A stretch of DNA of 64,000 nucleotides from Thermoflexus sp. (GCA_020724465.1 DYGX01000018.1:1-64000); one strand, 5' to 3'. Shown: positions 1 through 64,000, counted from the first letter of the stretch. Numbers and translations: made by a program. Notes: generated from the letters alone by a model not told the origin.

Positions 1-1265
1 ATGGTGAACGTCACATCGTCCAGCGCGATCTCGCGCGCCTGGCTGGGGCCGGGCGCCGGCTCAACGGGCTCGCGTCGGGCCTCGCCGGAGAGTGCGGCCT
101 CGACGCTGTCGATCTGTCCTACGCGCTCCACAGCACTGAGCAGCGGGACGTCCGCGGCGCTGTAGGCGAACGAGACATGATCGAACGTCAGGCGGCCCTT
201 CACCTCGTCCAGCACGATCGCGTTGGGCTTTTCCTCGATCTCCAGCGGCAGGTCGATCACCTCGAAGACACGCTCGAAGCTTACCATCGATGTCGAGAAC
301 GCGACCGGCGCGTTTGCCAGCTCTTGCAGCGTACCATAAAGCTGAACCAGATACGAGCTGAACGCGACTACCGTGCCGATGCTGAACACGCCGCGCAGCA
401 CGAGATGGCCGCCAAGCCAGTAGACCAGCGCCGTCCCGATCGCGGCCAGCATGCCGACCAGCACAAAGAACTGCATGCCCAGCACGGCCCGCCGGACGCC
501 GGCATCGCGCACCCGGCCGGCGCGTACCTCGAAACGCTGCACCTCGGTGGGGCCGCGCCCGAAGAGCTTGACGAGCATCGCCCCGCCGACGTTGAGCGTC
601 TCGTTCATCATTGCGTTCATCTGTGCATTGTAACTCATTGCCTCGCGGGCCACTTCGCGCAGCCGGGTTCCGGCGCGGCGCGCTGTCGGAATAAACAGCG
701 GCACGACCACCGCCCCCAGCAGTGTCAGGCGCCAGTCCAGCGTAAACATGACGAACAGCACAGCCACAGCCTGAATCAAGTTGGTGATGATGTCGACGAT
801 GGTGTTGCTGATCGCGCGCTGGGCGTCGACGACGTCGTTGTTCAGGCGGCTCATCAGCTCGCCGGTTTTGGTGTGGGTGAAGAAGCGCAGCGACATGCGC
901 TGCAGGTGCCGGTACAGGCTGACGCGCAGGTCGTAGATCACACCCTCGCCGACCGCTGCGTTCAGCCGTCGCTGGTAGATGCGGATCACGCCGGTGGCCA
1001 CCGGAATGGACACCAGCGCGATCGCCAGGATGTTCAGGCGCGTGGTGTCCCGGTTGGGGAGGGTATTGTCGATCAGGTCACGCAGAATGAGCGGCTGCAC
1101 CAGGCCCAACCCGGTGGTGAGCAAAATGGTGACCAGAAGCAGCACGATCTTCAACCAGTATGGCCGCCCGTAGCTCAGAACGCGCTTGAGCAGCGCCCAG
1201 TTGGCCGGGCGTGGTGATTCTTCCGGGCTGCGCACGTACGCGCGCCACCCGCTGTGAAATCCCAT
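1..1265 (-). CDS. ABC transporter, fused permease and ATP-binding protein (partial, C-terminus off window)
   Basis: Translating the minus strand from the ATG at 1265 gives an open frame to the window edge, about 421 residues. An N-terminal cytoplasmic stretch (GWRAYVRSPEE) is followed by a type-1 exporter membrane domain with several hydrophobic helices and the intracellular-loop signature FTHTKTGELMSRLNNDV near residue 130. After residue 330 the sequence reads FDHVSFAYS, the usual entry into the nucleotide-binding domain. A linker rich in Glu and Pro follows and the Walker motifs lie beyond the edge. The start is backed by AGAGG a few bases upstream. This architecture is a homodimer or heterodimer half-transporter (MsbA/LmrA class); the substrate cannot be read from sequence. 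The linker after FAYS is longer than usual, which may mean an insertion between the core beta strands of the ATPase. Confidence 0.85.
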   Translation of the reverse strand, partial: MGFHSGWRAYVRSPEESPRPANWALLKRVLSYGRPYWLKIVLLLVTILLTTGLGLVQPLILRDLIDNTLPNRDTTRLNILAIALVSIPVATGVIRIYQRRLNAAVGEGVIYDLRVSLYRHLQRMSLRFFTHTKTGELMSRLNNDVVDAQRAISNTIVDIITNLIQAVAVLFVMFTLDWRLTLLGAVVVPLFIPTARRAGTRLREVAREAMSYNAQMNAMMNETLNVGGAMLVKLFGRGPTEVQRFEVRAGRVRDAGVRRAVLGMQFFVLVGMLAAIGTALVYWLGGHLVLRGVFSIGTVVAFSSYLVQLYGTLQELANAPVAFSTSMVSFERVFEVIDLPLEIEEKPNAIVLDEVKGRLTFDHVSFAYSAADVPLLSAVERVGQIDSVEAALSGEARREPVEPAPGPSQAREIALDDVTFT

Positions 1266-1433
1266 TGGCGAACCTCTTCCCTTTGGCATCTGCGAGCGTC
1301 TGCGAATCGTGGATAGATCGTAGCCAATCGTGCCGCCCGTGGCTAACCCGATCTGGGCGTGACTCTGCCGGGGGGCCGCGCCGCCGCAATTCATGCCGAA
1401 ACGCAGGTATCAAGACGAAGACTCTCATAGCTC

Positions 1434-1460
1434 TTGCGGGCGAAAACGCGATACTATAAG
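1434..1460 (+). promoter_or_regulatory. Possible promoter of the corrinoid operon
   Basis: TTGCGG at 1434-1439 and TATAAG at 1455-1460 are separated by 15 bases, shorter than the ideal 17. They lie 38 bases upstream of the corrinoid protein start. The match is moderate and no alternative is better placed. Confidence 0.35.
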
Positions 1461-1497
1461 AACCATGGCATCCAGCATCGGTTTCAGGAGCAACTTC

Positions 1498-2130
1498 ATG
1501 TCTTTAATCGAGGAAATCCGCCAGACCGTGATCGATGGCCAGGCCAAGCTTGTTGTCCCCAAGGTGGAGCAGGCGCTGGCTGAGGGGATCGCGCCCGAGA
1601 CGATTCTGCACGACGGGTTGATCAGCGCGATGCAGGAAGTCGGGCGTTTGTTTGAAGAAGGCGAGTATTTTGTGCCCGAGATGCTGATCGCGGCGCGCGC
1701 CATGAAAGCGGCGCTGGCGATACTCCAGCCCCTGCTGGTCGATCAGGGCGTCGAGCCGCTGGGCCGTGTCGTGATCGGGACGGTCAAGGGGGATCTGCAC
1801 GACATCGGCAAATCGCTGGTGGCAATGATGCTCGAGGGGGCCGGCTTCCAGGTAGTCGACCTTGGCGTGGATGTGGCGCCCGAACGGTTTGTCGAGGAGC
1901 TGCAGCGCGGCGCCGATATTGTGGCCATGTCCGCCCTGCTGACGACCACCATGCCCAATATGCGAACCACGATCGAGGCCATCGAGGCGGCTGGATTGCG
2001 CAATCAGGCGGTGATTCTCGTCGGTGGTGCTCCGGTGACTCCCGCCTATGCGACAGAGATCGGCGCGGACGGCTACGCCCCCGATGCGTCGTCGGCGGTG
2101 CGTGTCGCCCGTCAGCTAACAGGCAAGTGA
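1498..2130 (+). CDS. Corrinoid (B12-binding) methyl-carrier protein, MtbC/MttC type
   Basis: This 210-residue protein matches the usual size of the methyl-carrier subunit of three-component methyltransferases. Residues 1-85 form the helical cap typical of methionine-synthase-like B12 proteins. The Rossmann domain follows with the cobalt-ligand motif D99-L-H101-D-I-G104, a SALLTTTM strand near 145 and VGGAP near 177, the three standard B12 contacts. His101 would be the lower axial ligand. The ATG at 1498 is preferred over in-frame ATGs upstream because AGGAG sits 8 bases before it and the family normally begins with a short MSLIEEI-like helix. It carries a methyl group between a substrate methyltransferase and the downstream methyl-THF:corrinoid methyltransferase. 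The stop codon overlaps the next start (GTGA), so the genes are translationally coupled. Confidence 0.93.
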   Translation: MSLIEEIRQTVIDGQAKLVVPKVEQALAEGIAPETILHDGLISAMQEVGRLFEEGEYFVPEMLIAARAMKAALAILQPLLVDQGVEPLGRVVIGTVKGDLHDIGKSLVAMMLEGAGFQVVDLGVDVAPERFVEELQRGADIVAMSALLTTTMPNMRTTIEAIEAAGLRNQAVILVGGAPVTPAYATEIGADGYAPDASSAVRVARQLTGK

Positions 2131-2879
2131 GCCACTATCTCGCGCTGACATGTGAGGCGCTGGCCCGCAGCATCTACGCCGTCTCGGCAGCCGCGCCGCA
2201 TGCGATTTCGGTCCGGCTTGTGCGCCAGGGGCTGCACAATGCGCCGAAGACGCTGCGCGCCACGCTCCAGGAGCAGATCGATGCCGTGGCACCGGGTGCT
2301 TTCGACGCGATCCTGCTGGCATACGGGCTGTGCGGCACATCGACGCTTGGGTTGGTGGCTCGCCACACGCCGCTGGTTCTGCCGCGCGCGCATGACTGCA
2401 TCACGCTCTATCTTGGCGGGCGCCAGCGCTATCAGGCCGAGTTCGAGGCGCACCCCGGCACGTACTGGTACAGCCTGGACTACCTGGAACGCAGCGGCAA
2501 CGGGGCGAGCGTGGGGCTGGGCGCGGCGACCATCGGCGCCATGGATGAAATCTATGCCGAGTATGTTCGCAAGTACGGCCAGGATAACGCCGACTATCTG
2601 ATGGAAGTCATGGGCGAGTGGGGCAGGCACTACGATCGCGCTGTGTATATCGACATGGGCACGGGCGACGGTCAGGTTTACGAGCGCATGGCCCAGGATG
2701 AGGCGGCACGGCGCGGCTGGACGTTTGAACGCCGTCAGGGGGACCTGCGTTTGCTGCGCAGGCTGGTGTGCGGAGAGTGGGCGCCGGATGAGTTTCTGGT
2801 TGTGCCTGCTGGATGGCGTATTCGCCAGTCGAGCGGGGACGATCTGGTCGACGTGGAGCCAGTGGACACAGAACTGTGA
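2127..2879 (+). CDS. DUF1638 family protein in a corrinoid methyl-transfer operon
   Basis: The 250-residue protein resembles the DUF1638 family by its N-terminal ALTCEALAR, the YGLCGTS motif and the RAHDC motif. No biochemical function is established to my knowledge. Visible candidate metal ligands are Cys9, Cys69, His89, Cys91 and Cys215, suggesting a cofactor- or metal-binding soluble protein with no signal peptide or membrane span. It starts with GTG overlapping the preceding stop by 4 bases and ends overlapping the next start by 4 bases, so its product is made in step with the corrinoid carrier and its reductive activator. The operon lacks a recognisable MttB- or MtaB-type substrate methyltransferase, so this protein is a candidate for an accessory or substrate-side role. 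That last point is inference. Confidence 0.8.
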   Translation: MSHYLALTCEALARSIYAVSAAAPHAISVRLVRQGLHNAPKTLRATLQEQIDAVAPGAFDAILLAYGLCGTSTLGLVARHTPLVLPRAHDCITLYLGGRQRYQAEFEAHPGTYWYSLDYLERSGNGASVGLGAATIGAMDEIYAEYVRKYGQDNADYLMEVMGEWGRHYDRAVYIDMGTGDGQVYERMAQDEAARRGWTFERRQGDLRLLRRLVCGEWAPDEFLVVPAGWRIRQSSGDDLVDVEPVDTEL

Positions 2880-4687
2880 CCGAGATCGCGTTTCAGCCGA
2901 TCGGACGGCGGATCGCCGTCCAACCTGGCACGACGCTGCTTGAGGCGGCCCAGGACGCCGGGGTGGCCCTCTCTGCGGTATGCGGCGGCGCCGGCGTGTG
3001 CGGCGACTGCCGCGTGCGCGTGCTGCAAGGACGCGTCAGCCGCCTGAATGACGTTGAACGCGACCATCTCACCGAAGCCGAGCAGGCAAGCGGGCTGCGC
3101 CTGGCCTGCCAGACGATCGTCGAGGCGGCGGACACGGTCGTGGTCGATGTTCCGCGCGAGTCGCTCAGCGCGTCACAGCGCAGCCAGGTCGAGGGTGAGG
3201 AACTGCCGCTGCCGGTCGATCCGCCGATCGCTGTCTACGATCTGGCGGTGACTCCCCCGTCGGTTGACGATCTGCGCGGCGACTGGGAGCGCGTGCGCGG
3301 GATCGATCCGGCGCAGTGGCAGCCCAGCGCGCTGGTGCTGGCGGACCTGCCGACGATCGCCCGCGCGCACGGCTGGCGGGCGCGCATGATCGCGCATGGG
3401 CGCCATATCGCCGCTTTCCTGCCGCCAGATGCCGAGCCGCTGGGCTTCGCTGTGGATGTCGGCACGACCGGGCTGGCGGCCTATCTGGTCAGCCTGAAGA
3501 GCGGGGACACCCTGGGGATCGCGGGCGCGACAAACCCGCAGATCGCCTACGGCGAGGACGTCATGGCGCGTCTCACGTTCGCCGCGCGAGACCGTCACGG
3601 CGCCCAGCGCCTGCAGACGGCCATTGTGGACGGGCTGAACGACCTGTTGCACGAGGTCTGCCGGCAGGGGGGTGTGCCGCCGTCACGCGTGGTGGAAGCG
3701 GTCGCCGTGGGCAACACAGCCATGCACCATCTGCTGCTTGGCCTGCCGACCGAGCAGCTTGGCACCGCGCCGTACGTCCCGGCGGTCTGCGCGGCGATGC
3801 TCACCCCGGCGCGCGATCTGGGCCTGCGGCTGGCGCCAGGGGCGCTGCTCTACCTGCCGCCGAACGTCGCTGGGTTTGTCGGCGCCGATCACGTCGCGAT
3901 GCTGCTGGCGACGGAGACCGCCGAACAGCCAGGCATCACGCTGGCGCTGGACATCGGCACGAACACTGAAATCTCCATCAACGCGCACGGGCAGCTCTGG
4001 TCGTGCTCGACGGCATCCGGTCCGGCGTTCGAGGGCGCGCACATCCGCGACGGGATGCGAGCGGCGGACGGTGCCATCGAGCGGGTGATCTGGCAGGACG
4101 GCGCGCTGCACTGGCTGACGATCAATCACGCGCCGCCGGTTGGGCTGTGCGGATCGGGGATTCTGGATGCCGTCGCCATGCTGCGGGCGGGCGGTGTGAT
4201 CTCCGAGATGGGGGCGATGACCCGCGACCATCCCGCCGTGCAGGGCGAAAACCACAACCTGTGGTACGAGATCGTCCCGGCGCGGCGGACAGGGCACGGG
4301 CGCGCGGTCGGGCTGAGCCGGGCGGATATCAACGAAGTGCAGCTTGCGAAGGCGGCGATCCGGGCCGGGATCAAACTGCTCACCGAGCGCGCCGGACTGA
4401 GCGAGTCCGAGATCGATCGCGTCATCGTCTCCGGCGCGTTCGGGAACTACATCGATCTGGAAAACGCCATCGCGATCGGGATGTTCCCGGCGCTGCCGCT
4501 GGAACGCTTCCGGCAGGTGGGGAACGCGGCAGGGATCGGCGCGAAACGCCTGTTAGTCAACGCCGGCGAGCGCGAGCGGGCGGCGGCACTGGTGGCGCGA
4601 CTCCGCTATATTGAGCTAACCAACCATCCGGATTTCACCGACCGTTTCAGCCAGGCGGTGAAGCTCACGCCGGATCCGTGGGACTGA
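2876..4687 (+). CDS. Reductive activator of corrinoid protein (2Fe-2S ferredoxin plus ASKHA/DUF4445 domain)
   Basis: The GTG start at 2876 overlaps the previous stop and gives 603 residues. Residues 1-95 are a plant-type ferredoxin domain with Cys36, Cys42, Cys45 and Cys78 (C-x5-C-x2-C-x32-C). A middle linker domain precedes an actin-like ATPase fold with FAVDVGTTG near 195, LALDIGTNTE near 363 and VSGAFGNYID near 523. This layout is that of RACo and other RACE proteins, which use ATP to drive an uphill electron from the iron-sulfur cluster onto Co(II) and return inactivated corrinoid to Co(I). The partner is almost certainly the carrier encoded at 1498. An open frame extends further upstream, but that would bury the start inside DUF1638 and has no ribosome site. 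Cytoplasmic. Confidence 0.92.
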   Translation: MTEIAFQPIGRRIAVQPGTTLLEAAQDAGVALSAVCGGAGVCGDCRVRVLQGRVSRLNDVERDHLTEAEQASGLRLACQTIVEAADTVVVDVPRESLSASQRSQVEGEELPLPVDPPIAVYDLAVTPPSVDDLRGDWERVRGIDPAQWQPSALVLADLPTIARAHGWRARMIAHGRHIAAFLPPDAEPLGFAVDVGTTGLAAYLVSLKSGDTLGIAGATNPQIAYGEDVMARLTFAARDRHGAQRLQTAIVDGLNDLLHEVCRQGGVPPSRVVEAVAVGNTAMHHLLLGLPTEQLGTAPYVPAVCAAMLTPARDLGLRLAPGALLYLPPNVAGFVGADHVAMLLATETAEQPGITLALDIGTNTEISINAHGQLWSCSTASGPAFEGAHIRDGMRAADGAIERVIWQDGALHWLTINHAPPVGLCGSGILDAVAMLRAGGVISEMGAMTRDHPAVQGENHNLWYEIVPARRTGHGRAVGLSRADINEVQLAKAAIRAGIKLLTERAGLSESEIDRVIVSGAFGNYIDLENAIAIGMFPALPLERFRQVGNAAGIGAKRLLVNAGERERAAALVARLRYIELTNHPDFTDRFSQAVKLTPDPWD

Positions 4688-4711
4688 GGCGGCTGACCAC
4701 AAGGAGAGAGC

Positions 4712-5569
4712 ATGATGGAAACCGTGCTGCGTGGACCTTCGTCGGAAGTGCGCATTGGTCCCGGCCTGCCGACCGTGATCATCGGCGAGCGGATCAACCC
4801 GACCGGACGCAAGGCGTTCAGCGCCGAGTTGCAGGCGGGTGACCTCAGCCGGGTAGCGCGCGACGCCGTGGCACAGGCCGAGACGGGCGCGGTAGTGCTG
4901 GATGTGAACGTGGGCGCCGCGGGCGTGGATGAGGTGGCGCTTCTGCCGCGAGCCGTCGAGCTGGTTCAGCAGACGGTCGACCTGCCGGTGTCCATCGACT
5001 CCGCCAACCCGGCTGCGCTGCGGGCGGCGCTGGCTGTCGCCAGGGGGCGCGCGCTGGTGAACTCGGTGAACGGTGAGACGGCCAAGCTCGAAGCAGTCCT
5101 GCCGGTGGTCGCGGAGTATGGCGCCGCAGTGATCGCGCTGTGCATGGACGACAGCGGGATTCCCGCCACCGCCGAGCAGCGTCTGGGGGTGGCGGAAGCC
5201 ATCCTCGAGGCGGCGGCGCGGTACGGGATTGGACCGGAAGATGTGCTGTTGGATCCGCTGGTGATGTCGGTCGGGGCGGATCACACCTCCGGAGCCGTCA
5301 CACTCCAGACGGCGCACTTGATCCGCGAGCGGCTGGGCTGCAACATGACCGCCGGGGCCAGCAACGCCTCGCACGGCATGCCCGAGCGCGACTTGCTGAA
5401 TACGGTCTGGCTGGCGCTGCTGATCCAGGCCGGAGTCAACGCGCCGATCTGCAATCCGCTGAAGAACGGCCTCGCCGTGCGGGCGGTCGATCTGATGCTT
5501 GGCTATGATGAGTGGGGCATGGCCTACATTCGGGCCTACCGTGCCGTGCAGAAAGCCAGCGCCGGATGA
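4712..5569 (+). CDS. Methyltetrahydrofolate:corrinoid methyltransferase (pterin-binding TIM barrel)
   Basis: The 285-residue protein has the dihydropteroate-synthase-like barrel used by AcsE, MtgA and the MetH folate domain. Signature segments are IIGERINPTG near residue 25, VLDVNVG near 63, VSIDSANP near 93 and NSVNGE near 113; Asp and Asn residues in these bind the pterin. It transfers a methyl group between tetrahydrofolate and the corrinoid protein, so it links this operon to the folate C1 pool served by the MetV-MetF and Fhs proteins elsewhere in the window. AAGGAG lies 6 bases before the ATG at 4712; a second ATG follows immediately. The 24-base gap from the activator gene keeps it in the operon. 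Confidence 0.92.
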   Translation: MMETVLRGPSSEVRIGPGLPTVIIGERINPTGRKAFSAELQAGDLSRVARDAVAQAETGAVVLDVNVGAAGVDEVALLPRAVELVQQTVDLPVSIDSANPAALRAALAVARGRALVNSVNGETAKLEAVLPVVAEYGAAVIALCMDDSGIPATAEQRLGVAEAILEAAARYGIGPEDVLLDPLVMSVGADHTSGAVTLQTAHLIRERLGCNMTAGASNASHGMPERDLLNTVWLALLIQAGVNAPICNPLKNGLAVRAVDLMLGYDEWGMAYIRAYRAVQKASAG

Positions 5570-5603
5570 AATTGCAGTCCATCAGATTGCTGCTACCAGC
5601 CAG

Positions 5604-6605
5604 CTAGCCGCCCGGGTTGATCGCCTGGATGATGAGATAGAGCACCGCACCGAGCGCCGCCGATATGGGGATGGTCAGAAACCAGGACATCACAATGTTG
5701 CTCACCACGCCCCAGCGGACCATTTTGACGCGGTCGGCGCTGCCTGCGCCCACAATGGCGGAACTGATCACATGCGTGGTGCTGACCGGGCCGCCCAAAA
5801 CAGCAGCGGCGGTGATGACCGCGCTGGCAGCCGCCTGGGCGCCAAAGCCGTGCACCGGGCGGACGCGATAAAACCGGGCGCCGAGTGTGCGGATGATGCG
5901 CCAGCCGCCGAACAGCGTGCCCAGCGCGATCGCCGCGGCGCTGGACACCACCACCCAAAACGGGACATGAAACGTGCTCAGCGCGCCGGTGGAGACCAGG
6001 CCCAGCGTAATGATGCCCATGGTCTTCTGGGCGTCGTTGCCGCCGTGCGCCAGCGCCAGGCTGAAGGCGGTGACAAGTTCGCCGCGTTTGAACCAGATGT
6101 TGGCGCGCGGCGTGGCCCCGCGCGCCAGGAAGTACGAGAGCTTGACCATGTAATAACCTGCGATCAGGCCCAGGATGGGCGACACGAACAGCGCCAGGAC
6201 CACTTTCAACAACCCCTCAAGCTGAACCGCCTGCAGACCGTACCCCGCAAGCGCCGGACCGAGCAGCCCACCGACCAGCGCGTGCGATGTGCTGGACGGT
6301 ATTCCGAGGGCGATTGTGGCGACATTCCACACAATTGAAGACAGAAGCGCGGCATAGACGACATTGAGCGTCATGGCGCGCTGCGCAACGACTTCATTGC
6401 CGATGGTCTGCGCGACGGCAACGCCGAACAGAAAAGGCCCGATGCTCTCGCCGATCGCCGCCATAACCAGCGTCCGGCGCGGGCTGAGCGCGCGGGTCGA
6501 GATGACAAGCGCAACCACGTTGGCCGAGTCCTGACGGCCGGTCAAAAATCCGAGATAAAGCGCGATCGCGCTGAAGACGATTGCCTCTAGTGGCAGGTCA
6601 GGCAT
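5604..6605 (-). CDS. pit: Inorganic phosphate transporter, PiT family
   Basis: This 333-residue integral membrane protein has two homologous halves, each with the PiT signature: GRQDSANVVAL near residue 20 and GGNDAQKTMGI in the second half. IPSSTSHALVGG and GPVSTTHVISS are the paired transport motifs. It would import phosphate (or metal-phosphate) with protons or sodium. The first signature reads RQDSAN where many relatives have NDxAN, a small variation. The start at 6605 (MPDLPLEA) is chosen because AGAGGA precedes it and hydrophobicity begins at once; an upstream extension would add a polar Pro-rich stretch. It converges on the corrinoid operon with a 34-base gap. No PhoU-like partner is next to it. 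Confidence 0.9.
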   Translation of the reverse strand: MPDLPLEAIVFSAIALYLGFLTGRQDSANVVALVISTRALSPRRTLVMAAIGESIGPFLFGVAVAQTIGNEVVAQRAMTLNVVYAALLSSIVWNVATIALGIPSSTSHALVGGLLGPALAGYGLQAVQLEGLLKVVLALFVSPILGLIAGYYMVKLSYFLARGATPRANIWFKRGELVTAFSLALAHGGNDAQKTMGIITLGLVSTGALSTFHVPFWVVVSSAAAIALGTLFGGWRIIRTLGARFYRVRPVHGFGAQAAASAVITAAAVLGGPVSTTHVISSAIVGAGSADRVKMVRWGVVSNIVMSWFLTIPISAALGAVLYLIIQAINPGG

Positions 6606-6663
6606 GGAATCCTCTTTCGGTAGCGCCGGCGTGCCGCTCACAGGGCCGCGCAGAGGTCCAGGC

Positions 6664-6712
6664 GGCTCACAAACTTTAAGAGAATTTAACCAGGCAGCCA
6701 ATTGTACACAAT
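6664..6712 (-). promoter_or_regulatory. AT-rich promoter region for the phosphate transporter
   Basis: On the minus strand TTGGCT-17 bases-TAAAGT and, overlapping it, TTGTGT-17 bases-TAAATT lie in a locally AT-rich patch about 65-105 bases before the transporter start. Either pair could be the promoter; which one is used cannot be decided by eye. Confidence 0.4.
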
Positions 6713-6812
6713 GACGGCGCAAACCGCAGGCGCCAGCCCCGGCCGTCTACGGCGCGCAGCCCGGCGATGGGTTATATTTGCATCCTGGTCGAAAGGGCGT
6801 GATGGCTAGTGG

Positions 6813-7550
6813 ATGATGGGCGTGACGAGATGGAAGGCCGGCGTCCTGCTCGGGTTGGGGGCAGCAGTGCTGGCGGCGATTCTGGGATTGAGCGGCGCTG
6901 TTCAGGCGTGGCAGCCGGGCGCAACCCCAACCGCAACCTGGACAGAGCCGGCAGGCTGCCTGCGCCCGCCTGACGATTACACGCGGCACTGGGTGAGTGT
7001 GGGCTATTTCAACGCGCGCACCCTGGCGATGCTTGACCACGCGCAGGCGCTCTATGCGGCTCAGGGCGGAAGCATCGATCTGCGTGTGGCGCTGACGCAG
7101 GGCAGCTACACCGGCGGGGCGCTGGCCGCGAGCTTCGGCACACATGACGGCGGCGGCGCGGTCGATCTGTCGGTGCGTCACCCGGTCACATGGGACATTC
7201 TGTGGGACGAGATCGACCTTCTGATCGCGGCGCTGCGCACGGCAGGCTTTGCCGCGTGGCTGCGCGATACGGGCGAGCTCTATCCGGACTCACCCATCCA
7301 CATCCACGCGATCGCGATCGGCGATCGCGAGCTATCTGAGGCGGCACGCGCGCAGATCGACGGGACGTTTGGATATCTGCGCGGGTACGACGGCCTGCCG
7401 CGCCGCGACGGCATCCCCGTCCCCGACCGGCACGGCGGGCCGGTGCTGTGCGGCTGGATGATCCAGGATGGCTGGCGCGATATGCGCGGCGAGCGCAATC
7501 CGCTGCCGACGCCGGGCGGCACGTCGGTGGCCGTCACCGCGCTGCCCTGA
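6813..7550 (+). CDS. Secreted M15-like (D-Ala-D-Ala carboxypeptidase-fold) metallopeptidase
   Basis: The 245-residue protein begins with a signal peptide (Arg and Lys, then a hydrophobic core at about 10-32 ending GAVQA). The zinc site of the LAS/M15 clan is visible as H111-x2-G-x-A-x-D118, with His163 or His165 in PIHIHAI as the third ligand. These enzymes cut D-amino-acid peptides in peptidoglycan. The region between signal and catalytic domain is short and Thr/Pro-rich. It stands alone between divergent pit and an MFS gene. A small GCTGCC/GGCAGC hairpin spans the stop codon. The M15 assignment rests on the metal-site spacing and not on overall similarity. Confidence 0.65.
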   Translation: MMGVTRWKAGVLLGLGAAVLAAILGLSGAVQAWQPGATPTATWTEPAGCLRPPDDYTRHWVSVGYFNARTLAMLDHAQALYAAQGGSIDLRVALTQGSYTGGALAASFGTHDGGGAVDLSVRHPVTWDILWDEIDLLIAALRTAGFAAWLRDTGELYPDSPIHIHAIAIGDRELSEAARAQIDGTFGYLRGYDGLPRRDGIPVPDRHGGPVLCGWMIQDGWRDMRGERNPLPTPGGTSVAVTALP

Positions 7551-7649
7551 CGGCAGCTTATGTGAGGCTTAGCGAATCGGGAAGGTGCAGCTTTGGATTC
7601 ATTCCGCCTGCGCAACGCCATCATTCGTCGCAACGGGCAGGGGGCCGGC

Positions 7650-8798
7650 ATGAGTCTGCGCCTGCAGATCGTCGCCTTTACGCTGGCGCGGCTTGTGCTC
7701 AATACCGGTCACCGGATGATCTACCCTTTTTTGCCAACGATCGCGCGTGGGCTGGGCGTGCCGCTGGAGACCGCGGCGCTGGCCGTGACGGCGCGCGCGG
7801 CGCTGGGGCTGGTCAGTCCGCTGTTCGGATCGCTGGCCGATCTGCGCGGGCGCCGAGTGGCGATGATCGTTGGGCTGGGCCTCTTCGGCGTGGGAATGGC
7901 GCTGATTGCCGTCTGGCCCACCTATCCGGCGCTGGTGATCGGTTTGTTGCTGGCGAGCGCCGCCAAGCTGATCTTTGACCCGGCGATGCAGGCGTACGTC
8001 GGCGACCGGGTCCCCTACGCGCGCCGGGGACGCGCATTGGCGTTCACCGAGCTAAGCTGGTCGTTCGCCTTTCTGCTGGGAATGCCGCTGGTCGGGTGGC
8101 TCATTGCGCGCTCAGGAAGCTGGTTGGCGCCGTTCCCCTGGCTGGCCGGGCTGGCCTTTCTGGCGGGAGCAGGGCTGTACCGCGTCATCCCCTCAGACGG
8201 CCCCGCGCCGGGCGCACGCGTCTCGCTTGTGGCCGGTGCGCAGCTTATCCGGCAGCACCCGGCGGCGCTCGCCGCGCTGGCGGCAGCCCTGTTGATCGGC
8301 CTGGCGAACGAAGCGGTGTTCATTGTGTACGGCGCGTGGATGGAAGACGCGTTCGGGTTGAAAGTCGCCGCGCTGGGGCTGGCCTCTGCGGTGATCGGGC
8401 TGGCGGAACTGGGCGGCGAAGGGACGGTCGCCGCGCTGGTGGATCGGATTGGCAAGCGGCGCGCGGTTGTCCTGGGGACGCTTGGCAACGCGGTGATGGC
8501 GATCCTGCTGCCCGTCGTCGGATTCAGCGTGAGCGGGGCGCTGGCAGGGTTGTTCGTGTTCTTTCTGACGTTTGAGTTCGCGCTGGTCAGCCTTATCCCG
8601 CTGATGACGGAGCTTGTTCCCGGCGCGCGCGCGACCCTGATGGCGGGGAACGTCGCGGTGTTTTCGGTGGGCCGGATGCTCGGAGCGTTGCTCGGGCCGG
8701 TGCTGTTCTCGTACGGCCTGGCGGCAAATGGTATTGCGGCGGCCATCATGAATGTGGCGGCGGTGATCGCGGTGATGTTGTTCGTCAAGCACGAGTAG
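7650..8798 (+). CDS. MFS transporter
   Basis: About 12 hydrophobic segments in 382 residues and the MFS loop motif GSLADLRGRRVAM between helices 2 and 3 identify a major facilitator carrier. The second half repeats the layout (ALVDRIGKRRAVVLG). The ATG at 7650 follows a GGGCAGGGGG stretch; an upstream TTG would add 19 polar residues. Drug, sugar or organic acid efflux are all possible and nothing in the neighbourhood fixes the substrate. Confidence 0.85.
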   Translation: MSLRLQIVAFTLARLVLNTGHRMIYPFLPTIARGLGVPLETAALAVTARAALGLVSPLFGSLADLRGRRVAMIVGLGLFGVGMALIAVWPTYPALVIGLLLASAAKLIFDPAMQAYVGDRVPYARRGRALAFTELSWSFAFLLGMPLVGWLIARSGSWLAPFPWLAGLAFLAGAGLYRVIPSDGPAPGARVSLVAGAQLIRQHPAALAALAAALLIGLANEAVFIVYGAWMEDAFGLKVAALGLASAVIGLAELGGEGTVAALVDRIGKRRAVVLGTLGNAVMAILLPVVGFSVSGALAGLFVFFLTFEFALVSLIPLMTELVPGARATLMAGNVAVFSVGRMLGALLGPVLFSYGLAANGIAAAIMNVAAVIAVMLFVKHE

Positions 8799-8842
8799 CG
8801 GCTGCGCAGGCTGGGCGCGAAAGCGGTGCTAAAGGTCACTTG

Positions 8843-8870
8843 TTGGCACCCGAACCATTTTGCACAATAA
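8843..8870 (+). promoter_or_regulatory. Possible promoter of the MetV-MetF gene
   Basis: TTGGCA at 8843-8848 is followed after 16 bases by CAATAA at 8865-8870 in the only AT-rich patch of the intergenic region. The -10 is poor, so this is tentative. Confidence 0.3.
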
Positions 8871-8941
8871 AGCCGATATCGACCTGAAAAAATCGGTCTG
8901 TGCCCGGTGACGCTGCACAATCGCGCGAAAGCGATGCGCCC

Positions 8942-10414
8942 ATGCCCCTCTTGACTCCTGGCCGCCGCTGGCAGCCCCCGTATTCCCCGTTCAAGCGCGA
9001 GCCGCTGGGCCGCCGCCTGCTGGCGCGCATCGAGCGGATGGTCAAGGGGCCGCTGTTCGGCTGTCGGATGTGCGGCAATTGCGTGCTGCAAGAGACGGCC
9101 TTCATCTGCCCGATGGCGTGCCCCAAGGGAGTGCGCAACGGTCCTTGCGGCGGTTCGACGGAAGCAGCCTGCTACGTTGACCCGTCCCGCCCGTGCATCT
9201 GGTATGCGATCTATGATCGCTCGTTCCGGATGGGCCGCGAAGACCGGCTGCTGGAAGTGCTGCCCCCGCTGGATTGGAACAAAACGGGCACCGAAACCTG
9301 GGGCGACGTCTGGCGGCAGGTGCGGCGGGTGGGCGTCGGGCGTGTCGTGCGTGGGATGGCGACGCGCGACACGGCGCGGCGGGCCGAAACGTGGGATGCC
9401 GTCTTCCGGCCTGTGCGCCAGCCCGACTGGTGGCGGGGGGATGCGGCGTACCATCCACCCGCGTACACCGAGCCGCTCTCGGAGTTAGAGCGGCGCTTGC
9501 GCGCCGGAGAATTCGTGGTGACGGCCGAAGTCGGGCCGCCTCTTTCCGCTGCGACTGGCAGGCTGCTGCGTAACGTTGAGCTGGTGAAGCCGTACGTCGC
9601 GGCCATCAATTTCACGGACAATCCTTCGGCAACTGCGCGCATGTCCAGCCTGGCGTGCTGCGTGCTGGCGCTGCAAGGGGGGGCGGAGCCGGTTCTGCAG
9701 ATGGCAGCACGCGACCGGACGCGCCTGGCGCTTCAGTCCGAAGCGCTGGGAGCCAGCGCGTTGGGGGTGCACAACGTACTGTGCCTGTCGGGCGACAGCG
9801 GGCGGTTGGGGCCCGAGCCGATTGGACGGCTCGATGTGTTCGACATCGACTCCGTGCAGATGTTGTGGACGCTGCGCAGAATGCGGGATGAGGGTGTATA
9901 TCTCGACGGTCGCCCAATCCAGTCTCCGCCGCGCCTGTTTCTGGGAGCAGCCGCCTCGCCGTTTGCGTCGCGCCCGGAGTTTCAGGCGCTGCGCGAGCAG
10001 AAGAAGGTCAATGCCGGTGCGCAGTTCTTCCAGACGAACTGCGTCTTCGATCTCGACCGGTTCGACATCTGGCTAGAGGCGCTGGCGCAGCGCGGCGTGC
10101 TCGACAAAGTCTACATTCTGGCGGGCATCGCGCCGCTCAAATCGCTGAAGATGGCGCGCTATATGCACGAGAAAGTGCCGGGCGTGACCCTGCCCGAACC
10201 GCTTCTCCGCCGCATGGAAGCGGCAGGGGATGGCGCCGAGGAAGAAGGGGTTGCGATCGCCCTGGAACTGATCGAAGGGGTGCGGGCGCGGCAGGGTGTG
10301 CACGGCGTGCACCTGATGGCGATTGGCTGGGAAGAGATTATCCCCCGCATTGTGTCCGAAGCCGGTTTGGCGCGGTCGCGCGGCACGGCCGTGCCGATTG
10401 CCGCCATATCGTGA
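8942..10414 (+). CDS. MetV-MetF fusion: methylenetetrahydrofolate reductase with N-terminal Cys-rich domain
   Basis: The 490-residue protein joins two units. Residues 1-175 carry the MTHFR_C/MetV domain with a dense cysteine set (Cys41, 44, 47, 56, 60, 69, 77 and 85), fit for iron-sulfur or zinc binding. Residues 180-485 are the flavin-binding MetF barrel, beginning FVVTAEVGPP and including NFTDNPSA, LCLSGD and GAQFFQTNC, the standard folate and FAD contacts. It should interconvert methylene-THF and methyl-THF. In acetogens MetV and MetF are separate subunits; here they are one chain with MetV first. The ATG at 8942 is favoured; a GTG at 8900 would add 14 residues and neither has a strong ribosome site. 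It supplies or consumes the methyl-THF used by the enzyme at 4712. Confidence 0.9.
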   Translation: MPLLTPGRRWQPPYSPFKREPLGRRLLARIERMVKGPLFGCRMCGNCVLQETAFICPMACPKGVRNGPCGGSTEAACYVDPSRPCIWYAIYDRSFRMGREDRLLEVLPPLDWNKTGTETWGDVWRQVRRVGVGRVVRGMATRDTARRAETWDAVFRPVRQPDWWRGDAAYHPPAYTEPLSELERRLRAGEFVVTAEVGPPLSAATGRLLRNVELVKPYVAAINFTDNPSATARMSSLACCVLALQGGAEPVLQMAARDRTRLALQSEALGASALGVHNVLCLSGDSGRLGPEPIGRLDVFDIDSVQMLWTLRRMRDEGVYLDGRPIQSPPRLFLGAAASPFASRPEFQALREQKKVNAGAQFFQTNCVFDLDRFDIWLEALAQRGVLDKVYILAGIAPLKSLKMARYMHEKVPGVTLPEPLLRRMEAAGDGAEEEGVAIALELIEGVRARQGVHGVHLMAIGWEEIIPRIVSEAGLARSRGTAVPIAAIS

Positions 10415-10435
10415 CGCTGCTGCGCGGGCGAGCCG

Positions 10436-10470
10436 CGAGCCGGGCGCCGGGCGGCGCCTGGCTCGTTTCG
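10436..10470 (+). terminator. Rho-independent terminator after MetV-MetF
   Basis: A 13-bp stem (10436-10448 with 10453-10465, one G-T pair) closes a GGGC loop and is followed by TTT. Confidence 0.75.
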
Positions 10471-10571
10471 TGTGGGCCAAGCCCGCGTGCCGCGCAACCT
10501 TTGCCGGCGCGGGGGTTTATGGTTTTCGGAGCGGGTGTGACTCCGGTTGATCGCCACTGGAAGGGCAGACA

Positions 10572-12143
10572 GTGACCCCAAACGTGCAAGACGTGGTGCT
10601 TGCCATAGATAACGGTACCCAGAGCGTGCGTGCGCTGTTGATCGATCCGCAGGGGAACATCCTCGCCAAATCGCGCGTGCCGATCGAAGCTTATTTTTCC
10701 CGGCAGCCGGGGTGGGCAGAGCAAGAGCCGGAATACTTCTGGGAATCGCTCTGCCGGGCGTGTCAGCAGCTCTGGCAGCAGACCGACATCCCCAAGGCGG
10801 CTGTCAAAGGGGTGACGATCACGACGCAGCGCGGGACGGTGGTGAACCTCGACGATCAGGGCCGCCCCCTGCGACCGGCAATGGTCTGGCTCGACCAGCG
10901 CCGCACCGAGGGGGTCAAGCCGGTCGGCGGGCTGTGGGGGCTGGCGTTCCGGCTGGTCGGGATGTCCAGGACGGTCGCCTATGTCCAGGCCGAGGCTGAG
11001 GCGAACTGGATCTACGCGCACCAGCCCGAAATCTGGGAGCGCACTGCCAAGTATCTGCTGCTTTCCGGCTATCTGACGTATCGCCTGACGGGCCGCTATG
11101 TCGATTCGGTCGGCTGCCAGGTGGGATACATCCCGTTCGACTATAAGCGGCAGCGCTGGGCACTGGCGCGGGACTGGAAATGGCAGGCGCTGCCGGTCCG
11201 CCTTGAACAGCTTCCCGAACTCGTCCCGCCCACCGGCGTGCTCGGCGAGATTACGCCGGCGGCCAGCGAGGCGACAGGCATCCCCGCCGGACTACCGCTG
11301 ATCGCCGCCGCGGCGGACAAGGCCTGCGAGGTGCTCGGCTCCGGCTGTCTGGAGCCACACATCGGTTGTCTCAGCTATGGCACGACGGCGACGATCAACA
11401 CCATCCATCGCCGCTATATCGAAGTCATCCCGCTGATCCCCCCTTATCCGGCGGCAGTGCCCGGCGCCTACAGCCTCGAAATCCAGATCTACCGCGGTTT
11501 TTGGATGGTGAGCTGGTTCAAAAACGAGTTTGGCCTGCGCGAGATTCTGCTGGCCGAGGAGCTTGATGTTGAGCCGGAAGCCCTGTTCGACGAGCTTGTG
11601 GAGCAGGCGCCCCCTGGCTCGATGGGTCTCGTGCTGCAGCCGTACTGGTCACCGGGCGTGCGGATGCCCGGCCCAGAAGCCAAAGGCGCCATCATCGGGT
11701 TCACAGATGTCCACACCCGCGCGCACCTGTATCGAGCGATTCTGGAAGGGCTGGCCTACGCCCTGCGCGACGGCAAGAGCCGCTCCGAGCGGCGCAGCAG
11801 AGTACCCGTCACTGAGCTGCGCGTCTCGGGGGGCGGGTCGCAGAGCGACGCGGCGCTCCAGGTGACGGCAGATGTCTTCGGCCTGCCGACGGCGCGCCCG
11901 CACACGTACGAGACATCCGGCCTGGGCGCGGCGATCGACGCGGCGGTGGGGCTGGGGCTGCACAGCGACTTCGCCACAGCCACGCGCGAGATGACGCGCA
12001 TTGGCCGCATGTTTGAGCCGGATCCGGCCACGCACGCGATCTACAACGAGCTCTATGAGCAGGTTTACCGGCGGATGTACCGGCAGCTTCAGCCGCTCTA
12101 CGAAAAGCTGAGCGCCATCGCGGAGCGCCAGAAGTCGGGTTGA
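10572..12143 (+). CDS. FGGY-family carbohydrate kinase
   Basis: The 523-residue protein is of standard size for this family. The N-terminal ATPase lobe opens with [11 protein letters not shown] (phosphate-1 motif, residues 10-20). VTITTQRGT and AMVWLDQRR follow near residues 80 and 103. The C-terminal lobe carries [15 protein letters not shown] near 417 and [12 protein letters not shown] near 452, the adenosine and FGGY signatures. It phosphorylates a sugar or polyol; glycerol, xylulose, ribulose or another substrate cannot be chosen from motifs alone. The GTG start at 10572 has GGAAGGG 6 bases upstream. It is monocistronic, bounded by a terminator before and a new promoter after. Confidence 0.88.
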
Positions 12144-12185
12144 AGGCGCCGGGTGCAGCGGCCAATCTCGCACGCGGCGACGCCA

Positions 12186-12194
12186 TGCTATAAT
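12186..12194 (+). promoter_or_regulatory. Extended -10 promoter of the sortase gene
   Basis: TGCTATAAT, a perfect extended -10 hexamer, lies 30 bases before the sortase start. No good -35 is present, as is usual when TG precedes the -10. Confidence 0.65.
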
Positions 12195-12223
12195 CGCTGC
12201 CAAGCTTTCTGGGAGCTGACCGG

Positions 12224-12865
12224 ATGGATCTGCCGTATCAACGCCGGCGCTGGCCCTCGCGCCGCACGGCGCTCATGCTAGGAGTCGAAGTTCTCGTACT
12301 GGCCCTGGCGGTCTGGCGCCTGTCGGGCGTGTTTATCTCGCCTGCCGGTGATAACCCGGCAGCCGGTTCGAACGGGCTGACGTTTCGCGACGTGCTGCCC
12401 ACCCCGACCGTTGATCACAGCATCCCCCCGCGCCTGATCGTGTTCCCCGGCGCGTCGATGAGCGCGCCCATCATCCCGGCGGATCGCTCGAAGGGCACCT
12501 GGGAGACGCGGCATCTGGGCGATTCGGTCGGGCACCTGGCCGGCACGAGCTGGCTCGATGATCCGGGCGGGAATATCGTCCTGGCGGGGCACGTAGAAAC
12601 CGCAACGGGCGCGCCGGGGCCGTTTAAGCACCTCTTCGAGGCGAAACCCGGCGATCTTGTGCTGCTGCGCGACGGCAGCCGGCAGGCCTATTTCCGCGTG
12701 GTTTCGATTGAGGAAGCAGCGCCTGAGGACGTTTATTACGTCCGCCAGGATGGCCGGCCACGCCTGACGCTGATCACCTGCACGGACTGGGACACCGAGG
12801 CGGCGACCTATCTCGGGCGGCTGGTGGTGATCGCCGAGCCGCTTCCAACACAGACGCCGCGCTAG
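12224..12865 (+). CDS. Sortase-family transpeptidase
   Basis: The 213-residue protein has an N-terminal membrane anchor (hydrophobic residues 16-38) and an extracytoplasmic sortase beta-barrel. The catalytic triad reads as His123 in LAGHVE, Cys186 in LITCTDW and Arg199 in YLGRLVV. Sortases cleave a C-terminal LPxTG-like signal and join the protein to a cell-wall or pilin amine, implying a Gram-positive-type surface. No LPxTG substrate is encoded in the window, so this is a housekeeping or orphan sortase. GGGAGC lies 8 bases before the ATG. It is monocistronic with its own promoter. Confidence 0.88.
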   Translation: MDLPYQRRRWPSRRTALMLGVEVLVLALAVWRLSGVFISPAGDNPAAGSNGLTFRDVLPTPTVDHSIPPRLIVFPGASMSAPIIPADRSKGTWETRHLGDSVGHLAGTSWLDDPGGNIVLAGHVETATGAPGPFKHLFEAKPGDLVLLRDGSRQAYFRVVSIEEAAPEDVYYVRQDGRPRLTLITCTDWDTEAATYLGRLVVIAEPLPTQTPR

Positions 12866-12892
12866 CGAACGGCTGCGGCGCGAATAACAACC

Positions 12893-12922
12893 CACGGGAG
12901 CCTCGTTGCGAGCGCTCCCGTG
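12893..12922. terminator. Hairpin between converging genes
   Basis: CACGGGAGC pairs with GCTCCCGTG (9 bp) with a 12-base loop, in the 93-base gap between the converging sortase and thioredoxin-NHL genes. There is no T-run on either side, so termination may be weak or Rho-assisted. Confidence 0.5.
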
Positions 12923-12958
12923 AGTCGTGTGGAGTGGCAGGCGCGGCGCGCCGGCGGT

Positions 12959-15091
12959 CTATTGGAAGCTGTCGTTGATCACTGGTGGCACCAATCCATA
13001 GACCATCTCAACCACGCTGTTCGTGCTGGCAGGGTCGATCGTCAGCGGGACGATCAGGTGTGCTCGCTTGACGAAGCACAGTGTTTCGTTGACCGCCTCG
13101 CACCAGTAAATCGCAAAGTCGCCTTCAAGTTCGGTCTGCCCGGCGCTAAACTCGGCGGGGATCTCCAGCGGCATGACCGGCTCGACGGCGCGATACTCCT
13201 GCCAGTCTGGCGCGATGCTCACCAGCGCGTTCTCGCGCCATGTGGCCGTGAATGGCGCCAGATAGTTGAACTTGTAGCCTTCCGGCATGGTGATGTTAAC
13301 GCGGATGGTTCCCTGCCCCGCGCCGACCGTTTGAGCGGGCAGCGTCACATTGTCGTCAACGTCCGGGCTGCCAAAGACGAGCGGTAGCCCGCCTTCAGGC
13401 GCGGAAATGGGCGGCGCGCCCTGCTCTGCACCGGGCAGGGCGCTCAGCGCCTCGTCGGCCACCAGCCGCGTCACGTTTGGAAAGACGACAGTGCTGACGG
13501 TGCGGCTGGCGAGATCGATCACGCGGATGGCGTGGTTGTTCGTGTCCGCCACATAGAGCTTCCCGTTCGCGTAATCAATGCCGCCTGGCTCATAGAACTG
13601 AGCGTTTTCCCCGTCTGCCGCGCCAGGCTCGCCCGTGCCTGCAAACGTCACGCTCTCGCCGGTGGCCGGATCAATGCGCTTGATCTTGTTGTTGTACGTG
13701 TCGGCCACGTAGAGATAGCCGTCATCGGCGACGGTGACGCCGAGCGGGTGCTGCAGGCGAACCTCATCGCCCACGCCATCGACATCACCAAAATCGAACA
13801 GGCCGGTGCCCACGATGGTGCTGAGTTCGCCATCCGGATCAAGGCTGGCGGTGCGGACGGCGCTGGCCTCTGAATCGGCGATGTACAGCAGCGCGCCGTC
13901 CGTGTCGATCCCGCTTGGCTGGTTTAGCCCTGCCCGGCGCAGCGCGCCGTCGAGCAGGGCTTCGCGTCCGCTTCCGGCGAACGGCCCGGTGATGCCGGTT
14001 GCGAGATCATAGGTCCACAACTGATGCTGGCCGGCCATGGCGATATACAGCACACCGTCATAGGCGACCAGATCCCACGGCGAATTGAGCGACATCTCCG
14101 GCCCCGGGCCGCTCTGATCGAAGTTGAAGACCTGCTGGCCGTTCCCCGCCACGGTCGAGACGCTGCGGGTGGTCAGATTCACGGCGCGGATGGCGTGGTT
14201 CTCGGTGTCGGCCACAAACAACACATCATCCACCAGCGCCAACCCCTGGGGCCGGTAGAACTGCGCCTGCTCGAAGCTGCCATCCTGCAACCCGGCCTCG
14301 CCGCTGCCGATCACGTCCAGCACCTCGAACGTCTCCAGATCGGTGACGATGAGGCGATTGTGGTTGCTGTCGCTGATAAACAGGCGGTTGCCCGGCGCGT
14401 CCGCCAGCACTTTGCCAGGAAAGCGCAGCGGCCCAACCGCCAGATTCGCCAGTTCCGGCGCCCATTGAGGCAGCGGAGCGGGATTGATCACGCCAGCCGC
14501 GCGGTATTCACGCGCCATCGTCTCGATCACCGGCGCGATGCGGTCGTAGAGCGGCTCGCCCGAAAGCTGGCCGACCACTTTGCCGAACGGGTCGATCACA
14601 ACGACCGTCGGCCAGGCCCGCACGCCGTAGGCGTTCCACACGGTGAAGTCATGGTCGTTGATGATAGGATGCTCCACCTCGTAACGCTGGACGATGCGCC
14701 GGATGTTGTCCGTTTCGCCCTCGCTGTCGAACTTGGCCGAGTGAACGCCGATGACAACCAGTTCCTCAGGGTATTCCGCTTCCAGGCGCTTGAGATCGGG
14801 AATAATGTGAATACAGTTGATACAACCATAGGTCCAGAAATCGAGCATGACGATCTTGCCGCGCAGATCGGCCATGCTGATCGGAGCTGAGGCGTTAATC
14901 CATTCCGCACGGGGCGGAAAACTGGGCGCTCGAACCGTGCCTTCCCAGGTGAAGGTCGTGCCGGGGTTGTCGCCGGGGGCAGGCGTCGCGTTGTCACCCT
15001 GCGCCAGCACGTCCACCCCCGACACGACCAGCACGCCGAGCGCGATCAAGGCCGCAAGACCCGCTGCGCCAAGCAGTGTATTTCGTTTCAT
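12959..15091 (-). CDS. Secreted thioredoxin-like/NHL-repeat protein (NHLRC2-like)
   Basis: This 710-residue protein has a signal peptide or anchor (residues 5-30). A TlpA-type thioredoxin domain at about 55-190 has the active-site pair Cys90-I-N-Cys93 after DFWTYG and a cis-Pro segment AWPTVVV. An NHL six-bladed propeller spans about 215-545 (repeated phrases like LFISDSNHNRLIV, LYVADTYNNKIKRID and LYVADTNNHAIRVID). A C-terminal beta domain (about 575-710) includes two Cys residues. The whole order matches the NHLRC2 family, where thioredoxin and NHL domains are fused. It probably acts outside the membrane in thiol redox or as a scaffold; no substrate can be inferred. It is single-gene and convergent with the sortase. 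Confidence 0.88.
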   Translation of the reverse strand: MKRNTLLGAAGLAALIALGVLVVSGVDVLAQGDNATPAPGDNPGTTFTWEGTVRAPSFPPRAEWINASAPISMADLRGKIVMLDFWTYGCINCIHIIPDLKRLEAEYPEELVVIGVHSAKFDSEGETDNIRRIVQRYEVEHPIINDHDFTVWNAYGVRAWPTVVVIDPFGKVVGQLSGEPLYDRIAPVIETMAREYRAAGVINPAPLPQWAPELANLAVGPLRFPGKVLADAPGNRLFISDSNHNRLIVTDLETFEVLDVIGSGEAGLQDGSFEQAQFYRPQGLALVDDVLFVADTENHAIRAVNLTTRSVSTVAGNGQQVFNFDQSGPGPEMSLNSPWDLVAYDGVLYIAMAGQHQLWTYDLATGITGPFAGSGREALLDGALRRAGLNQPSGIDTDGALLYIADSEASAVRTASLDPDGELSTIVGTGLFDFGDVDGVGDEVRLQHPLGVTVADDGYLYVADTYNNKIKRIDPATGESVTFAGTGEPGAADGENAQFYEPGGIDYANGKLYVADTNNHAIRVIDLASRTVSTVVFPNVTRLVADEALSALPGAEQGAPPISAPEGGLPLVFGSPDVDDNVTLPAQTVGAGQGTIRVNITMPEGYKFNYLAPFTATWRENALVSIAPDWQEYRAVEPVMPLEIPAEFSAGQTELEGDFAIYWCEAVNETLCFVKRAHLIVPLTIDPASTNSVVEMVYGLVPPVINDSFQ

Positions 15092-15251
15092 TCTGCATCC
15101 AATCCACTTAGACTTAGCATCCTGTCTTGTATCATGATCGCCAGCAAAGATTACAGATTACTAAAGAATTTATAAGAGCCGGATGAGAAAAACAAGCCGG
15201 TCGGCCGGTGACGCGCTGCAAGTTGGATGCGCGAGGGGGTTGGGCGGTTGC

Positions 15252-16454
15252 TCAGCCGCGTGTCCGGGCCAGGGCGCGCCGGTAGGCGGCCAGGGTGCCT
15301 TCGGCGGTCTTGCGCCAGGAGAATTCGCGCGAGCGCGCCAGCCCTCGGTTGGCGATCTGGCGGGCATGCTCCGGCTCCAACAGCAGCGCCAGGATCGCGC
15401 CCGCCATGGCCTTCGACTCCGTCACGTCCACCAGGTAAGCTGCGTCGCCGGTGACTTCCGGGATCGAGGACGTATTGCAGGCGACCACCGGTGTCCCGCT
15501 CGCCATGGCTTCGAGCGGCCCCAGGCCAAAACCTTCGTAGCGGCTGGGGAAGGCGAAGACGCTCGCCAAGCGATACAGCGCGGGTTTGTCCGCTTCGTCG
15601 ACCGGCCCGATCCAGCGCACGTGACGCTCCAGGCCCAACTCCACGATGTAGCGCGGCAGGTTGGGACACTGGCGTGTACCCCATCGCGCCGGTGTGTGCC
15701 CGGCCAAAACGAGCGGCACGTCCGGCCCGGCGCCCTGGACCACGTAGGTATAGGCGGCCAGCAGCAGGCGCAGGTTCTTGTGCGCGTTAAACGAGCCGAG
15801 ATACAGCACGAAGTCATCGACGTCATCCAGCCCGTAGCGGGCGCGGACCGCGTCGTGCTCGGCGCGCGAGCCTTCCGGGTGAAACGCGCGGTCGGCGGCC
15901 AGGTAGGTGACCGAGACGCGCTCAGCCGGGACGCCAACGCGCATCACGATGTCGTTCTTGCTCGCCTGGGAGATGGTCACGATCTCCACGACGCCTTTGG
16001 TCGCCGCCGCGACCAGGCTGGTATACAGGCGGCTGAGCAGACCGGCGCGGTATTCTGGCAGCACCAGCGGGATCACGTCCAGCACGGTACAGACGACCGG
16101 CACCAGGCTGCGCAGCGGGGGTGCCCAGTACGGGACGTGCGCCAGATCGGGCCGCAGCCGTTTCAGCGCGTTCGGGAACGCCTGCTGCTCGAACAACACC
16201 TTGCCGAGGTGTCCGCCGAAGCGCCCCTGGACCGGCAGCACGTCCACCAGGGCAGGCAGCGCGTCGAGGACGCGCATGTGGGACGGGATGACTAGCGTCA
16301 GACGGTGTTCCGGCGCGAGGCGATGCAGGGCGTCGAGCAGATGGCGTAGATACTGGCCGCTGCCCGTGTGCGGCTGATCCCAGAACCAGCCGTTCAGGGC
16401 GATGTGGAGCGGCCCGTCTTCGAGCCTCTCAGCGTACTGATTCGTCGCGTTCAT
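15252..16454 (-). CDS. Glycosyltransferase, GT4 family (GT-B fold)
   Basis: From the ATG at 16454 the product is 400 residues (MNATNQYAERL). An N-terminal acceptor lobe contains the G-rich loop HTGSGQYLRHLL. The C-terminal nucleotide-sugar lobe contains LYLGSFNAHKN, RWIGPVDEADKPALY and the E-x7-E signature in PSRYEGFGLGPLEAMASGTPVV. It transfers a sugar from an activated donor, probably in surface glycan synthesis. Its start lies 26 bases inside the end of galE, so the two genes form one transcript. A longer reading from further upstream would overlap galE by nearly 200 bases and is rejected. Confidence 0.9.
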   Translation of the reverse strand: MNATNQYAERLEDGPLHIALNGWFWDQPHTGSGQYLRHLLDALHRLAPEHRLTLVIPSHMRVLDALPALVDVLPVQGRFGGHLGKVLFEQQAFPNALKRLRPDLAHVPYWAPPLRSLVPVVCTVLDVIPLVLPEYRAGLLSRLYTSLVAAATKGVVEIVTISQASKNDIVMRVGVPAERVSVTYLAADRAFHPEGSRAEHDAVRARYGLDDVDDFVLYLGSFNAHKNLRLLLAAYTYVVQGAGPDVPLVLAGHTPARWGTRQCPNLPRYIVELGLERHVRWIGPVDEADKPALYRLASVFAFPSRYEGFGLGPLEAMASGTPVVACNTSSIPEVTGDAAYLVDVTESKAMAGAILALLLEPEHARQIANRGLARSREFSWRKTAEGTLAAYRRALARTRG

Positions 16455-17442
16455 AGCCGTGCGGGTAGGCGGTATGCCAGGCCCACGCCGAGCGGATGAT
16501 CTGCTGCAGGTCGGGATAGCGCGGCTCCCAGCCCAATTCGCGACTGATGCGCTCGGACGACGCGACCAGTCGGTCGGCGTCGCCGGGTCGCCTCTCCGCT
16601 TCGACCGCCGGGAAATCAACGCCCGTTACTTCGCGCGCCACGTCGATGACCTCGCGCACGCTGTAGCCGCGCCCATTGCCCAGGTTGTACACCATACGGT
16701 CGCGGCCATTGGCGAGGGCTTCCAGGGCCAGCACATGGGCAGACGCCAGGTCTTCGACGTGCACATAGTCGCGGATGCAGGTGCCGTCCGGCGTGTTGTA
16801 GTCCGTCCCGTAGATGGTTACCGCCTCGCGCTGACCGAGCGGAACTTGCAGCGTCAGCGGGATCAGGTGGGTCTCCGGATCATGCGCTTCGCCGCGGATG
16901 GGCGTGCCGTCTGGGGCGAGCATGGCGCCGCACGCGTTGAAATAGCGCAGCGCGGCGTACTGGAGACCCGTCACGCGGTTGTACCACTGGAGCATGGTTT
17001 CGATCATCAGCTTGGTCTCCCCATAGACATTGGCGGGGCCAAGCGGATCATCTTCGCACAGCGGCTCGTCTTTGCTGGCGTACACGCCCGCGGTCGACGA
17101 GAAGATCAGTTTCTTGACGCCGTAGCGGGTCATGATCTCCAGCAGGTTGTTTGTACAGGCGACATTGTTGCGGAAGTACTTCCCCGGCTGCTGCATGGAC
17201 TCGCCCGCCTCAATGAAGGCGGCAAAGTGAGCGACGGCGTCGAAGTGGTGAGTCTGAAACAGGACTTCCAGCGCGCCCCGGTCTGCCAGATCGCCTTGGA
17301 CGAAAGCGGCTTCCGGTGGAACTGCGGCGCGGTGCCCTTTGATCAGGCTGTCGTAGACGGTGACGCGGTGCCCGGCGGCAAGGAAATAGGCGGTTGTGGC
17401 CGACCCGACATACCCTGCGCCGCCCGTGACCAGGATGTGCAT
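16429..17442 (-). CDS. galE: UDP-glucose 4-epimerase
   Basis: This 337-residue short-chain dehydrogenase/reductase has GGAGYVGS (NAD binding, residues 7-14), a Ser/Thr at SSTAGVY and the catalytic Y-x3-K in VYGETK near residue 150. The GTD-N/Y and IRDYVHVEDLA segments are GalE signatures. It interconverts UDP-glucose and UDP-galactose in the cytoplasm, supplying a donor for the adjacent glycosyltransferase, with which it overlaps. GGGAGAG precedes the start. A TACAAT lies about 110 bases upstream but without a good -35. Confidence 0.93.
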   Translation of the reverse strand: MHILVTGGAGYVGSATTAYFLAAGHRVTVYDSLIKGHRAAVPPEAAFVQGDLADRGALEVLFQTHHFDAVAHFAAFIEAGESMQQPGKYFRNNVACTNNLLEIMTRYGVKKLIFSSTAGVYASKDEPLCEDDPLGPANVYGETKLMIETMLQWYNRVTGLQYAALRYFNACGAMLAPDGTPIRGEAHDPETHLIPLTLQVPLGQREAVTIYGTDYNTPDGTCIRDYVHVEDLASAHVLALEALANGRDRMVYNLGNGRGYSVREVIDVAREVTGVDFPAVEAERRPGDADRLVASSERISRELGWEPRYPDLQQIIRSAWAWHTAYPHGYERDESVR

Positions 17443-17556
17443 GGACGCTCTCCCGCATGCTTCTGCGTGTAACTCTAAGGCGAAATTTCGTCGGCACGGC
17501 GCGAGAAAGCCCGCCCTGCCGGATTGATTGTACCTGAAAACACTCCAACCTACAGG

Positions 17557-19566
17557 TCAGCCATCGCGCAGGTCAAGGGTAAAGAGGATGATATGATCCG
17601 GGCTGCTGCCGCCGGCGTCTACCCGCAGACGCTCACCGGTGACGTAATTGTACAGCCCCAGGCGGGCGACGTAACTTCCCGGCGGCAGACCGGCGGGGAT
17701 GGTCAGACGCTGTGTTTGACCGACCAGCGTTTCGTTCGGATAGCGCCAGGTCAGCGGCAGCCGCGCCTCGCTGACCGGCGTGAAATCTGCCTGGGCGAGC
17801 ACATGGGCGGGATCCGTCAACGGCGTCAGGTGCAGGAAGACCGAATAATTGTCGCGCGGCGGTGCGACCGGCTGCCAGTAGAAGCGCAGCGAGAGCGTGT
17901 CGCCCGGCTGTGGCGCCGCCGGTTGCTGATCCCATCCCACCAGCCGAATCTGGCTGCCAAACTCGGCGTTGGCCTGATGATCTGGTCCCCAGAGGCGAAA
18001 GACGATGACAGCCGGGCCGCGCTGCTGCTTCTGCGGCGCCACGATGCGCAGCGGAAACAGATGTGCAAGATAGGCGCGCCCCACGTCGGTTCGCTGCAGG
18101 TCGATGGCCTGGGCGTAGGGCATGACCAGGTACGACATGCCGCGCCGCCGCCACTCGCCCGGCGTGTGTTCGGTCACGTCGTCCGTCACCCAGCTATCAA
18201 ACCATTTCGTGCCAAGATAGCCGCCCCAATAGCGGTTGAACGTCTTGTGATTCTCATCCGTTACAACCATGGTGCCGGGATCGAGCGCGGTCTCGGCCCA
18301 GGCGGCGAGGTCGGCGCGGGTGTCCGCGTAGGTGCGCAGGGTTGACTCCTGCCACGCGATGACAAGCTGCGGGATCAGATAGACGATGAGGAACACGACG
18401 ATCAGCGCGCCGGTGGCGACGAAGCGTGCGGCGCGCCGGGGCAGCCCGATCCGGCGCAGCAGCGCCGCCGCAGCGCGCCCGATGAACGCCAGACTCGCCG
18501 ACCACAACACAACGGCGGCGGTCGTGCCGGGCAGGATGTCGCGTATGGCCTGGATATTCCCGGCGCGGAAGGATGCGGCGATCCAGGGGATGAGGACCGT
18601 CACCGCCCACAGCGCGGACAGGGTGGCCGGATGCGGCGCGCGATCGGGCGTCCGGCGCCGAATCGCCAGCGCCAGGATTGTTCCGGCGACCGCAATTCCC
18701 CAGCCCGCGAAGGCCCAGGTGGCGCGCGCCAGCGGATAGAAGACCAGCGCCAGGTTCTGGCGCGCGAGATCGGGCGACGTGACGCGCTCCAACCCCTGCG
18801 ACTGGAAAGTAGCGCCTTCGTTGTAGTTGACGATGCCGTAGACGCTCACCAGCCACGCCCCCACGACGGCGACGCAGGCAACCTGGAGCAGCAAGAGACA
18901 CCAGCCAAGCCGCCGGTCCCGGCCCAGCACGACCAGCGCCGCGATCCCGCCGGGGACGATGGCCGGGACAGCCGGATACTTGACGAGCGTGGCTGCCAGG
19001 GCGACCATTACGCTCCACAACGCCCAGAGCGAGCGGCCAGGCTGCGCGATGGCTTCGACGGCCAGCAGCGTGCTGGCGCTGACCAGCAGATAGACGAAGG
19101 GATCGGGCGTGGCGTAGAGGCTGCCCTCGACGATTTCGGGGGCGGCGGCCCACACCGCTCCGGCGAGGAAGGCCGCCATCCAGCCGCCCACACGCCAGGC
19201 GGTCCGGGCGATGATGGCGGTCGTGGCGAGACTGGCTGCAACCGACAGCAGGCGCAGCACGCGGACGTAATCGGGAATGGCCGGGTTGCCGAGGGCGTCC
19301 ATCAGGGTCTGGACGGCTATTTCAAGCCAAATGTAGAGGGGCGGGTAGCCCGCGTTCTGGAAGACCCGCAGCTCGCCCCGCCACCACAGCGCGGTCAGCG
19401 CGAAGTTCGGTTCATCGGGATGATCGAGATAGGGCAGGGCGAAATCGTACCCGCGCAGCCGGAGCACCGCGGCCAGGGTGAGGAGCACTACCCCAAACAG
19501 AGCGGCGCGGGGAGCGACCCGACCGCGACGGGCAGAATGCGAAAGCCAGGGCGTGATATGCAGCAC
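17557..19566 (-). CDS. Membrane GT-C glycosyltransferase (GT39/ArnT-like) with C-terminal soluble domain
   Basis: The 669-residue protein starts at a GTG preceded by AAGAAGGAAC. About ten hydrophobic helices fill residues 20-415. The first extracytoplasmic loop has HPDEPNF with the acidic pair Asp51-Glu52, the catalytic signature of polyprenyl-phosphate-sugar transferases. Residues 425-669 are a soluble extracytoplasmic part; its last 140 residues look like a beta-sandwich. These enzymes move a sugar from a lipid phosphate onto protein, lipid or glycan outside the membrane. It stands alone between galE and divergent lepB. Acceptor unknown. Confidence 0.8.
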   Translation of the reverse strand: MLHITPWLSHSARRGRVAPRAALFGVVLLTLAAVLRLRGYDFALPYLDHPDEPNFALTALWWRGELRVFQNAGYPPLYIWLEIAVQTLMDALGNPAIPDYVRVLRLLSVAASLATTAIIARTAWRVGGWMAAFLAGAVWAAAPEIVEGSLYATPDPFVYLLVSASTLLAVEAIAQPGRSLWALWSVMVALAATLVKYPAVPAIVPGGIAALVVLGRDRRLGWCLLLLQVACVAVVGAWLVSVYGIVNYNEGATFQSQGLERVTSPDLARQNLALVFYPLARATWAFAGWGIAVAGTILALAIRRRTPDRAPHPATLSALWAVTVLIPWIAASFRAGNIQAIRDILPGTTAAVVLWSASLAFIGRAAAALLRRIGLPRRAARFVATGALIVVFLIVYLIPQLVIAWQESTLRTYADTRADLAAWAETALDPGTMVVTDENHKTFNRYWGGYLGTKWFDSWVTDDVTEHTPGEWRRRGMSYLVMPYAQAIDLQRTDVGRAYLAHLFPLRIVAPQKQQRGPAVIVFRLWGPDHQANAEFGSQIRLVGWDQQPAAPQPGDTLSLRFYWQPVAPPRDNYSVFLHLTPLTDPAHVLAQADFTPVSEARLPLTWRYPNETLVGQTQRLTIPAGLPPGSYVARLGLYNYVTGERLRVDAGGSSPDHIILFTLDLRDG

Positions 19567-19767
19567 GCGTTCCTTCTTGCAGGCGATCTGTCAGGGCCGG
19601 TACGCCAGTATACCCCGGTCCGTCTATCGCTCCCACACGGCACACAGCGCGGCGTGCGGAAGAGCGTAAAAGTTGTGTAAAATCTGCGCGCGCGTGCAGC
19701 CCCGCGCTACAATAATCGCGTATAGTCTCGGTAGATACGCAGGACATCGGAGCGCAGTGCAACGTTG

Positions 19768-20364
19768 ATGGACGAGGGATATCCGGACCTGGACCGCGGC
19801 TTTTCTGCCGAGGAGTCGTTTGGCGAGCCGCGTCGTAATCGGTGGCGGGCATGGCTGAAGGAGCTGTTCCAGCTTGCCCTGATCATCGTGTTCATGCGTG
19901 TGGGGATGGATGTGTTTTTGCCGCGCTATATGGTGGACGGCGCGAGCATGGAGCCGAATTTCCACACCAGCCAGCGCGTGATCGTGGATCGCATCACGAT
20001 GGTGCTGGGCGGGCCGGCGCGGGGCGATGTGGTAGTGTTGAATTCACCGACGAATTCCGACGAACTGCTGATCAAGCGTGTGATTGGCCTGCCGGGCGAG
20101 CATGTCGAAATCCGAAACGGCCGGGTCTACATCAACGGCGAGGCGCTGAACGAACCTTACGTCGCCGAGTTCTGCACCTACCGCTCGTGCGAAGGCTCGT
20201 GGTATCTCGACAAGGACGAGTACTTTGTGCTGGGCGATAACCGCATGCACAGCCTGGACAGCCACTCGTTCGGTCCGGTTAAGGCGAGCGCCATCCAGGG
20301 CGTCGCTCGCCTGCGTTACTGGCCGCTGGCCGAGGCGGATGTTCTCCACGCTCCCGAATACTGA
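19768..20364 (+). CDS. lepB: Signal peptidase I
   Basis: This 198-residue protein has a cytoplasmic N-terminus, a single membrane helix at about 33-50 and the catalytic dyad: Ser60 in DGASMEPN and Lys103 in LLIKRVIGLPG. Box E reads LGDNRMHSLDS, with the final SRDS-like Asp replaced in context by LDS. It removes signal peptides from exported proteins such as the many secreted proteins in this window. Start ATG at 19768, with GGAG about 15 bases upstream. The C-terminus converges on the L,D-transpeptidase gene with 27 bases between, holding a small CCCGC/GCGGG hairpin. Confidence 0.95.
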   Translation: MDEGYPDLDRGFSAEESFGEPRRNRWRAWLKELFQLALIIVFMRVGMDVFLPRYMVDGASMEPNFHTSQRVIVDRITMVLGGPARGDVVVLNSPTNSDELLIKRVIGLPGEHVEIRNGRVYINGEALNEPYVAEFCTYRSCEGSWYLDKDEYFVLGDNRMHSLDSHSFGPVKASAIQGVARLRYWPLAEADVLHAPEY

Positions 20365-20391
20365 CCCCGCCATTCGATGCGGGATGCGCGT

Positions 20392-22071
20392 CTAACGGCG
20401 CACCTCGACGACCACTCCTTCTTCCGCCCAGTCATAGAGCGTTGCGGCGTTTTCCAGGCTGAGCAGGATACAGCCATAGGTCGCCGGGCGGCCCAGGTTG
20501 TTAGTCCACAGCAGGTACCCGCCGCTGGCCGAGGTGGGGAACCCGTGAAATCCGTTCATGACCTCGACATTGGGACCTGGGTGGTAAAAGCCGACGAAAT
20601 GGGGCATGTAGAGGTTCCATTGCTCGGCATAGGCGTTGATCTCGTGCGACTGGACCTGGAACACCCCCGGCGCTGTGGGGCTGCTGGAGATGCCGGTCGA
20701 GACAGGCCAGTCGAACACCACCTGGCCGTTTTCATACGCCCACATCCGCTGCTGGCTGCGGCTGATGATGATGCGCTTGTGCGGCACCGGTTCGAGCGGC
20801 ACCAGCACGTCGCGCGAGGGCAGGGTCAGCGTCTGCCCGGCGCTGAGCGCATCGGCGTTGATGCCGGGGTTGGCCGCCTGGATATAGGGATAGGGAATGC
20901 CCACTTCTTCGCCGATTTGCGCCAGCGTCTGACCCGCGCTTACCGTATAGGTCGTCGGATTGTGCCAGACCCGGATCGCGGCGTCGGTGCGGTTGGACCG
21001 GATGGCAGCCTGCATCGCGGCGAGGGCTTCATCAGGCTTGATGTAGCGCTCGTCGCCAAAACGTGCCTGCGCTTCGATGAAGGCAGCCGGCCCCTCGCCC
21101 TCGAGCGCCAGGGCCAGCCCGGTGGGACTGTCCGGATCGCTGGCGGCGGTGATCCAGTTCGCCCAGACTTCGGGCGGCGCGGTCCAGGTGGCCCATTCGT
21201 CGCGAATCGGATCGTAGGCGCGCAGGGTGAAGGGCGACGCCAGAAGGGCCTGAGCCTGTGCCACCAGCGCCGAGGCATCCGTGATTGCCGGGGCGGTCTG
21301 GACCATTACCAGCTCGAGGGCACCATCAGCCAGCTCCGCGCCCGGATCGCGCTGCAGGCGGGCGAGCGTGGCGGGGATGTCGAGCGCGCGCCCCGGCTCG
21401 GCGGGCGTCGGTTCGGCGCGGCCATTGACCAGGCGCACTCCGGCGTTCTTCGCCGGGACGTCGATGCTGCTCTTGGCTTCTCGCAGGTAGTCACCGAGGC
21501 GCGTCCAGTCAACACGCAGCACCGGCGCAAGTGCCACTTCGCCGAGCACCGCCCGGAATGCTGCCGAAGGCCCGCCCACCGACCGGCCCCAGGACCGGGC
21601 GGCTGCCGCTGACGCGCCGGGATCGAGGGTGATCCCAAGCGCGGCGGGATCGGCGGACCACACCCGCTCGCCATCACGCAGCAGCACGCCGCTGCCGGCC
21701 CACGCGGCGGCGAGCGCCTGCGTCGCTTCCGACTCGGTCATGCCGCCCAGGTCGACACCAGCCATCTGCACGCCGGGCAGGATCTTCCCGCCGCCGTACA
21801 TCACCGCTCCGGCCACGACCAGGGCCATCAGGCAGACGGTTGTTAGCGCCAGCGTGCCGACCAGCGCGAGAGCCAGCACGCCCCTTGCGCGCAGCGCTGG
21901 CCTGGAGCGCGCGGGCGCGCGCCGCGCCGGGTGTGCAGCGGGCGCGTCCTGCCGGGCGACGACCGGTTGCCACTTCTGGACGCGCGCGCGTGCCCGCATC
22001 TGCGCGGGCTGCCGGCGGGCGGGTGGGCGCTGGGGAATAGGACGGTGGGCCTTGCGGGATGCACGCTGCAT
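20392..22071 (-). CDS. L,D-transpeptidase (YkuD) with peptidoglycan-binding and LysM domains
   Basis: The 559-residue protein is a membrane-anchored cell-wall enzyme. A basic Pro-rich cytoplasmic tail (1-60) is followed by a helix at about 65-95, a PG_binding_4-type region (about 100-250), a LysM-like repeat (TYTVSAGQTLAQIGEEVG through LSAGQTLTLPS) and a YkuD domain from about 425. Catalytic His509 (MNGFHGFPTS) and Cys534 are in place. The usual S-H-G-C-x-R motif instead reads TYGCILL, so the His and Arg are Tyr and Leu. The ATG at 22071 is chosen for GAGG 5 bases upstream; an ATG at 22107 would be nearly leaderless. It makes 3-3 crosslinks or anchors proteins. Confidence 0.87.
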   Translation of the reverse strand: MQRASRKAHRPIPQRPPARRQPAQMRARARVQKWQPVVARQDAPAAHPARRAPARSRPALRARGVLALALVGTLALTTVCLMALVVAGAVMYGGGKILPGVQMAGVDLGGMTESEATQALAAAWAGSGVLLRDGERVWSADPAALGITLDPGASAAAARSWGRSVGGPSAAFRAVLGEVALAPVLRVDWTRLGDYLREAKSSIDVPAKNAGVRLVNGRAEPTPAEPGRALDIPATLARLQRDPGAELADGALELVMVQTAPAITDASALVAQAQALLASPFTLRAYDPIRDEWATWTAPPEVWANWITAASDPDSPTGLALALEGEGPAAFIEAQARFGDERYIKPDEALAAMQAAIRSNRTDAAIRVWHNPTTYTVSAGQTLAQIGEEVGIPYPYIQAANPGINADALSAGQTLTLPSRDVLVPLEPVPHKRIIISRSQQRMWAYENGQVVFDWPVSTGISSSPTAPGVFQVQSHEINAYAEQWNLYMPHFVGFYHPGPNVEVMNGFHGFPTSASGGYLLWTNNLGRPATYGCILLSLENAATLYDWAEEGVVVEVRR

Positions 22072-22107
22072 GGCTGCCTCGATGACTGGGTACTGGTGTG
22101 CATTCAC

Positions 22108-22113
22108 ATTATA
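22108..22113 (-). promoter_or_regulatory. -10 element upstream of the L,D-transpeptidase
   Basis: A perfect minus-strand TATAAT lies 37-42 bases before the chosen start. A TTGACA lies 10 bases further upstream, too close to act with it as a standard pair. Confidence 0.45.
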
Positions 22114-22185
22114 GTCACATTTGTGTCAATCGGGCGTTCCGGCACCGAGCCGGTGTCCGGACGGCAGCCGGGCGTAGGCGAGCGG

Positions 22186-22974
22186 TCAGCTACGCTCGTC
22201 TGCGAAGCGGATAGGGGCCAGCAGCGTGGCGTCGAAGTCCGAGCGCCCGGCGTCGAGCATGGCCTGCAGCGCGGCTTCGACGGCGGCTGCATCGGCGCGA
22301 AGCTGCCGCACGTCCACGCCGCGACAGGTATCCGGCAGAGACGCGAACCATTGCGCACTGCGGCGCAGCATTTTCAGCGCGCCGCGCGGGTTGCCGCGGG
22401 TGATGTGATGGTACGCCACGCCGACCTGCAAAATGGCGCGGTACAGATCGCGCACCGGGCCGGGCTCGGCGATCCACAGTGCCTCGAACAGGTCGTGCTG
22501 CGCGTAGTACTCGCCGGCGTTAAAGCGCGCGATGCCCTCAAGCCCAGGCGGCGGCATCGGCTCGCCGCACTGGTCCAGCAGCCGCGCCTGCCGGGCCGGA
22601 TCGGGAAGCCGGGCCATTGCGCGGATCGCGCCGGGCAGGCGTGCTGCAAGCTCCTGAGCGGATAAAAACGCATCGGCTCCGGCGCGCAGCGCCGCTGCAG
22701 CCTGATCCGGATCGGGGCCTACGACTACCAGCGGGATGCGGCGCGTCTCCTGGCGGACCTTCGGCGTCGTGACCCACCACTCCCAATCGCTCACGCTGCC
22801 GTCCACCAGTACCAGCGCGGGATGCGCGGCCACCAGGCGGTCCAAATACTCGCCGCGCTTGTGTACATGCTGCAGGGACAGTCCGGCATCGCGGAGCAGG
22901 CGCGCAGCTTCAGCCGACCAGGGCGGCGCTCCGATCAGGATTGCTGGCGGCTGCGGATTAGCCGGGGCAGACAT
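22186..22974 (-). CDS. DUF309 protein with receiver-like N-terminal domain
   Basis: The 262-residue protein has two parts. Residues 10-125 look like a degenerate response-regulator receiver fold (LVLVDGSVSD, IPLVVVGPDPDQ, ALRAGADAFLSAQEL). Residues 145-220 match DUF309: RFNAGEYYAQHDLFEALW followed by AILQVGVAYHHITRGNPRGALKML. DUF309 proteins are small helical proteins of unknown role. The ATG directly follows the stop of the DUF1028 gene (TGAATG), so they are co-translated. No DNA-binding domain, signal peptide or membrane span is present. Confidence 0.8.
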   Translation of the reverse strand: MSAPANPQPPAILIGAPPWSAEAARLLRDAGLSLQHVHKRGEYLDRLVAAHPALVLVDGSVSDWEWWVTTPKVRQETRRIPLVVVGPDPDQAAAALRAGADAFLSAQELAARLPGAIRAMARLPDPARQARLLDQCGEPMPPPGLEGIARFNAGEYYAQHDLFEALWIAEPGPVRDLYRAILQVGVAYHHITRGNPRGALKMLRRSAQWFASLPDTCRGVDVRQLRADAAAVEAALQAMLDAGRSDFDATLLAPIRFADERS

Positions 22975-23844
22975 TCAGAAGCGCTCGCGGATGAAGCGCA
23001 GCACAACCGGATCGAGCCGGTGGGGTGCTGCCGGCGTCCAACGTTCTTCGAGGTTCTCCGTGCCGACGAACGCGGCAAAGGCTTCGATGCTCGCTGCGTC
23101 CCACTGGCCGGTGATCGGCCCGGTATAGTAGCCGTGCTGTACCAGCATTGCCTGTAACTCGCGGGCCAGCGGCGCGTCAATCGGGATATGTTCGGCTTCC
23201 GGTGTGTGTCCGAAATAGAGGCGGTGCAGGTCCAGCAGGCCGGCCAGGCGTGTGACCGGGTCGGGATCGTCGTCGACGCGCAGATCGATGTACCGATCGG
23301 TGTCGCCCCCGTACCCGCCGCCTGGTTTGACGACCAGCAGCGCCGCCGACTGCTTGCCGCGCCGGTCGCCACCGGCCTGATCGCCGGCGCGCAGGGCCGC
23401 CAGCAAACGCGCTGCGAGGTCACCCTGCGTCTGTTCGAAAGCGGCGGCCATGGCGTCTAGCGTCTCTGGCCCGGTCAGAATGTTCCCCTGGCAGGCGTAG
23501 CCGGGGCCGGTGCGGTGTCCGGCCCATGCCAGACACGCCGGGCCGGTATAAGCAGCCGAGCCGCCGTGCGCGTCCACACAGCCGACCTGCCGGTGATCGC
23601 GGCCTTCGTCGTGTTCGAGCAGGCGGTCGAGCACTTCCTGCGCGCTGGTTCCCTGCGCCAGCAGGTTCAGCCCGTCCGGACCAAAACTCACGCGTGCCAA
23701 TGCCTGCGTCGCAATCGCGCCTGCCCCGGCCCGTGCCCAGGGAACGAGCGCGCCAGCAGCCAGGAACTTGCTGGCGACCGCGACGCCCCAGGCCGGTTCG
23801 TCAGGATCGCAGGCAACTATCGAGAAGGTGTTCAAAACGGGCAT
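22975..23844 (-). CDS. DUF1028 family Ntn-hydrolase-like protein with C-terminal peptidoglycan-binding-like domain
   Basis: The 289-residue protein opens TFSIVACDPDEPAWGVAVAS and includes GAIATQALARVSFGPDGL, both typical of DUF1028, an NTN-hydrolase-fold family of unknown reaction. Residues 225-270 (LQAMLVQHGYYTGPITGQWDAAS and following) resemble a peptidoglycan-binding_1 repeat, which some DUF1028 members carry. No signal peptide is visible, so the binding domain may serve another purpose or the protein may leave by a non-classical route. GAGGTG precedes the start. It shares a transcript with DUF309 and lies upstream of the L,D-transpeptidase on the same strand. Confidence 0.85.
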   Translation of the reverse strand: MPVLNTFSIVACDPDEPAWGVAVASKFLAAGALVPWARAGAGAIATQALARVSFGPDGLNLLAQGTSAQEVLDRLLEHDEGRDHRQVGCVDAHGGSAAYTGPACLAWAGHRTGPGYACQGNILTGPETLDAMAAAFEQTQGDLAARLLAALRAGDQAGGDRRGKQSAALLVVKPGGGYGGDTDRYIDLRVDDDPDPVTRLAGLLDLHRLYFGHTPEAEHIPIDAPLARELQAMLVQHGYYTGPITGQWDAASIEAFAAFVGTENLEERWTPAAPHRLDPVVLRFIRERF

Positions 23845-23863
23845 GCGTCACCTCACAAGGCGC

Positions 23864-24337
23864 TTAGAAGGGGGGATCGCCTTCGAAGAAGAGCTGCCAC
23901 CACAGGCGCCACGGCGGCTGCTGGGATTCGGACGAGCCGCTGCGGGCGAGGGAGACGGGCGGTGTCGGCGTCGGCGTGATCTCCGGTTCGCGGCCCGGAA
24001 TCGGGATGACGAGGACTTCCCCCTCACGCACCATCTTGCCTTCGCTGTGCGCCCACTGCTCGACCTTGGCGTCCGACTCGGCGTAGTCGCGCTCTTTGCG
24101 CAGCGCGAGCTGCTGCGTCTCGAGCACGTCGATCGTGGCTTGCAGGCGCGCGCGCTCGGCGTCCATCTGCTGGCCGCGCGCGATTCGCCCGCTGAGATTG
24201 ATGACCAGCAACAAGCCGATCGACAGAATCGCCGCAAAGACGATCTGCATGCTCGAAAGCTGCTGGCGGGGCCGACGAGGCGGGGTGGGAGCCTCGGCTT
24301 CCGCGCGGTCGTCGGGGTCGAGATCGTGATCCATCAT
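23864..24337 (-). CDS. FtsB/DivIC-like septum formation initiator
   Basis: The 157-residue bitopic protein has a charged Pro-rich cytoplasmic start, one membrane helix at about 30-50 and a coiled coil at about 55-95 rich in Ala, Glu, Gln and Leu. The E-R-D-Y-A-E-S-D-A-K-V-E-Q-W-A segment resembles the conserved end of DivIC. A Pro/Thr/Ser-rich tail follows. Such proteins act in the FtsQLB divisome complex. It sits 19 bases upstream of DUF1028 in the same direction, so the cluster may be linked to division or wall growth. Two adjacent ATGs can serve as start. Confidence 0.8.
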   Translation of the reverse strand: MMDHDLDPDDRAEAEAPTPPRRPRQQLSSMQIVFAAILSIGLLLVINLSGRIARGQQMDAERARLQATIDVLETQQLALRKERDYAESDAKVEQWAHSEGKMVREGEVLVIPIPGREPEITPTPTPPVSLARSGSSESQQPPWRLWWQLFFEGDPPF

Positions 24338-24419
24338 GGCTGCGTCATCTACGGCTGCCTGGCGTGCGCGTGCGCCGCGAGTGTCTCAAACGTACCACAA
24401 GCAGATGTTGCGGGCAATC

Positions 24420-24449
24420 AAAAAAACCCAGGCCGTGCGACCTGGGTTT
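24420..24449 (-). terminator. Terminator of tRNA-Leu
   Basis: On the minus strand an AAACCCAGG stem pairs with CCTGGGTTT around an 8-base loop and runs into a T-tract of seven, directly after the tRNA 3' end. Confidence 0.85.
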
Positions 24450-24454
24450 CCTGA

Positions 24455-24538
24455 TGCCGAAGGTGGGAGTCGAACCCACACTCCCTAATGGGAACTACGC
24501 CCTGAACGTAGCGCGTCTGCCAATTCCGCCACTTCGGC
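24455..24538 (-). tRNA. tRNA-Leu (anticodon CAG)
   Basis: The 84-base class II tRNA folds fully: acceptor GCCGAAG with CTTCGGC, D-arm with GGCAGACGCG, anticodon stem CTACG/CGTAG closing the loop TTCAGGG (anticodon CAG), a variable arm with CCCATTAGGG and TPsi-C loop GTTCGACTC. The discriminator base is A and CCA is not encoded. A terminator follows at once, so it is a single-gene unit or the end of the upstream transcript. Confidence 0.95.
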
Positions 24539-24620
24539 GCTGTGGTTTTCATTCTAGCGCAGAATCATCGATCGTCAAGGGCGAGTTCGGGGTCTTTTTC
24601 CGCCTGATGCATCCCGACAC

Positions 24621-26504
24621 TCACTCGACAAAGCGCCACGCCCGGATTGTCCGGAAGCGGTCGCTGGGCGCGCTCAGGAAGCCTAGTTCCACGCCGTCCA
24701 GATGGGAATCTGCGCCGTAGATGTAGAGCGGGTAGTACAGCACCAGCGCAGGCACCCGCTGGGCGAACAGCTCTTGAAAGCGGCTGTAGTAGTAGGCGCG
24801 ATTCACGCCGTGTGGCTCGCGGCGCGCGTTTTCCAGCGCCTCGCTGATGCGGCGGTCGTCCATCGCGCCGTAGTTCTGGCCGTCCTCGCTCTGGCCCTGG
24901 TGCCAGAAGACATACGGATCGGGGTCGGCGTATGGCTCGAAGCTCAGCTCCACCAGTGCCATATCGAAGTCGCCCCGCTCCAGGCGCGCTTTCATCTCGT
25001 CCGGCGAAACCGGGTCCACGCCCGCGCTGAAACCGAGCTGTTCCCACGCGGCGGCCAGATCCCCGGCGAGCGCCTCAAGCGCCGCATCATCCGGCACCAG
25101 GATCGTCATGGCGCGTTCCGGCGGGGCAGGCGGGGTCTCGGTGGGCGTTGGCGTGGATTCTGGCGCTTCGCCCTCACCCTCAGCTTCTCCGTCGCCGGGG
25201 GCCGTGTCTTCGGCTGGCGAGGTTTCGCCGTCGGGCATGGGTTCATCGGTGGCTTCCGTGTCTGCTTCCGGTTCGGCTTCGGCAGGCGCCTCGAACACCG
25301 CGCCGGCAGTTTCCATAAGCTGCTGCGCGCGCGCCAGATCGTATGCCGGCCATGGCGCGGGATCGTAAGCCCACGAGTTGGGCAACAGCGGGCTGTCGGC
25401 CACAATCGCCGCTCCGGTCAGGTGCCTGGCGACCAGCGCCGCCCGATCCACGGCGTGGGCGAGCGCCAGCCGCACACGCGGATTGCGCACATAACTCACG
25501 CTGTCGCGGTCCCAGTTGTAGATCAGCACGCCCACCTGCGGCGCAACCGCGGCGTACAGGCTGAGGTTGGAGACCCGCTGCGCATCGAGGAGCAGGGCCG
25601 GCGGGATATGCCCGATGCTGTTGACCTCGTTGGCGGCGAACGCTTCGAGCGCGGCCTCGGCGCTGGGATACGTCCGGAAGACAATGCGCTCCAGAGCGAA
25701 GCCTTCGGCGCCGTCCGGGCGCTGCCGGTAGACCGGCGCCAGCCGAAGCTGCACGCCGTCCAGGTTGCCGGTCGAGGCGGTCAGCGCCTCGAACTGATAC
25801 GGCCCGGTCCCAATCGGGTCGAGGTTGAATGGATGCTGGGCCAGCGTTTCGCCGGAGACGCCGCGCAGCACATGCTCCGGCACGATCCCGATGCGAAGCT
25901 GATCGGGGAACGAGGCGAGCGGCTGGGTCAGCCGGAAGCGCACAGTCCGTTCGTCCAGCACATCAACTTCAACCGTGCGCCAGAACTCATGCAGCTCGGC
26001 CGGGCCGGGGAAATCTGGCGCGCTGAGTAATTGCGTGGTGAACACCACATCCACCGCACTGAACGGCACGCCGTCGTGCCACAGCACGTCGTCGCGCACC
26101 CGCACCAGGTATTGCAGCCCATCATCCGAGACGCGCCAGCTTTCCGCCAGCAGAGGAATGATCTCCCCGTAGGCGTTGGTAGTGGTCAGACCTTCGAAAA
26201 TCAGCGCGGTAATATCGCGGTCGACCGGGTTGTAGCTGGCGAGCAGCGGGTTGAGCTTGCGAATTTCGCCCACCAGCGCCTCGACCAGCACCTGGGGCGG
26301 GGTCGCGGTTTCTTCGGCGGGCGGCATACCAGGCTGCGGCGGAACCGGGGTGCTATCGGATGTGGGGGGCGGGGTCGAGGTGCCGTCCGATTGGGCCAGG
26401 GCGATCGGACGACTGGCTGCAAAGATTGCCCAGATAACGGCGGTGGTTAGCAGGCCGATGGCGATCGGCAGGTGTTTCGGCGCCGGACGGAGCCGCGTGC
26501 GCAT
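24621..26504 (-). CDS. Peptide/oligopeptide-type ABC substrate-binding protein (SBP family 5)
   Basis: The 627-residue exported protein has a signal anchor (12-38), a Thr/Pro linker and a family 5 binding fold: NPLLASYNPVDRDITALIFEGL, LRDDVLWHDGVPFSAVDV-like strand and NPRVRLALAHAVDRAALV. Such proteins feed peptides, nickel or sugars to Opp/Dpp-like permeases. No permease or ATPase genes are next to it, so it is an orphan or works with a distant system. An acidic Glu/Pro/Thr-rich insert of about 62 residues (near 407-468) interrupts the C-terminal lobe between the helix ending LMETAG and strand MTILVPDD. Start at 26504, with AGGAGAG upstream. Confidence 0.87.
   Translation of the reverse strand: MRTRLRPAPKHLPIAIGLLTTAVIWAIFAASRPIALAQSDGTSTPPPTSDSTPVPPQPGMPPAEETATPPQVLVEALVGEIRKLNPLLASYNPVDRDITALIFEGLTTTNAYGEIIPLLAESWRVSDDGLQYLVRVRDDVLWHDGVPFSAVDVVFTTQLLSAPDFPGPAELHEFWRTVEVDVLDERTVRFRLTQPLASFPDQLRIGIVPEHVLRGVSGETLAQHPFNLDPIGTGPYQFEALTASTGNLDGVQLRLAPVYRQRPDGAEGFALERIVFRTYPSAEAALEAFAANEVNSIGHIPPALLLDAQRVSNLSLYAAVAPQVGVLIYNWDRDSVSYVRNPRVRLALAHAVDRAALVARHLTGAAIVADSPLLPNSWAYDPAPWPAYDLARAQQLMETAGAVFEAPAEAEPEADTEATDEPMPDGETSPAEDTAPGDGEAEGEGEAPESTPTPTETPPAPPERAMTILVPDDAALEALAGDLAAAWEQLGFSAGVDPVSPDEMKARLERGDFDMALVELSFEPYADPDPYVFWHQGQSEDGQNYGAMDDRRISEALENARREPHGVNRAYYYSRFQELFAQRVPALVLYYPLYIYGADSHLDGVELGFLSAPSDRFRTIRAWRFVE
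25108..25296 (-). other. Low-complexity acidic insert within the substrate-binding protein
   Basis: About 62 codons reading mostly Glu, Ala, Pro, Thr, Asp and Gly separate two structural parts of the binding protein. It ends with TPTPTETPPAPP. No family motif is visible; it is probably a flexible loop. Confidence 0.7.
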
Positions 26505-26628
26505 CGTACTCTCTCCTCAGGAACAGAACGAGGTGTTCTGCGCGTGCGCACAACACCCCCTGTCATCGGCTATGCTCTTACTCGCGCACCGGAACAGGCC
26601 GGGCGACAGTTCTCGGCCCTGGCAAGCG

Positions 26629-26859
26629 TTACTGGATCAGGAGTTGCAGGATCGCGTTTCCCAGAAAGGCGACTGCCAGCCCAACAGTAATCTGGAAAAG
26701 CGTTTTCTGCAGGCCCCGGCGCGTCTTGGTGATGCCCATGCTGTCGCCGCCACCCAGAAGGCTGCCCAGCCCCTGGCCCTGCGCCTGCAAGATGATGACG
26801 ATGATCAGGGCGATTGAGGTGAGAATCTGGATGAACTGCAGGGCGTCTTGAACTTCCAT
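26629..26859 (-). CDS. secG: Preprotein translocase subunit SecG
   Basis: The 76-residue protein has two membrane helices (about 8-27 and 54-74) separated by the conserved SecG loop GQGLGSLLGGGDSMGITKTRRGLQK. SecG assists SecYEG during protein export. Length and loop are typical. It has its own good promoter 40 bases upstream and may be co-transcribed with the binding-protein gene 124 bases downstream. Confidence 0.95.
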   Translation of the reverse strand: MEVQDALQFIQILTSIALIIVIILQAQGQGLGSLLGGGDSMGITKTRRGLQKTLFQITVGLAVAFLGNAILQLLIQ

Positions 26860-26895
26860 TGGTTTGATCTGTCTCCTCGGTAGTCAGGCGGGGCG

Positions 26896-26923
26896 ATTAT
26901 AGCACGGCGGGGCAGACTCGCAA
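26896..26923 (-). promoter_or_regulatory. secG promoter
   Basis: Minus-strand TTGCGA, 16 bases, then TATAAT with an extended TGC immediately before the -10. It lies about 40 bases before the secG start. Confidence 0.75.
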
Positions 26924-26981
26924 GGGGGTGTTTGGCTCGGCTGCGCAACGCATCATCCCCAAAAATCGCGGCGCGAAAACG

Positions 26982-27009
26982 TTGACATTCCGCCGTTTCG
27001 TGCTATACT
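26982..27009 (+). promoter_or_regulatory. rpoB promoter
   Basis: Perfect TTGACA at 26982-26987, 16-base spacer and TATACT at 27004-27009 preceded by TGC. This is the best promoter in the window and predicts a leader of about 150 bases. Confidence 0.85.
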
Positions 27010-27166
27010 TACCTTTCTTGGACCCCAAACCGGTATGTCTAGACGAACAACTCAACCCCATGCATGCAGTCCGTCTCGCACTCTAGAGGAGACTCGAATT
27101 CTCCGCTATCCCCTTTGGTCTGCACCGAAGTCTCTGTTGGCGGTTGTATCTTTTGAGGAGTGGTGA

Positions 27167-31084
<3,918 letters not shown>

Positions 31085-31111
31085 TCCCTCAGTTTGCATG
31101 ACACAATCCGA

Positions 31112-31143
31112 CGAGCAGCCTGCCGTGGCTGCTCGTTTTTTTT
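31112..31143 (+). terminator. rpoB terminator
   Basis: A 9-bp perfect stem CGAGCAGCC/GGCTGCTCG with a 6-base loop is followed by eight T residues. It separates rpoB from everything downstream. Confidence 0.93.
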
Positions 31144-31206
31144 CGGGCTGCTGTGCGCCGGTGGCATGCTGTGGGGCGAGCGTAGAAGCGCCGTCAGCCG
31201 CCCGCG

Positions 31207-31235
31207 TTGTACGCGGTTGGGAACGGTTGTAGAAT
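31207..31235 (+). promoter_or_regulatory. Promoter of the Ig-repeat lipoprotein gene
   Basis: TTGTAC at 31207-31212, exactly 17 bases, then TAGAAT at 31230-31235, about 74 bases before the start codon. Confidence 0.6.
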
Positions 31236-31308
31236 GAGCGCATAGCCACTCAGAATGCGATTATCGGGCCTGTAACCGGTGGCGACAGATCAACGTGGAA
31301 GGCAGCCA

Positions 31309-34300
31309 ATGAGAATTTACGCGCGCGCTAGACTGACCCGGTTGGGGCTAGCCGTCGCCATGCTGGTTCTGGCGGCGCTTGCCTGTAGTATTGGGGGTGG
31401 CGATAACGAGCGCTCCGACGCCACGCCGACGCTCGCTCCATCGATCTCGCCCACGACGACCGACAGCGCCGTCGGAATGCTTGCCAGCCCGACGGCGTTC
31501 GCCACATGGACGCCGTTGCCCTTCGCCACGGCCACGCCCTTCGTGCTGGCGCCACGAGTCAATACGCCGCTGCCCACATGGACGCCTTTCATTCCACCGC
31601 CCACGCCGCTGCCCTATGATGTGCGTATCACCTATCCGGTGGACGGCAGCCAGATCGCCGGGTACGTAACGGTAACCGGCAGCGCCAGCCACCCGCGTTT
31701 TCTCCAGTACGCGCTGGAGTGGGGGCCGGAGCCGAACCCCGGCAACCTGTGGTATCCGATCACGGCGCCCCGTGCGGTGCCCGTCCTGAACGGCATTCTG
31801 GGAGCATGGAACACAACCAGTGTCGTCGATGGCACGTACCGTTTGCGGTTGCATGTCTGGCTTTCGGACGGCACCGACACCGCGTTTGTCGTCGGCGCGA
31901 TTCGCATCTCGAACGCGCAGCCGACTGCCGTCCCGACGGCGACCCCGACGCAGCGTCCCAACCAGATCCCGCTGATCAACCCCGTGCCGGGCCAGCAGAT
32001 TGAGGCTGGCCAGACGGTGCGCATTCCGATCACGGCGTTCGACCCGGACGGTGACCCCCTGCTGACGTTCGCGTCGTCGAATAACCCGGCGGTGGCCGTT
32101 GCCGAGGTGATCAGCCCGTCCGAGATCAGCGTGCGCGGTGTGACGGCGGGGTCGGCGGTGGTGACGGTCAGCGTGAACGATAACCGCGGCGGCGCGTCGA
32201 GCGCGGCCTTTGCGGTAACCGTCACCGGACAGAACCGCGCCCCGGCGATCAGCCCGATCGTCAACCAGACCATCGAGGTTGGGCAGACGGTCGACATCGC
32301 AGTGCAGGTGTCGGACCCGGACGGCGATACGATCACGTTGAGCGCGGTGTCCAGCAACGATGCTGTGGTGAGCGCATCCGCGCCCAACGCCAGCACGGTG
32401 CGCATCGTGGGGCGCGCGGAAGGTAACGCATCCGTGACGGTCACGGCCAATGACGGACGGGGTGGGGTGATCAGCACCGTCTTCCTGGTCACTGTCGGTT
32501 CGGCGAACCGTCCGCCGGTGGTCGATCCGGTGGGGCCGCAGGTGCTGGTTCCCGGCGAGACGCGCGACGTGGCGTATAACGCGTCCGATCCGGACGGCGA
32601 CACGCTAACGGCCAGCGCGGTGTCGAATAACCCCGGCGCTGTCAGCGCCAGCGTGCCCGCGCCCGGCACGATCCGGTTGGTTGCCGTGCAACCCGGCGTT
32701 GCCACGATCACGCTAACCGTTCAGGATAACCGGACGGCTCCGGTCAGCGTGCAGTTCGAAGTCGCCGTTCAGCAGCAGAACCGTCCGCCGTCGGTCGAAC
32801 CGATCGGGTCGCAGTCCATGACCGTGGGCGCGACGCTCAACGTGCCCTACAGCGCCAGCGACCCGGATGGGGACACGCTAACGGCTGTCGCGCAGTCCAG
32901 CGACCCCGGCGTGGTGAGCGCGCAAATCGCCAACGCCGGGACGATCGCGCTGAGCGCACATCAAGCGGGAACCGCGACGGTCACGCTCAGCGTTGAGGAC
33001 GGGCACAACCCGGCGGTGAGCGTCGCCTTCCTGGTGAACGTGGGCGCGGCGAATGCACCCCCATCGGTTGCACCGATCGGAGATCAGACGCTGACGGTGG
33101 GCGACACCGTCGACATCCCTTACGCGGCGACCGACCCCGACGGCGACCCTCTGACTGCCGAAGCGCTGACCGATAATCCGGCTGTGGCGAGCGTCGAAAT
33201 TCCGGCAGCGGGCACGCTGCGCATTGTCGCTAACGGCGCGGGGCAGGCGTCGATCACGCTGGCAGTGTCGGACGGCACCAACGACGCCGTGCTGACTAGT
33301 TTTGTTGTCACAGTCGCTGCTGCCAACCAGCCTCCGGCCGCCCAGCCGCCGGGCGAGCAGCGTCTTTCGGTTGGCGAGTCGATCCGCGTTCCCATTGGCG
33401 CCACCGATCCGGACGGCGATTCGCTGACGCTCGACGTGGCATCCGACAACCCGTCGGTCGCCAGCGCGCAGGCCGAGCAAATGGATGCCGTGATCACCGG
33501 GAACGCAGCCGGGACGGCGACGATTATCGCGGATGTCAGCGACGGGCGCGGGGGTGTCAGCACGGTCACGTTCCTGGTGATCGTCGAGGGCCAGAACAGC
33601 GCGCCTGTGATCCAGCCGGTGCCCGAGCAGGCGCTGGCGGTAGGCGAGACGATTCAGGTGCCGCTGAGCATCACCGATGCCGACGGCGATCCGATTGTCC
33701 TGACCGCCATCGCGCAGGATCAGGGCGTGGCGACGGCGCAGGCGGTCGGCGCGGACACGGTCGTGCTGCAAGGGATCGGGGAAGGGGTGACGGTGGTCGA
33801 TCTGACTGCGGATGACGCACGGGGTGGCGTGACGCTATCCAGCTTCTCCGTGACGGTGACAGCCGCCGGCCCGTCTTTCGACCTCAACGCGTACCCCGTG
33901 GTCCCCCAGCTCACCGAGCGAAGTGTGGCGATGCTGCGGCAGGTGTACGACAGCGGTGCACTCAATTTCGGAAACCGGGCGGGGGCCTTCAGCAAGGTGG
34001 GCGACGAGTCCGTCGCCAGCGATGCCTTTCTAGCGCCGTTCGCCGGGGACCAGTACAACCTTGGCAGCTTCACGTCGCTGCAAGGGCTGGTCGACGTCTA
34101 CCGCGCGACTCCGGTCCATGGCGATGATCCATCCGTGAACAGCTTTAACGTGAACAGCGTGGCCGCTGAAGCAGGTTTTGCGATCGATTCACTCTGGCTG
34201 CCGCCCGCGCCGGGCGCGCCTTGCGATGGTCCGGCGTCCGCGACGGCGCTCGGCTGCGAGTTCGCCGCTACCCGGCCCAGCATCGCCCTGATCAGCTTCG

Positions 34301-34668
34301 GTGCGGAGAACGTCGCGTTCATGAATCCGGACCAGTTCCGCAGCGAGTTGCAGGTCCTGGTGATGGACAGCCTCAGCCAGTATGGAGTCATCCCGGTGCT
34401 GGCGACCATCCCGGCGGGCGGCGGGTACACCACCGAACAGCTCGCCGAGTACAATCGCGCGATTGTCGAGGTTGCCACGCAGGCGGACGTGCCGCTGTGG
34501 AATCTGTGGCGGGCGATGCACGAGCGCGGAATCGGCGATCCGTTCAGTGTGGCCCCTGAGGGCGCGGGGGTCTTGACGGACACGGGGCTGAGCTACGGCT
34601 ACAACGTGCGCAACCTCACCGCGCTGCAGACGCTCGCGGCAGTGCGCGAGGCCGTCGGGCTCCAGTAG
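31309..34668 (+). CDS. Large lipoprotein with seven Ig-like repeats and SGNH-like C-terminal domain
   Basis: The 1119-residue protein begins with a lipoprotein signal ending L-A-A-L-A-C26. A Thr/Pro-rich spacer follows, then an Ig-like domain (about 95-205, DVRITYPVDGSQIAGYVTVTG). Seven repeats of about 91 residues (218-853) each contain a DPDGD or DADGD calcium-like motif and GxxSVTVxVxDxRGG. The C-terminal 260 residues resemble an SGNH/GDSL fold (FSKVGDESVASDAF, ISFGAENVAF, IPVLATIPAGG), but block I lacks a clean GDS serine context and the last Asp-His block is not clear, so activity is doubtful. It is lipid-anchored outside the cell. GGAAGG precedes the ATG at 31309. Monocistronic, with its own promoter and terminator. 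Confidence 0.85.
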   Translation: MRIYARARLTRLGLAVAMLVLAALACSIGGGDNERSDATPTLAPSISPTTTDSAVGMLASPTAFATWTPLPFATATPFVLAPRVNTPLPTWTPFIPPPTPLPYDVRITYPVDGSQIAGYVTVTGSASHPRFLQYALEWGPEPNPGNLWYPITAPRAVPVLNGILGAWNTTSVVDGTYRLRLHVWLSDGTDTAFVVGAIRISNAQPTAVPTATPTQRPNQIPLINPVPGQQIEAGQTVRIPITAFDPDGDPLLTFASSNNPAVAVAEVISPSEISVRGVTAGSAVVTVSVNDNRGGASSAAFAVTVTGQNRAPAISPIVNQTIEVGQTVDIAVQVSDPDGDTITLSAVSSNDAVVSASAPNASTVRIVGRAEGNASVTVTANDGRGGVISTVFLVTVGSANRPPVVDPVGPQVLVPGETRDVAYNASDPDGDTLTASAVSNNPGAVSASVPAPGTIRLVAVQPGVATITLTVQDNRTAPVSVQFEVAVQQQNRPPSVEPIGSQSMTVGATLNVPYSASDPDGDTLTAVAQSSDPGVVSAQIANAGTIALSAHQAGTATVTLSVEDGHNPAVSVAFLVNVGAANAPPSVAPIGDQTLTVGDTVDIPYAATDPDGDPLTAEALTDNPAVASVEIPAAGTLRIVANGAGQASITLAVSDGTNDAVLTSFVVTVAAANQPPAAQPPGEQRLSVGESIRVPIGATDPDGDSLTLDVASDNPSVASAQAEQMDAVITGNAAGTATIIADVSDGRGGVSTVTFLVIVEGQNSAPVIQPVPEQALAVGETIQVPLSITDADGDPIVLTAIAQDQGVATAQAVGADTVVLQGIGEGVTVVDLTADDARGGVTLSSFSVTVTAAGPSFDLNAYPVVPQLTERSVAMLRQVYDSGALNFGNRAGAFSKVGDESVASDAFLAPFAGDQYNLGSFTSLQGLVDVYRATPVHGDDPSVNSFNVNSVAAEAGFAIDSLWLPPAPGAPCDGPASATALGCEFAATRPSIALISFGAENVAFMNPDQFRSELQVLVMDSLSQYGVIPVLATIPAGGGYTTEQLAEYNRAIVEVATQADVPLWNLWRAMHERGIGDPFSVAPEGAGVLTDTGLSYGYNVRNLTALQTLAAVREAVGLQ
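31960..33867 (+). repeat. Seven tandem Ig-like coding repeats
   Basis: Seven consecutive units of about 270 bases each encode a domain starting N-x-x-P and holding DPDGD (unit 7: DADGD). The units differ at many positions, so they are old duplications and not a recent expansion. Confidence 0.9.
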
Positions 34669-34687
34669 TTCCCATGCCCGCAGGCGC

Positions 34688-34712
34688 AACGGCCCCCAGA
34701 ACGGGGGCCGTT
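34688..34712 (+). terminator. Terminator after the Ig-repeat lipoprotein
   Basis: Perfect 10-bp stem AACGGCCCCC/GGGGGCCGTT with a 5-base loop, followed by CTGCTTT. It also marks the end of the converging gene at 34718. Confidence 0.8.
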
Positions 34713-34717
34713 CTGCT

Positions 34718-35386
34718 TTACCGGGCGTCGCCGGGCAGTGAATCGGGCGGCTGAAGTGGGTCGGCCTCGGCAGCGTTGGGCGACACAGCGGGCATCGACT
34801 GCTGCGTTCTGTCGAACTCGTTGGTATGCTCGGTCCAGCTTGGGAGCAAGCGCCAGTAGTCGGGACCTTCGGTGTGATGGCGCGGGCGAAGCCCTGTGCT
34901 GCGGTCTCGCAGGCTGGAGAGGTCCGTGACCCGGCCATGCGCTGACTGGCGGAAGTAGTAGAGGCGAAAGAGGTGAATGCCATCAGTCAGGGCGAAGGCG
35001 GGGGTATACTCCTGCTGGCGGACGTAGGCGCCGCTGCGCTGGATCAGCGCCAGGTCGAGATAGGCCGCGTCGAGGGCCAGTGTTTCGGTGGGGAACACGA
35101 AGCACGAGCACTCGTTGTTTTCCAGCAGGTCGTAGGGGCTGCGATAGACCGGCAGCACCCGGCCCAGCGGCACCACCGGGAGATGGCGGCTGAGCAGCGA
35201 TCCGGGCACCAGCGCAACTTCGCTGTGCCCGACATGCCGCCAGACGCGCGCCTTCTCGTAACCGCGCGTTCCGGCATCGGAGACTTCGTAGAGGCGGCCA
35301 TCCGCCCAGAACAACGCCCCTTTGGGCAGGCGCTGCGTCCGGACTTCTGGCAGCCCGGCAAGATAGGCTGCGGTGCGCGAATCCAT
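34718..35386 (-). CDS. Hypothetical protein
   Basis: I do not recognise this 222-residue protein. It has no signal peptide or membrane helix. The middle (60-175) is rich in Tyr, Arg and Leu and contains LLENNECSCFVFPTETLALDAAYLDL and TDGIHLFRLYYFRQSAHGRV, suggesting a compact alpha/beta domain. The last 45 residues are polar and Pro-rich, probably disordered. The ATG at 35386 is preferred because GGGGGA lies 8 bases upstream; an earlier ATG at 35437 has none. It is a single gene converging on the lipoprotein gene and diverging from the next lipoprotein. Confidence 0.65.
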   Translation of the reverse strand: MDSRTAAYLAGLPEVRTQRLPKGALFWADGRLYEVSDAGTRGYEKARVWRHVGHSEVALVPGSLLSRHLPVVPLGRVLPVYRSPYDLLENNECSCFVFPTETLALDAAYLDLALIQRSGAYVRQQEYTPAFALTDGIHLFRLYYFRQSAHGRVTDLSSLRDRSTGLRPRHHTEGPDYWRLLPSWTEHTNEFDRTQQSMPAVSPNAAEADPLQPPDSLPGDAR

Positions 35387-35584
35387 CGCGGCGTTTCCCC
35401 CTTTTGCTTGATCAAAACGCCCCGTGTTGATTACCATTGGTGTGTGCGGCTGCCCGCCGGCGCACCGGTTATCAGGATGCGGTGGTGAGGACAGTCATCT
35501 GTTAATGAAAACCGGATTTTGCAGATTTGGTTACGCGTGGGCCGCGCAGCGATGGCGCGATCCACTCACAGCGGGGCGACCTCT

Positions 35585-37207
35585 ATGAACCGGGCGAGAC
35601 GTTATCTGGCTTGGCTGGTGATGCTGGCAGCTTTGCTGGCGGCATGCCAGGATCAACCGGGATCGGGCGGGCGGCTCAACATCACCGTCTATGCGGACGG
35701 CTCGAGCCGCGTCTACACCTATGACGATCCCGTTTCCGTGGGCCAATTCTTGCAGGCGATCGATGTGACGCTCAACCCGCTCGACGAGGTGAATCCGCCG
35801 CTCTATACCCAACTGCGCGATGGGCTGCGCATCACCATCACCCGTGTGGAAGAGCGCCAGGAATGCGCGCGCGAGCCGATCCCGTTCCAGCGGCAACTGG
35901 TCCCATCCGAGCGCCTGCGGCCCGACGAACAGCAGATCGGCCAGACAGGAGAGGTCGGCGAGCTGGAAGTCTGCTACCTGGTGACGACAAAGGACGGCGT
36001 GGAAGTCAGCCGGAACCTGAGCAGCCGCGTTCCGATCCGCCCCGCACGTGACGAGATCGTGTACGTTGGTGTGGAGCCGTCCGAAACGGCGATCAGCGTC
36101 GAGGGCACGCTAGCCTACATTTCGGGCGATCAACCTTGGATTATTGAGGGGAACACCTCGCGGCGGCGCCCTGCAGCCGAGATCAGCGGGCTGGACAGGC
36201 GCGTGTTCGATCTATCGCCCGATGGCCGCCAGCTTCTTTTCACGCGTGCCACCGCCGACACCAGCGACCCAGATTTCTCCAACGAGCTGTGGGCGGTGCT
36301 GGATACCCGGGCGCGGGTGCCCCAGGCGGTGCAGTTGTTTCCCAACGATGTCCTTTCGGCGCATTGGGTTCCGGGGCGGCCCAACACGCTCAGCTACTCG
36401 ACGGCAGTCCCCTCGACCGACCAGATCGGCTGGCGGGCGTACAACGATCTGTTCGTCGTCGAGCTGGATCCCGCGACGGGCGAGGCAATCTCCGACAGCC
36501 TGGAGCAGGTGATCGAACAGAACGCGCTCGGCGCATACGCCTATTGGGGACGGCGGTTCCTGTGGTCTCCGGCAGGGGACCGGCTGGCCTGGGCGAATGC
36601 GAACAGCATCGGCACGGTAGACCTGGAGACCGGCGAGTTTGTGCCGCTGCTCTCCTTCGCCGCGTATTCGACGCTGCTGCCGCTGGTGTGGGTGCCCACG
36701 CTTTCATGGTCGGATGACGGTTACCTCGTGACGATCGCGCATGGGGCGCCCTATGGTACCGAGTCGCCCGAAGACAGCATTGTGTTTGATACCGCCGTCA
36801 TTGACGTCGAGAATAGCCTGGTGATTGCGGAGTTTCGGGCCAGGACCGGAATCTGGAGCAGCCCGACCTATTCGCCGTTGGTCGAGGGACCGAACGGCCA
36901 GTCTGAGCGCTATATCGCGTTCTTCCAGGCGCGCGAGCCGCTCAACTCACTCGGCTCAACCTATGACCTGTGGGTGGCGGATAGTGACGGGAGCAACGCA
37001 CGCCGCGTCTTCCCCGCCCCCGGCGATCCCGGCCAGGGGTTCCGCTCGCCCGACCCGGAAGACGGCATCGCATGGAGTCCAAGCGGGCGGCATCTGGCGT
37101 TCATCTACCAGCGGAATCTGTGGGTCTACGACCTCGAATCGGGCGTCGCCTATCCGATCACGAGTGATGGGCAGGCGTCGCGTCCGCGCTGGTCGGGTGC
37201 GCCATGA
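35585..37207 (+). CDS. Lipoprotein with G5-like domain and WD40-like propeller
   Basis: This 540-residue lipoprotein has a signal ending L-L-A-A-C21. Residues 28-75 resemble the DUF348 ubiquitin-like fold that precedes G5 domains (NITVYADGSSRVYTYDDPVSVGQFL), and 80-165 resemble a G5 domain. Residues 190-540 form a TolB/WD40-like beta propeller (DLSPDGRQLLFTRA, RFLWSPAGDRLAWA, IAWSPSGRHLAFIY). G5 domains often bind cell-wall amino sugars. The gene ends 4 bases inside the next, so it is made together with the glycosidase-ligase fusion and may hold or sense the glycan that protein handles (inference). The first start in frame (35519) would add 22 polar residues before the signal and is rejected. 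Confidence 0.75.
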   Translation: MNRARRYLAWLVMLAALLAACQDQPGSGGRLNITVYADGSSRVYTYDDPVSVGQFLQAIDVTLNPLDEVNPPLYTQLRDGLRITITRVEERQECAREPIPFQRQLVPSERLRPDEQQIGQTGEVGELEVCYLVTTKDGVEVSRNLSSRVPIRPARDEIVYVGVEPSETAISVEGTLAYISGDQPWIIEGNTSRRRPAAEISGLDRRVFDLSPDGRQLLFTRATADTSDPDFSNELWAVLDTRARVPQAVQLFPNDVLSAHWVPGRPNTLSYSTAVPSTDQIGWRAYNDLFVVELDPATGEAISDSLEQVIEQNALGAYAYWGRRFLWSPAGDRLAWANANSIGTVDLETGEFVPLLSFAAYSTLLPLVWVPTLSWSDDGYLVTIAHGAPYGTESPEDSIVFDTAVIDVENSLVIAEFRARTGIWSSPTYSPLVEGPNGQSERYIAFFQAREPLNSLGSTYDLWVADSDGSNARRVFPAPGDPGQGFRSPDPEDGIAWSPSGRHLAFIYQRNLWVYDLESGVAYPITSDGQASRPRWSGAP

Positions 37208-40200
37208 GCCGGGGTTGGTTGGTCTTCTGGGCCGGGCTGATCCTGGCGCTGGGGAGTGCGGTCGGCGGCTTGGTCACGCTCAACCAGCGCGCCGGGCTGC
37301 TGCGTGGCTGGGAAGACGCGACCGCGACACTCGATCTGCCCTTGCGCGTGCCGCTTGCCGGCGTGAACGTGGAGCTGACACAGTACGATGATCCGACGCT
37401 GGAGCGCGAGCTGGATCGCATTGCAGCAGCCGGGTTCCATTGGGTGCGCCAGCCGGTGCTGTGGGAGCGGATTGAACCGGAACGCGGTGTCTTCGATTGG
37501 TCGGCCTATGACCGGATTGTTGAGGCTGTCGCGGCGAGGCCCGGCCTGGCGTTGATTGCCGTGCTGGATGGCACGCCGCGTTGGGCGCGGCATACGCTCG
37601 CGCCGGATCATCCCTTCGCGCCGCCCGCCAGCGTGGCGGATTTCGGAGCTTTTGCTGCCGCAGTAGCCGGGCGCTACGCTGACATCATCGACACCTATCA
37701 AATCTGGGACGAGCCGAATCTCAAATCGCACTGGGGCGGCTTGGACCCGCGCCCGGCGCACTATGTCGCCATGCTGCGCGCGGCCTACGACGCGATCCAT
37801 GCCGCTGATCCGCACGCGCAGGTCATCGCGGCGGCGCTGGCGCCGACGGTCGAAACCGGTCCGGATAATCTGTCGGATGTGCTCTATCTGCGGGCGATCT
37901 ACGAGCTGGGCGGGCAGGGTGCATTTGACGCTGCCGCCGGCAAGCCTTACGGATACGACACCGGCCCGTACGACCGCCGCGTGAGCCACAGCGTACTGAA
38001 TTTCTCGCGCCTGATCCTGCTGCGCGAGGAGATGGCCCGGCATGGCGACGGCGCCAAGCCGCTGTGGGGCAGCAACTTCGGCTGGCATCACCTGCCGGAT
38101 GGCTGGACGGGACCCCCGTCGATCTGGGGGCAGGTGAGCGCCGACGAGCGCGCGCGGTACACCCGCGATGCATACCGGCGTGCCGCGCAGGAATGGCCCT
38201 GGGCAGGCGGGCTGATCCTGCAGCATTGGGCGCCGGACGCGCCGCCTGACGATCCGCTGCAGGGGTTCGCGCTGGCTCCGGTGATCGACGAGTGGCTGCG
38301 CGATGGCCCGCTGACCGGGGACCACGGCCTGATCCCCGGTCGCCACCCGGTCCAGAACCCGCACGCGCACTACAGCGAGAACTGGCGCTTCAGCGATCTC
38401 GGCGCCGACGCGGCCATCATCGACCCTGCCGCCGTCACGCCGGAGATGGAGAACCGCATCACGCTGACCTTCGAGGGCACCGATTTCGCGATCGCGGCGC
38501 GGCGGGATGACTACAGCGCGTATCTGTTCATCACCGTCGACGGCCACCCGGCGAACGCGCTGCCGCGCCAGCCTGACGGACAGACGTACATCCTGTTGAC
38601 CTCACCGGACCGCCTGCCGTCGCTGGAGCTGATCGCAGTGGCGCGCGGCCTGCCGGCTGGCCCGCACACGGTCGAGATCGTCCACCGTCCCATTCAGGGG
38701 GACGATCGCTGGCCGATCGCCGGCTATGCGGTTGCGCAGCGTGCCAACACGGGCCGCTTCCGCGCGGCGCTGGCGGTATGCGCAGCGCTGGGCGTGACCG
38801 GTCTGGGGTTGGCGGCAGCGACGGGCCGGCGTCTTCCCTGGCGCGCGGTTCGCTGGCCGTCCGGCGCGACGGTGCGGCACGCGCTGGATTGGATTTTGAG
38901 TCTGCTGGCGTCTGTGCTGGTACTGGTCGGGACGCTGCTGGCCTGGGGCGAGCCGCTGGCAACGCTGCTGCGGCGCGATCCCCCGGCGCTGGCGCTGACG
39001 ATCCTGACGGCCGGAATCGCGTCGCTGTCGCCGGTGGCGCTGATGACTTTTGCGGCGCTGATTGTGCTGTTTGTGCTGATCTACAACCGTCCGCTGCTGG
39101 GCCTGATGCTGGTGATCTTCTGGTCGGCGTTCTTTCTCTCCACGCTCGATCTGCTCATCCGGCTATTCGCGACGGTCGAAGTGTATCTGGTTCTGACGGC
39201 GGGCGCGCTGGCGCTGCGCGCGCTGGTTGGGTGGGCGCGCGCCTACCGTGCTGGGAAGCGCTCTATCGAGTTCCGCCCGCGCCTGACGCTGCTCGACTGG
39301 GTGGCGCTGCTGTGGGTGGCGCTGGGCGTCGTGTCGCTTAGCTGGGCGCGCTTTCGCCCGTTCGCGCTACACGAACTGCGCGTCATCATCCTGGATCCGG
39401 CGCTGTTCTACCTGCTGCTTCGCGTGATGCGGCTGGGGCGGCGCGATCTCGTCTGGCTGGCGGATACGCTGGTATTCAGCGGCGCGGCGATCGCGACGGT
39501 CGGGCTATGGTGGTTTTTTACCGGGGAAGGGGTCGTCGAAACACAGGAAGGCGCGCGGCGGCTGATCAGCATCTACGGCTCGCCCAACGGGGTCGGGCTG
39601 TATCTGGGGCGCTGTCTGCCGTTTGCGCTGGCGTACGTCTTGCTGCCGCTGGGTGGTGTGCGGCGCACGGTTGGAGCGGGAGCGCTGAGCGTGATGCTGG
39701 CTGCGGTTTTGCTCAGCCAGAGCCGCGGCGCAATCCTGCTTGGGATGCCGGCTGCCGTGGTGCTGGTGCTGGTGTTCTGGTACGGGCGCCGCGCGGTGAG
39801 GCCGGTTCTGGTGGCGCTGGGCGTGATGACGGCGATCTTCGTGCCGCTTTCGCTAGCGCTTCCGCGGCTGCGCGATCTGCTTGGCGATACGGCCTTTTTC
39901 CGGCGTCACCTGTGGTACAGCGCGCTGAACCTGATCCGCGAGCATCCCCTCACCGGCGCGGGCCTGGATCAGTTCCTGTACTGGTATCGCAGCCGCTATC
40001 TGCTGCCGGAAGCCTGGGCCGAGCCGAACCTTGCCATTCCGCATAACGTTCTGCTCAACCACTGGGTGAACCTGGGCGTCCTTGGCGTGATTGTGGGGGC
40101 CGGGTTCCAGATCGGCTTCTGGCGAGGACTGTGGCAGGCTCGCCAGCACGTGCAGAGCGATCCCGCGCTGTTTGCGCTGGTGCTTGGGCTGGCCGGCAGC

Positions 40201-40368
40201 ATGGCACACGGGCTGGCGCATGGCTTGGTTGACGTCACCTATTTTTCGATCAATCTGGCGTTCGTGTTCTTCCTCTCATTGGGGATGCTGAACCATCTGC
40301 TGCGTCTGGCGGGGGCGAATCCCGCCAGGTCTGAAAGCGTCGAATCGCAAGAAGGAACAGTTGCGTAG
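37204..40368 (+). CDS. Fusion of a glycoside-hydrolase-like domain with an O-antigen-ligase-type membrane domain
   Basis: This 1054-residue protein starts ATGA over the previous stop. A helix at 5-25 anchors it. Residues 50-385 are a GH39/GH-A-like barrel: the acid/base glutamate is Glu170 in YQIWDEPN, but the nucleophile position in the W-x-T-E-F-G-W motif reads WGSNFGW with Asn291. Residues 395-510 form a beta-sandwich ([27 protein letters not shown]). From about 515 there are 12 or more hydrophobic helices with a Wzy/WaaL-type core ([46 protein letters not shown]). The barrel may bind glycan instead of cutting it, and the ligase part would polymerise or transfer lipid-linked glycan outside the membrane. 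Domain order and function are inferred. Confidence 0.85.
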
Positions 40369-40378
40369 GGAGCGTGAG

Positions 40379-40924
40379 ATGCGGGCGCAGATCAACGGCG
40401 TGACCATCGCATTGGCGCAGGGCGACATTACCGAACTGGACTGCGACGCCATCGTCAACGCGGCGAACTCGCAGCTCATCCTCGGCGCCGGAGTGGCCGG
40501 GGCGATCCGCCGCAAGGGTGGGCCTTCAATCCAGGAAGAATGCCTGAAGATCGGCTACTGCGAGGTTGGCCAGGCCGTGATGACAGGCGCTGGAAACCTG
40601 AAGGCCCGTTATGTCATCCATGCGGTGGGGCCGCGAATGGGCGAGGGCAACGAGCGCGGCAAACTGGCGAGCGCCGTGCGCGCCAGCCTGGACCTGGCCG
40701 AGGAACACGGGCTGGCGAGCATCGCGTTTCCGGCGATCTCGACCGGCGTCTTCGGCTTCCCGCTGGAAGCCTGCGCCGACGTGATGCTGCGCGTCCTGAT
40801 CGACTACACGTTCGAAGATCTGCGCAGCCTCAAGCAGGTGATCGTCTGCCTGTACGATGCCCATGCTTACGAGGTTTTCGAGACGGCGTTTCGGGAAAAA
40901 CTGCGCGAATTGCCCGAGGTGTGA
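40379..40924 (+). CDS. Macrodomain protein (ADP-ribose metabolite hydrolase-like)
   Basis: The 181-residue protein is a single macrodomain. Key segments are [22 protein letters not shown] (the ADP-ribose-binding NAAN and G-rich loop), [14 protein letters not shown] and [12 protein letters not shown]. The family hydrolyses O-acetyl-ADP-ribose or removes ADP-ribose from proteins. AGGGAG is 7 bases before the ATG at 40379. It is 10 bases after the ligase fusion and may be co-transcribed, with no obvious functional link. Cytoplasmic. Confidence 0.93.
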
Positions 40925-40944
40925 GCCGGCACGGCGCGGATCGC

Positions 40945-40972
40945 TTGGCGCACGCCCGATTTGTGGTACACT
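40945..40972 (+). promoter_or_regulatory. Promoter of the uxs-chlI gene run
   Basis: TTGGCG, 16 bases and TACACT with a TGG extended element. It lies 46 bases before the epimerase start in the only gap of the region. Confidence 0.6.
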
Positions 40973-41017
40973 TCGCCCGGCTTGGCGTCTGCGAACACGA
41001 AGGAACAGGCTGATTCT

Positions 41018-41956
41018 ATGCGCGTTTTGATTACCGGCGCTGCCGGATTTCTTGGATCGCACCTGTGCGACCGCTTCCTGGCCGAAGGGCACGAGGTGAT
41101 CGGAATGGATAATCTGATCACCGGCAACACGGACAACATCGCTCATCTGGCCGGGCGCAGCGATTTTACGTTCATCCGCTATGATGTTACGCACTATATC
41201 TACATTGAGGGACCCGTTGATGCGGTGCTGCATTTTGCGTCGCCCGCCAGCCCGATCGACTACCTGAACTATCCGATCCAGACGCTCAAAGTGGGATCGC
41301 TGGGGACGCACAACGCGCTGGGGCTGGCGAAAGCCAAGGGCGCGCGCTTCTTGCTGGCGTCCACATCAGAGGTCTACGGCGATCCCCTTGTTCACCCGCA
41401 GCACGAGGATTATCCCGGCAACGTAGATGCGATCGGGCCGCGAGGCGTCTATGATGAAGCCAAGCGTTTCGCCGAGGCGATCACAATGGCCTATCATCGC
41501 ACGCATGGCGTGGACACGCGCATCGCGCGTATTTTCAACACGTATGGGCCGCGGATGCGCCTGGACGATGGCCGTGTGGTTCCGAACTTCATCGGGCAGG
41601 CGCTGCGCGGTGAGCCGCTGACCGTCTACGGAGACGGCTCGCAGACGCGCAGTTTCTGCTACGTCAGCGACCTGATCGAGGGCATCTATCGCTTGCTGAT
41701 GAGCGACTATAACCTGCCCGTCAACATTGGCAACCCGAGCGAGATGTCGATTCTCCAATTCGCCGAGCTGGTGAACCGCCTGACCGCCAACCCGGCAGGA
41801 ATCGTCTTCAAGGACGATTTGCGCATTAAGGGCGATCCCCAAACCCGCCAGCCGGATATCACACGGGCCAGGGCGATTTTAGGCTGGGAGCCGGTCGTTG
41901 ACCTGCCGCACGGCCTGGAGATGACGATCGCGTACTTCAAGGAACGCGTCCGGTGA
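41018..41956 (+). CDS. UDP-glucuronate decarboxylase (UDP-xylose synthase)
   Basis: The 312-residue SDR enzyme has [11 protein letters not shown] (NAD, residues 7-17), [20 protein letters not shown] and the catalytic Y-D-E-A-K of YDEAKR. The ASPASP and [13 protein letters not shown] segments are the UXS signature that separates it from dTDP-glucose dehydratases. It makes UDP-xylose from UDP-glucuronate for surface glycans. AAGGAA sits 12 bases upstream of the ATG at 41018. The stop overlaps the next start (GTGA). Confidence 0.9.
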
Positions 41957-43452
41957 CTCTTGCCCGCCCGGTTATCTCGCCGCGCGTCCGCCCCATGGCG
42001 TGGGGTGCTGCAGCGCTGATCTTTGGCGCTGCAGCGGGGTTGCTACCCGTCCCGGCGAGCACCGGGCTGCTCGTTGCCCTGGTGCTCGGCCTTGCCGTGC
42101 TGGTGGAGCCGTCGCTCGGCCTGGTGGTGATGCTGTGTGTGGCGCCGTTGAAGGTGCTGATCGCGACCGAAGCGCCGCTCGCGCTGCCCGGCGATGTCGG
42201 GCAGTGGGCGTTTGGGGCGGCTGTTGGCGCATGGGCGGTGTGGCGTGCCAGCCGGGCGAGGACTCGCCCGCTGCCGCGCACGCGCGTTGCTGCCGCGCTG
42301 CTGGCGATCCTGCTGGGGTTCGCGCCTTCACTGTTCGCGGCAGCATCAGGTTCGGCGTGGCTGGCCGAGGCGCTGAAGTGGATCGAGATGACCGTCCTGG
42401 TCCTGATTGTGGTCGAGCTGGGCGAGCGCGGACGCTGGGCGTGGATTGCCTTTGGCATCGTGCTGTCGGCAGCGCTCCAGGCCGCCATCGGGCTGTACGA
42501 GTACTGGGGCGGATCGGGCGCGCCGCATCTGTGGATCGCCGGCTACACCCGTTTTCGGGCGTTTGGGACATTCGGGCAGCCGAATCCGTTCAGCGCCTTC
42601 ATGGGGCTGTCGCTGCCGCTGGCGCTCGGGCTGGCGTGGGGCAACGCCCGCCTGGCGTGGAATCGCTGGCAGGCTGGCGATGGCCGCGCCGTGCGCTGGC
42701 CAGCCGCTGCCGCAGGTCTCTATGGCGGCGCCGGACTGCTCATTTTGGGCGGGCTGGTGGCATCGTGGGGGCGAGGCGCCTGGCTGGGATTTGCCGCCGC
42801 GCTGGCAGTGATGGTGATGTTTGCTCCGCGCCGCCGGGCGATTGGAGCTGGTCTGCTGCTGGGCGGCGCGGCATTACTCGGCGTGGTGTGGGCGGCTGGA
42901 CTCGTCCCGGCGGGTATTGCCGGGCGCGTGACCGGTACACTGGACGAGTTCGTCGGCTTCAGAGACGTGCGAGGGATCTTCGTGACCAACGAGAACTTCT
43001 CGACCGTCGAACGGCTGGCGCACTGGCAGGCGGCGCTCGACATGGCAGCCGCGCATCCGCTGGCGGGCGTCGGGCTCGGCAATTACGAGGCGGCCTATCC
43101 GGGCTATGCCCTGCCGCGCTGGCCGCACGCTTTGGGTCATGCCCATAACGACTATCTTAACTTGCTGGCCGAAACCGGTATAATAGGGCTGGCAGCCTAC
43201 CTGACCGGGTGGGCGCTGATCGTGATCTGGACGGTGCGTGCGCTCAGCCTGCGCCCGCCGGTCATGCACGGTCTGGTGGTCGGCCTTCTGGGGGCCTGGA
43301 CTCATCTGGCGGTTCACAGTGTGGTCGACAAGCTCACCGTGAATAATCTCTTTCTGCACATCGGCGTCATGCTTGGCCTATTGGCTGTGGCGGACCGGAC
43401 CCGCCGCTGCGCCGCAAAGGGCACGGAATATGGCATCATCGGATCACACTGA
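41953..43452 (+). CDS. O-antigen ligase/polymerase-like membrane protein (Wzy/WaaL)
   Basis: The 499-residue protein has about 11-12 hydrophobic helices and the Wzy_C-type core with [33 protein letters not shown] and [21 protein letters not shown], then [18 protein letters not shown], the conserved large-loop His and Glu motif. It ligates or polymerises lipid-linked glycan on the outer face of the membrane. GTG start overlaps the UDP-xylose synthase stop. It is the second ligase-type protein in the window and, unlike the one at 37204, has no glycosidase domain. Confidence 0.87.
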
Positions 43453-44032
43453 ATCGCTCACCGAGACACTGGCAGGCTGGTCGATGCAGCCGCTGCGTAC
43501 GCTCAACAGCTTGATCGCCCGCGTTAGCCTTCGCTTTGGCAACAGAGCCAAGGAAGTCGAGCGCTTCATCAAGTTTGCGATCGTTGGCATTATCGGCGCG
43601 GTGGTCGATTTCGGCACGCTGAACGTGCTGCAGGCGACCGTCTTGCGCCCGGTCGATCCGCATCTCGAGACGAAGGTCGCGCTGGCGACCGGGATCGCCT
43701 TTAGTGCAGCGGTGACCAGCAACTTCACCTGGAACCGCTACTGGACCTACCCGGACTCGCGCTCGCGCCGCATCCGCTACCAGTTGGTGCAGTTCTTCAT
43801 CGTCAATTCGCTGGGGATGGCGTTCCGCCTGTGGTTTGTCCACACGCTGTTTGTGCCGATGGGGCATGCGGGGTACGATGTGCTCCGGGCGCTGAGCCTG
43901 CTGGAAACCGAGCTGTCTCAGGCCGCGCAGAGCCAGCTCGGCACGAATATCGCGCAGTTCTTCGCGGTGTGGATCGTCATGTTGTGGAACTTTTTCGTGA
44001 ACCGCTACTGGACCTACAACGATGTGGAGTAG
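43430..44032 (+). CDS. GtrA-family membrane protein
   Basis: The 200-residue protein has a polar 45-residue N-terminus then four membrane helices in the GtrA layout (FIKFAIVGIIGAVVDFGTLNVLQ, SNFTWNRYWTYPD, FFVNRYWTYND). GtrA proteins help flip or present lipid-linked sugars. The start at 43430 (AAAGGG upstream) lies inside the end of the ligase gene, a 23-base overlap. The loop between helices 3 and 4 is longer than in short GtrA proteins, with VETELSQAAQ-like helix. Confidence 0.87.
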   Translation: MASSDHTESLTETLAGWSMQPLRTLNSLIARVSLRFGNRAKEVERFIKFAIVGIIGAVVDFGTLNVLQATVLRPVDPHLETKVALATGIAFSAAVTSNFTWNRYWTYPDSRSRRIRYQLVQFFIVNSLGMAFRLWFVHTLFVPMGHAGYDVLRALSLLETELSQAAQSQLGTNIAQFFAVWIVMLWNFFVNRYWTYNDVE

Positions 44033-44037
44033 GGGAC

Positions 44038-44412
44038 ATGGGTGAGCGGATTCTGATCGTCGATGATGATCCACTGCTGTGCAACTTCCTGACTCTGACC
44101 CTGCACCGCGCCGGATACGAGACAGAGGCAGTGTACAGCGGACAGGATGCGCTGGACTACCTTTCGGGCAGCGCGGTCGATCTGATCCTGCTCGACATCA
44201 TGATGGCAGACCTCAACGGTTTTGAGGTGCTCAACGCGCTCCGCTCCGATCCGCTAACCGAGTCGATCCCCGTTGTGGTGCTCACGGCGCGGGTGGATGC
44301 CATCAGCCAGAAGACAGGACTGGACGCGGGCGCGGTCGAGTATCTCACCAAGCCGATTACGCCCGAGGCGTTGATTGGGCGGGTTCGCGAGATCCTGTCC
44401 CCTGACGCCTGA
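44038..44412 (+). CDS. Single-domain response regulator
   Basis: The 124-residue protein is a receiver domain only: VDDDP acid pocket, phosphoacceptor Asp in LLDIMM near residue 52, Thr in VVLTAR and Lys in YLTKPIT. It lacks an output domain, so it must act by protein contact. It is 5 bases after gtrA and 11 bases before a glycosyltransferase gene, which suggests control of glycan assembly. No histidine kinase is encoded in the window. Confidence 0.92.
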   Translation: MGERILIVDDDPLLCNFLTLTLHRAGYETEAVYSGQDALDYLSGSAVDLILLDIMMADLNGFEVLNALRSDPLTESIPVVVLTARVDAISQKTGLDAGAVEYLTKPITPEALIGRVREILSPDA

Positions 44413-44423
44413 GCGCGCTCGCC

Positions 44424-45566
44424 ATGCCGACGATCGGCATTGACTACACGGCTGCATATGAACAGGGCGCCGGGATCGGCCGCTACGTGCGCGAATTGAT
44501 CGGCGCTCTGGCAGAGATCGACTCAACCACCCCCTACCGTCTCTTCGTGTCCGGCGCCACGCGGCGCAGTCTTCCACCAGCTCCAGGTGCAAATTTCACC
44601 TGGCGGCCCACGCGGATTACCCCGCTGTGGTTTGCGCGGCTGTGGCATCGCGCGCGGGTCCCGCTGCCCGTCGAGGCGTTTGTGGGCCGCGTCGATCTGT
44701 TCCACGCCACAGACTTCACGCTGCCGCCGACCCTGCCCGGCACGGTAACCCTGCTGACGGTACACGATCTGTCTTTTGTCCGTGCGCCCGAAACCGCAAC
44801 GCCCGTCCTGAAAGCCTATCTCGACCGGGTGGTACCCCGTTCGGTCCGGCGGGCGAGCCACGTCCTGGCCGACTCGCAGGCCACCAAAGACGATCTGGTC
44901 GCGCTCTACGGCGTGGCGCCGGAAAAAGTCAGCGTATTGCTGAGCGGAGTCAGCGCGCACTTCCGGCCCGTACAGGATCCGGCGGTCCGCGCTGCTGTAC
45001 GCGAGCGGTACGGCATTCCGGCGGCGCCGTATATTTTCTCGGTTGGGACCGTCCAGCCGCGCAAAAACTACGCACGGTTGATGGAAGCACTCGCCGCACT
45101 GGGTCCAGAAGCTGGTGATATCCGGCTGGTGATCGCCGGGGGGCGCGGCTGGCTCGACAGCCCGATCTACGACGCGGTGCGGGCGCTTGGGCTGGAGGGG
45201 CGCGTTCATTTCACCGGTTTTGTGGACGATGCCGATCTCCCGGCGTTATACAGCGACGCGCTGTGCCTGGCCTATCCGTCCCTGTACGAAGGGTTTGGTT
45301 TCCCGGTGCTGGAAGCGTTTGCTTGCGGAACGCCCGTGATCACGTCTAAACTGTCATCCATGCCGGAGGTGGCCGGGGACGCGGCGCTGCTGGTGGACCC
45401 GTATGACGTTGGCGCGCTGACGGCGGCGCTCAAGCGCCTGCTGAGCGATCCGGCGCTGCGGGCGGAACTGGTCAGGCGCGGCTATCGTCAGGCGGAGCAG
45501 TTCACCTGGGCGCGTGCCGCTTCCCAACTGGCGGGCATCTACCGCCGGCTGATCGCGCAGGAGTGA
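44424..45566 (+). CDS. Glycosyltransferase, GT4 family
   Basis: The 380-residue GT-B enzyme has the acceptor loop GAGIGRYVRELI near residue 17, a linker with SVGTVQPRKNYARLMEAL near 205 and the donor site E-x7-E in YPSLYEGFGFPVLEAFACGTPVI near 290. It is closely related in layout to the enzyme at 15252. It probably adds a sugar, mannose or glucose type, to a lipid-linked glycan on the inner membrane face. It follows the response regulator by 11 bases in the same operon. Confidence 0.92.
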   Translation: MPTIGIDYTAAYEQGAGIGRYVRELIGALAEIDSTTPYRLFVSGATRRSLPPAPGANFTWRPTRITPLWFARLWHRARVPLPVEAFVGRVDLFHATDFTLPPTLPGTVTLLTVHDLSFVRAPETATPVLKAYLDRVVPRSVRRASHVLADSQATKDDLVALYGVAPEKVSVLLSGVSAHFRPVQDPAVRAAVRERYGIPAAPYIFSVGTVQPRKNYARLMEALAALGPEAGDIRLVIAGGRGWLDSPIYDAVRALGLEGRVHFTGFVDDADLPALYSDALCLAYPSLYEGFGFPVLEAFACGTPVITSKLSSMPEVAGDAALLVDPYDVGALTAALKRLLSDPALRAELVRRGYRQAEQFTWARAASQLAGIYRRLIAQE

Positions 45567-45602
45567 ATCGGGCGCTCTGAGGACAGTGCACGAGGAGGGT
45601 CG

Positions 45603-45992
45603 ATGAACGCACCACATTCTGGCCCCAAACCTGATCGGCCGCTCTTTATCTTCGATACACGCGGCGACTGGCACGCGACAAAGCTTGGCGACGCGCTGTT
45701 CAGCACACGGGGGGAGTATATCGGCTTTGTCGAGGGCCAGGACGTATACAAGCGTGATGGAGAGTGGATTGGCCGGCTGAGCAAGGATGGGCGCATCTTG
45801 CGCAAGCGGGCCGAGCGCCGCCGCCCGTTCCATCCCAACCCGCCACCCCCGCCGCCCAAACCGGGGCGCCTGCCCCCGCGAGCGCCGCTGCCGCCGATGA
45901 TGGCCGAGCTGGAATACAGCACTATCGATGTGCTCGACGAAGAACCGGATATCTTCCGGCGCATCTCCGACCTGCGGCCGGACATGGACTGA
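45603..45992 (+). CDS. Small protein with beta-flower-like repeats and Pro-rich tail
   Basis: The 129-residue protein has about four short strand-turn units at residues 13-68 (LFIFDTRGDWHATKLG, ALFSTRGEYIGFVEG, DVYKRDGEWIGRLSK and DGRILRK), the pattern of the 4-fold beta-flower family. A basic patch and a run of eight prolines within HPNPPPPPPKP follow, then an acidic tail. No enzyme motif is visible. GAGGAGG is just upstream of the ATG. It is 36 bases after the glycosyltransferase and 2 bases before the thioesterase. Confidence 0.55.
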   Translation: MNAPHSGPKPDRPLFIFDTRGDWHATKLGDALFSTRGEYIGFVEGQDVYKRDGEWIGRLSKDGRILRKRAERRRPFHPNPPPPPPKPGRLPPRAPLPPMMAELEYSTIDVLDEEPDIFRRISDLRPDMD

Positions 45993-45994
45993 CG

Positions 45995-46522
45995 ATGAGC
46001 GACGAAAAGCTGCCGCCCAAGCGAGTTTCAGAATCCCGCGTGGTTCTCAGCATGATGATGAACCCGGCGCACGCCAACGCGCTGGGTCACGTGCATGGTG
46101 GCGAGATCATGAAGCTGGCGGACGAAGCCGCCGGGCTGGCCGCGATGCGTCACGCGCGTTCGGCTGCGGTGACGGTTGCGATCGACTCAATGACGTTCGA
46201 CGAGCCGATCTATGTCGGCAATCTGGTGACGCTCGTCGCCGAGCTCACCTACACCGGCCGGACGTCAATGGAGATCCGGGTCGAGGTGTCGGCGGAAGAT
46301 CCGCTATCCGGGTCGCAGGTGCACACCAACGTTGCATATTTCGTCTTTGTCGCCATTGACTCGCAGGGGCGGCCCCGGCCGGTTCCACCTCTGGCGATTG
46401 AAACACCGCAGGAGCAGCTCCGGTTCCAGCAGGCCCAGGAGCGGCAGGCCGAGCGCGTCCGGCGGCACCAACGCGAGCAAGCCCTGCGCCAGCATATCCA
46501 GGGCGAAGACGAGGAAGCGTAA
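45995..46522 (+). CDS. Acyl-CoA thioesterase, hotdog fold (YciA/BFIT type)
   Basis: The 175-residue protein has the hotdog-fold signature NALGHVHGGEIMKLADEAAGLAA near 28 with the catalytic Asp, then SMTFDEPIYVGNLVTLVAELTYTGRTSMEIRV. It hydrolyses acyl-CoA to free acid and CoA. A C-terminal helix of about 40 residues rich in Gln, Arg and Glu is likely a coiled coil for oligomer formation. Start ATG at 45995 lies 2 bases after the previous stop; the longer open frame upstream overlaps that gene fully and is rejected. Confidence 0.92.
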   Translation: MSDEKLPPKRVSESRVVLSMMMNPAHANALGHVHGGEIMKLADEAAGLAAMRHARSAAVTVAIDSMTFDEPIYVGNLVTLVAELTYTGRTSMEIRVEVSAEDPLSGSQVHTNVAYFVFVAIDSQGRPRPVPPLAIETPQEQLRFQQAQERQAERVRRHQREQALRQHIQGEDEEA

Positions 46523-46529
46523 CGAGCCG

Positions 46530-47723
46530 ATGCACAACACAGCACCTCAACGCGAAAGCGAAACCGGTACACCCTCATCGCGGCTGCTGGAAATGCTCAA
46601 CTCGGCGGGCGCCAAGCGCGTGCTGCGCGAGCCGGCCCCTGACCTGGGGTTGGCGGAGCATATCCCCTTCCCGTTCTTTGCCATCGTCGGGCAGGTCGAG
46701 ATGCGTACCGCCCTGCTGCTCTCGGTGATCAATCCGGCTGTTGGCGGCGTGCTGCTGATCGGGCCGCGCGGCACCGGCAAGACAACCTGCGTGCGCAGCC
46801 TGACCGATCTGCTGCCCTATGTCGAAACCAGCACATGCCCGGAAGGGTGCCTGCCAACCGACGTTGACGCGAACGGCAATCTGGACGTGTGCCCCGACTG
46901 CCGCGCCAGGCTGGAGCGGGGTGAGTCCATCACGGCGTTGGACGCAGTCAAGCTGGTCGAACTGCCGCTCAACGCGCGCCTGGAAGATGTGGTCGGCGGC
47001 GTGAACGAGCGGATCGCGATCCAGCAGGGGCGCATCCGGCTGGAGCGCGGGATTCTGGCGCGTGCCGACCAAAATCTGCTGTATATCGACGAAGTGAACC
47101 TGCTCGACGATGTGATCGTCGACGCGATTCTAGATGCTGCGGCGCAGGGCAGCTACACCGTGCGGCGGGGCGCGATGGCCGGCACATACCGCTCCCGGTT
47201 TGTGCTGATCGGCTCGATGAACCCGGAAGAGGGACGGCTGCGCCCGCAGATCATGGATCGCTTCGGCCTGCGGGTTCCGGTGCAGGGGCTGGTCGACCGC
47301 GGGCTGCGGTACGAGGTCTATCGCCGCGTGCGGCGCTACCAGAACAACCGGCGGCGCTTCGTGGCCGAGTGGGCTGAGGTAACCGCCGCCGCTCGCGAGG
47401 AGATCGCGCTGGCGCGCGCGTTGCTGGCCGAGACGGAGCTATCGACCGAGGCGGTCGAGATTGGCCTGGCGCTCGTCGAGCAGTTAGGGATCGATTCGCA
47501 CCGCGCCGAGTATGCCATGTTCGAGGCGGCGCGCGCACACGCCGCGGCGGATGGGCGCGATCTGGCCGATGTGGATGATATCCGTGCCGTGGCGCCGATG
47601 GCGCTGCGACACCGCCGCAGCCAGTTCATGGTGGACTTCTTCGCACAGCAGATGGAAGAGGATAACGCCATCCGCGATCTGATTGACGACCTGGCAGGCG
47701 ACGCGCGCCGGAGCCGCAAGTGA
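46530..47723 (+). CDS. Magnesium-chelatase subunit I-like AAA+ ATPase
   Basis: The 397-residue protein has Walker A GPRGTGKTT at 78-86, Walker B LLYIDEVNLLDD near 186 and sensor IGSMNPEEGRLRPQIMDRFGL near 225. After Walker A comes a Cys set (103, 107, 121 and 124) common to ChlI/BchI proteins. ChlI acts with ChlD and ChlH to insert magnesium into protoporphyrin; cobalt-chelatase and other VWA-partnered uses also exist. No ChlD or ChlH gene is nearby, so it may partner a distant VWA protein or serve another remodelling role. The ATG at 46530 is 7 bases after the thioesterase stop. Confidence 0.85.
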   Translation: MHNTAPQRESETGTPSSRLLEMLNSAGAKRVLREPAPDLGLAEHIPFPFFAIVGQVEMRTALLLSVINPAVGGVLLIGPRGTGKTTCVRSLTDLLPYVETSTCPEGCLPTDVDANGNLDVCPDCRARLERGESITALDAVKLVELPLNARLEDVVGGVNERIAIQQGRIRLERGILARADQNLLYIDEVNLLDDVIVDAILDAAAQGSYTVRRGAMAGTYRSRFVLIGSMNPEEGRLRPQIMDRFGLRVPVQGLVDRGLRYEVYRRVRRYQNNRRRFVAEWAEVTAAAREEIALARALLAETELSTEAVEIGLALVEQLGIDSHRAEYAMFEAARAHAAADGRDLADVDDIRAVAPMALRHRRSQFMVDFFAQQMEEDNAIRDLIDDLAGDARRSRK

Positions 47724-48400
47724 TGAGGGCGTCACGGGCGGCGCTTGCCTTGCTGGTGTCGGCAGCCGTGGGAGTCGCCGCGTATCATCTGCCCTGGGTC
47801 GAACACGCTACGGCGGGGTTTACGATGAACGGCTTCGACCTGGCGGAATGGACCAGCCTGCACCCGGCCGTTCGGAGCAGCACGCCGCCGCTGCTTGCAA
47901 CGTTCTTGCTGCGCGTGCCGCACGTGGCCGCTGTGCTGGCGCTGGCGTGCGCGGCGAGCGGGCTGGGCAGCGCGCGCTGGCGAGCCGCCGGCTGGGCGCT
48001 GGCGCTGGTTCTGGCGGCGCGCTTTATCCCGCCGGTTGAGTTTCTCCAGAGCGCCCGCAGCGACCCGAACTATCGCCAGATGGCGCTGCTGACCGGGCTT
48101 GGTGTGGCCGGCGTGGCCGCCGCGATGGCGCTGCGCCGGGTGGTGGGACGCCGGTCCGCTCTGTGTGGAGCGGTGGTGCTTGGCCTGGGGATGGCTGCCG
48201 GATGGGTGGGTCTTTCTCGTGCTTTGGTTTTGCTGGACAACTTCGAGATCGCGGTGGCGGTTGGGCGAGGGGTGGTGCTGTACACCGCTGCTGTGCTTGG
48301 CGCGGTGGCGGTGGCGGTGTGGGACGTTGGGAGCCGTCAGCGGCGATCAAAAAGGGCGATTAACGTGATGTCAATCGCCGCTTTTCTTGTCACCCGGTAA
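47723..48400 (+). CDS. Hypothetical membrane protein
   Basis: The 225-residue protein has a signal-like first helix, then about four more hydrophobic segments (60-80, 90-105, 120-140, 155-195). I do not recognise a family. Its ATG overlaps the chlI stop (TGATG). The last 18 codons run through a hairpin with A and T tracts (48349-48385) that looks like a bidirectional terminator, so the true end of the gene may have been shaped by, or lie near, that hairpin. Confidence 0.7.
   Translation: MRASRAALALLVSAAVGVAAYHLPWVEHATAGFTMNGFDLAEWTSLHPAVRSSTPPLLATFLLRVPHVAAVLALACAASGLGSARWRAAGWALALVLAARFIPPVEFLQSARSDPNYRQMALLTGLGVAGVAAAMALRRVVGRRSALCGAVVLGLGMAAGWVGLSRALVLLDNFEIAVAVGRGVVLYTAAVLGAVAVAVWDVGSRQRRSKRAINVMSIAAFLVTR
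48349..48385. terminator. Bidirectional terminator, overlapping a coding end
   Basis: AAAAAGGGCGATT and AATCGCCGCTTTT form a stem with one bulge and an 11-base loop; there is a T-run on both strands. It can stop the plus-strand run and the minus-strand acpP transcript. Confidence 0.75.
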
Positions 48401-48422
48401 GACGACGGTCAGACGACCGGGA

Positions 48423-48659
48423 TCAGACCATGTGGGCTTCAATATAGGCAACGGCATCACCCACAGTGGTGATTTTCTGCGCTTCCTCGTCAGAAATCTC
48501 CCCGCCAAATTCGTCCTCGAATGCCATGATCAGTTCGACCAGGTCCAGAGAGTCGGCTTCCAGATCCTCGCGGAAGCGCGCCTCGAGCGTGACTTGCTCC
48601 GGGTCGACGCCGAGCAACTCGACGATAATATTCGTGACCCGTTCCTGAGTCGTTGCCAT
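48423..48659 (-). CDS. acpP: Acyl carrier protein
   Basis: The 78-residue acidic protein has the phosphopantetheine site [10 protein letters not shown] with Ser37 and an [17 protein letters not shown] helix, both typical of fatty-acid-synthesis ACP. GGAGGAT precedes the ATG at 48659. It is on its own, away from fab genes, and diverges from the IPP isomerase gene. Minus-strand TACAAT near 48729 could be its -10. Confidence 0.95.
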
Positions 48660-48765
48660 GTCTTCATCCTCCAATGTGATATGGCTCATGCCTCTTGCAT
48701 GGTGAATGCGCTGCGCCAGGCTGCGCTTATTGTACACCAGAACGCTACGCGAGACAGAGGACTTT

Positions 48766-48774
48766 TGCTATATT
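48766..48774 (+). promoter_or_regulatory. Extended -10 promoter of the IPP isomerase gene
   Basis: TGCTATATT lies 79 bases before the start at 48853. No clear -35 is seen. Confidence 0.5.
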
Positions 48775-48852
48775 CTCTGTCGGGCGGGCAAGTTTACCTG
48801 CTCCGATCGGGTTTGTCCACCCGACCGCTACATGACAAAGGAACACCGTCTT

Positions 48853-49899
48853 ATGCCGAAAGTTACGGGGAGTTCCGCCACCGAGCGCCGCAAAGACGAC
48901 CATATCCGGATCAATCTGGAAGAAGCGGTTCAGTTTCCGCGCCTGACAACCGGACTGGAGCGTTTGCGCTTTATGCATCAGGCCGTGCCCGAGCTAGACC
49001 TGGCGCAGGTCAACACCGCAACGGTGTTCTTCGGCAAACGCCTGAGCGCCCCGCTGCTCATCTCGTCGATGACCGGCGGGACTGAGCGCGCCCTGGCCAT
49101 CAACCGGACTCTGGCCGAGGCCGCTCAGGAAGCCGGGATCGCGATGGGATTGGGGTCACAGCGCGCCGCGCTGGAAGACCCCTCGCTGGCCGAGACGTAC
49201 AACGTCCGCAGCGTTGCGCCAGACATCTTGCTCTTTGCGAACCTGGGTGCCGTGCAGCTCAATTACGGCGTTACGGTCGATGACTGCCGCCGCGCGGTTG
49301 ACATGATCCAGGCCGACGCGTTGATCCTGCACTTTAACGCGCTGCAGGAAGCCGTTCAGCCGGAAGGCGACGGCAATTTCAGCGGGCTGCTGGCGCGTGT
49401 AGAAGCTGTCTGCCGGGGGCTTGAGGTGCCGGTGATCGCCAAAGAGGTGGGGTGGGGCTTCTCGCCGGACGCCGTGCGGCGGTTGGCGGATGCAGGTGTG
49501 GCGGCCATCGACGTGGCGGGGTCCGGCGGGACCTCGTGGAGCGAGGTTGAGTATTACCGCGCGCCGACCGCCCAGCACGCCAATGTGGCGCGGGCCTTTG
49601 CCGACTGGGGCATTCCCACCGCGGACGCCATTCGCTACGCGCGTGAGGCTGCGCCCCACCTGCCCGTGATCGCCAGCGGTGGTCTGCGGGACGGCGTGGA
49701 CGTCGCCAAGTGCCTGGCGCTGGGCGCGGACCTGGGCGGGCTGGCTGGCCCCTTCCTCAAGGCGGCGGCTGTGTCGGTCGAGGCTGTGCGGCAGAAGATC
49801 TGGGAACTCCAAACTCAGCTTCGCGTGGCGATGTTCGCCAGTGGCGCGGCGGACATCGCGGCCCTCAAGCGCACGCCACTCTACCCGGCTGAGGGATAA
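48853..49899 (+). CDS. fni: Isopentenyl-diphosphate delta-isomerase, type 2
   Basis: The 348-residue FMN- and NADPH-dependent barrel enzyme has [12 protein letters not shown] near 10, [50 protein letters not shown] and [11 protein letters not shown], the type-2 IDI motifs. It interconverts IPP and DMAPP for isoprenoids. The ATG at 48853 is chosen because AAGGA lies 10 bases before it and its N-terminus fits the family; upstream ATGs add a Cys-rich stretch unlike the family. Cytoplasmic; single gene. Confidence 0.95.
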
Positions 49900-49912
49900 G
49901 GCCGGTCGCGCC

Positions 49913-51127
49913 CTACAGGAACGCCATGAACACCTGGTTGCCCAGCAGCCGCCCGCGGCGGGTCAGTCGCAGCCGCCCATCCGGATCGCTTGCCAGCAGC
50001 CCGGCAGCTTTCAAGGGGGCGATCGCCGGGCCATAGACCGAGTCCAGCGAGATGCCGAACCGCCGGGCGAAGTCAGTGTAGGAAACGCCTTCTCCGGTCA
50101 GCCGCAGCCCCATGATCATCAGCTCAGCCATGGCCGTCTTCCGGTCAATGCGCTCAACCCAGTCCACCGCGGCGCTGAACGGGAACGGCCCCGGCGCTGA
50201 CTGCGCCTCGATCCGCGCGATGTAGTCCTCGGGCTTAAGGACCGTGGCATAACGAATCCCGGCGGCGTACCCATGCGCGCCCGCGCCGAAGCCGAGATAC
50301 GGCCGGCAGCGCCAGTACTGCATGTTGTGGCGTGATGCCTTGCCAGGGCGCGCCCAGTTGCTGATCTCATATTGCTCGAACCCGGCTGCCGCCAGGGTAT
50401 CGGTTGCCCACTCGTACATATCGGCGGCCAGATCCGGGTCGGGCAGGGGGATTCGCCCGCTGCGCAGCCAGCGTTCAAAAGTCGTCCCCTCGTCGATGGT
50501 CAGGCTGTAAAATGATAGATGGTCCGGCTCAAGCGCCAGGGCCGCGCGCAGGCTTTCTTGCCACAGGCGCAAAGTCTGGCGCGGCGCCCCGTAGATCAGA
50601 TCGAGACTGAGATTGTCGAACCCGGCGGCGCGTGCCCGGCGCACCATATGTTCGACGTCCGACTGGGTGTGCAGGCGGGCGTACAGCTTCAACTCGGACT
50701 CATGCGCCGACTGCATACCGATGCTCAGCCGGTTGACCCCGGCGCGGCGCAGCCCGGCGAGGTCGAGATCGGCTGCTTCCGGGTTGACTTCCAGCGTGAT
50801 CTCCGCCTTGTCCGTCAGCGCGAAAGCCCGGCCGCATGCTTCGAGCGTCGCCCGGATCTCATCGGCAGGGACGAGGCTCGGGGTGCCACCACCGAAGTAC
50901 ACGCTTAGGGCGGCGCGCGACGTGCCCGCCGCCACCAGCGCGATCTCGCGGCGCAGCGCGGCCATGTAGGGCCGGATGAGCCTCTCGCGTCTGGTGTAGA
51001 CGTTGAATGAACAGTATGTGCAGTGCACGTGGCAGAACGGGATGTGCAGATAGAGGGCCAGTGCAGCGTCATCGGGCGGCGGGCTGCCGGCGTCGGCGGC
51101 GGGGTCACTGTGAGAGGTGGGGTGCAT
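49913..51127 (-). CDS. hemW: HemW-like radical SAM heme chaperone
   Basis: The 404-residue radical SAM protein has Cys32-x3-Cys36-x2-Cys39-S-F, the CxxxCxxCxF form that separates HemW from the CxxxCxxCxC form of coproporphyrinogen dehydrogenase HemN. FGGGTPS, LEVNPE, RLSIGMQS and DLIYGAP complete the core, followed by the HemN_C-type domain near the end. HemW moves heme into respiratory enzymes. The N-terminal 20 residues are polar and probably disordered. It converges on fni (13-base gap) and diverges from the kinase gene. Confidence 0.88.
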   Translation of the reverse strand: MHPTSHSDPAADAGSPPPDDAALALYLHIPFCHVHCTYCSFNVYTRRERLIRPYMAALRREIALVAAGTSRAALSVYFGGGTPSLVPADEIRATLEACGRAFALTDKAEITLEVNPEAADLDLAGLRRAGVNRLSIGMQSAHESELKLYARLHTQSDVEHMVRRARAAGFDNLSLDLIYGAPRQTLRLWQESLRAALALEPDHLSFYSLTIDEGTTFERWLRSGRIPLPDPDLAADMYEWATDTLAAAGFEQYEISNWARPGKASRHNMQYWRCRPYLGFGAGAHGYAAGIRYATVLKPEDYIARIEAQSAPGPFPFSAAVDWVERIDRKTAMAELMIMGLRLTGEGVSYTDFARRFGISLDSVYGPAIAPLKAAGLLASDPDGRLRLTRRGRLLGNQVFMAFL

Positions 51128-51144
51128 GCGCCGGGTGGGTCCAA

Positions 51145-51173
51145 TTGCGGTAAGGTCGTCTGCTCACTATAAT
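51145..51173 (+). promoter_or_regulatory. Promoter of the kinase-phosphatase gene cluster
   Basis: TTGCGG at 51145-51150, exactly 17 bases, then perfect TATAAT at 51168-51173. The inferred transcript starts near 51180, leaving a 73-base leader to the ATG at 51253. Confidence 0.8.
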
Positions 51174-51252
51174 AGCCACAAATTGGCTCTCCATCCACGT
51201 GAACTTTCGAAGCCCCACGAGCCAGGGGCCTGCTCGAAGGCCGAAGTCTGAC

Positions 51253-53160
51253 ATGGTTGATACACAGCGATTCACGGGCCGCTTTCCCGAGCAGCCGACC
51301 GGAGACGGGATGCTCCAGGTTGGCTCGGTCTTGCAGGGCCGCTACCGCATCACCGGCGTCATTGGCGTGGGCGGGATGGGCTCGGTTTATCAGGCGCGCG
51401 ACCTGCGGTTCCCCAATGTGGTGCGCTATGTGGCCGTCAAGGAAATGCTCAACCTGACGACCGACCAGGGCATGCGCGAGATGACTTTGCGGACATTCGA
51501 GCGTGAGTCCGATATGCTGGCGTCGCTGAGCCACCCCGCCATCCCCGGCATCTACGATTACTTCCCCAGCAAGACGCGCGCCTATCTGGTGATGGAGTAT
51601 ATCAACGGGCGTGACCTGGACGCGATCCTGAGCGCGTCCAACGAGCGGCTACCCGTATCGCTGGTGCAGCAGTGGGCGGTCGAGCTGTGCGATGTGCTTG
51701 GCTACCTGCACGCGCAGGAGCCAGAGCCGATCATCTTCCGTGACGTGAAGCCGTCCAACATTATGATCGACCAGCACGGGCGCCTGCGCCTGGTGGACTT
51801 TGGGATCGCCAAGATCTTCCAGCAGGGCCAGAAAGGCACGATGATCGGCACGGAAGGCTATTCCGCCCCAGAGCAGTACCGGGGTGAAGCTAACCCGGCA
51901 AGCGATGTCTACGGCATTGGGGCGACGCTCCATCACCTGCTTACGGGCCGCGATCCACGGCTGGAACCGCCCTTCACCTTTGCGGACCGCCCGATCCGCG
52001 AGGTGAATCCGGACGTGCCGCCTGAGTTCGAAGCGGTCGTGATGAAGGCGCTGTCCTTTGACCCGGCGGATCGCTATCCAAACGCAGGGGCGATGAAAGA
52101 GGCGCTGCTGCAGATCGTGGGTCCGGCTCCGGTGGCTGGCGCTCAGCCTGCTGCTGCTCATGTAGACGAGAGCGCCATCTGGGACACGGCCAGTTCTGGC
52201 GTGGCCGCGCTGTGGCGGTTCTGCTGCGAAGACGAGGTGCGTTCTTCGCCGGTGGTGCACCGGGGGGTCGTGTACGTCGGGGCGTACGACAATAACCTGT
52301 ATGCGCTCAACGCGGCTGACGGGACGTTCCGCTGGAAGTATCCGACCTCAGAGGGGATCTCGTCGTCTCCGGCAGTGGCCGATGCCGAAAACCTAGTGCT
52401 GTTTGGGTCGCTCGATCAACTGCTGTATGCCGTCGATACGCGGCTCGGGCAGCTTAGCTGGACGGTTGCCACCCATGGAGCGGTGCAGTCGTCTCCGGCG
52501 ATCGCTCATGGGCATGTCTTCTTCGGCAGCGACGATGGCAATCTCTACGCGGTGCGGCTGGCAACGGGTCGCGTGCAGTGGAAGTGGCCGGGGGGCGTGC
52601 CTATTCGCTCGCGTCCGCTGGTTGCCGGCGAGATGATCGTGGTTGGGCTGGAATCCGGCGACGTCGTTGGGATCGACCTGGCGGGCCAGATGATCTGGCG
52701 CTTCAAGGCTAAGCGAGCAGTGGTCTCGTCACCGGCTGAGCGCGATGGGCTGGTGTTCTTCGGGTCGATGGACTGGCATGTGTACGCGTTGGATCTGGCT
52801 CGCGGCTGGAAGGTCTGGTCCTTCCGCACCAACAAGCCTGTCGTTTCGTCCCCGGCGATCGGTGAAGACAAGCTGTTCATCGGCTCGGTCGACGGGAGTC
52901 TCTACGCGCTCGATCTGTCGAGCGGCAAGGAAAAATGGCACTTTGAGACCGCCGGCCAGATCACGTCGTCGCCCGTTTACTCCGAAGGGGCCGTGTATTT
53001 CGGCGGCATTGATGGGAAAGTGTACAGCGTCGAGGCCAAATCGGGGCGGTTGCGGTGGAGTTACGAAACCGGCGGACCTATTCCATCCTCTCCGGCGTTG
53101 TATGAAGGGGTGGTCTACATTGGCTCGATGGACCATTGTATTTACGCCTTGAAAGCCTAA
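51253..53160 (+). CDS. Ser/Thr protein kinase fused to a PQQ-like beta propeller
   Basis: The 635-residue protein has a Hanks kinase at about 28-300: glycine loop G38-V-G-G-M-G43, Lys63 in VAVKE, catalytic loop F162-R-D164-VKPSN, DFG at 182-184 and APE at 205-207. The usual His of HRD is Phe. Residues 320-635 form an eight-blade-like PQQ propeller with repeated phrases such as LYALNAADGTFRWKY and LYALDLSSGKEKWHF. There is no membrane helix between the two parts, so the propeller is cytoplasmic, unlike most receptor kinases with a PQQ sensor outside. It should phosphorylate partners in this cluster, and the FHA protein is an obvious reader. The ATG at 51253 has GAAGG upstream; a GTG at 51199 is an alternative. 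Confidence 0.9.
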   Translation: MVDTQRFTGRFPEQPTGDGMLQVGSVLQGRYRITGVIGVGGMGSVYQARDLRFPNVVRYVAVKEMLNLTTDQGMREMTLRTFERESDMLASLSHPAIPGIYDYFPSKTRAYLVMEYINGRDLDAILSASNERLPVSLVQQWAVELCDVLGYLHAQEPEPIIFRDVKPSNIMIDQHGRLRLVDFGIAKIFQQGQKGTMIGTEGYSAPEQYRGEANPASDVYGIGATLHHLLTGRDPRLEPPFTFADRPIREVNPDVPPEFEAVVMKALSFDPADRYPNAGAMKEALLQIVGPAPVAGAQPAAAHVDESAIWDTASSGVAALWRFCCEDEVRSSPVVHRGVVYVGAYDNNLYALNAADGTFRWKYPTSEGISSSPAVADAENLVLFGSLDQLLYAVDTRLGQLSWTVATHGAVQSSPAIAHGHVFFGSDDGNLYAVRLATGRVQWKWPGGVPIRSRPLVAGEMIVVGLESGDVVGIDLAGQMIWRFKAKRAVVSSPAERDGLVFFGSMDWHVYALDLARGWKVWSFRTNKPVVSSPAIGEDKLFIGSVDGSLYALDLSSGKEKWHFETAGQITSSPVYSEGAVYFGGIDGKVYSVEAKSGRLRWSYETGGPIPSSPALYEGVVYIGSMDHCIYALKA

Positions 53161-53181
53161 CCCGTGCGGGGAGATACGCTG

Positions 53182-54225
53182 ATGAACTTCTTGCGCCGCG
53201 TGTTTGGCCTGACGGATGCTTCACGGTCCGCCGATGACGAAGGGATCCAGATTACTCAGGAATTCGAAGCGGAGACGCGCCCTGAGGAGCCAGTCATTGA
53301 AGCGCCGCACGATGGTGCGACACCTGTCGCGCCGAACGGGGGAGCCGGCACTGGCGCAGACGCGGACACCGATCCGCTGCTCGAAGAGAGCCTGGGGATG
53401 ATGATCGGGACGCGACCGCTGCCGCACCTGGAAAGTGTGATGCTCCGGCCGGGCCAGCGCCTCACCTTCGGGCAGTTAAGCGATATCGGGATGGTGCGGA
53501 CCAACAACCAGGACGCGATCCTTTCCGTCCATGTGTCCAGCGCCAGCACCGACGATCTGCCCGAGTTTGGGTTGTTCATCGTGGCGGACGGCATGGGCGG
53601 GCATCATGATGGGGAGAAAGCGGCGTCGATCACGACGCGGATCGTGACGCAGCACGTCATGGGAGAAATCTTCATGACGATGCTGGAACAGAAGATGGAT
53701 GATCCGGACCGGCCCGCAATCACCGAGGTGCTGCGCGAAGCCTTGCAGCGCGCCAACCGCGCCGTGTCCGAACAGATTCCTGAGGGGGGAACAACCGCCA
53801 CCCTGGCGACCGTCATCGGCGACCTGGCGTACATCGCGCATGTGGGGGACAGCCGCGCATACCAGATCACCGATGAGGGCATCGAGCAAATCACGCGCGA
53901 TCATTCCCTCGTCCAGCGGTTGATCGAGCTGGATCAACTGACCCCCGAGGAAGCGGCCGAGCATCCACAGCGCAATGTGCTGTATCGAGCCATCGGCCAG
54001 AATGAAACGCTCGATGTCGATGCGATCACACGGCGTCTGCCCCCGCGCTCGCGCCTGCTTCTGTGTAGCGACGGCCTGTGGAATCTCGTGCCCGAAGAGA
54101 CGATCCGCGAGATTTCGGCCAGGCACAGCAGCCCGCAAGAAGTGTGTGAGCGGCTGGTCAAACTGGCCAATGAGCGGGGTGGGCCGGACAATATCAGTGT
54201 GATTGTCATTCAAGCCCCCGGTTAA
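53182..54225 (+). CDS. PP2C-family protein phosphatase
   Basis: The 347-residue protein has an acidic disordered N-terminus (1-90), then a PP2C domain: SDIGMVRTNNQDA, FIVADGMGGHHDGEKAAS, AHVGDSRAYQI, RDHSLVQRLIE, LLLCSDGLWNLV and GGPDNISVIVI. The metal-binding Asp residues are all present. It would remove phosphate added by the kinase 21 bases upstream. The ATG at 53182 has GGGGAG 8 bases before it. Cytoplasmic. Confidence 0.94.
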   Translation: MNFLRRVFGLTDASRSADDEGIQITQEFEAETRPEEPVIEAPHDGATPVAPNGGAGTGADADTDPLLEESLGMMIGTRPLPHLESVMLRPGQRLTFGQLSDIGMVRTNNQDAILSVHVSSASTDDLPEFGLFIVADGMGGHHDGEKAASITTRIVTQHVMGEIFMTMLEQKMDDPDRPAITEVLREALQRANRAVSEQIPEGGTTATLATVIGDLAYIAHVGDSRAYQITDEGIEQITRDHSLVQRLIELDQLTPEEAAEHPQRNVLYRAIGQNETLDVDAITRRLPPRSRLLLCSDGLWNLVPEETIREISARHSSPQEVCERLVKLANERGGPDNISVIVIQAPG

Positions 54226-54250
54226 TCGCAGAAGGTGGCACCGATTCTTC

Positions 54251-55738
54251 ATGGATGTATCGCGCAATCTCTACGCGATTTTGGGCGTTCCCTCGGATGC
54301 CACGCAGGACGATATCAGGGAAGCGTATCGCCTCGCCGCACGCCGGTTCCACCCTGATGCCAACCCGAACGAGGGGGCAGATCTGCAGTTCCGTGATATC
54401 GCCGCGGCCTATGAAATTCTCGGCAACCCACAGCAGCGGTATGCCTATGACGAGGCCCTGCGCGCGGTCGAAGCCCCCCCGGCGTACTTTTCGGTGCGAG
54501 TGACGCCAAGCAGGCGAGTGCTCAGCACCCTCGACGAACCGCAGGTCCTGTACTTGCTGCTGGAAATCGCGCCTCTGCGCGAGCTGGCGCGGCAGAAGCG
54601 CCCCGAAGTCCGGCTGAACCTGACGCTGGTCCTTGATCACAGCAAGTCGATGAAGGGGCTGCGCCTGGACAAGCTGAAGATCGCGGCCATTCAGATCATC
54701 GAGAATCTGAACAGCCAGGATCGGCTGTCGATTGTCAGCTTCAGCGACCGGGCCGATGTGTTGATCCCCGCCGGGGCCGTGGAAGACAAGACGGCGCTGC
54801 GGGCGCAGGTGAACATGATTCGAGCCGACGGTGGCACCGAGATCTATCACGGGTTGCGCGCCGGAATTGACGAATGCCGCAAGTATCTCAGCGATCGCTA
54901 CGTCAACCATGTCATTTTGCTGACCGACGGGCGAACCTTTGGCGACGAAGAACGTTGCCTGGAGCTGGCGGAGAAAGCGGCAGCAGAGGGGATCGGCATC
55001 AGCGCCATGGGGATCGGCGAGGAATGGAATGACGAGTTCCTCGACGCGCTGGCCTCGCGCACCGGCGGGACCTCGACCTACGTTAACTCGCCGACGGCTG
55101 TGGTGCGCTTTCTAAATGAGCGGGTGCGCAGCCTGGGCGATACGCTTGCGGAACGCCTCAAACTGTCTGTGGCTCCAGACGCAGACGTGGTGCTCGAGTC
55201 GGTCTTCAAATTGCAGCCGAACCCGCAGCCGCTGGATATCACGCCGCAGCCTATCCCGCTCGGCTTGCTTGAGTTCAACCGGACGCTGACCTGTCTGATA
55301 CAGCTTCAGATGCCGCCGAGCACGCGGACGGGTTTTCGCACCGTGGCGCGGCTCGATGTGTCGGGCAACATTCTGATGGCCGAGCGACAGGGGTACAAAG
55401 CCGTCAGCGATATATCGGTCGAGATTGCCGAGAATCCGCCCCCCGAAGATCCGCCGCCGGCGATTCTTGACAGCCTGGGCAAGTTGACTTTGTATCGGAT
55501 TCAGGAAAAGGCTCAGCAATCGCTCGCGCAGGGGAACGTGGTCGAAGCGACGCGCCGCCTGGAGAACCTGGCCACCCGTCTTTTGGCATCCGGCCAGGAC
55601 GAGCTGGCGCAGATGGCGATTATCGAAGCCCGGCGCGTGGCCAGCACGAGTGTGCTGTCTGAAGAGGGCCGCAAGACGCTGAAATTCGGCACGCGGATGC
55701 TGCTGGCGCTGCCCGAGCCAGAAGGCGATAGGGAATGA
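54251..55738 (+). CDS. J-domain and von Willebrand A domain fusion protein
   Basis: The 495-residue protein starts with a J-domain (residues 4-72), including HPD at 34-36, the motif that stimulates DnaK. A beta-rich segment precedes a VWA domain with a complete metal site: D129-H-S131-K-S133, a Thr in GGTEIYHG near 199 and Asp in LLTDGRT near 227. A further beta-sandwich and helical C-terminal region (about 310-495, ending in RIQEKAQQSLAQGNVVEATRR) completes it. VWA domains bind partners through metal. The fusion ties Hsp70 recruitment to a binding platform in a phospho-signalling cluster. The ATG at 54251 gives an N-terminus fitting a J-domain. Confidence 0.88.
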   Translation: MDVSRNLYAILGVPSDATQDDIREAYRLAARRFHPDANPNEGADLQFRDIAAAYEILGNPQQRYAYDEALRAVEAPPAYFSVRVTPSRRVLSTLDEPQVLYLLLEIAPLRELARQKRPEVRLNLTLVLDHSKSMKGLRLDKLKIAAIQIIENLNSQDRLSIVSFSDRADVLIPAGAVEDKTALRAQVNMIRADGGTEIYHGLRAGIDECRKYLSDRYVNHVILLTDGRTFGDEERCLELAEKAAAEGIGISAMGIGEEWNDEFLDALASRTGGTSTYVNSPTAVVRFLNERVRSLGDTLAERLKLSVAPDADVVLESVFKLQPNPQPLDITPQPIPLGLLEFNRTLTCLIQLQMPPSTRTGFRTVARLDVSGNILMAERQGYKAVSDISVEIAENPPPEDPPPAILDSLGKLTLYRIQEKAQQSLAQGNVVEATRRLENLATRLLASGQDELAQMAIIEARRVASTSVLSEEGRKTLKFGTRMLLALPEPEGDRE

Positions 55739-56262
55739 AGCTCTGTCCTTACTGTGCCCAACCGAATCGCGAAGGAGTGCTGTTCTGCGAGGAATGCGGG
55801 CAGCCGTTTATTGGCCCGCAGGCCATTATGGCAACCAGCCAGTTGATCCACGAAGAGCAGGGCGGCCTGCGAGGCCGCGTGACCTGGGGAACGGCGCGTT
55901 TCGACCGGCAGGCTGTCGTGGTGATGCGCATCCGCGACGTGCGCGAGCCGCTGACTCTGGTTCCCAAAGACGAGATCGTGTTGGGGCGATCGGACGCGCA
56001 CTCGCACATCGTGCCCGACGTCGACATGGCACCGTATGGCGCTGCGGAGCAAGGTGTCTCGCGGCGGCACGCGGCGATCCGGCGCGGGGAGGATACCCTG
56101 ACTCTGGTGGACCTGGGGAGCACGAATGGGACGCACCTGAACGGCCAGCGCCTGATCCCACACCAACCGCGCGTGCTGCGTGACGGCGACGAGATTCGCT
56201 TGGGCAAGCTTGTCTGCCATATATTCTTCAAAGAGTGGCCTGCTCACACGGAATCGCAGTGA
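55735..56262 (+). CDS. Zinc-ribbon and FHA-domain protein
   Basis: The 175-residue protein overlaps the previous gene by 4 bases (ATGA). It starts with a zinc ribbon (Cys4, Cys7, Cys18, Cys21). Residues 75-165 are an FHA domain with LGRSDAHS, SRRHAAI and LGSTNGTHLNG, the residues that bind phosphothreonine. It is the expected reader of the kinase at 51253. No membrane or signal sequence. Confidence 0.93.
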   Translation: MKLCPYCAQPNREGVLFCEECGQPFIGPQAIMATSQLIHEEQGGLRGRVTWGTARFDRQAVVVMRIRDVREPLTLVPKDEIVLGRSDAHSHIVPDVDMAPYGAAEQGVSRRHAAIRRGEDTLTLVDLGSTNGTHLNGQRLIPHQPRVLRDGDEIRLGKLVCHIFFKEWPAHTESQ

Positions 56263-56285
56263 GCTTTCACGAAGGGTGCGAGGTG

Positions 56286-56525
56286 ATGCATACCATTTTC
56301 GTACATCTGGCGAACGAAGAACCATTTGTGGCCGAAGTGGAGACGCTGCCTTCTCCCACTGATCACGCGATCTTCTGCCTGAACCCGCGCAAGCGCGATG
56401 GGAAAGATCTGCATTATGTGCTGCCGGAAGTGCAGCAGATCATCGTCCCATGGTGGCGAATCAACTTCATTGAGGTGATGCCCAGCGGCGAAGAGGAAGA
56501 GATTGTTGCGTTCTACCGCGACTAA
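56286..56525 (+). CDS. Small hypothetical protein in the signalling cluster
   Basis: The 79-residue acidic protein has no recognised family. It reads as an alternating beta pattern ([51 protein letters not shown]) with two adjacent Trp. The start at 56286 follows AAGGGTGCGAGGTG; an open frame extends upstream into the FHA gene but has no good ribosome site. It is 23 bases after FHA and 22 bases before the regulator, so it belongs to the cluster. Confidence 0.7.
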
Positions 56526-56547
56526 GCGGTCTGCGGAAGGATGTGAG

Positions 56548-57291
56548 ATGGCGACAGGGAAACCTCCGCGCGCCGCACCACGCGACGCGAAGCGGATACT
56601 GGTAGTGGATGATGAGCCGCGGATGATCGGGTTCATCCGCATGAACCTGGAGCTGGAAGGCTATCAGGTGATCGAGGCGCACAACGGCCTGGAAGCCCTC
56701 GAGGCGATTCGCACGCAGCTTCCGGACCTGGTGTTGCTGGACGTCATGATGCCGCAGCTTGACGGGTTCGAAACGCTGCGGATGTTGCGCGAGTTCTCGA
56801 ATATCCCTGTGATTATGCTGACGGCAAAAGGCGAGGAAGACGATAAGGTTTTCGGGTTGGAGCTTGGCGCGGACGATTACGTAACCAAGCCGTTCGGCTC
56901 GCGCGAGCTTTCGAGCCGGGTGCGGGCGGTGCTGCGCCGGTTCGAAACGCCGACTGCCTCGCCGGAGACGGCCGTGCTGAAGATTGACGACCGCCTGAGC
57001 GTGGATTTCAACCGGCGCGAGGTGATCGTCAACGGGGAACACATCAAGCTGCGCCCGACCGAGTATCGGCTGCTCTATCATCTGATCGAGAATGCCGGCT
57101 GGACCGTCCCGCACGAGCAGCTTCTGGCAAAAGTGTGGGGATACGAGTACCGCGACGAAACGCACTACGTGCGCCTGTACGTCAACTATCTGCGCGAGAA
57201 GATCGAGGAAGACCCGGCCAACCCGAAGTATATCCTCACGGAGCGCGGCGTGGGCTATCGCTTTGTCGATTTCAAAAAGAACGCCGGCTAG
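56548..57291 (+). CDS. OmpR/PhoB-type response regulator
   Basis: The 247-residue protein has a receiver domain (15-130; Asp21-Asp22 acid pocket, phosphoacceptor Asp65 in LLDVMM, TKPF Lys) and a winged-helix DNA-binding domain (about 150-240: [54 protein letters not shown]). It would bind promoter DNA as a dimer when phosphorylated. No histidine kinase is next to it, so it may be phosphorylated by the Ser/Thr kinase or a distant sensor (inference). GGAAGGA precedes the start. Last gene of the cluster. Confidence 0.94.
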
Positions 57292-57315
57292 CGCTGTCTG
57301 AGAGTTGTCCCGGTT

Positions 57316-57341
57316 CAGGCCCGGAACGCGCTCCGGGCCTG
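57316..57341. terminator. Hairpin between the regulator and the converging small gene
   Basis: Perfect 10-bp stem CAGGCCCGGA/TCCGGGCCTG with a 6-base loop; no T-run follows on the plus strand. Confidence 0.6.
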
Positions 57342-57348
57342 ATGCGTC

Positions 57349-59237
<1,889 letters not shown>

Positions 59238-59280
59238 CTAGACCTCACCTATCTCCCTGCGCTGTTTCCTACCGGTCCAT

Positions 59281-59323
59281 AAAAAGAGCGACGGGGAGAT
59301 GAGGCCGCAGCGCTGTCTCCCCG
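59281..59323 (-). terminator. Terminator after the small roadblock gene
   Basis: On the minus strand CGGGGAGA/TCTCCCCG (8 bp) with a 16-base loop is followed by CGCTCTTTTT. Some read-through into pyrG is possible, because I find no good separate pyrG promoter. Confidence 0.7.
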
Positions 59324-59375
59324 CCGTGTGCTTGGATATCCAGCCCGGCCGTCCGCCAGGCAGCGATTCTTTCGC

Positions 59376-59747
59376 TTATACCAGCTTCTCAAGATCTTCC
59401 GCCGCGCGCTTCATATCGAGGAAGACCAGGCCCAGCTTGGCGCCGTCGCGGACGAGCGCCGTCAGGACTGCTTCCTCGCCGATCGACATCAGAATGACGA
59501 AGCCTTCGCTGCCGCGAATGTAGACCTGTTCCAGCGCGCCACGTCCCAGCTCAGTCGCGATGCGCTCGCCGAGCGACAGCATCGCGGCGGACATGGCCGA
59601 CACCCGATCTTCTTCTGCATCAGATGGCAGCGCCGACGCCATGATCAGGCCATCCACGCTGACCACGGCGGAAGCGGCGATATCGGGCGCACCCACCTGC
59701 AACTCGCGCAGGCGATCGACCATTAATTCGGTCCGCGATTTTGCCAT
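59376..59747 (-). CDS. Roadblock/LC7 domain protein (MglB-like)
   Basis: The 123-residue protein is a single roadblock/LC7 domain: AVVSVDGLIMASALP, ERIATELGRGALEQVYIRGSEGFVILM and LGLVFLDMKRAAEDL. In bacteria such proteins regulate Ras-like GTPases (MglA) or act as scaffolds. No GTPase gene lies in the window. AAGGAG precedes the ATG. It diverges from another roadblock gene at 60015 and has a strong promoter. Confidence 0.9.
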   Translation of the reverse strand: MAKSRTELMVDRLRELQVGAPDIAASAVVSVDGLIMASALPSDAEEDRVSAMSAAMLSLGERIATELGRGALEQVYIRGSEGFVILMSIGEEAVLTALVRDGAKLGLVFLDMKRAAEDLEKLV

Positions 59748-59816
59748 GCCGGGCGGCTCCTTGTTGGCGTGACGCTGGAACACGCAGACGGGCCTATCCG
59801 CTGCGAGACCGCCTGC

Positions 59817-59845
59817 ATGATAGCATATGGCCCTGGCCGCGTCAA
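59817..59845 (-). promoter_or_regulatory. Promoter of the small roadblock gene
   Basis: Minus-strand TTGACG, 17 bases, TATCAT with an extended TGC. It lies about 70 bases before the start. Confidence 0.75.
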
Positions 59846-60014
59846 CCGGGATGCGCGCTTGTGCCTTACCGGCCATGTGGATTAGGATAAGGCGGTAGTC
59901 GGGCTTGCCCGGCGACGCCAGCAGACGGGCTTTGGTGTACGGTCCGCCGGCGTGCCATGCCGGGCAGATGGCGCGACACAAGGCAGTGGTAGATGACGGA
60001 ATGGATGCGCAATC

Positions 60015-61142
60015 ATGGCTTCAATCTCTCGCGTAGTTGTCGTCGATCCCCGGCACGAGCTGGCCGGTATTGTGCGTGGAGCTGTGGCGCTGCTGGCCCG
60101 GCAGGCGGTGCTGGTCGAAGTGCCCGGCGCGGAAGAAGCCCTGGCCGAGATCGAGCGCGGCGCTGTCGACCTGTTGGTGACGGCGTCAAGCCTGCCCGGC
60201 GACCTTGACGGCGTTGGGCTGGCCGACCGCGTGTCGCATCTGGCTCTGGGCACGCGTGTGATAGTCCTGGCCGAGTATGATGATCCCCGCCCGGATCCGG
60301 CTGTGCTGGAGCAGGCGCGCTTCCAGTACTATGTCCGCCCCGCAGCCGAGCCATTCTTGCGCGGGATTCGAGCCGCGCTGGAAGGTCTGCCCGCCGCGAG
60401 CGTGACTGAGCAGGTCGAGCCAGGCGCGGATACGCTGCCCGATGTCCCGCCGGTTGATCTGCGTGCGGTGCGGGCGATTGTGCTGCCGTTGATGCGCGAT
60501 GTGGGGGCGATGGGGGTGGTTCTGGTTGACCGGCTGGGGCGGGTGCTGATCGACGAAGGCGCGACCGGCTACCTGGATCGCGAGCGGTTGGCGGTGGCGC
60601 TGGCCCCATCTTTTGCGCGCACCGGCCAGGTGGGGGAACTGGTCGGCGGACGGGCGTGGGCGATGCACTACTATGACGGCGAGCGCCTTGATCTGTATGC
60701 CCTGTCGCTCGGCCTGCACTACTTCCTGTGCCTGCTCTTTGAAGGCTCGAACCGGGCAGCGATGGGCGCTGTGGCGGTCTTTGGCCGGCGAGCGGCCGAG
60801 CAAATCATCGAGCGGATGGGTGTGTCAGCGTTCCAGATCGTCGAACAGGCCGCCGGATTGGCTGCGGACACGGAGATGGAGCGTGAGGCAGTACGGGTGC
60901 CGGACGTAGCAGAAGAACCCGTACCGGCGGCTGCGGCGGATGCACTGCTGCTGGAGCCGCTGCCGGATTCTGCTTTTGACCCCGACGCGCTGTTCACGCA
61001 AGACGTGGACGAGCGGCTCGCCGATCGCCTGTTCGACCCGGAGACACTGGGCGAAATGGCTGCCTCTTTCGGCCCGGATGAAGACGAGCAAGTCGACCTG
61101 GACACCGCGCGCGATCTCGGCCTGCTGGACGAGCAGACCTGA
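60015..61142 (+). CDS. Degenerate receiver-roadblock/LC7 protein
   Basis: The 375-residue protein has a receiver-like fold at 5-115 (VVVVDPRHE, DLLVTASSLPG, RVIVLAEYDD). The phosphoacceptor Asp appears to be Ala57, so it is likely not phosphorylated. A roadblock/LC7-like domain spans about 150-285 (GAMGVVLVDRLGRVLIDEG, LALSLGLHYFLCLLFEGSNR-like strand). The last 80 residues are acidic and disordered (DSAFDPDALFTQDVDERL and following). It diverges from the MglB-like gene; the two may be regulated together. Confidence 0.8.
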   Translation: MASISRVVVVDPRHELAGIVRGAVALLARQAVLVEVPGAEEALAEIERGAVDLLVTASSLPGDLDGVGLADRVSHLALGTRVIVLAEYDDPRPDPAVLEQARFQYYVRPAAEPFLRGIRAALEGLPAASVTEQVEPGADTLPDVPPVDLRAVRAIVLPLMRDVGAMGVVLVDRLGRVLIDEGATGYLDRERLAVALAPSFARTGQVGELVGGRAWAMHYYDGERLDLYALSLGLHYFLCLLFEGSNRAAMGAVAVFGRRAAEQIIERMGVSAFQIVEQAAGLAADTEMEREAVRVPDVAEEPVPAAAADALLLEPLPDSAFDPDALFTQDVDERLADRLFDPETLGEMAASFGPDEDEQVDLDTARDLGLLDEQT

Positions 61143-61205
61143 CACCACGCGCATCCCGGCCGCCCAACGGTGATCTTTGACCGCGCAAAAAGGTGTGAAG
61201 CGTAC

Positions 61206-61235
61206 TTGTCCGCGCGGGTAGCCTGCCGCTAAAGT
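61206..61235 (+). promoter_or_regulatory. Possible fhs promoter
   Basis: TTGTCC, 18 bases, TAAAGT about 78 bases before the fhs start. Moderate match only. Confidence 0.4.
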
Positions 61236-61312
61236 AGGGAAGCCGCACGGACACCGGTTGGGTGGGCCGTGCGCAATAACGTTTCCCGAGACTGTTACGG
61301 AGAGAACAGCCT

Positions 61313-63085
61313 ATGGTTAGTTCATCAGTCGTGCCAACCGATCTTGAAATCGCCCAGGCGGCGAAGGTTCGCCCGATTCTGGAGATCGCTGAAAAGCTGG
61401 GCTTGACTATTGACGATCTCGACCTTTACGGCCGCACGAAGGCTAAGGTTCATCTGTCTGTTTTGGAGAAGTTCAAAGACCGCCCGTACGGTAAATATGT
61501 GGACGTGACCGCCATCACGCCGACGCCGCTCGGTGAAGGCAAAACGACCACCACAATCGGTCTGACGCAAGCGCTGGGACGCCTGGGCTACAACGCGGTA
61601 ACCTGCATCCGCCAGCCGAGCATGGGACCCACTTTCGGGATCAAGGGCGGGGCCGCCGGCGGCGGGTACAGCCAGGTGATCCCGATGGAAGAGTTTAACC
61701 TGCATCTGACCGGTGACATTCACGCGATTTCCGTGGCGCACAACCTGGTTGCGGCAGCCATCGACACGCGCATGTACCACGAGAGCCGGCAGAGCGACGA
61801 GGCGCTGGCGCGGCGTGGCGTCAAGCGCCTGGATATTGACCCGGACTCGATCACGTGGAACCGCGTGGTCGATGTCTGCGATCGTTCGCTGCGCCAGATT
61901 AAGATCGGCTTCAACGACGACAAGCTGCAAGACGGCCGTCCCAGCCCGATCTTTCCGCGCAGCACCGGGTACGATATCACGGTCGCCAGCGAGTTGATGG
62001 CAATCCTGGCGCTCACCACGGGGCTGCAAGACCTGCGCCAGCGCGTCGCGCGCGTCGTTGTCGGGACTACCCGCAGCGGGCAGCCGGTGACGCTGGAAGA
62101 CCTGGGCGTTGCCGGTGCGGTGACGGTCCTGCTCAAAGACGCGATCATGCCAAATCTGATGCAGACGCTGGAAGGGCAGCCGGCGTTTGTGCATGCCGGC
62201 CCCTTTGCCAACATCGCCCACGGTAACAGCAGCATCCTGGCCGATCAGATCGCGCTGCGGCTGGGCGACTATGTTGTGACCGAAAGCGGCTTCGGCGCCG
62301 ACATCGGTATGGAGAAGTTCTTCAACATCAAGTGCCGCTACTCGGGGCTGATCCCGAACGTGGTGGTGCTGGTGGCGACGATCCGCGCGCTGAAGATGCA
62401 CGGAGGTGGCCCGAAAGTCACGCCCGGCCAGCCGCTTGACCCGGCCTATACCAGCGAAAACCTGGCGCTGCTCGAAGCGGGTGGCGCGAACCTGGCCAAA
62501 CATATCGACATCGCGCGCAAGTTCGGCGTGCCGGTTGTGGTAGCGGTCAATCGTTTCCCGACCGATACCGACGCGGAAGTGGCGCTGGTGAAGAAGATCG
62601 CCGACGAAGCGGGAGCCGAAGCAGCGGTCATGTCCGATCACTGGGCGCGTGGGGGGGCTGGCGCGATTGAGCTGGCCGAGGCGGTGGTCGACGCCTGCCA
62701 GAAACCCAGTAACTTCCGGTTCCTCTATCCGCTCGATCTGCCGATCAAGGACAAGATCGAGATCATCGCGCGCGAGATCTACGGCGCCGATGGAGTGGAG
62801 TACCGTCCGCAGGCCGAGGAACAGATCGAACGCTATGAACGTGCGGGATATGGTAATCTGCCCATCTGTATGGCGAAAACCCACCTGAGCCTGAGCCACG
62901 ATCCGTCGCTCAAGGGTGTGCCGACCGGATTCACGATCCCGGTGCGCGAAGTGCGCGCCAGCGTGGGGGCAGGCTTTGTGTACCCGCTGGTGGGCGAGAT
63001 GAGCACGATGCCCGGCCTGCCCACAACGCCGGCGTTTATGAACATCGACATCGACGAAAAGGGGAACGTCGTCGGGCTGTTCTGA
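61313..63085 (+). CDS. fhs: Formate-tetrahydrofolate ligase
   Basis: The 590-residue protein has the P-loop [13 protein letters not shown] near 70, [26 protein letters not shown] near 100, [25 protein letters not shown] and [10 protein letters not shown] near the end. It makes 10-formyl-THF from formate, ATP and THF, the entry step of the folate methyl branch. Length is slightly above the usual 557. It stands alone; folD and fchA are not in the window. GGAGAG precedes the ATG. The product, after FolD, is substrate for the MetV-MetF protein. Confidence 0.97.
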
Positions 63086-63143
63086 GGCGCGCGCCGCGTG
63101 TTTGGAGCGCGGCTATTCCCATTGACCCGGTTGTGATAAGATG

Positions 63144-63174
63144 CGTGCATCGGATTGAGGTCCGATGCACGTTT
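63144..63174 (+). terminator. fhs terminator
   Basis: Perfect 11-bp stem CGTGCATCGGA/TCCGATGCACG with a 6-base loop, then TTT. Confidence 0.75.
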
Positions 63175-63203
63175 CGATCTGGTTCAGGGAGAGGGAATAA
63201 CGC

Positions 63204-64000
63204 ATGTCCACCGCCGAGGATGCGATCGCCCGGGCGAAGCGAGCGTACCGGGCGGGCCAGCGCGCCGAAGCGCGGCAGATTCTGCTGAACCTGCTTCAGC
63301 ATGACGCGCATCATGAAGCTGCCTGGCTGCTGTTGAGCGCCCTAGTGGAAACACCTGCCGAGCAACGCACTTGCCTGGAGAACGTTCTGACGCTTAACCC
63401 GACACATGAGGCGGCGCGCAAGGGGCTGGAAGCCATCGAGCGCAAGTTGAACCGTCACGCCGGACCATCTCGTCTGGCGCCCGCCGACGACCCCTGGGCG
63501 GACGTTTCCGGCGGCGATTTCGCGCGGTACGATCCGGACGCGCCAGTCACCAGTGTTGAGTGGTCGCGAGACGAGGGCGCGGCGGTGTACGGCAGCGGGA
63601 AGCAGATCACGCTGCCGACCGGGCAGGAGTATGACGAGTGGGTGCGCAGTCTGCGGATCAGCACAGACGCCCCGGCTGACGAGGCGAAAGTGCCGCCGTT
63701 TGTGGCCGAGGATCTCGGCCCATTTGGCGACACCGCTTTCATGGTGGACACGCATCCGTTTGCGGGTGATCCGGCGTTCGATGCCTTGTCTGGCAATAGC
63801 GCGCCTTTCTTCCAGGCCGATGACGAGATGCCAGTGGAATATCCCGGTAGTCCCGGCCCAAGCCAGGGCGGGCGCGTGTGGGGGGCCGACCCGGCGCCCC
63901 GGCAGCCCGACCCGGACCACGCGCCTCGCCGGACGCGTCACGAGTTCTCGTTTGAGCCGGACGACGAGGACGAGCTGCCCGCTGCGCCGCTGCCCTCCGC
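63204..64000 (+). CDS. TPR-like protein (partial, C-terminus off window)
   Basis: The open frame from the ATG at 63204 continues to the window edge, 265 codons. GGGAGAGGG precedes the start. Residues 1-75 form helix pairs like a tetratricopeptide repeat (AIARAKRAYRAGQRAEARQILLNLL, AAWLLLSALV, CLENVLTLNPTHEAARKGL). The rest seen so far is acidic, Pro-rich and low in hydrophobic residues, so probably disordered. No function can be named; TPR proteins bind partners. Confidence 0.75.
   Translation, partial: MSTAEDAIARAKRAYRAGQRAEARQILLNLLQHDAHHEAAWLLLSALVETPAEQRTCLENVLTLNPTHEAARKGLEAIERKLNRHAGPSRLAPADDPWADVSGGDFARYDPDAPVTSVEWSRDEGAAVYGSGKQITLPTGQEYDEWVRSLRISTDAPADEAKVPPFVAEDLGPFGDTAFMVDTHPFAGDPAFDALSGNSAPFFQADDEMPVEYPGSPGPSQGGRVWGADPAPRQPDPDHAPRRTRHEFSFEPDDEDELPAAPLPS

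Follow-up and report, generated by a model that had tools for sequence, protein, structure and literature searches.

We describe a barrel-ligase fusion protein of 1054 aa, encoded at 37204..40368 on the + strand of a 64,000-nucleotide stretch of Thermoflexus sp. (GCA_020724465.1 DYGX01000018.1:1-64000; the whole of this stretch is hereafter called the window), in which a GH39-type, PslG-like TIM barrel that has lost its catalytic nucleophile precedes a Wzy/WaaL-type membrane domain. The reading that we favour, with a confidence somewhat above even, is that the barrel is a predicted non-hydrolytic, glycan-binding module that guides a Wzy/WaaL-type polymerase or ligase of a surface-glycan operon. 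This bears on the question of why glycan-cutting enzymes are encoded in operons for polysaccharide synthesis. Natural variation across one class of Chloroflexota parts binding from cutting and, because the cutting residue was removed again and again while the rest of the sugar-binding cleft was retained, it suggests that a former cutter was reused as a chain holder. The data also point to a conserved surface-glycan operon in this phylum.

The reading frame is open from end to end and has orthologues. An N-terminal transmembrane anchor (residues 6-24; 37219..37275, + strand, as for all parts of the protein and operon genes listed below) is followed by the TIM barrel (residues 45-390; 37336..38373), by a beta-sandwich (residues 391-515; 38374..38748) whose weak CE2_N match at 419-467 lies below the cut-off, by a return transmembrane helix (residues 521-539; 38764..38820) and by the Wzy/WaaL-type membrane domain (residues 545-1045; 38836..40338), which was delineated by Pfam, profile and hydropathy. 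Both anchor helices were located by hydropathy, which places them on either side of the barrel and gives about 14 further segments in the ligase part; the type of membrane domain named in a preliminary description of this DNA was upheld, but not its count of 12 helices. According to the positive-inside rule the N-terminus would be inside and the barrel outside. Hydropathy and positive-inside signals together predict that the soluble part lies on the outer face, as do the conserved loops of the ligase, and the barrel and the conserved ligase residues would then share one side of the membrane. The full-length AF2 model was poor (pLDDT 58.7, 12 sequences) and served for rough secondary structure only; a barrel-only model (21 sequences; pLDDT 86.1, pTM 0.88) took its place.

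Residues 45-390 adopt a TIM-barrel fold related to GH39, as had been proposed, and structure prediction and comparison lead more precisely to PslG. This protein was retrieved by phmmer (E 2.5e-14) and by profile search (E 1.8e-32), with GH39 xylosidases ranking next, and it was the top structure match of the barrel model (PslG 5bx9; Foldseek 5e-20; Z 29.2, rmsd 3.3 over 310 residues, ~21% identity); Pfam returned only sub-threshold GH42 and CE2_N matches on the barrel. PslG is a retaining endo-glucosidase in which E165 serves as the acid/base and E276 is the nucleophile (PMC11912335). Alignments place Glu170 (WDEPN), after strand 4, on the acid/base of PslG, and Asn291 (WGSNFGW; codon at 38074..38076), after strand 7, on the Glu of its STEWGW motif, confirming that the acid/base is kept and that the nucleophile position reads Asn. 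Two further changes relative to PslG and to homologues on viral contigs accompany this loss: the canonical Asn before the acid/base is Asp169, i.e. NEP has become DEP (Asp169-Glu170; 37708..37713), and KPY replaces HPY (Lys247-Pro-Tyr249; 37942..37950). E170 is invariant in the family of the window, and residue 291 is N, H, Y or Q, never E, in this family and its nearest outlier. A carboxylate that could substitute for the lost nucleophile was looked for in the barrels lacking E291 and none was found, D169 being the sole acidic column gained. Since the nucleophile is missing, the protein is not classed as an active GH39 enzyme; the suggestion of a retaining enzyme turned transferase likewise gained no positive evidence, the covalent nucleophile being absent and no other carboxylate replacing it. 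Paralogous barrels within the window's own family retain WNEPN.

The ligase half carries a Wzy_C domain at residues 827-964 (39682..40095; E 4e-17, 62.8 bits for a Pfam cut-off of 31.7) with a large loop predicted by hydropathy to lie outside. Its profile matches the solved WaaL 7tpg (3.7e-11) with the outer-loop His aligned, His947 (40042..40044) corresponding to the His of the HAHN motif. Over 32 diverse members, H947, H1006 (40219..40221; on the predicted outer face), D1010, R726, R803 and R900 are invariant. The protein thus resembles the WaaL/Wzy_C superfamily (7tpg, PF04932) in its above-threshold Wzy_C, in the His of the large outer loop and in an N-in/C-in topology by hydropathy; unlike WaaL, it bears an extra N-terminal anchor, a barrel and a sandwich, and no LPS acceptor is expected. 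LpxC and Omp85 gave no match in the 99% complete genome, whereas control genomes were positive, and Chloroflexota are viewed as lacking LPS and BAM, with envelope layers that are poorly understood (PMC13319060). Because LpxC and Omp85 were undetected, lipid A is an unlikely acceptor and an LPS-ligase role is unlikely; the O-antigen-ligase label given previously is therefore retained for the Wzy/WaaL-type domain but not in the sense of an LPS ligase. On sequence grounds, this half is probably a Wzy/WaaL-type polymerase or ligase of a surface glycan.

The fusion is real: the same genus contains a copy with 93% identity, the fusion is widespread among relatives, and an assembly artefact or frameshift as its source was ruled out by many independent genomes. 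The ligase half was present in 133 of the 154 genomes of the order; sampling of the class detected it in 308 of 396 genomes (usually one per genome, in ORFs of ~1000-1150 aa) and sampling of the phylum in 165 of 400. Our survey of the fusion covered Chloroflexota, so no restriction to this phylum is claimed. Coupling between barrel and ligase extends across the phylum. Outside the class, 34 sampled loci divided into 17 fused and 17 non-fused; for 8 of the 17 non-fused ligases the immediately preceding ORF on that strand is a barrel, the two genes overlapping or lying no more than 11 nt apart, and at two other loci a barrel is located 0.4 and 1.6 kb upstream. At seven phylum loci with the ligase, a nearby barrel was looked for and not found. 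Separate genes for the two halves, earlier put forward as a sign of an artefact, therefore do exist, but as a natural operon arrangement with the barrel first. Within the class, two loci of one family (L143, 1558-3567, and L147, 515-2443) have a ligase downstream of a G5 lipoprotein and no detectable barrel, an apparent secondary loss. A literature search for such a barrel-ligase fusion found nothing, by which its absence is not proven.

Several arrangements were also observed alongside the fusion. Separate PslG-like genes with intact NEP and Glu occur directly upstream of the fused barrel-ligase at three loci (L149, 5015-6757; L161, 11142-12875; L157, 4414-5598), forming tandem barrels. At L111 (6364-9565), barrel and ligase occupy two overlapping frames where clade relatives are fused, i.e. 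a gene fission or a frameshift. When contigs catalogued as viral (L248-L261) were searched, the only PslG-like barrels were distant ones; these have WNEPN, and some belong to ORFs longer than 1000 aa.

To follow position 291, 140 fetched regions were combined with the window's family, giving 135 fused barrels in which column 291 could be scored, of which 47 have E291 and 88 do not (N, H, A, S or Q). Conservation of Asn291, flagged earlier for checking, therefore holds as the consistent absence of Glu inside the family but not beyond it. Because relatives with Glu291 exist outside the family, loss of this residue is, as far as the compared sequences go, a derived and labile condition that does not characterise the group as a whole. 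On a quick ligase-based tree with moderate support, at least 14 changes of state between E and non-E were counted; equal costs gave 4 losses and 10 regains, and forbidding regain gave 27 losses. Barrels with Asn169 and Glu170 retain Glu291, and nearly all nucleophile losses occur in a DEP background. Both catalytic Glu are present in 21 DEP-type and 15 NEP-type barrels (132 fused barrels scored). In the class, most fused barrels are of the DEP/KPY type and in the main lack Glu291; others have lost E170 instead, and a few have lost both. It is likely that NEP+Glu barrels are ancestral and that the class changed to DEP. The raw pair counts at 169-247 (D-K 110, N-N/Q/M 30, H-Q 4) show a strong association, but with only 4 independent pairs found on branches with support (p 0.25), covariation is not claimed.

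Of the 88 barrels without Glu291, 82 retain E170 and likewise 82 retain D169, and W168, P171, N172, W288, G293 and W294 are near-invariant, while position 291 itself varies more than average (2.18 bits vs a column mean of 1.70; rank 209 of 343). The conserved positions are not limited to the core but include W168, N172, Y249, W288 and W294, which line the glycosidase cleft. Both halves are under purifying selection (compared with the same-genus copy, the barrel has a dN/dS of 0.109 and the ligase one of 0.120). Taken together, a variable 291, a held cleft and this low dN/dS suggest that the barrel is retained for a role in which the nucleophile is not required.

The fusion lies in an operon. 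The upstream gene (35519..37207, its true start probably at ~35585, before the lipobox) encodes a lipoprotein with a DUF348/G5 domain (3.4e-13) and TolB-like propeller repeats; its stop ends at 37207 and the fusion starts at 37204, so that both the 4-base overlap and the G5-like domain described previously are correct, and this neighbour is conserved upstream of the fusion in 34 of 89 loci. Downstream, Pfam and operon comparison identify a macro-domain protein (40361..40924), a member of the NDP-sugar epimerase/decarboxylase family (40961..41956), whose motif we take to resemble that of UDP-glucuronate decarboxylase, a second Wzy_C membrane protein (41953..43452), a GtrA-like membrane protein (43373..44032) and a GT4-type glycosyltransferase (44424..45566). 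In much of the class the order is lipoprotein (G5 + propeller), barrel-ligase, often macro-domain, epimerase, Wzy_C, GtrA and GT4; many other loci of the phylum show barrel-ligase, epimerase, Wzy_C and GT4.

We propose that the ancestor was a PslG-like endoglycosidase gene beside the ligase, whose product would have trimmed the growing lipid-linked chain. Cutting may then have become dispensable as the two were fused and the -1 site was remodelled (NEP to DEP, Lys at 247). The present barrel would grip the glycan with its conserved cleft and offer the chain to the catalytic face of the ligase (His947 and the outer-face arginines), thereby helping acceptor choice, chain length or processivity. 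That a glycan guide is attached to the enzyme handling the same polymer, as first suggested, would fit the fused or adjacent genes and the shared operon. Several observations count against a guide: the conserved E170 could mean remaining chemistry, relatives with both catalytic Glu indicate that some members of the group may still hydrolyse glycans, ligases without a barrel (L143, L147 and the seven phylum loci) show it to be dispensable for such ligases, and the phenotype of the PslG double mutant shows that catalysis matters in PslG (PMC6813494). More tentatively, at a little under an even chance, we consider that the nucleophile was given up repeatedly in one class and that the barrel either serves the ligase by holding the chain, and possibly measuring its length, or works by a substrate-assisted Asp-Glu mechanism; if true, either reading would be a new way to couple hydrolase folds with Wzy/WaaL chemistry.

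The latter mechanism, taken alone, would leave the barrel an enzyme (hydrolase or transglycosylase) whose Asp169-Glu170 dyad acts on an N-acetylated glycan with no need of Glu291. The Asp-Glu dyad of the substrate-assisted hexosaminidases (GH20) provides the analogy, and the retention of D169 and E170 in most nucleophile-less barrels, together with the near-confinement of nucleophile losses to the DEP background, agrees with it. However, some related barrels have lost E170 (Q, N, A, D or S) with fold and motifs unchanged, D169 accompanies K247, making a salt bridge an equally likely reason for the Asp, and the phylogeny-controlled 169-247 pairs are few; we regard this enzyme as unlikely. It is similarly improbable that the barrel is a structural spacer, or a docking part for a protein such as the second Wzy_C product or the lipoprotein with G5 and propeller, that binds no glycan: the overlapping lipoprotein gene and the drift of the catalytic residues would suit such a role, but conservation reaches the residues lining the cleft.

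There is a slim chance that the barrel of this group is an ordinary GH39-type endoglycosidase of which the window's clade holds a decayed copy, with paralogues supplying the activity in trans. The 36 fused barrels with both Glu are compatible with this, as are a dozen more PslG-like barrel matches in the same genome, those inspected having WNEPN; nevertheless, the dN/dS of the barrel and the deep-time conservation of its cleft show no decay. Finally, the remote homology to PslG would allow residue 291 to be misassigned and the true nucleophile to lie elsewhere, but this is very improbable, the sequence, profile and viral-contig alignments agreeing on the column and the set lacking E291 gaining no acidic column except D169.

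The closest known counterpart of the proposed glycan guide is PslG, a GH39 protein of Psl biosynthesis in Pseudomonas aeruginosa, whose Wzy-like partner would be PslJ. PslG is an inner-membrane part of the polysaccharide synthesis complex, most Psl production is lost in its E165Q+E276Q double mutant (PMC6813494), and its activity is required for normal output (PMC6813494, PMC9075953). The barrel studied here belongs to the same subfamily and is likewise placed beside a polysaccharide synthesis machine; whereas PslG is separate and active, this barrel is joined to the ligase and has DEP for NEP, KPY for HPY and Asn in place of Glu276. By analogy, the Chloroflexota fusion would resemble the PslG/Wzy pair, with the canonical cutting chemistry apparently dropped in the window's clade. 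PssZ, BcsZ, AlgL and PgaB, hydrolases of exopolysaccharide operons (PMC6813494), similarly tie a glycan-cutting fold to a synthesis machine but are encoded apart, unlike the former cutter described here, which is fused and has lost its nucleophile.

Two neighbours of the fusion deserve mention. The macro-domain gene (ADP-ribose type) overlaps the end of the fusion and lies between it and the epimerase in 12 of 89 loci. Further upstream, a lipoprotein-like ORF of 1129 aa (31279-34668) combines ~7 repeats of the bacterial Ig/cadherin-like kind with a GDSL-like region at its C-terminus; relatives have it in the same position ahead of the glycan operon.
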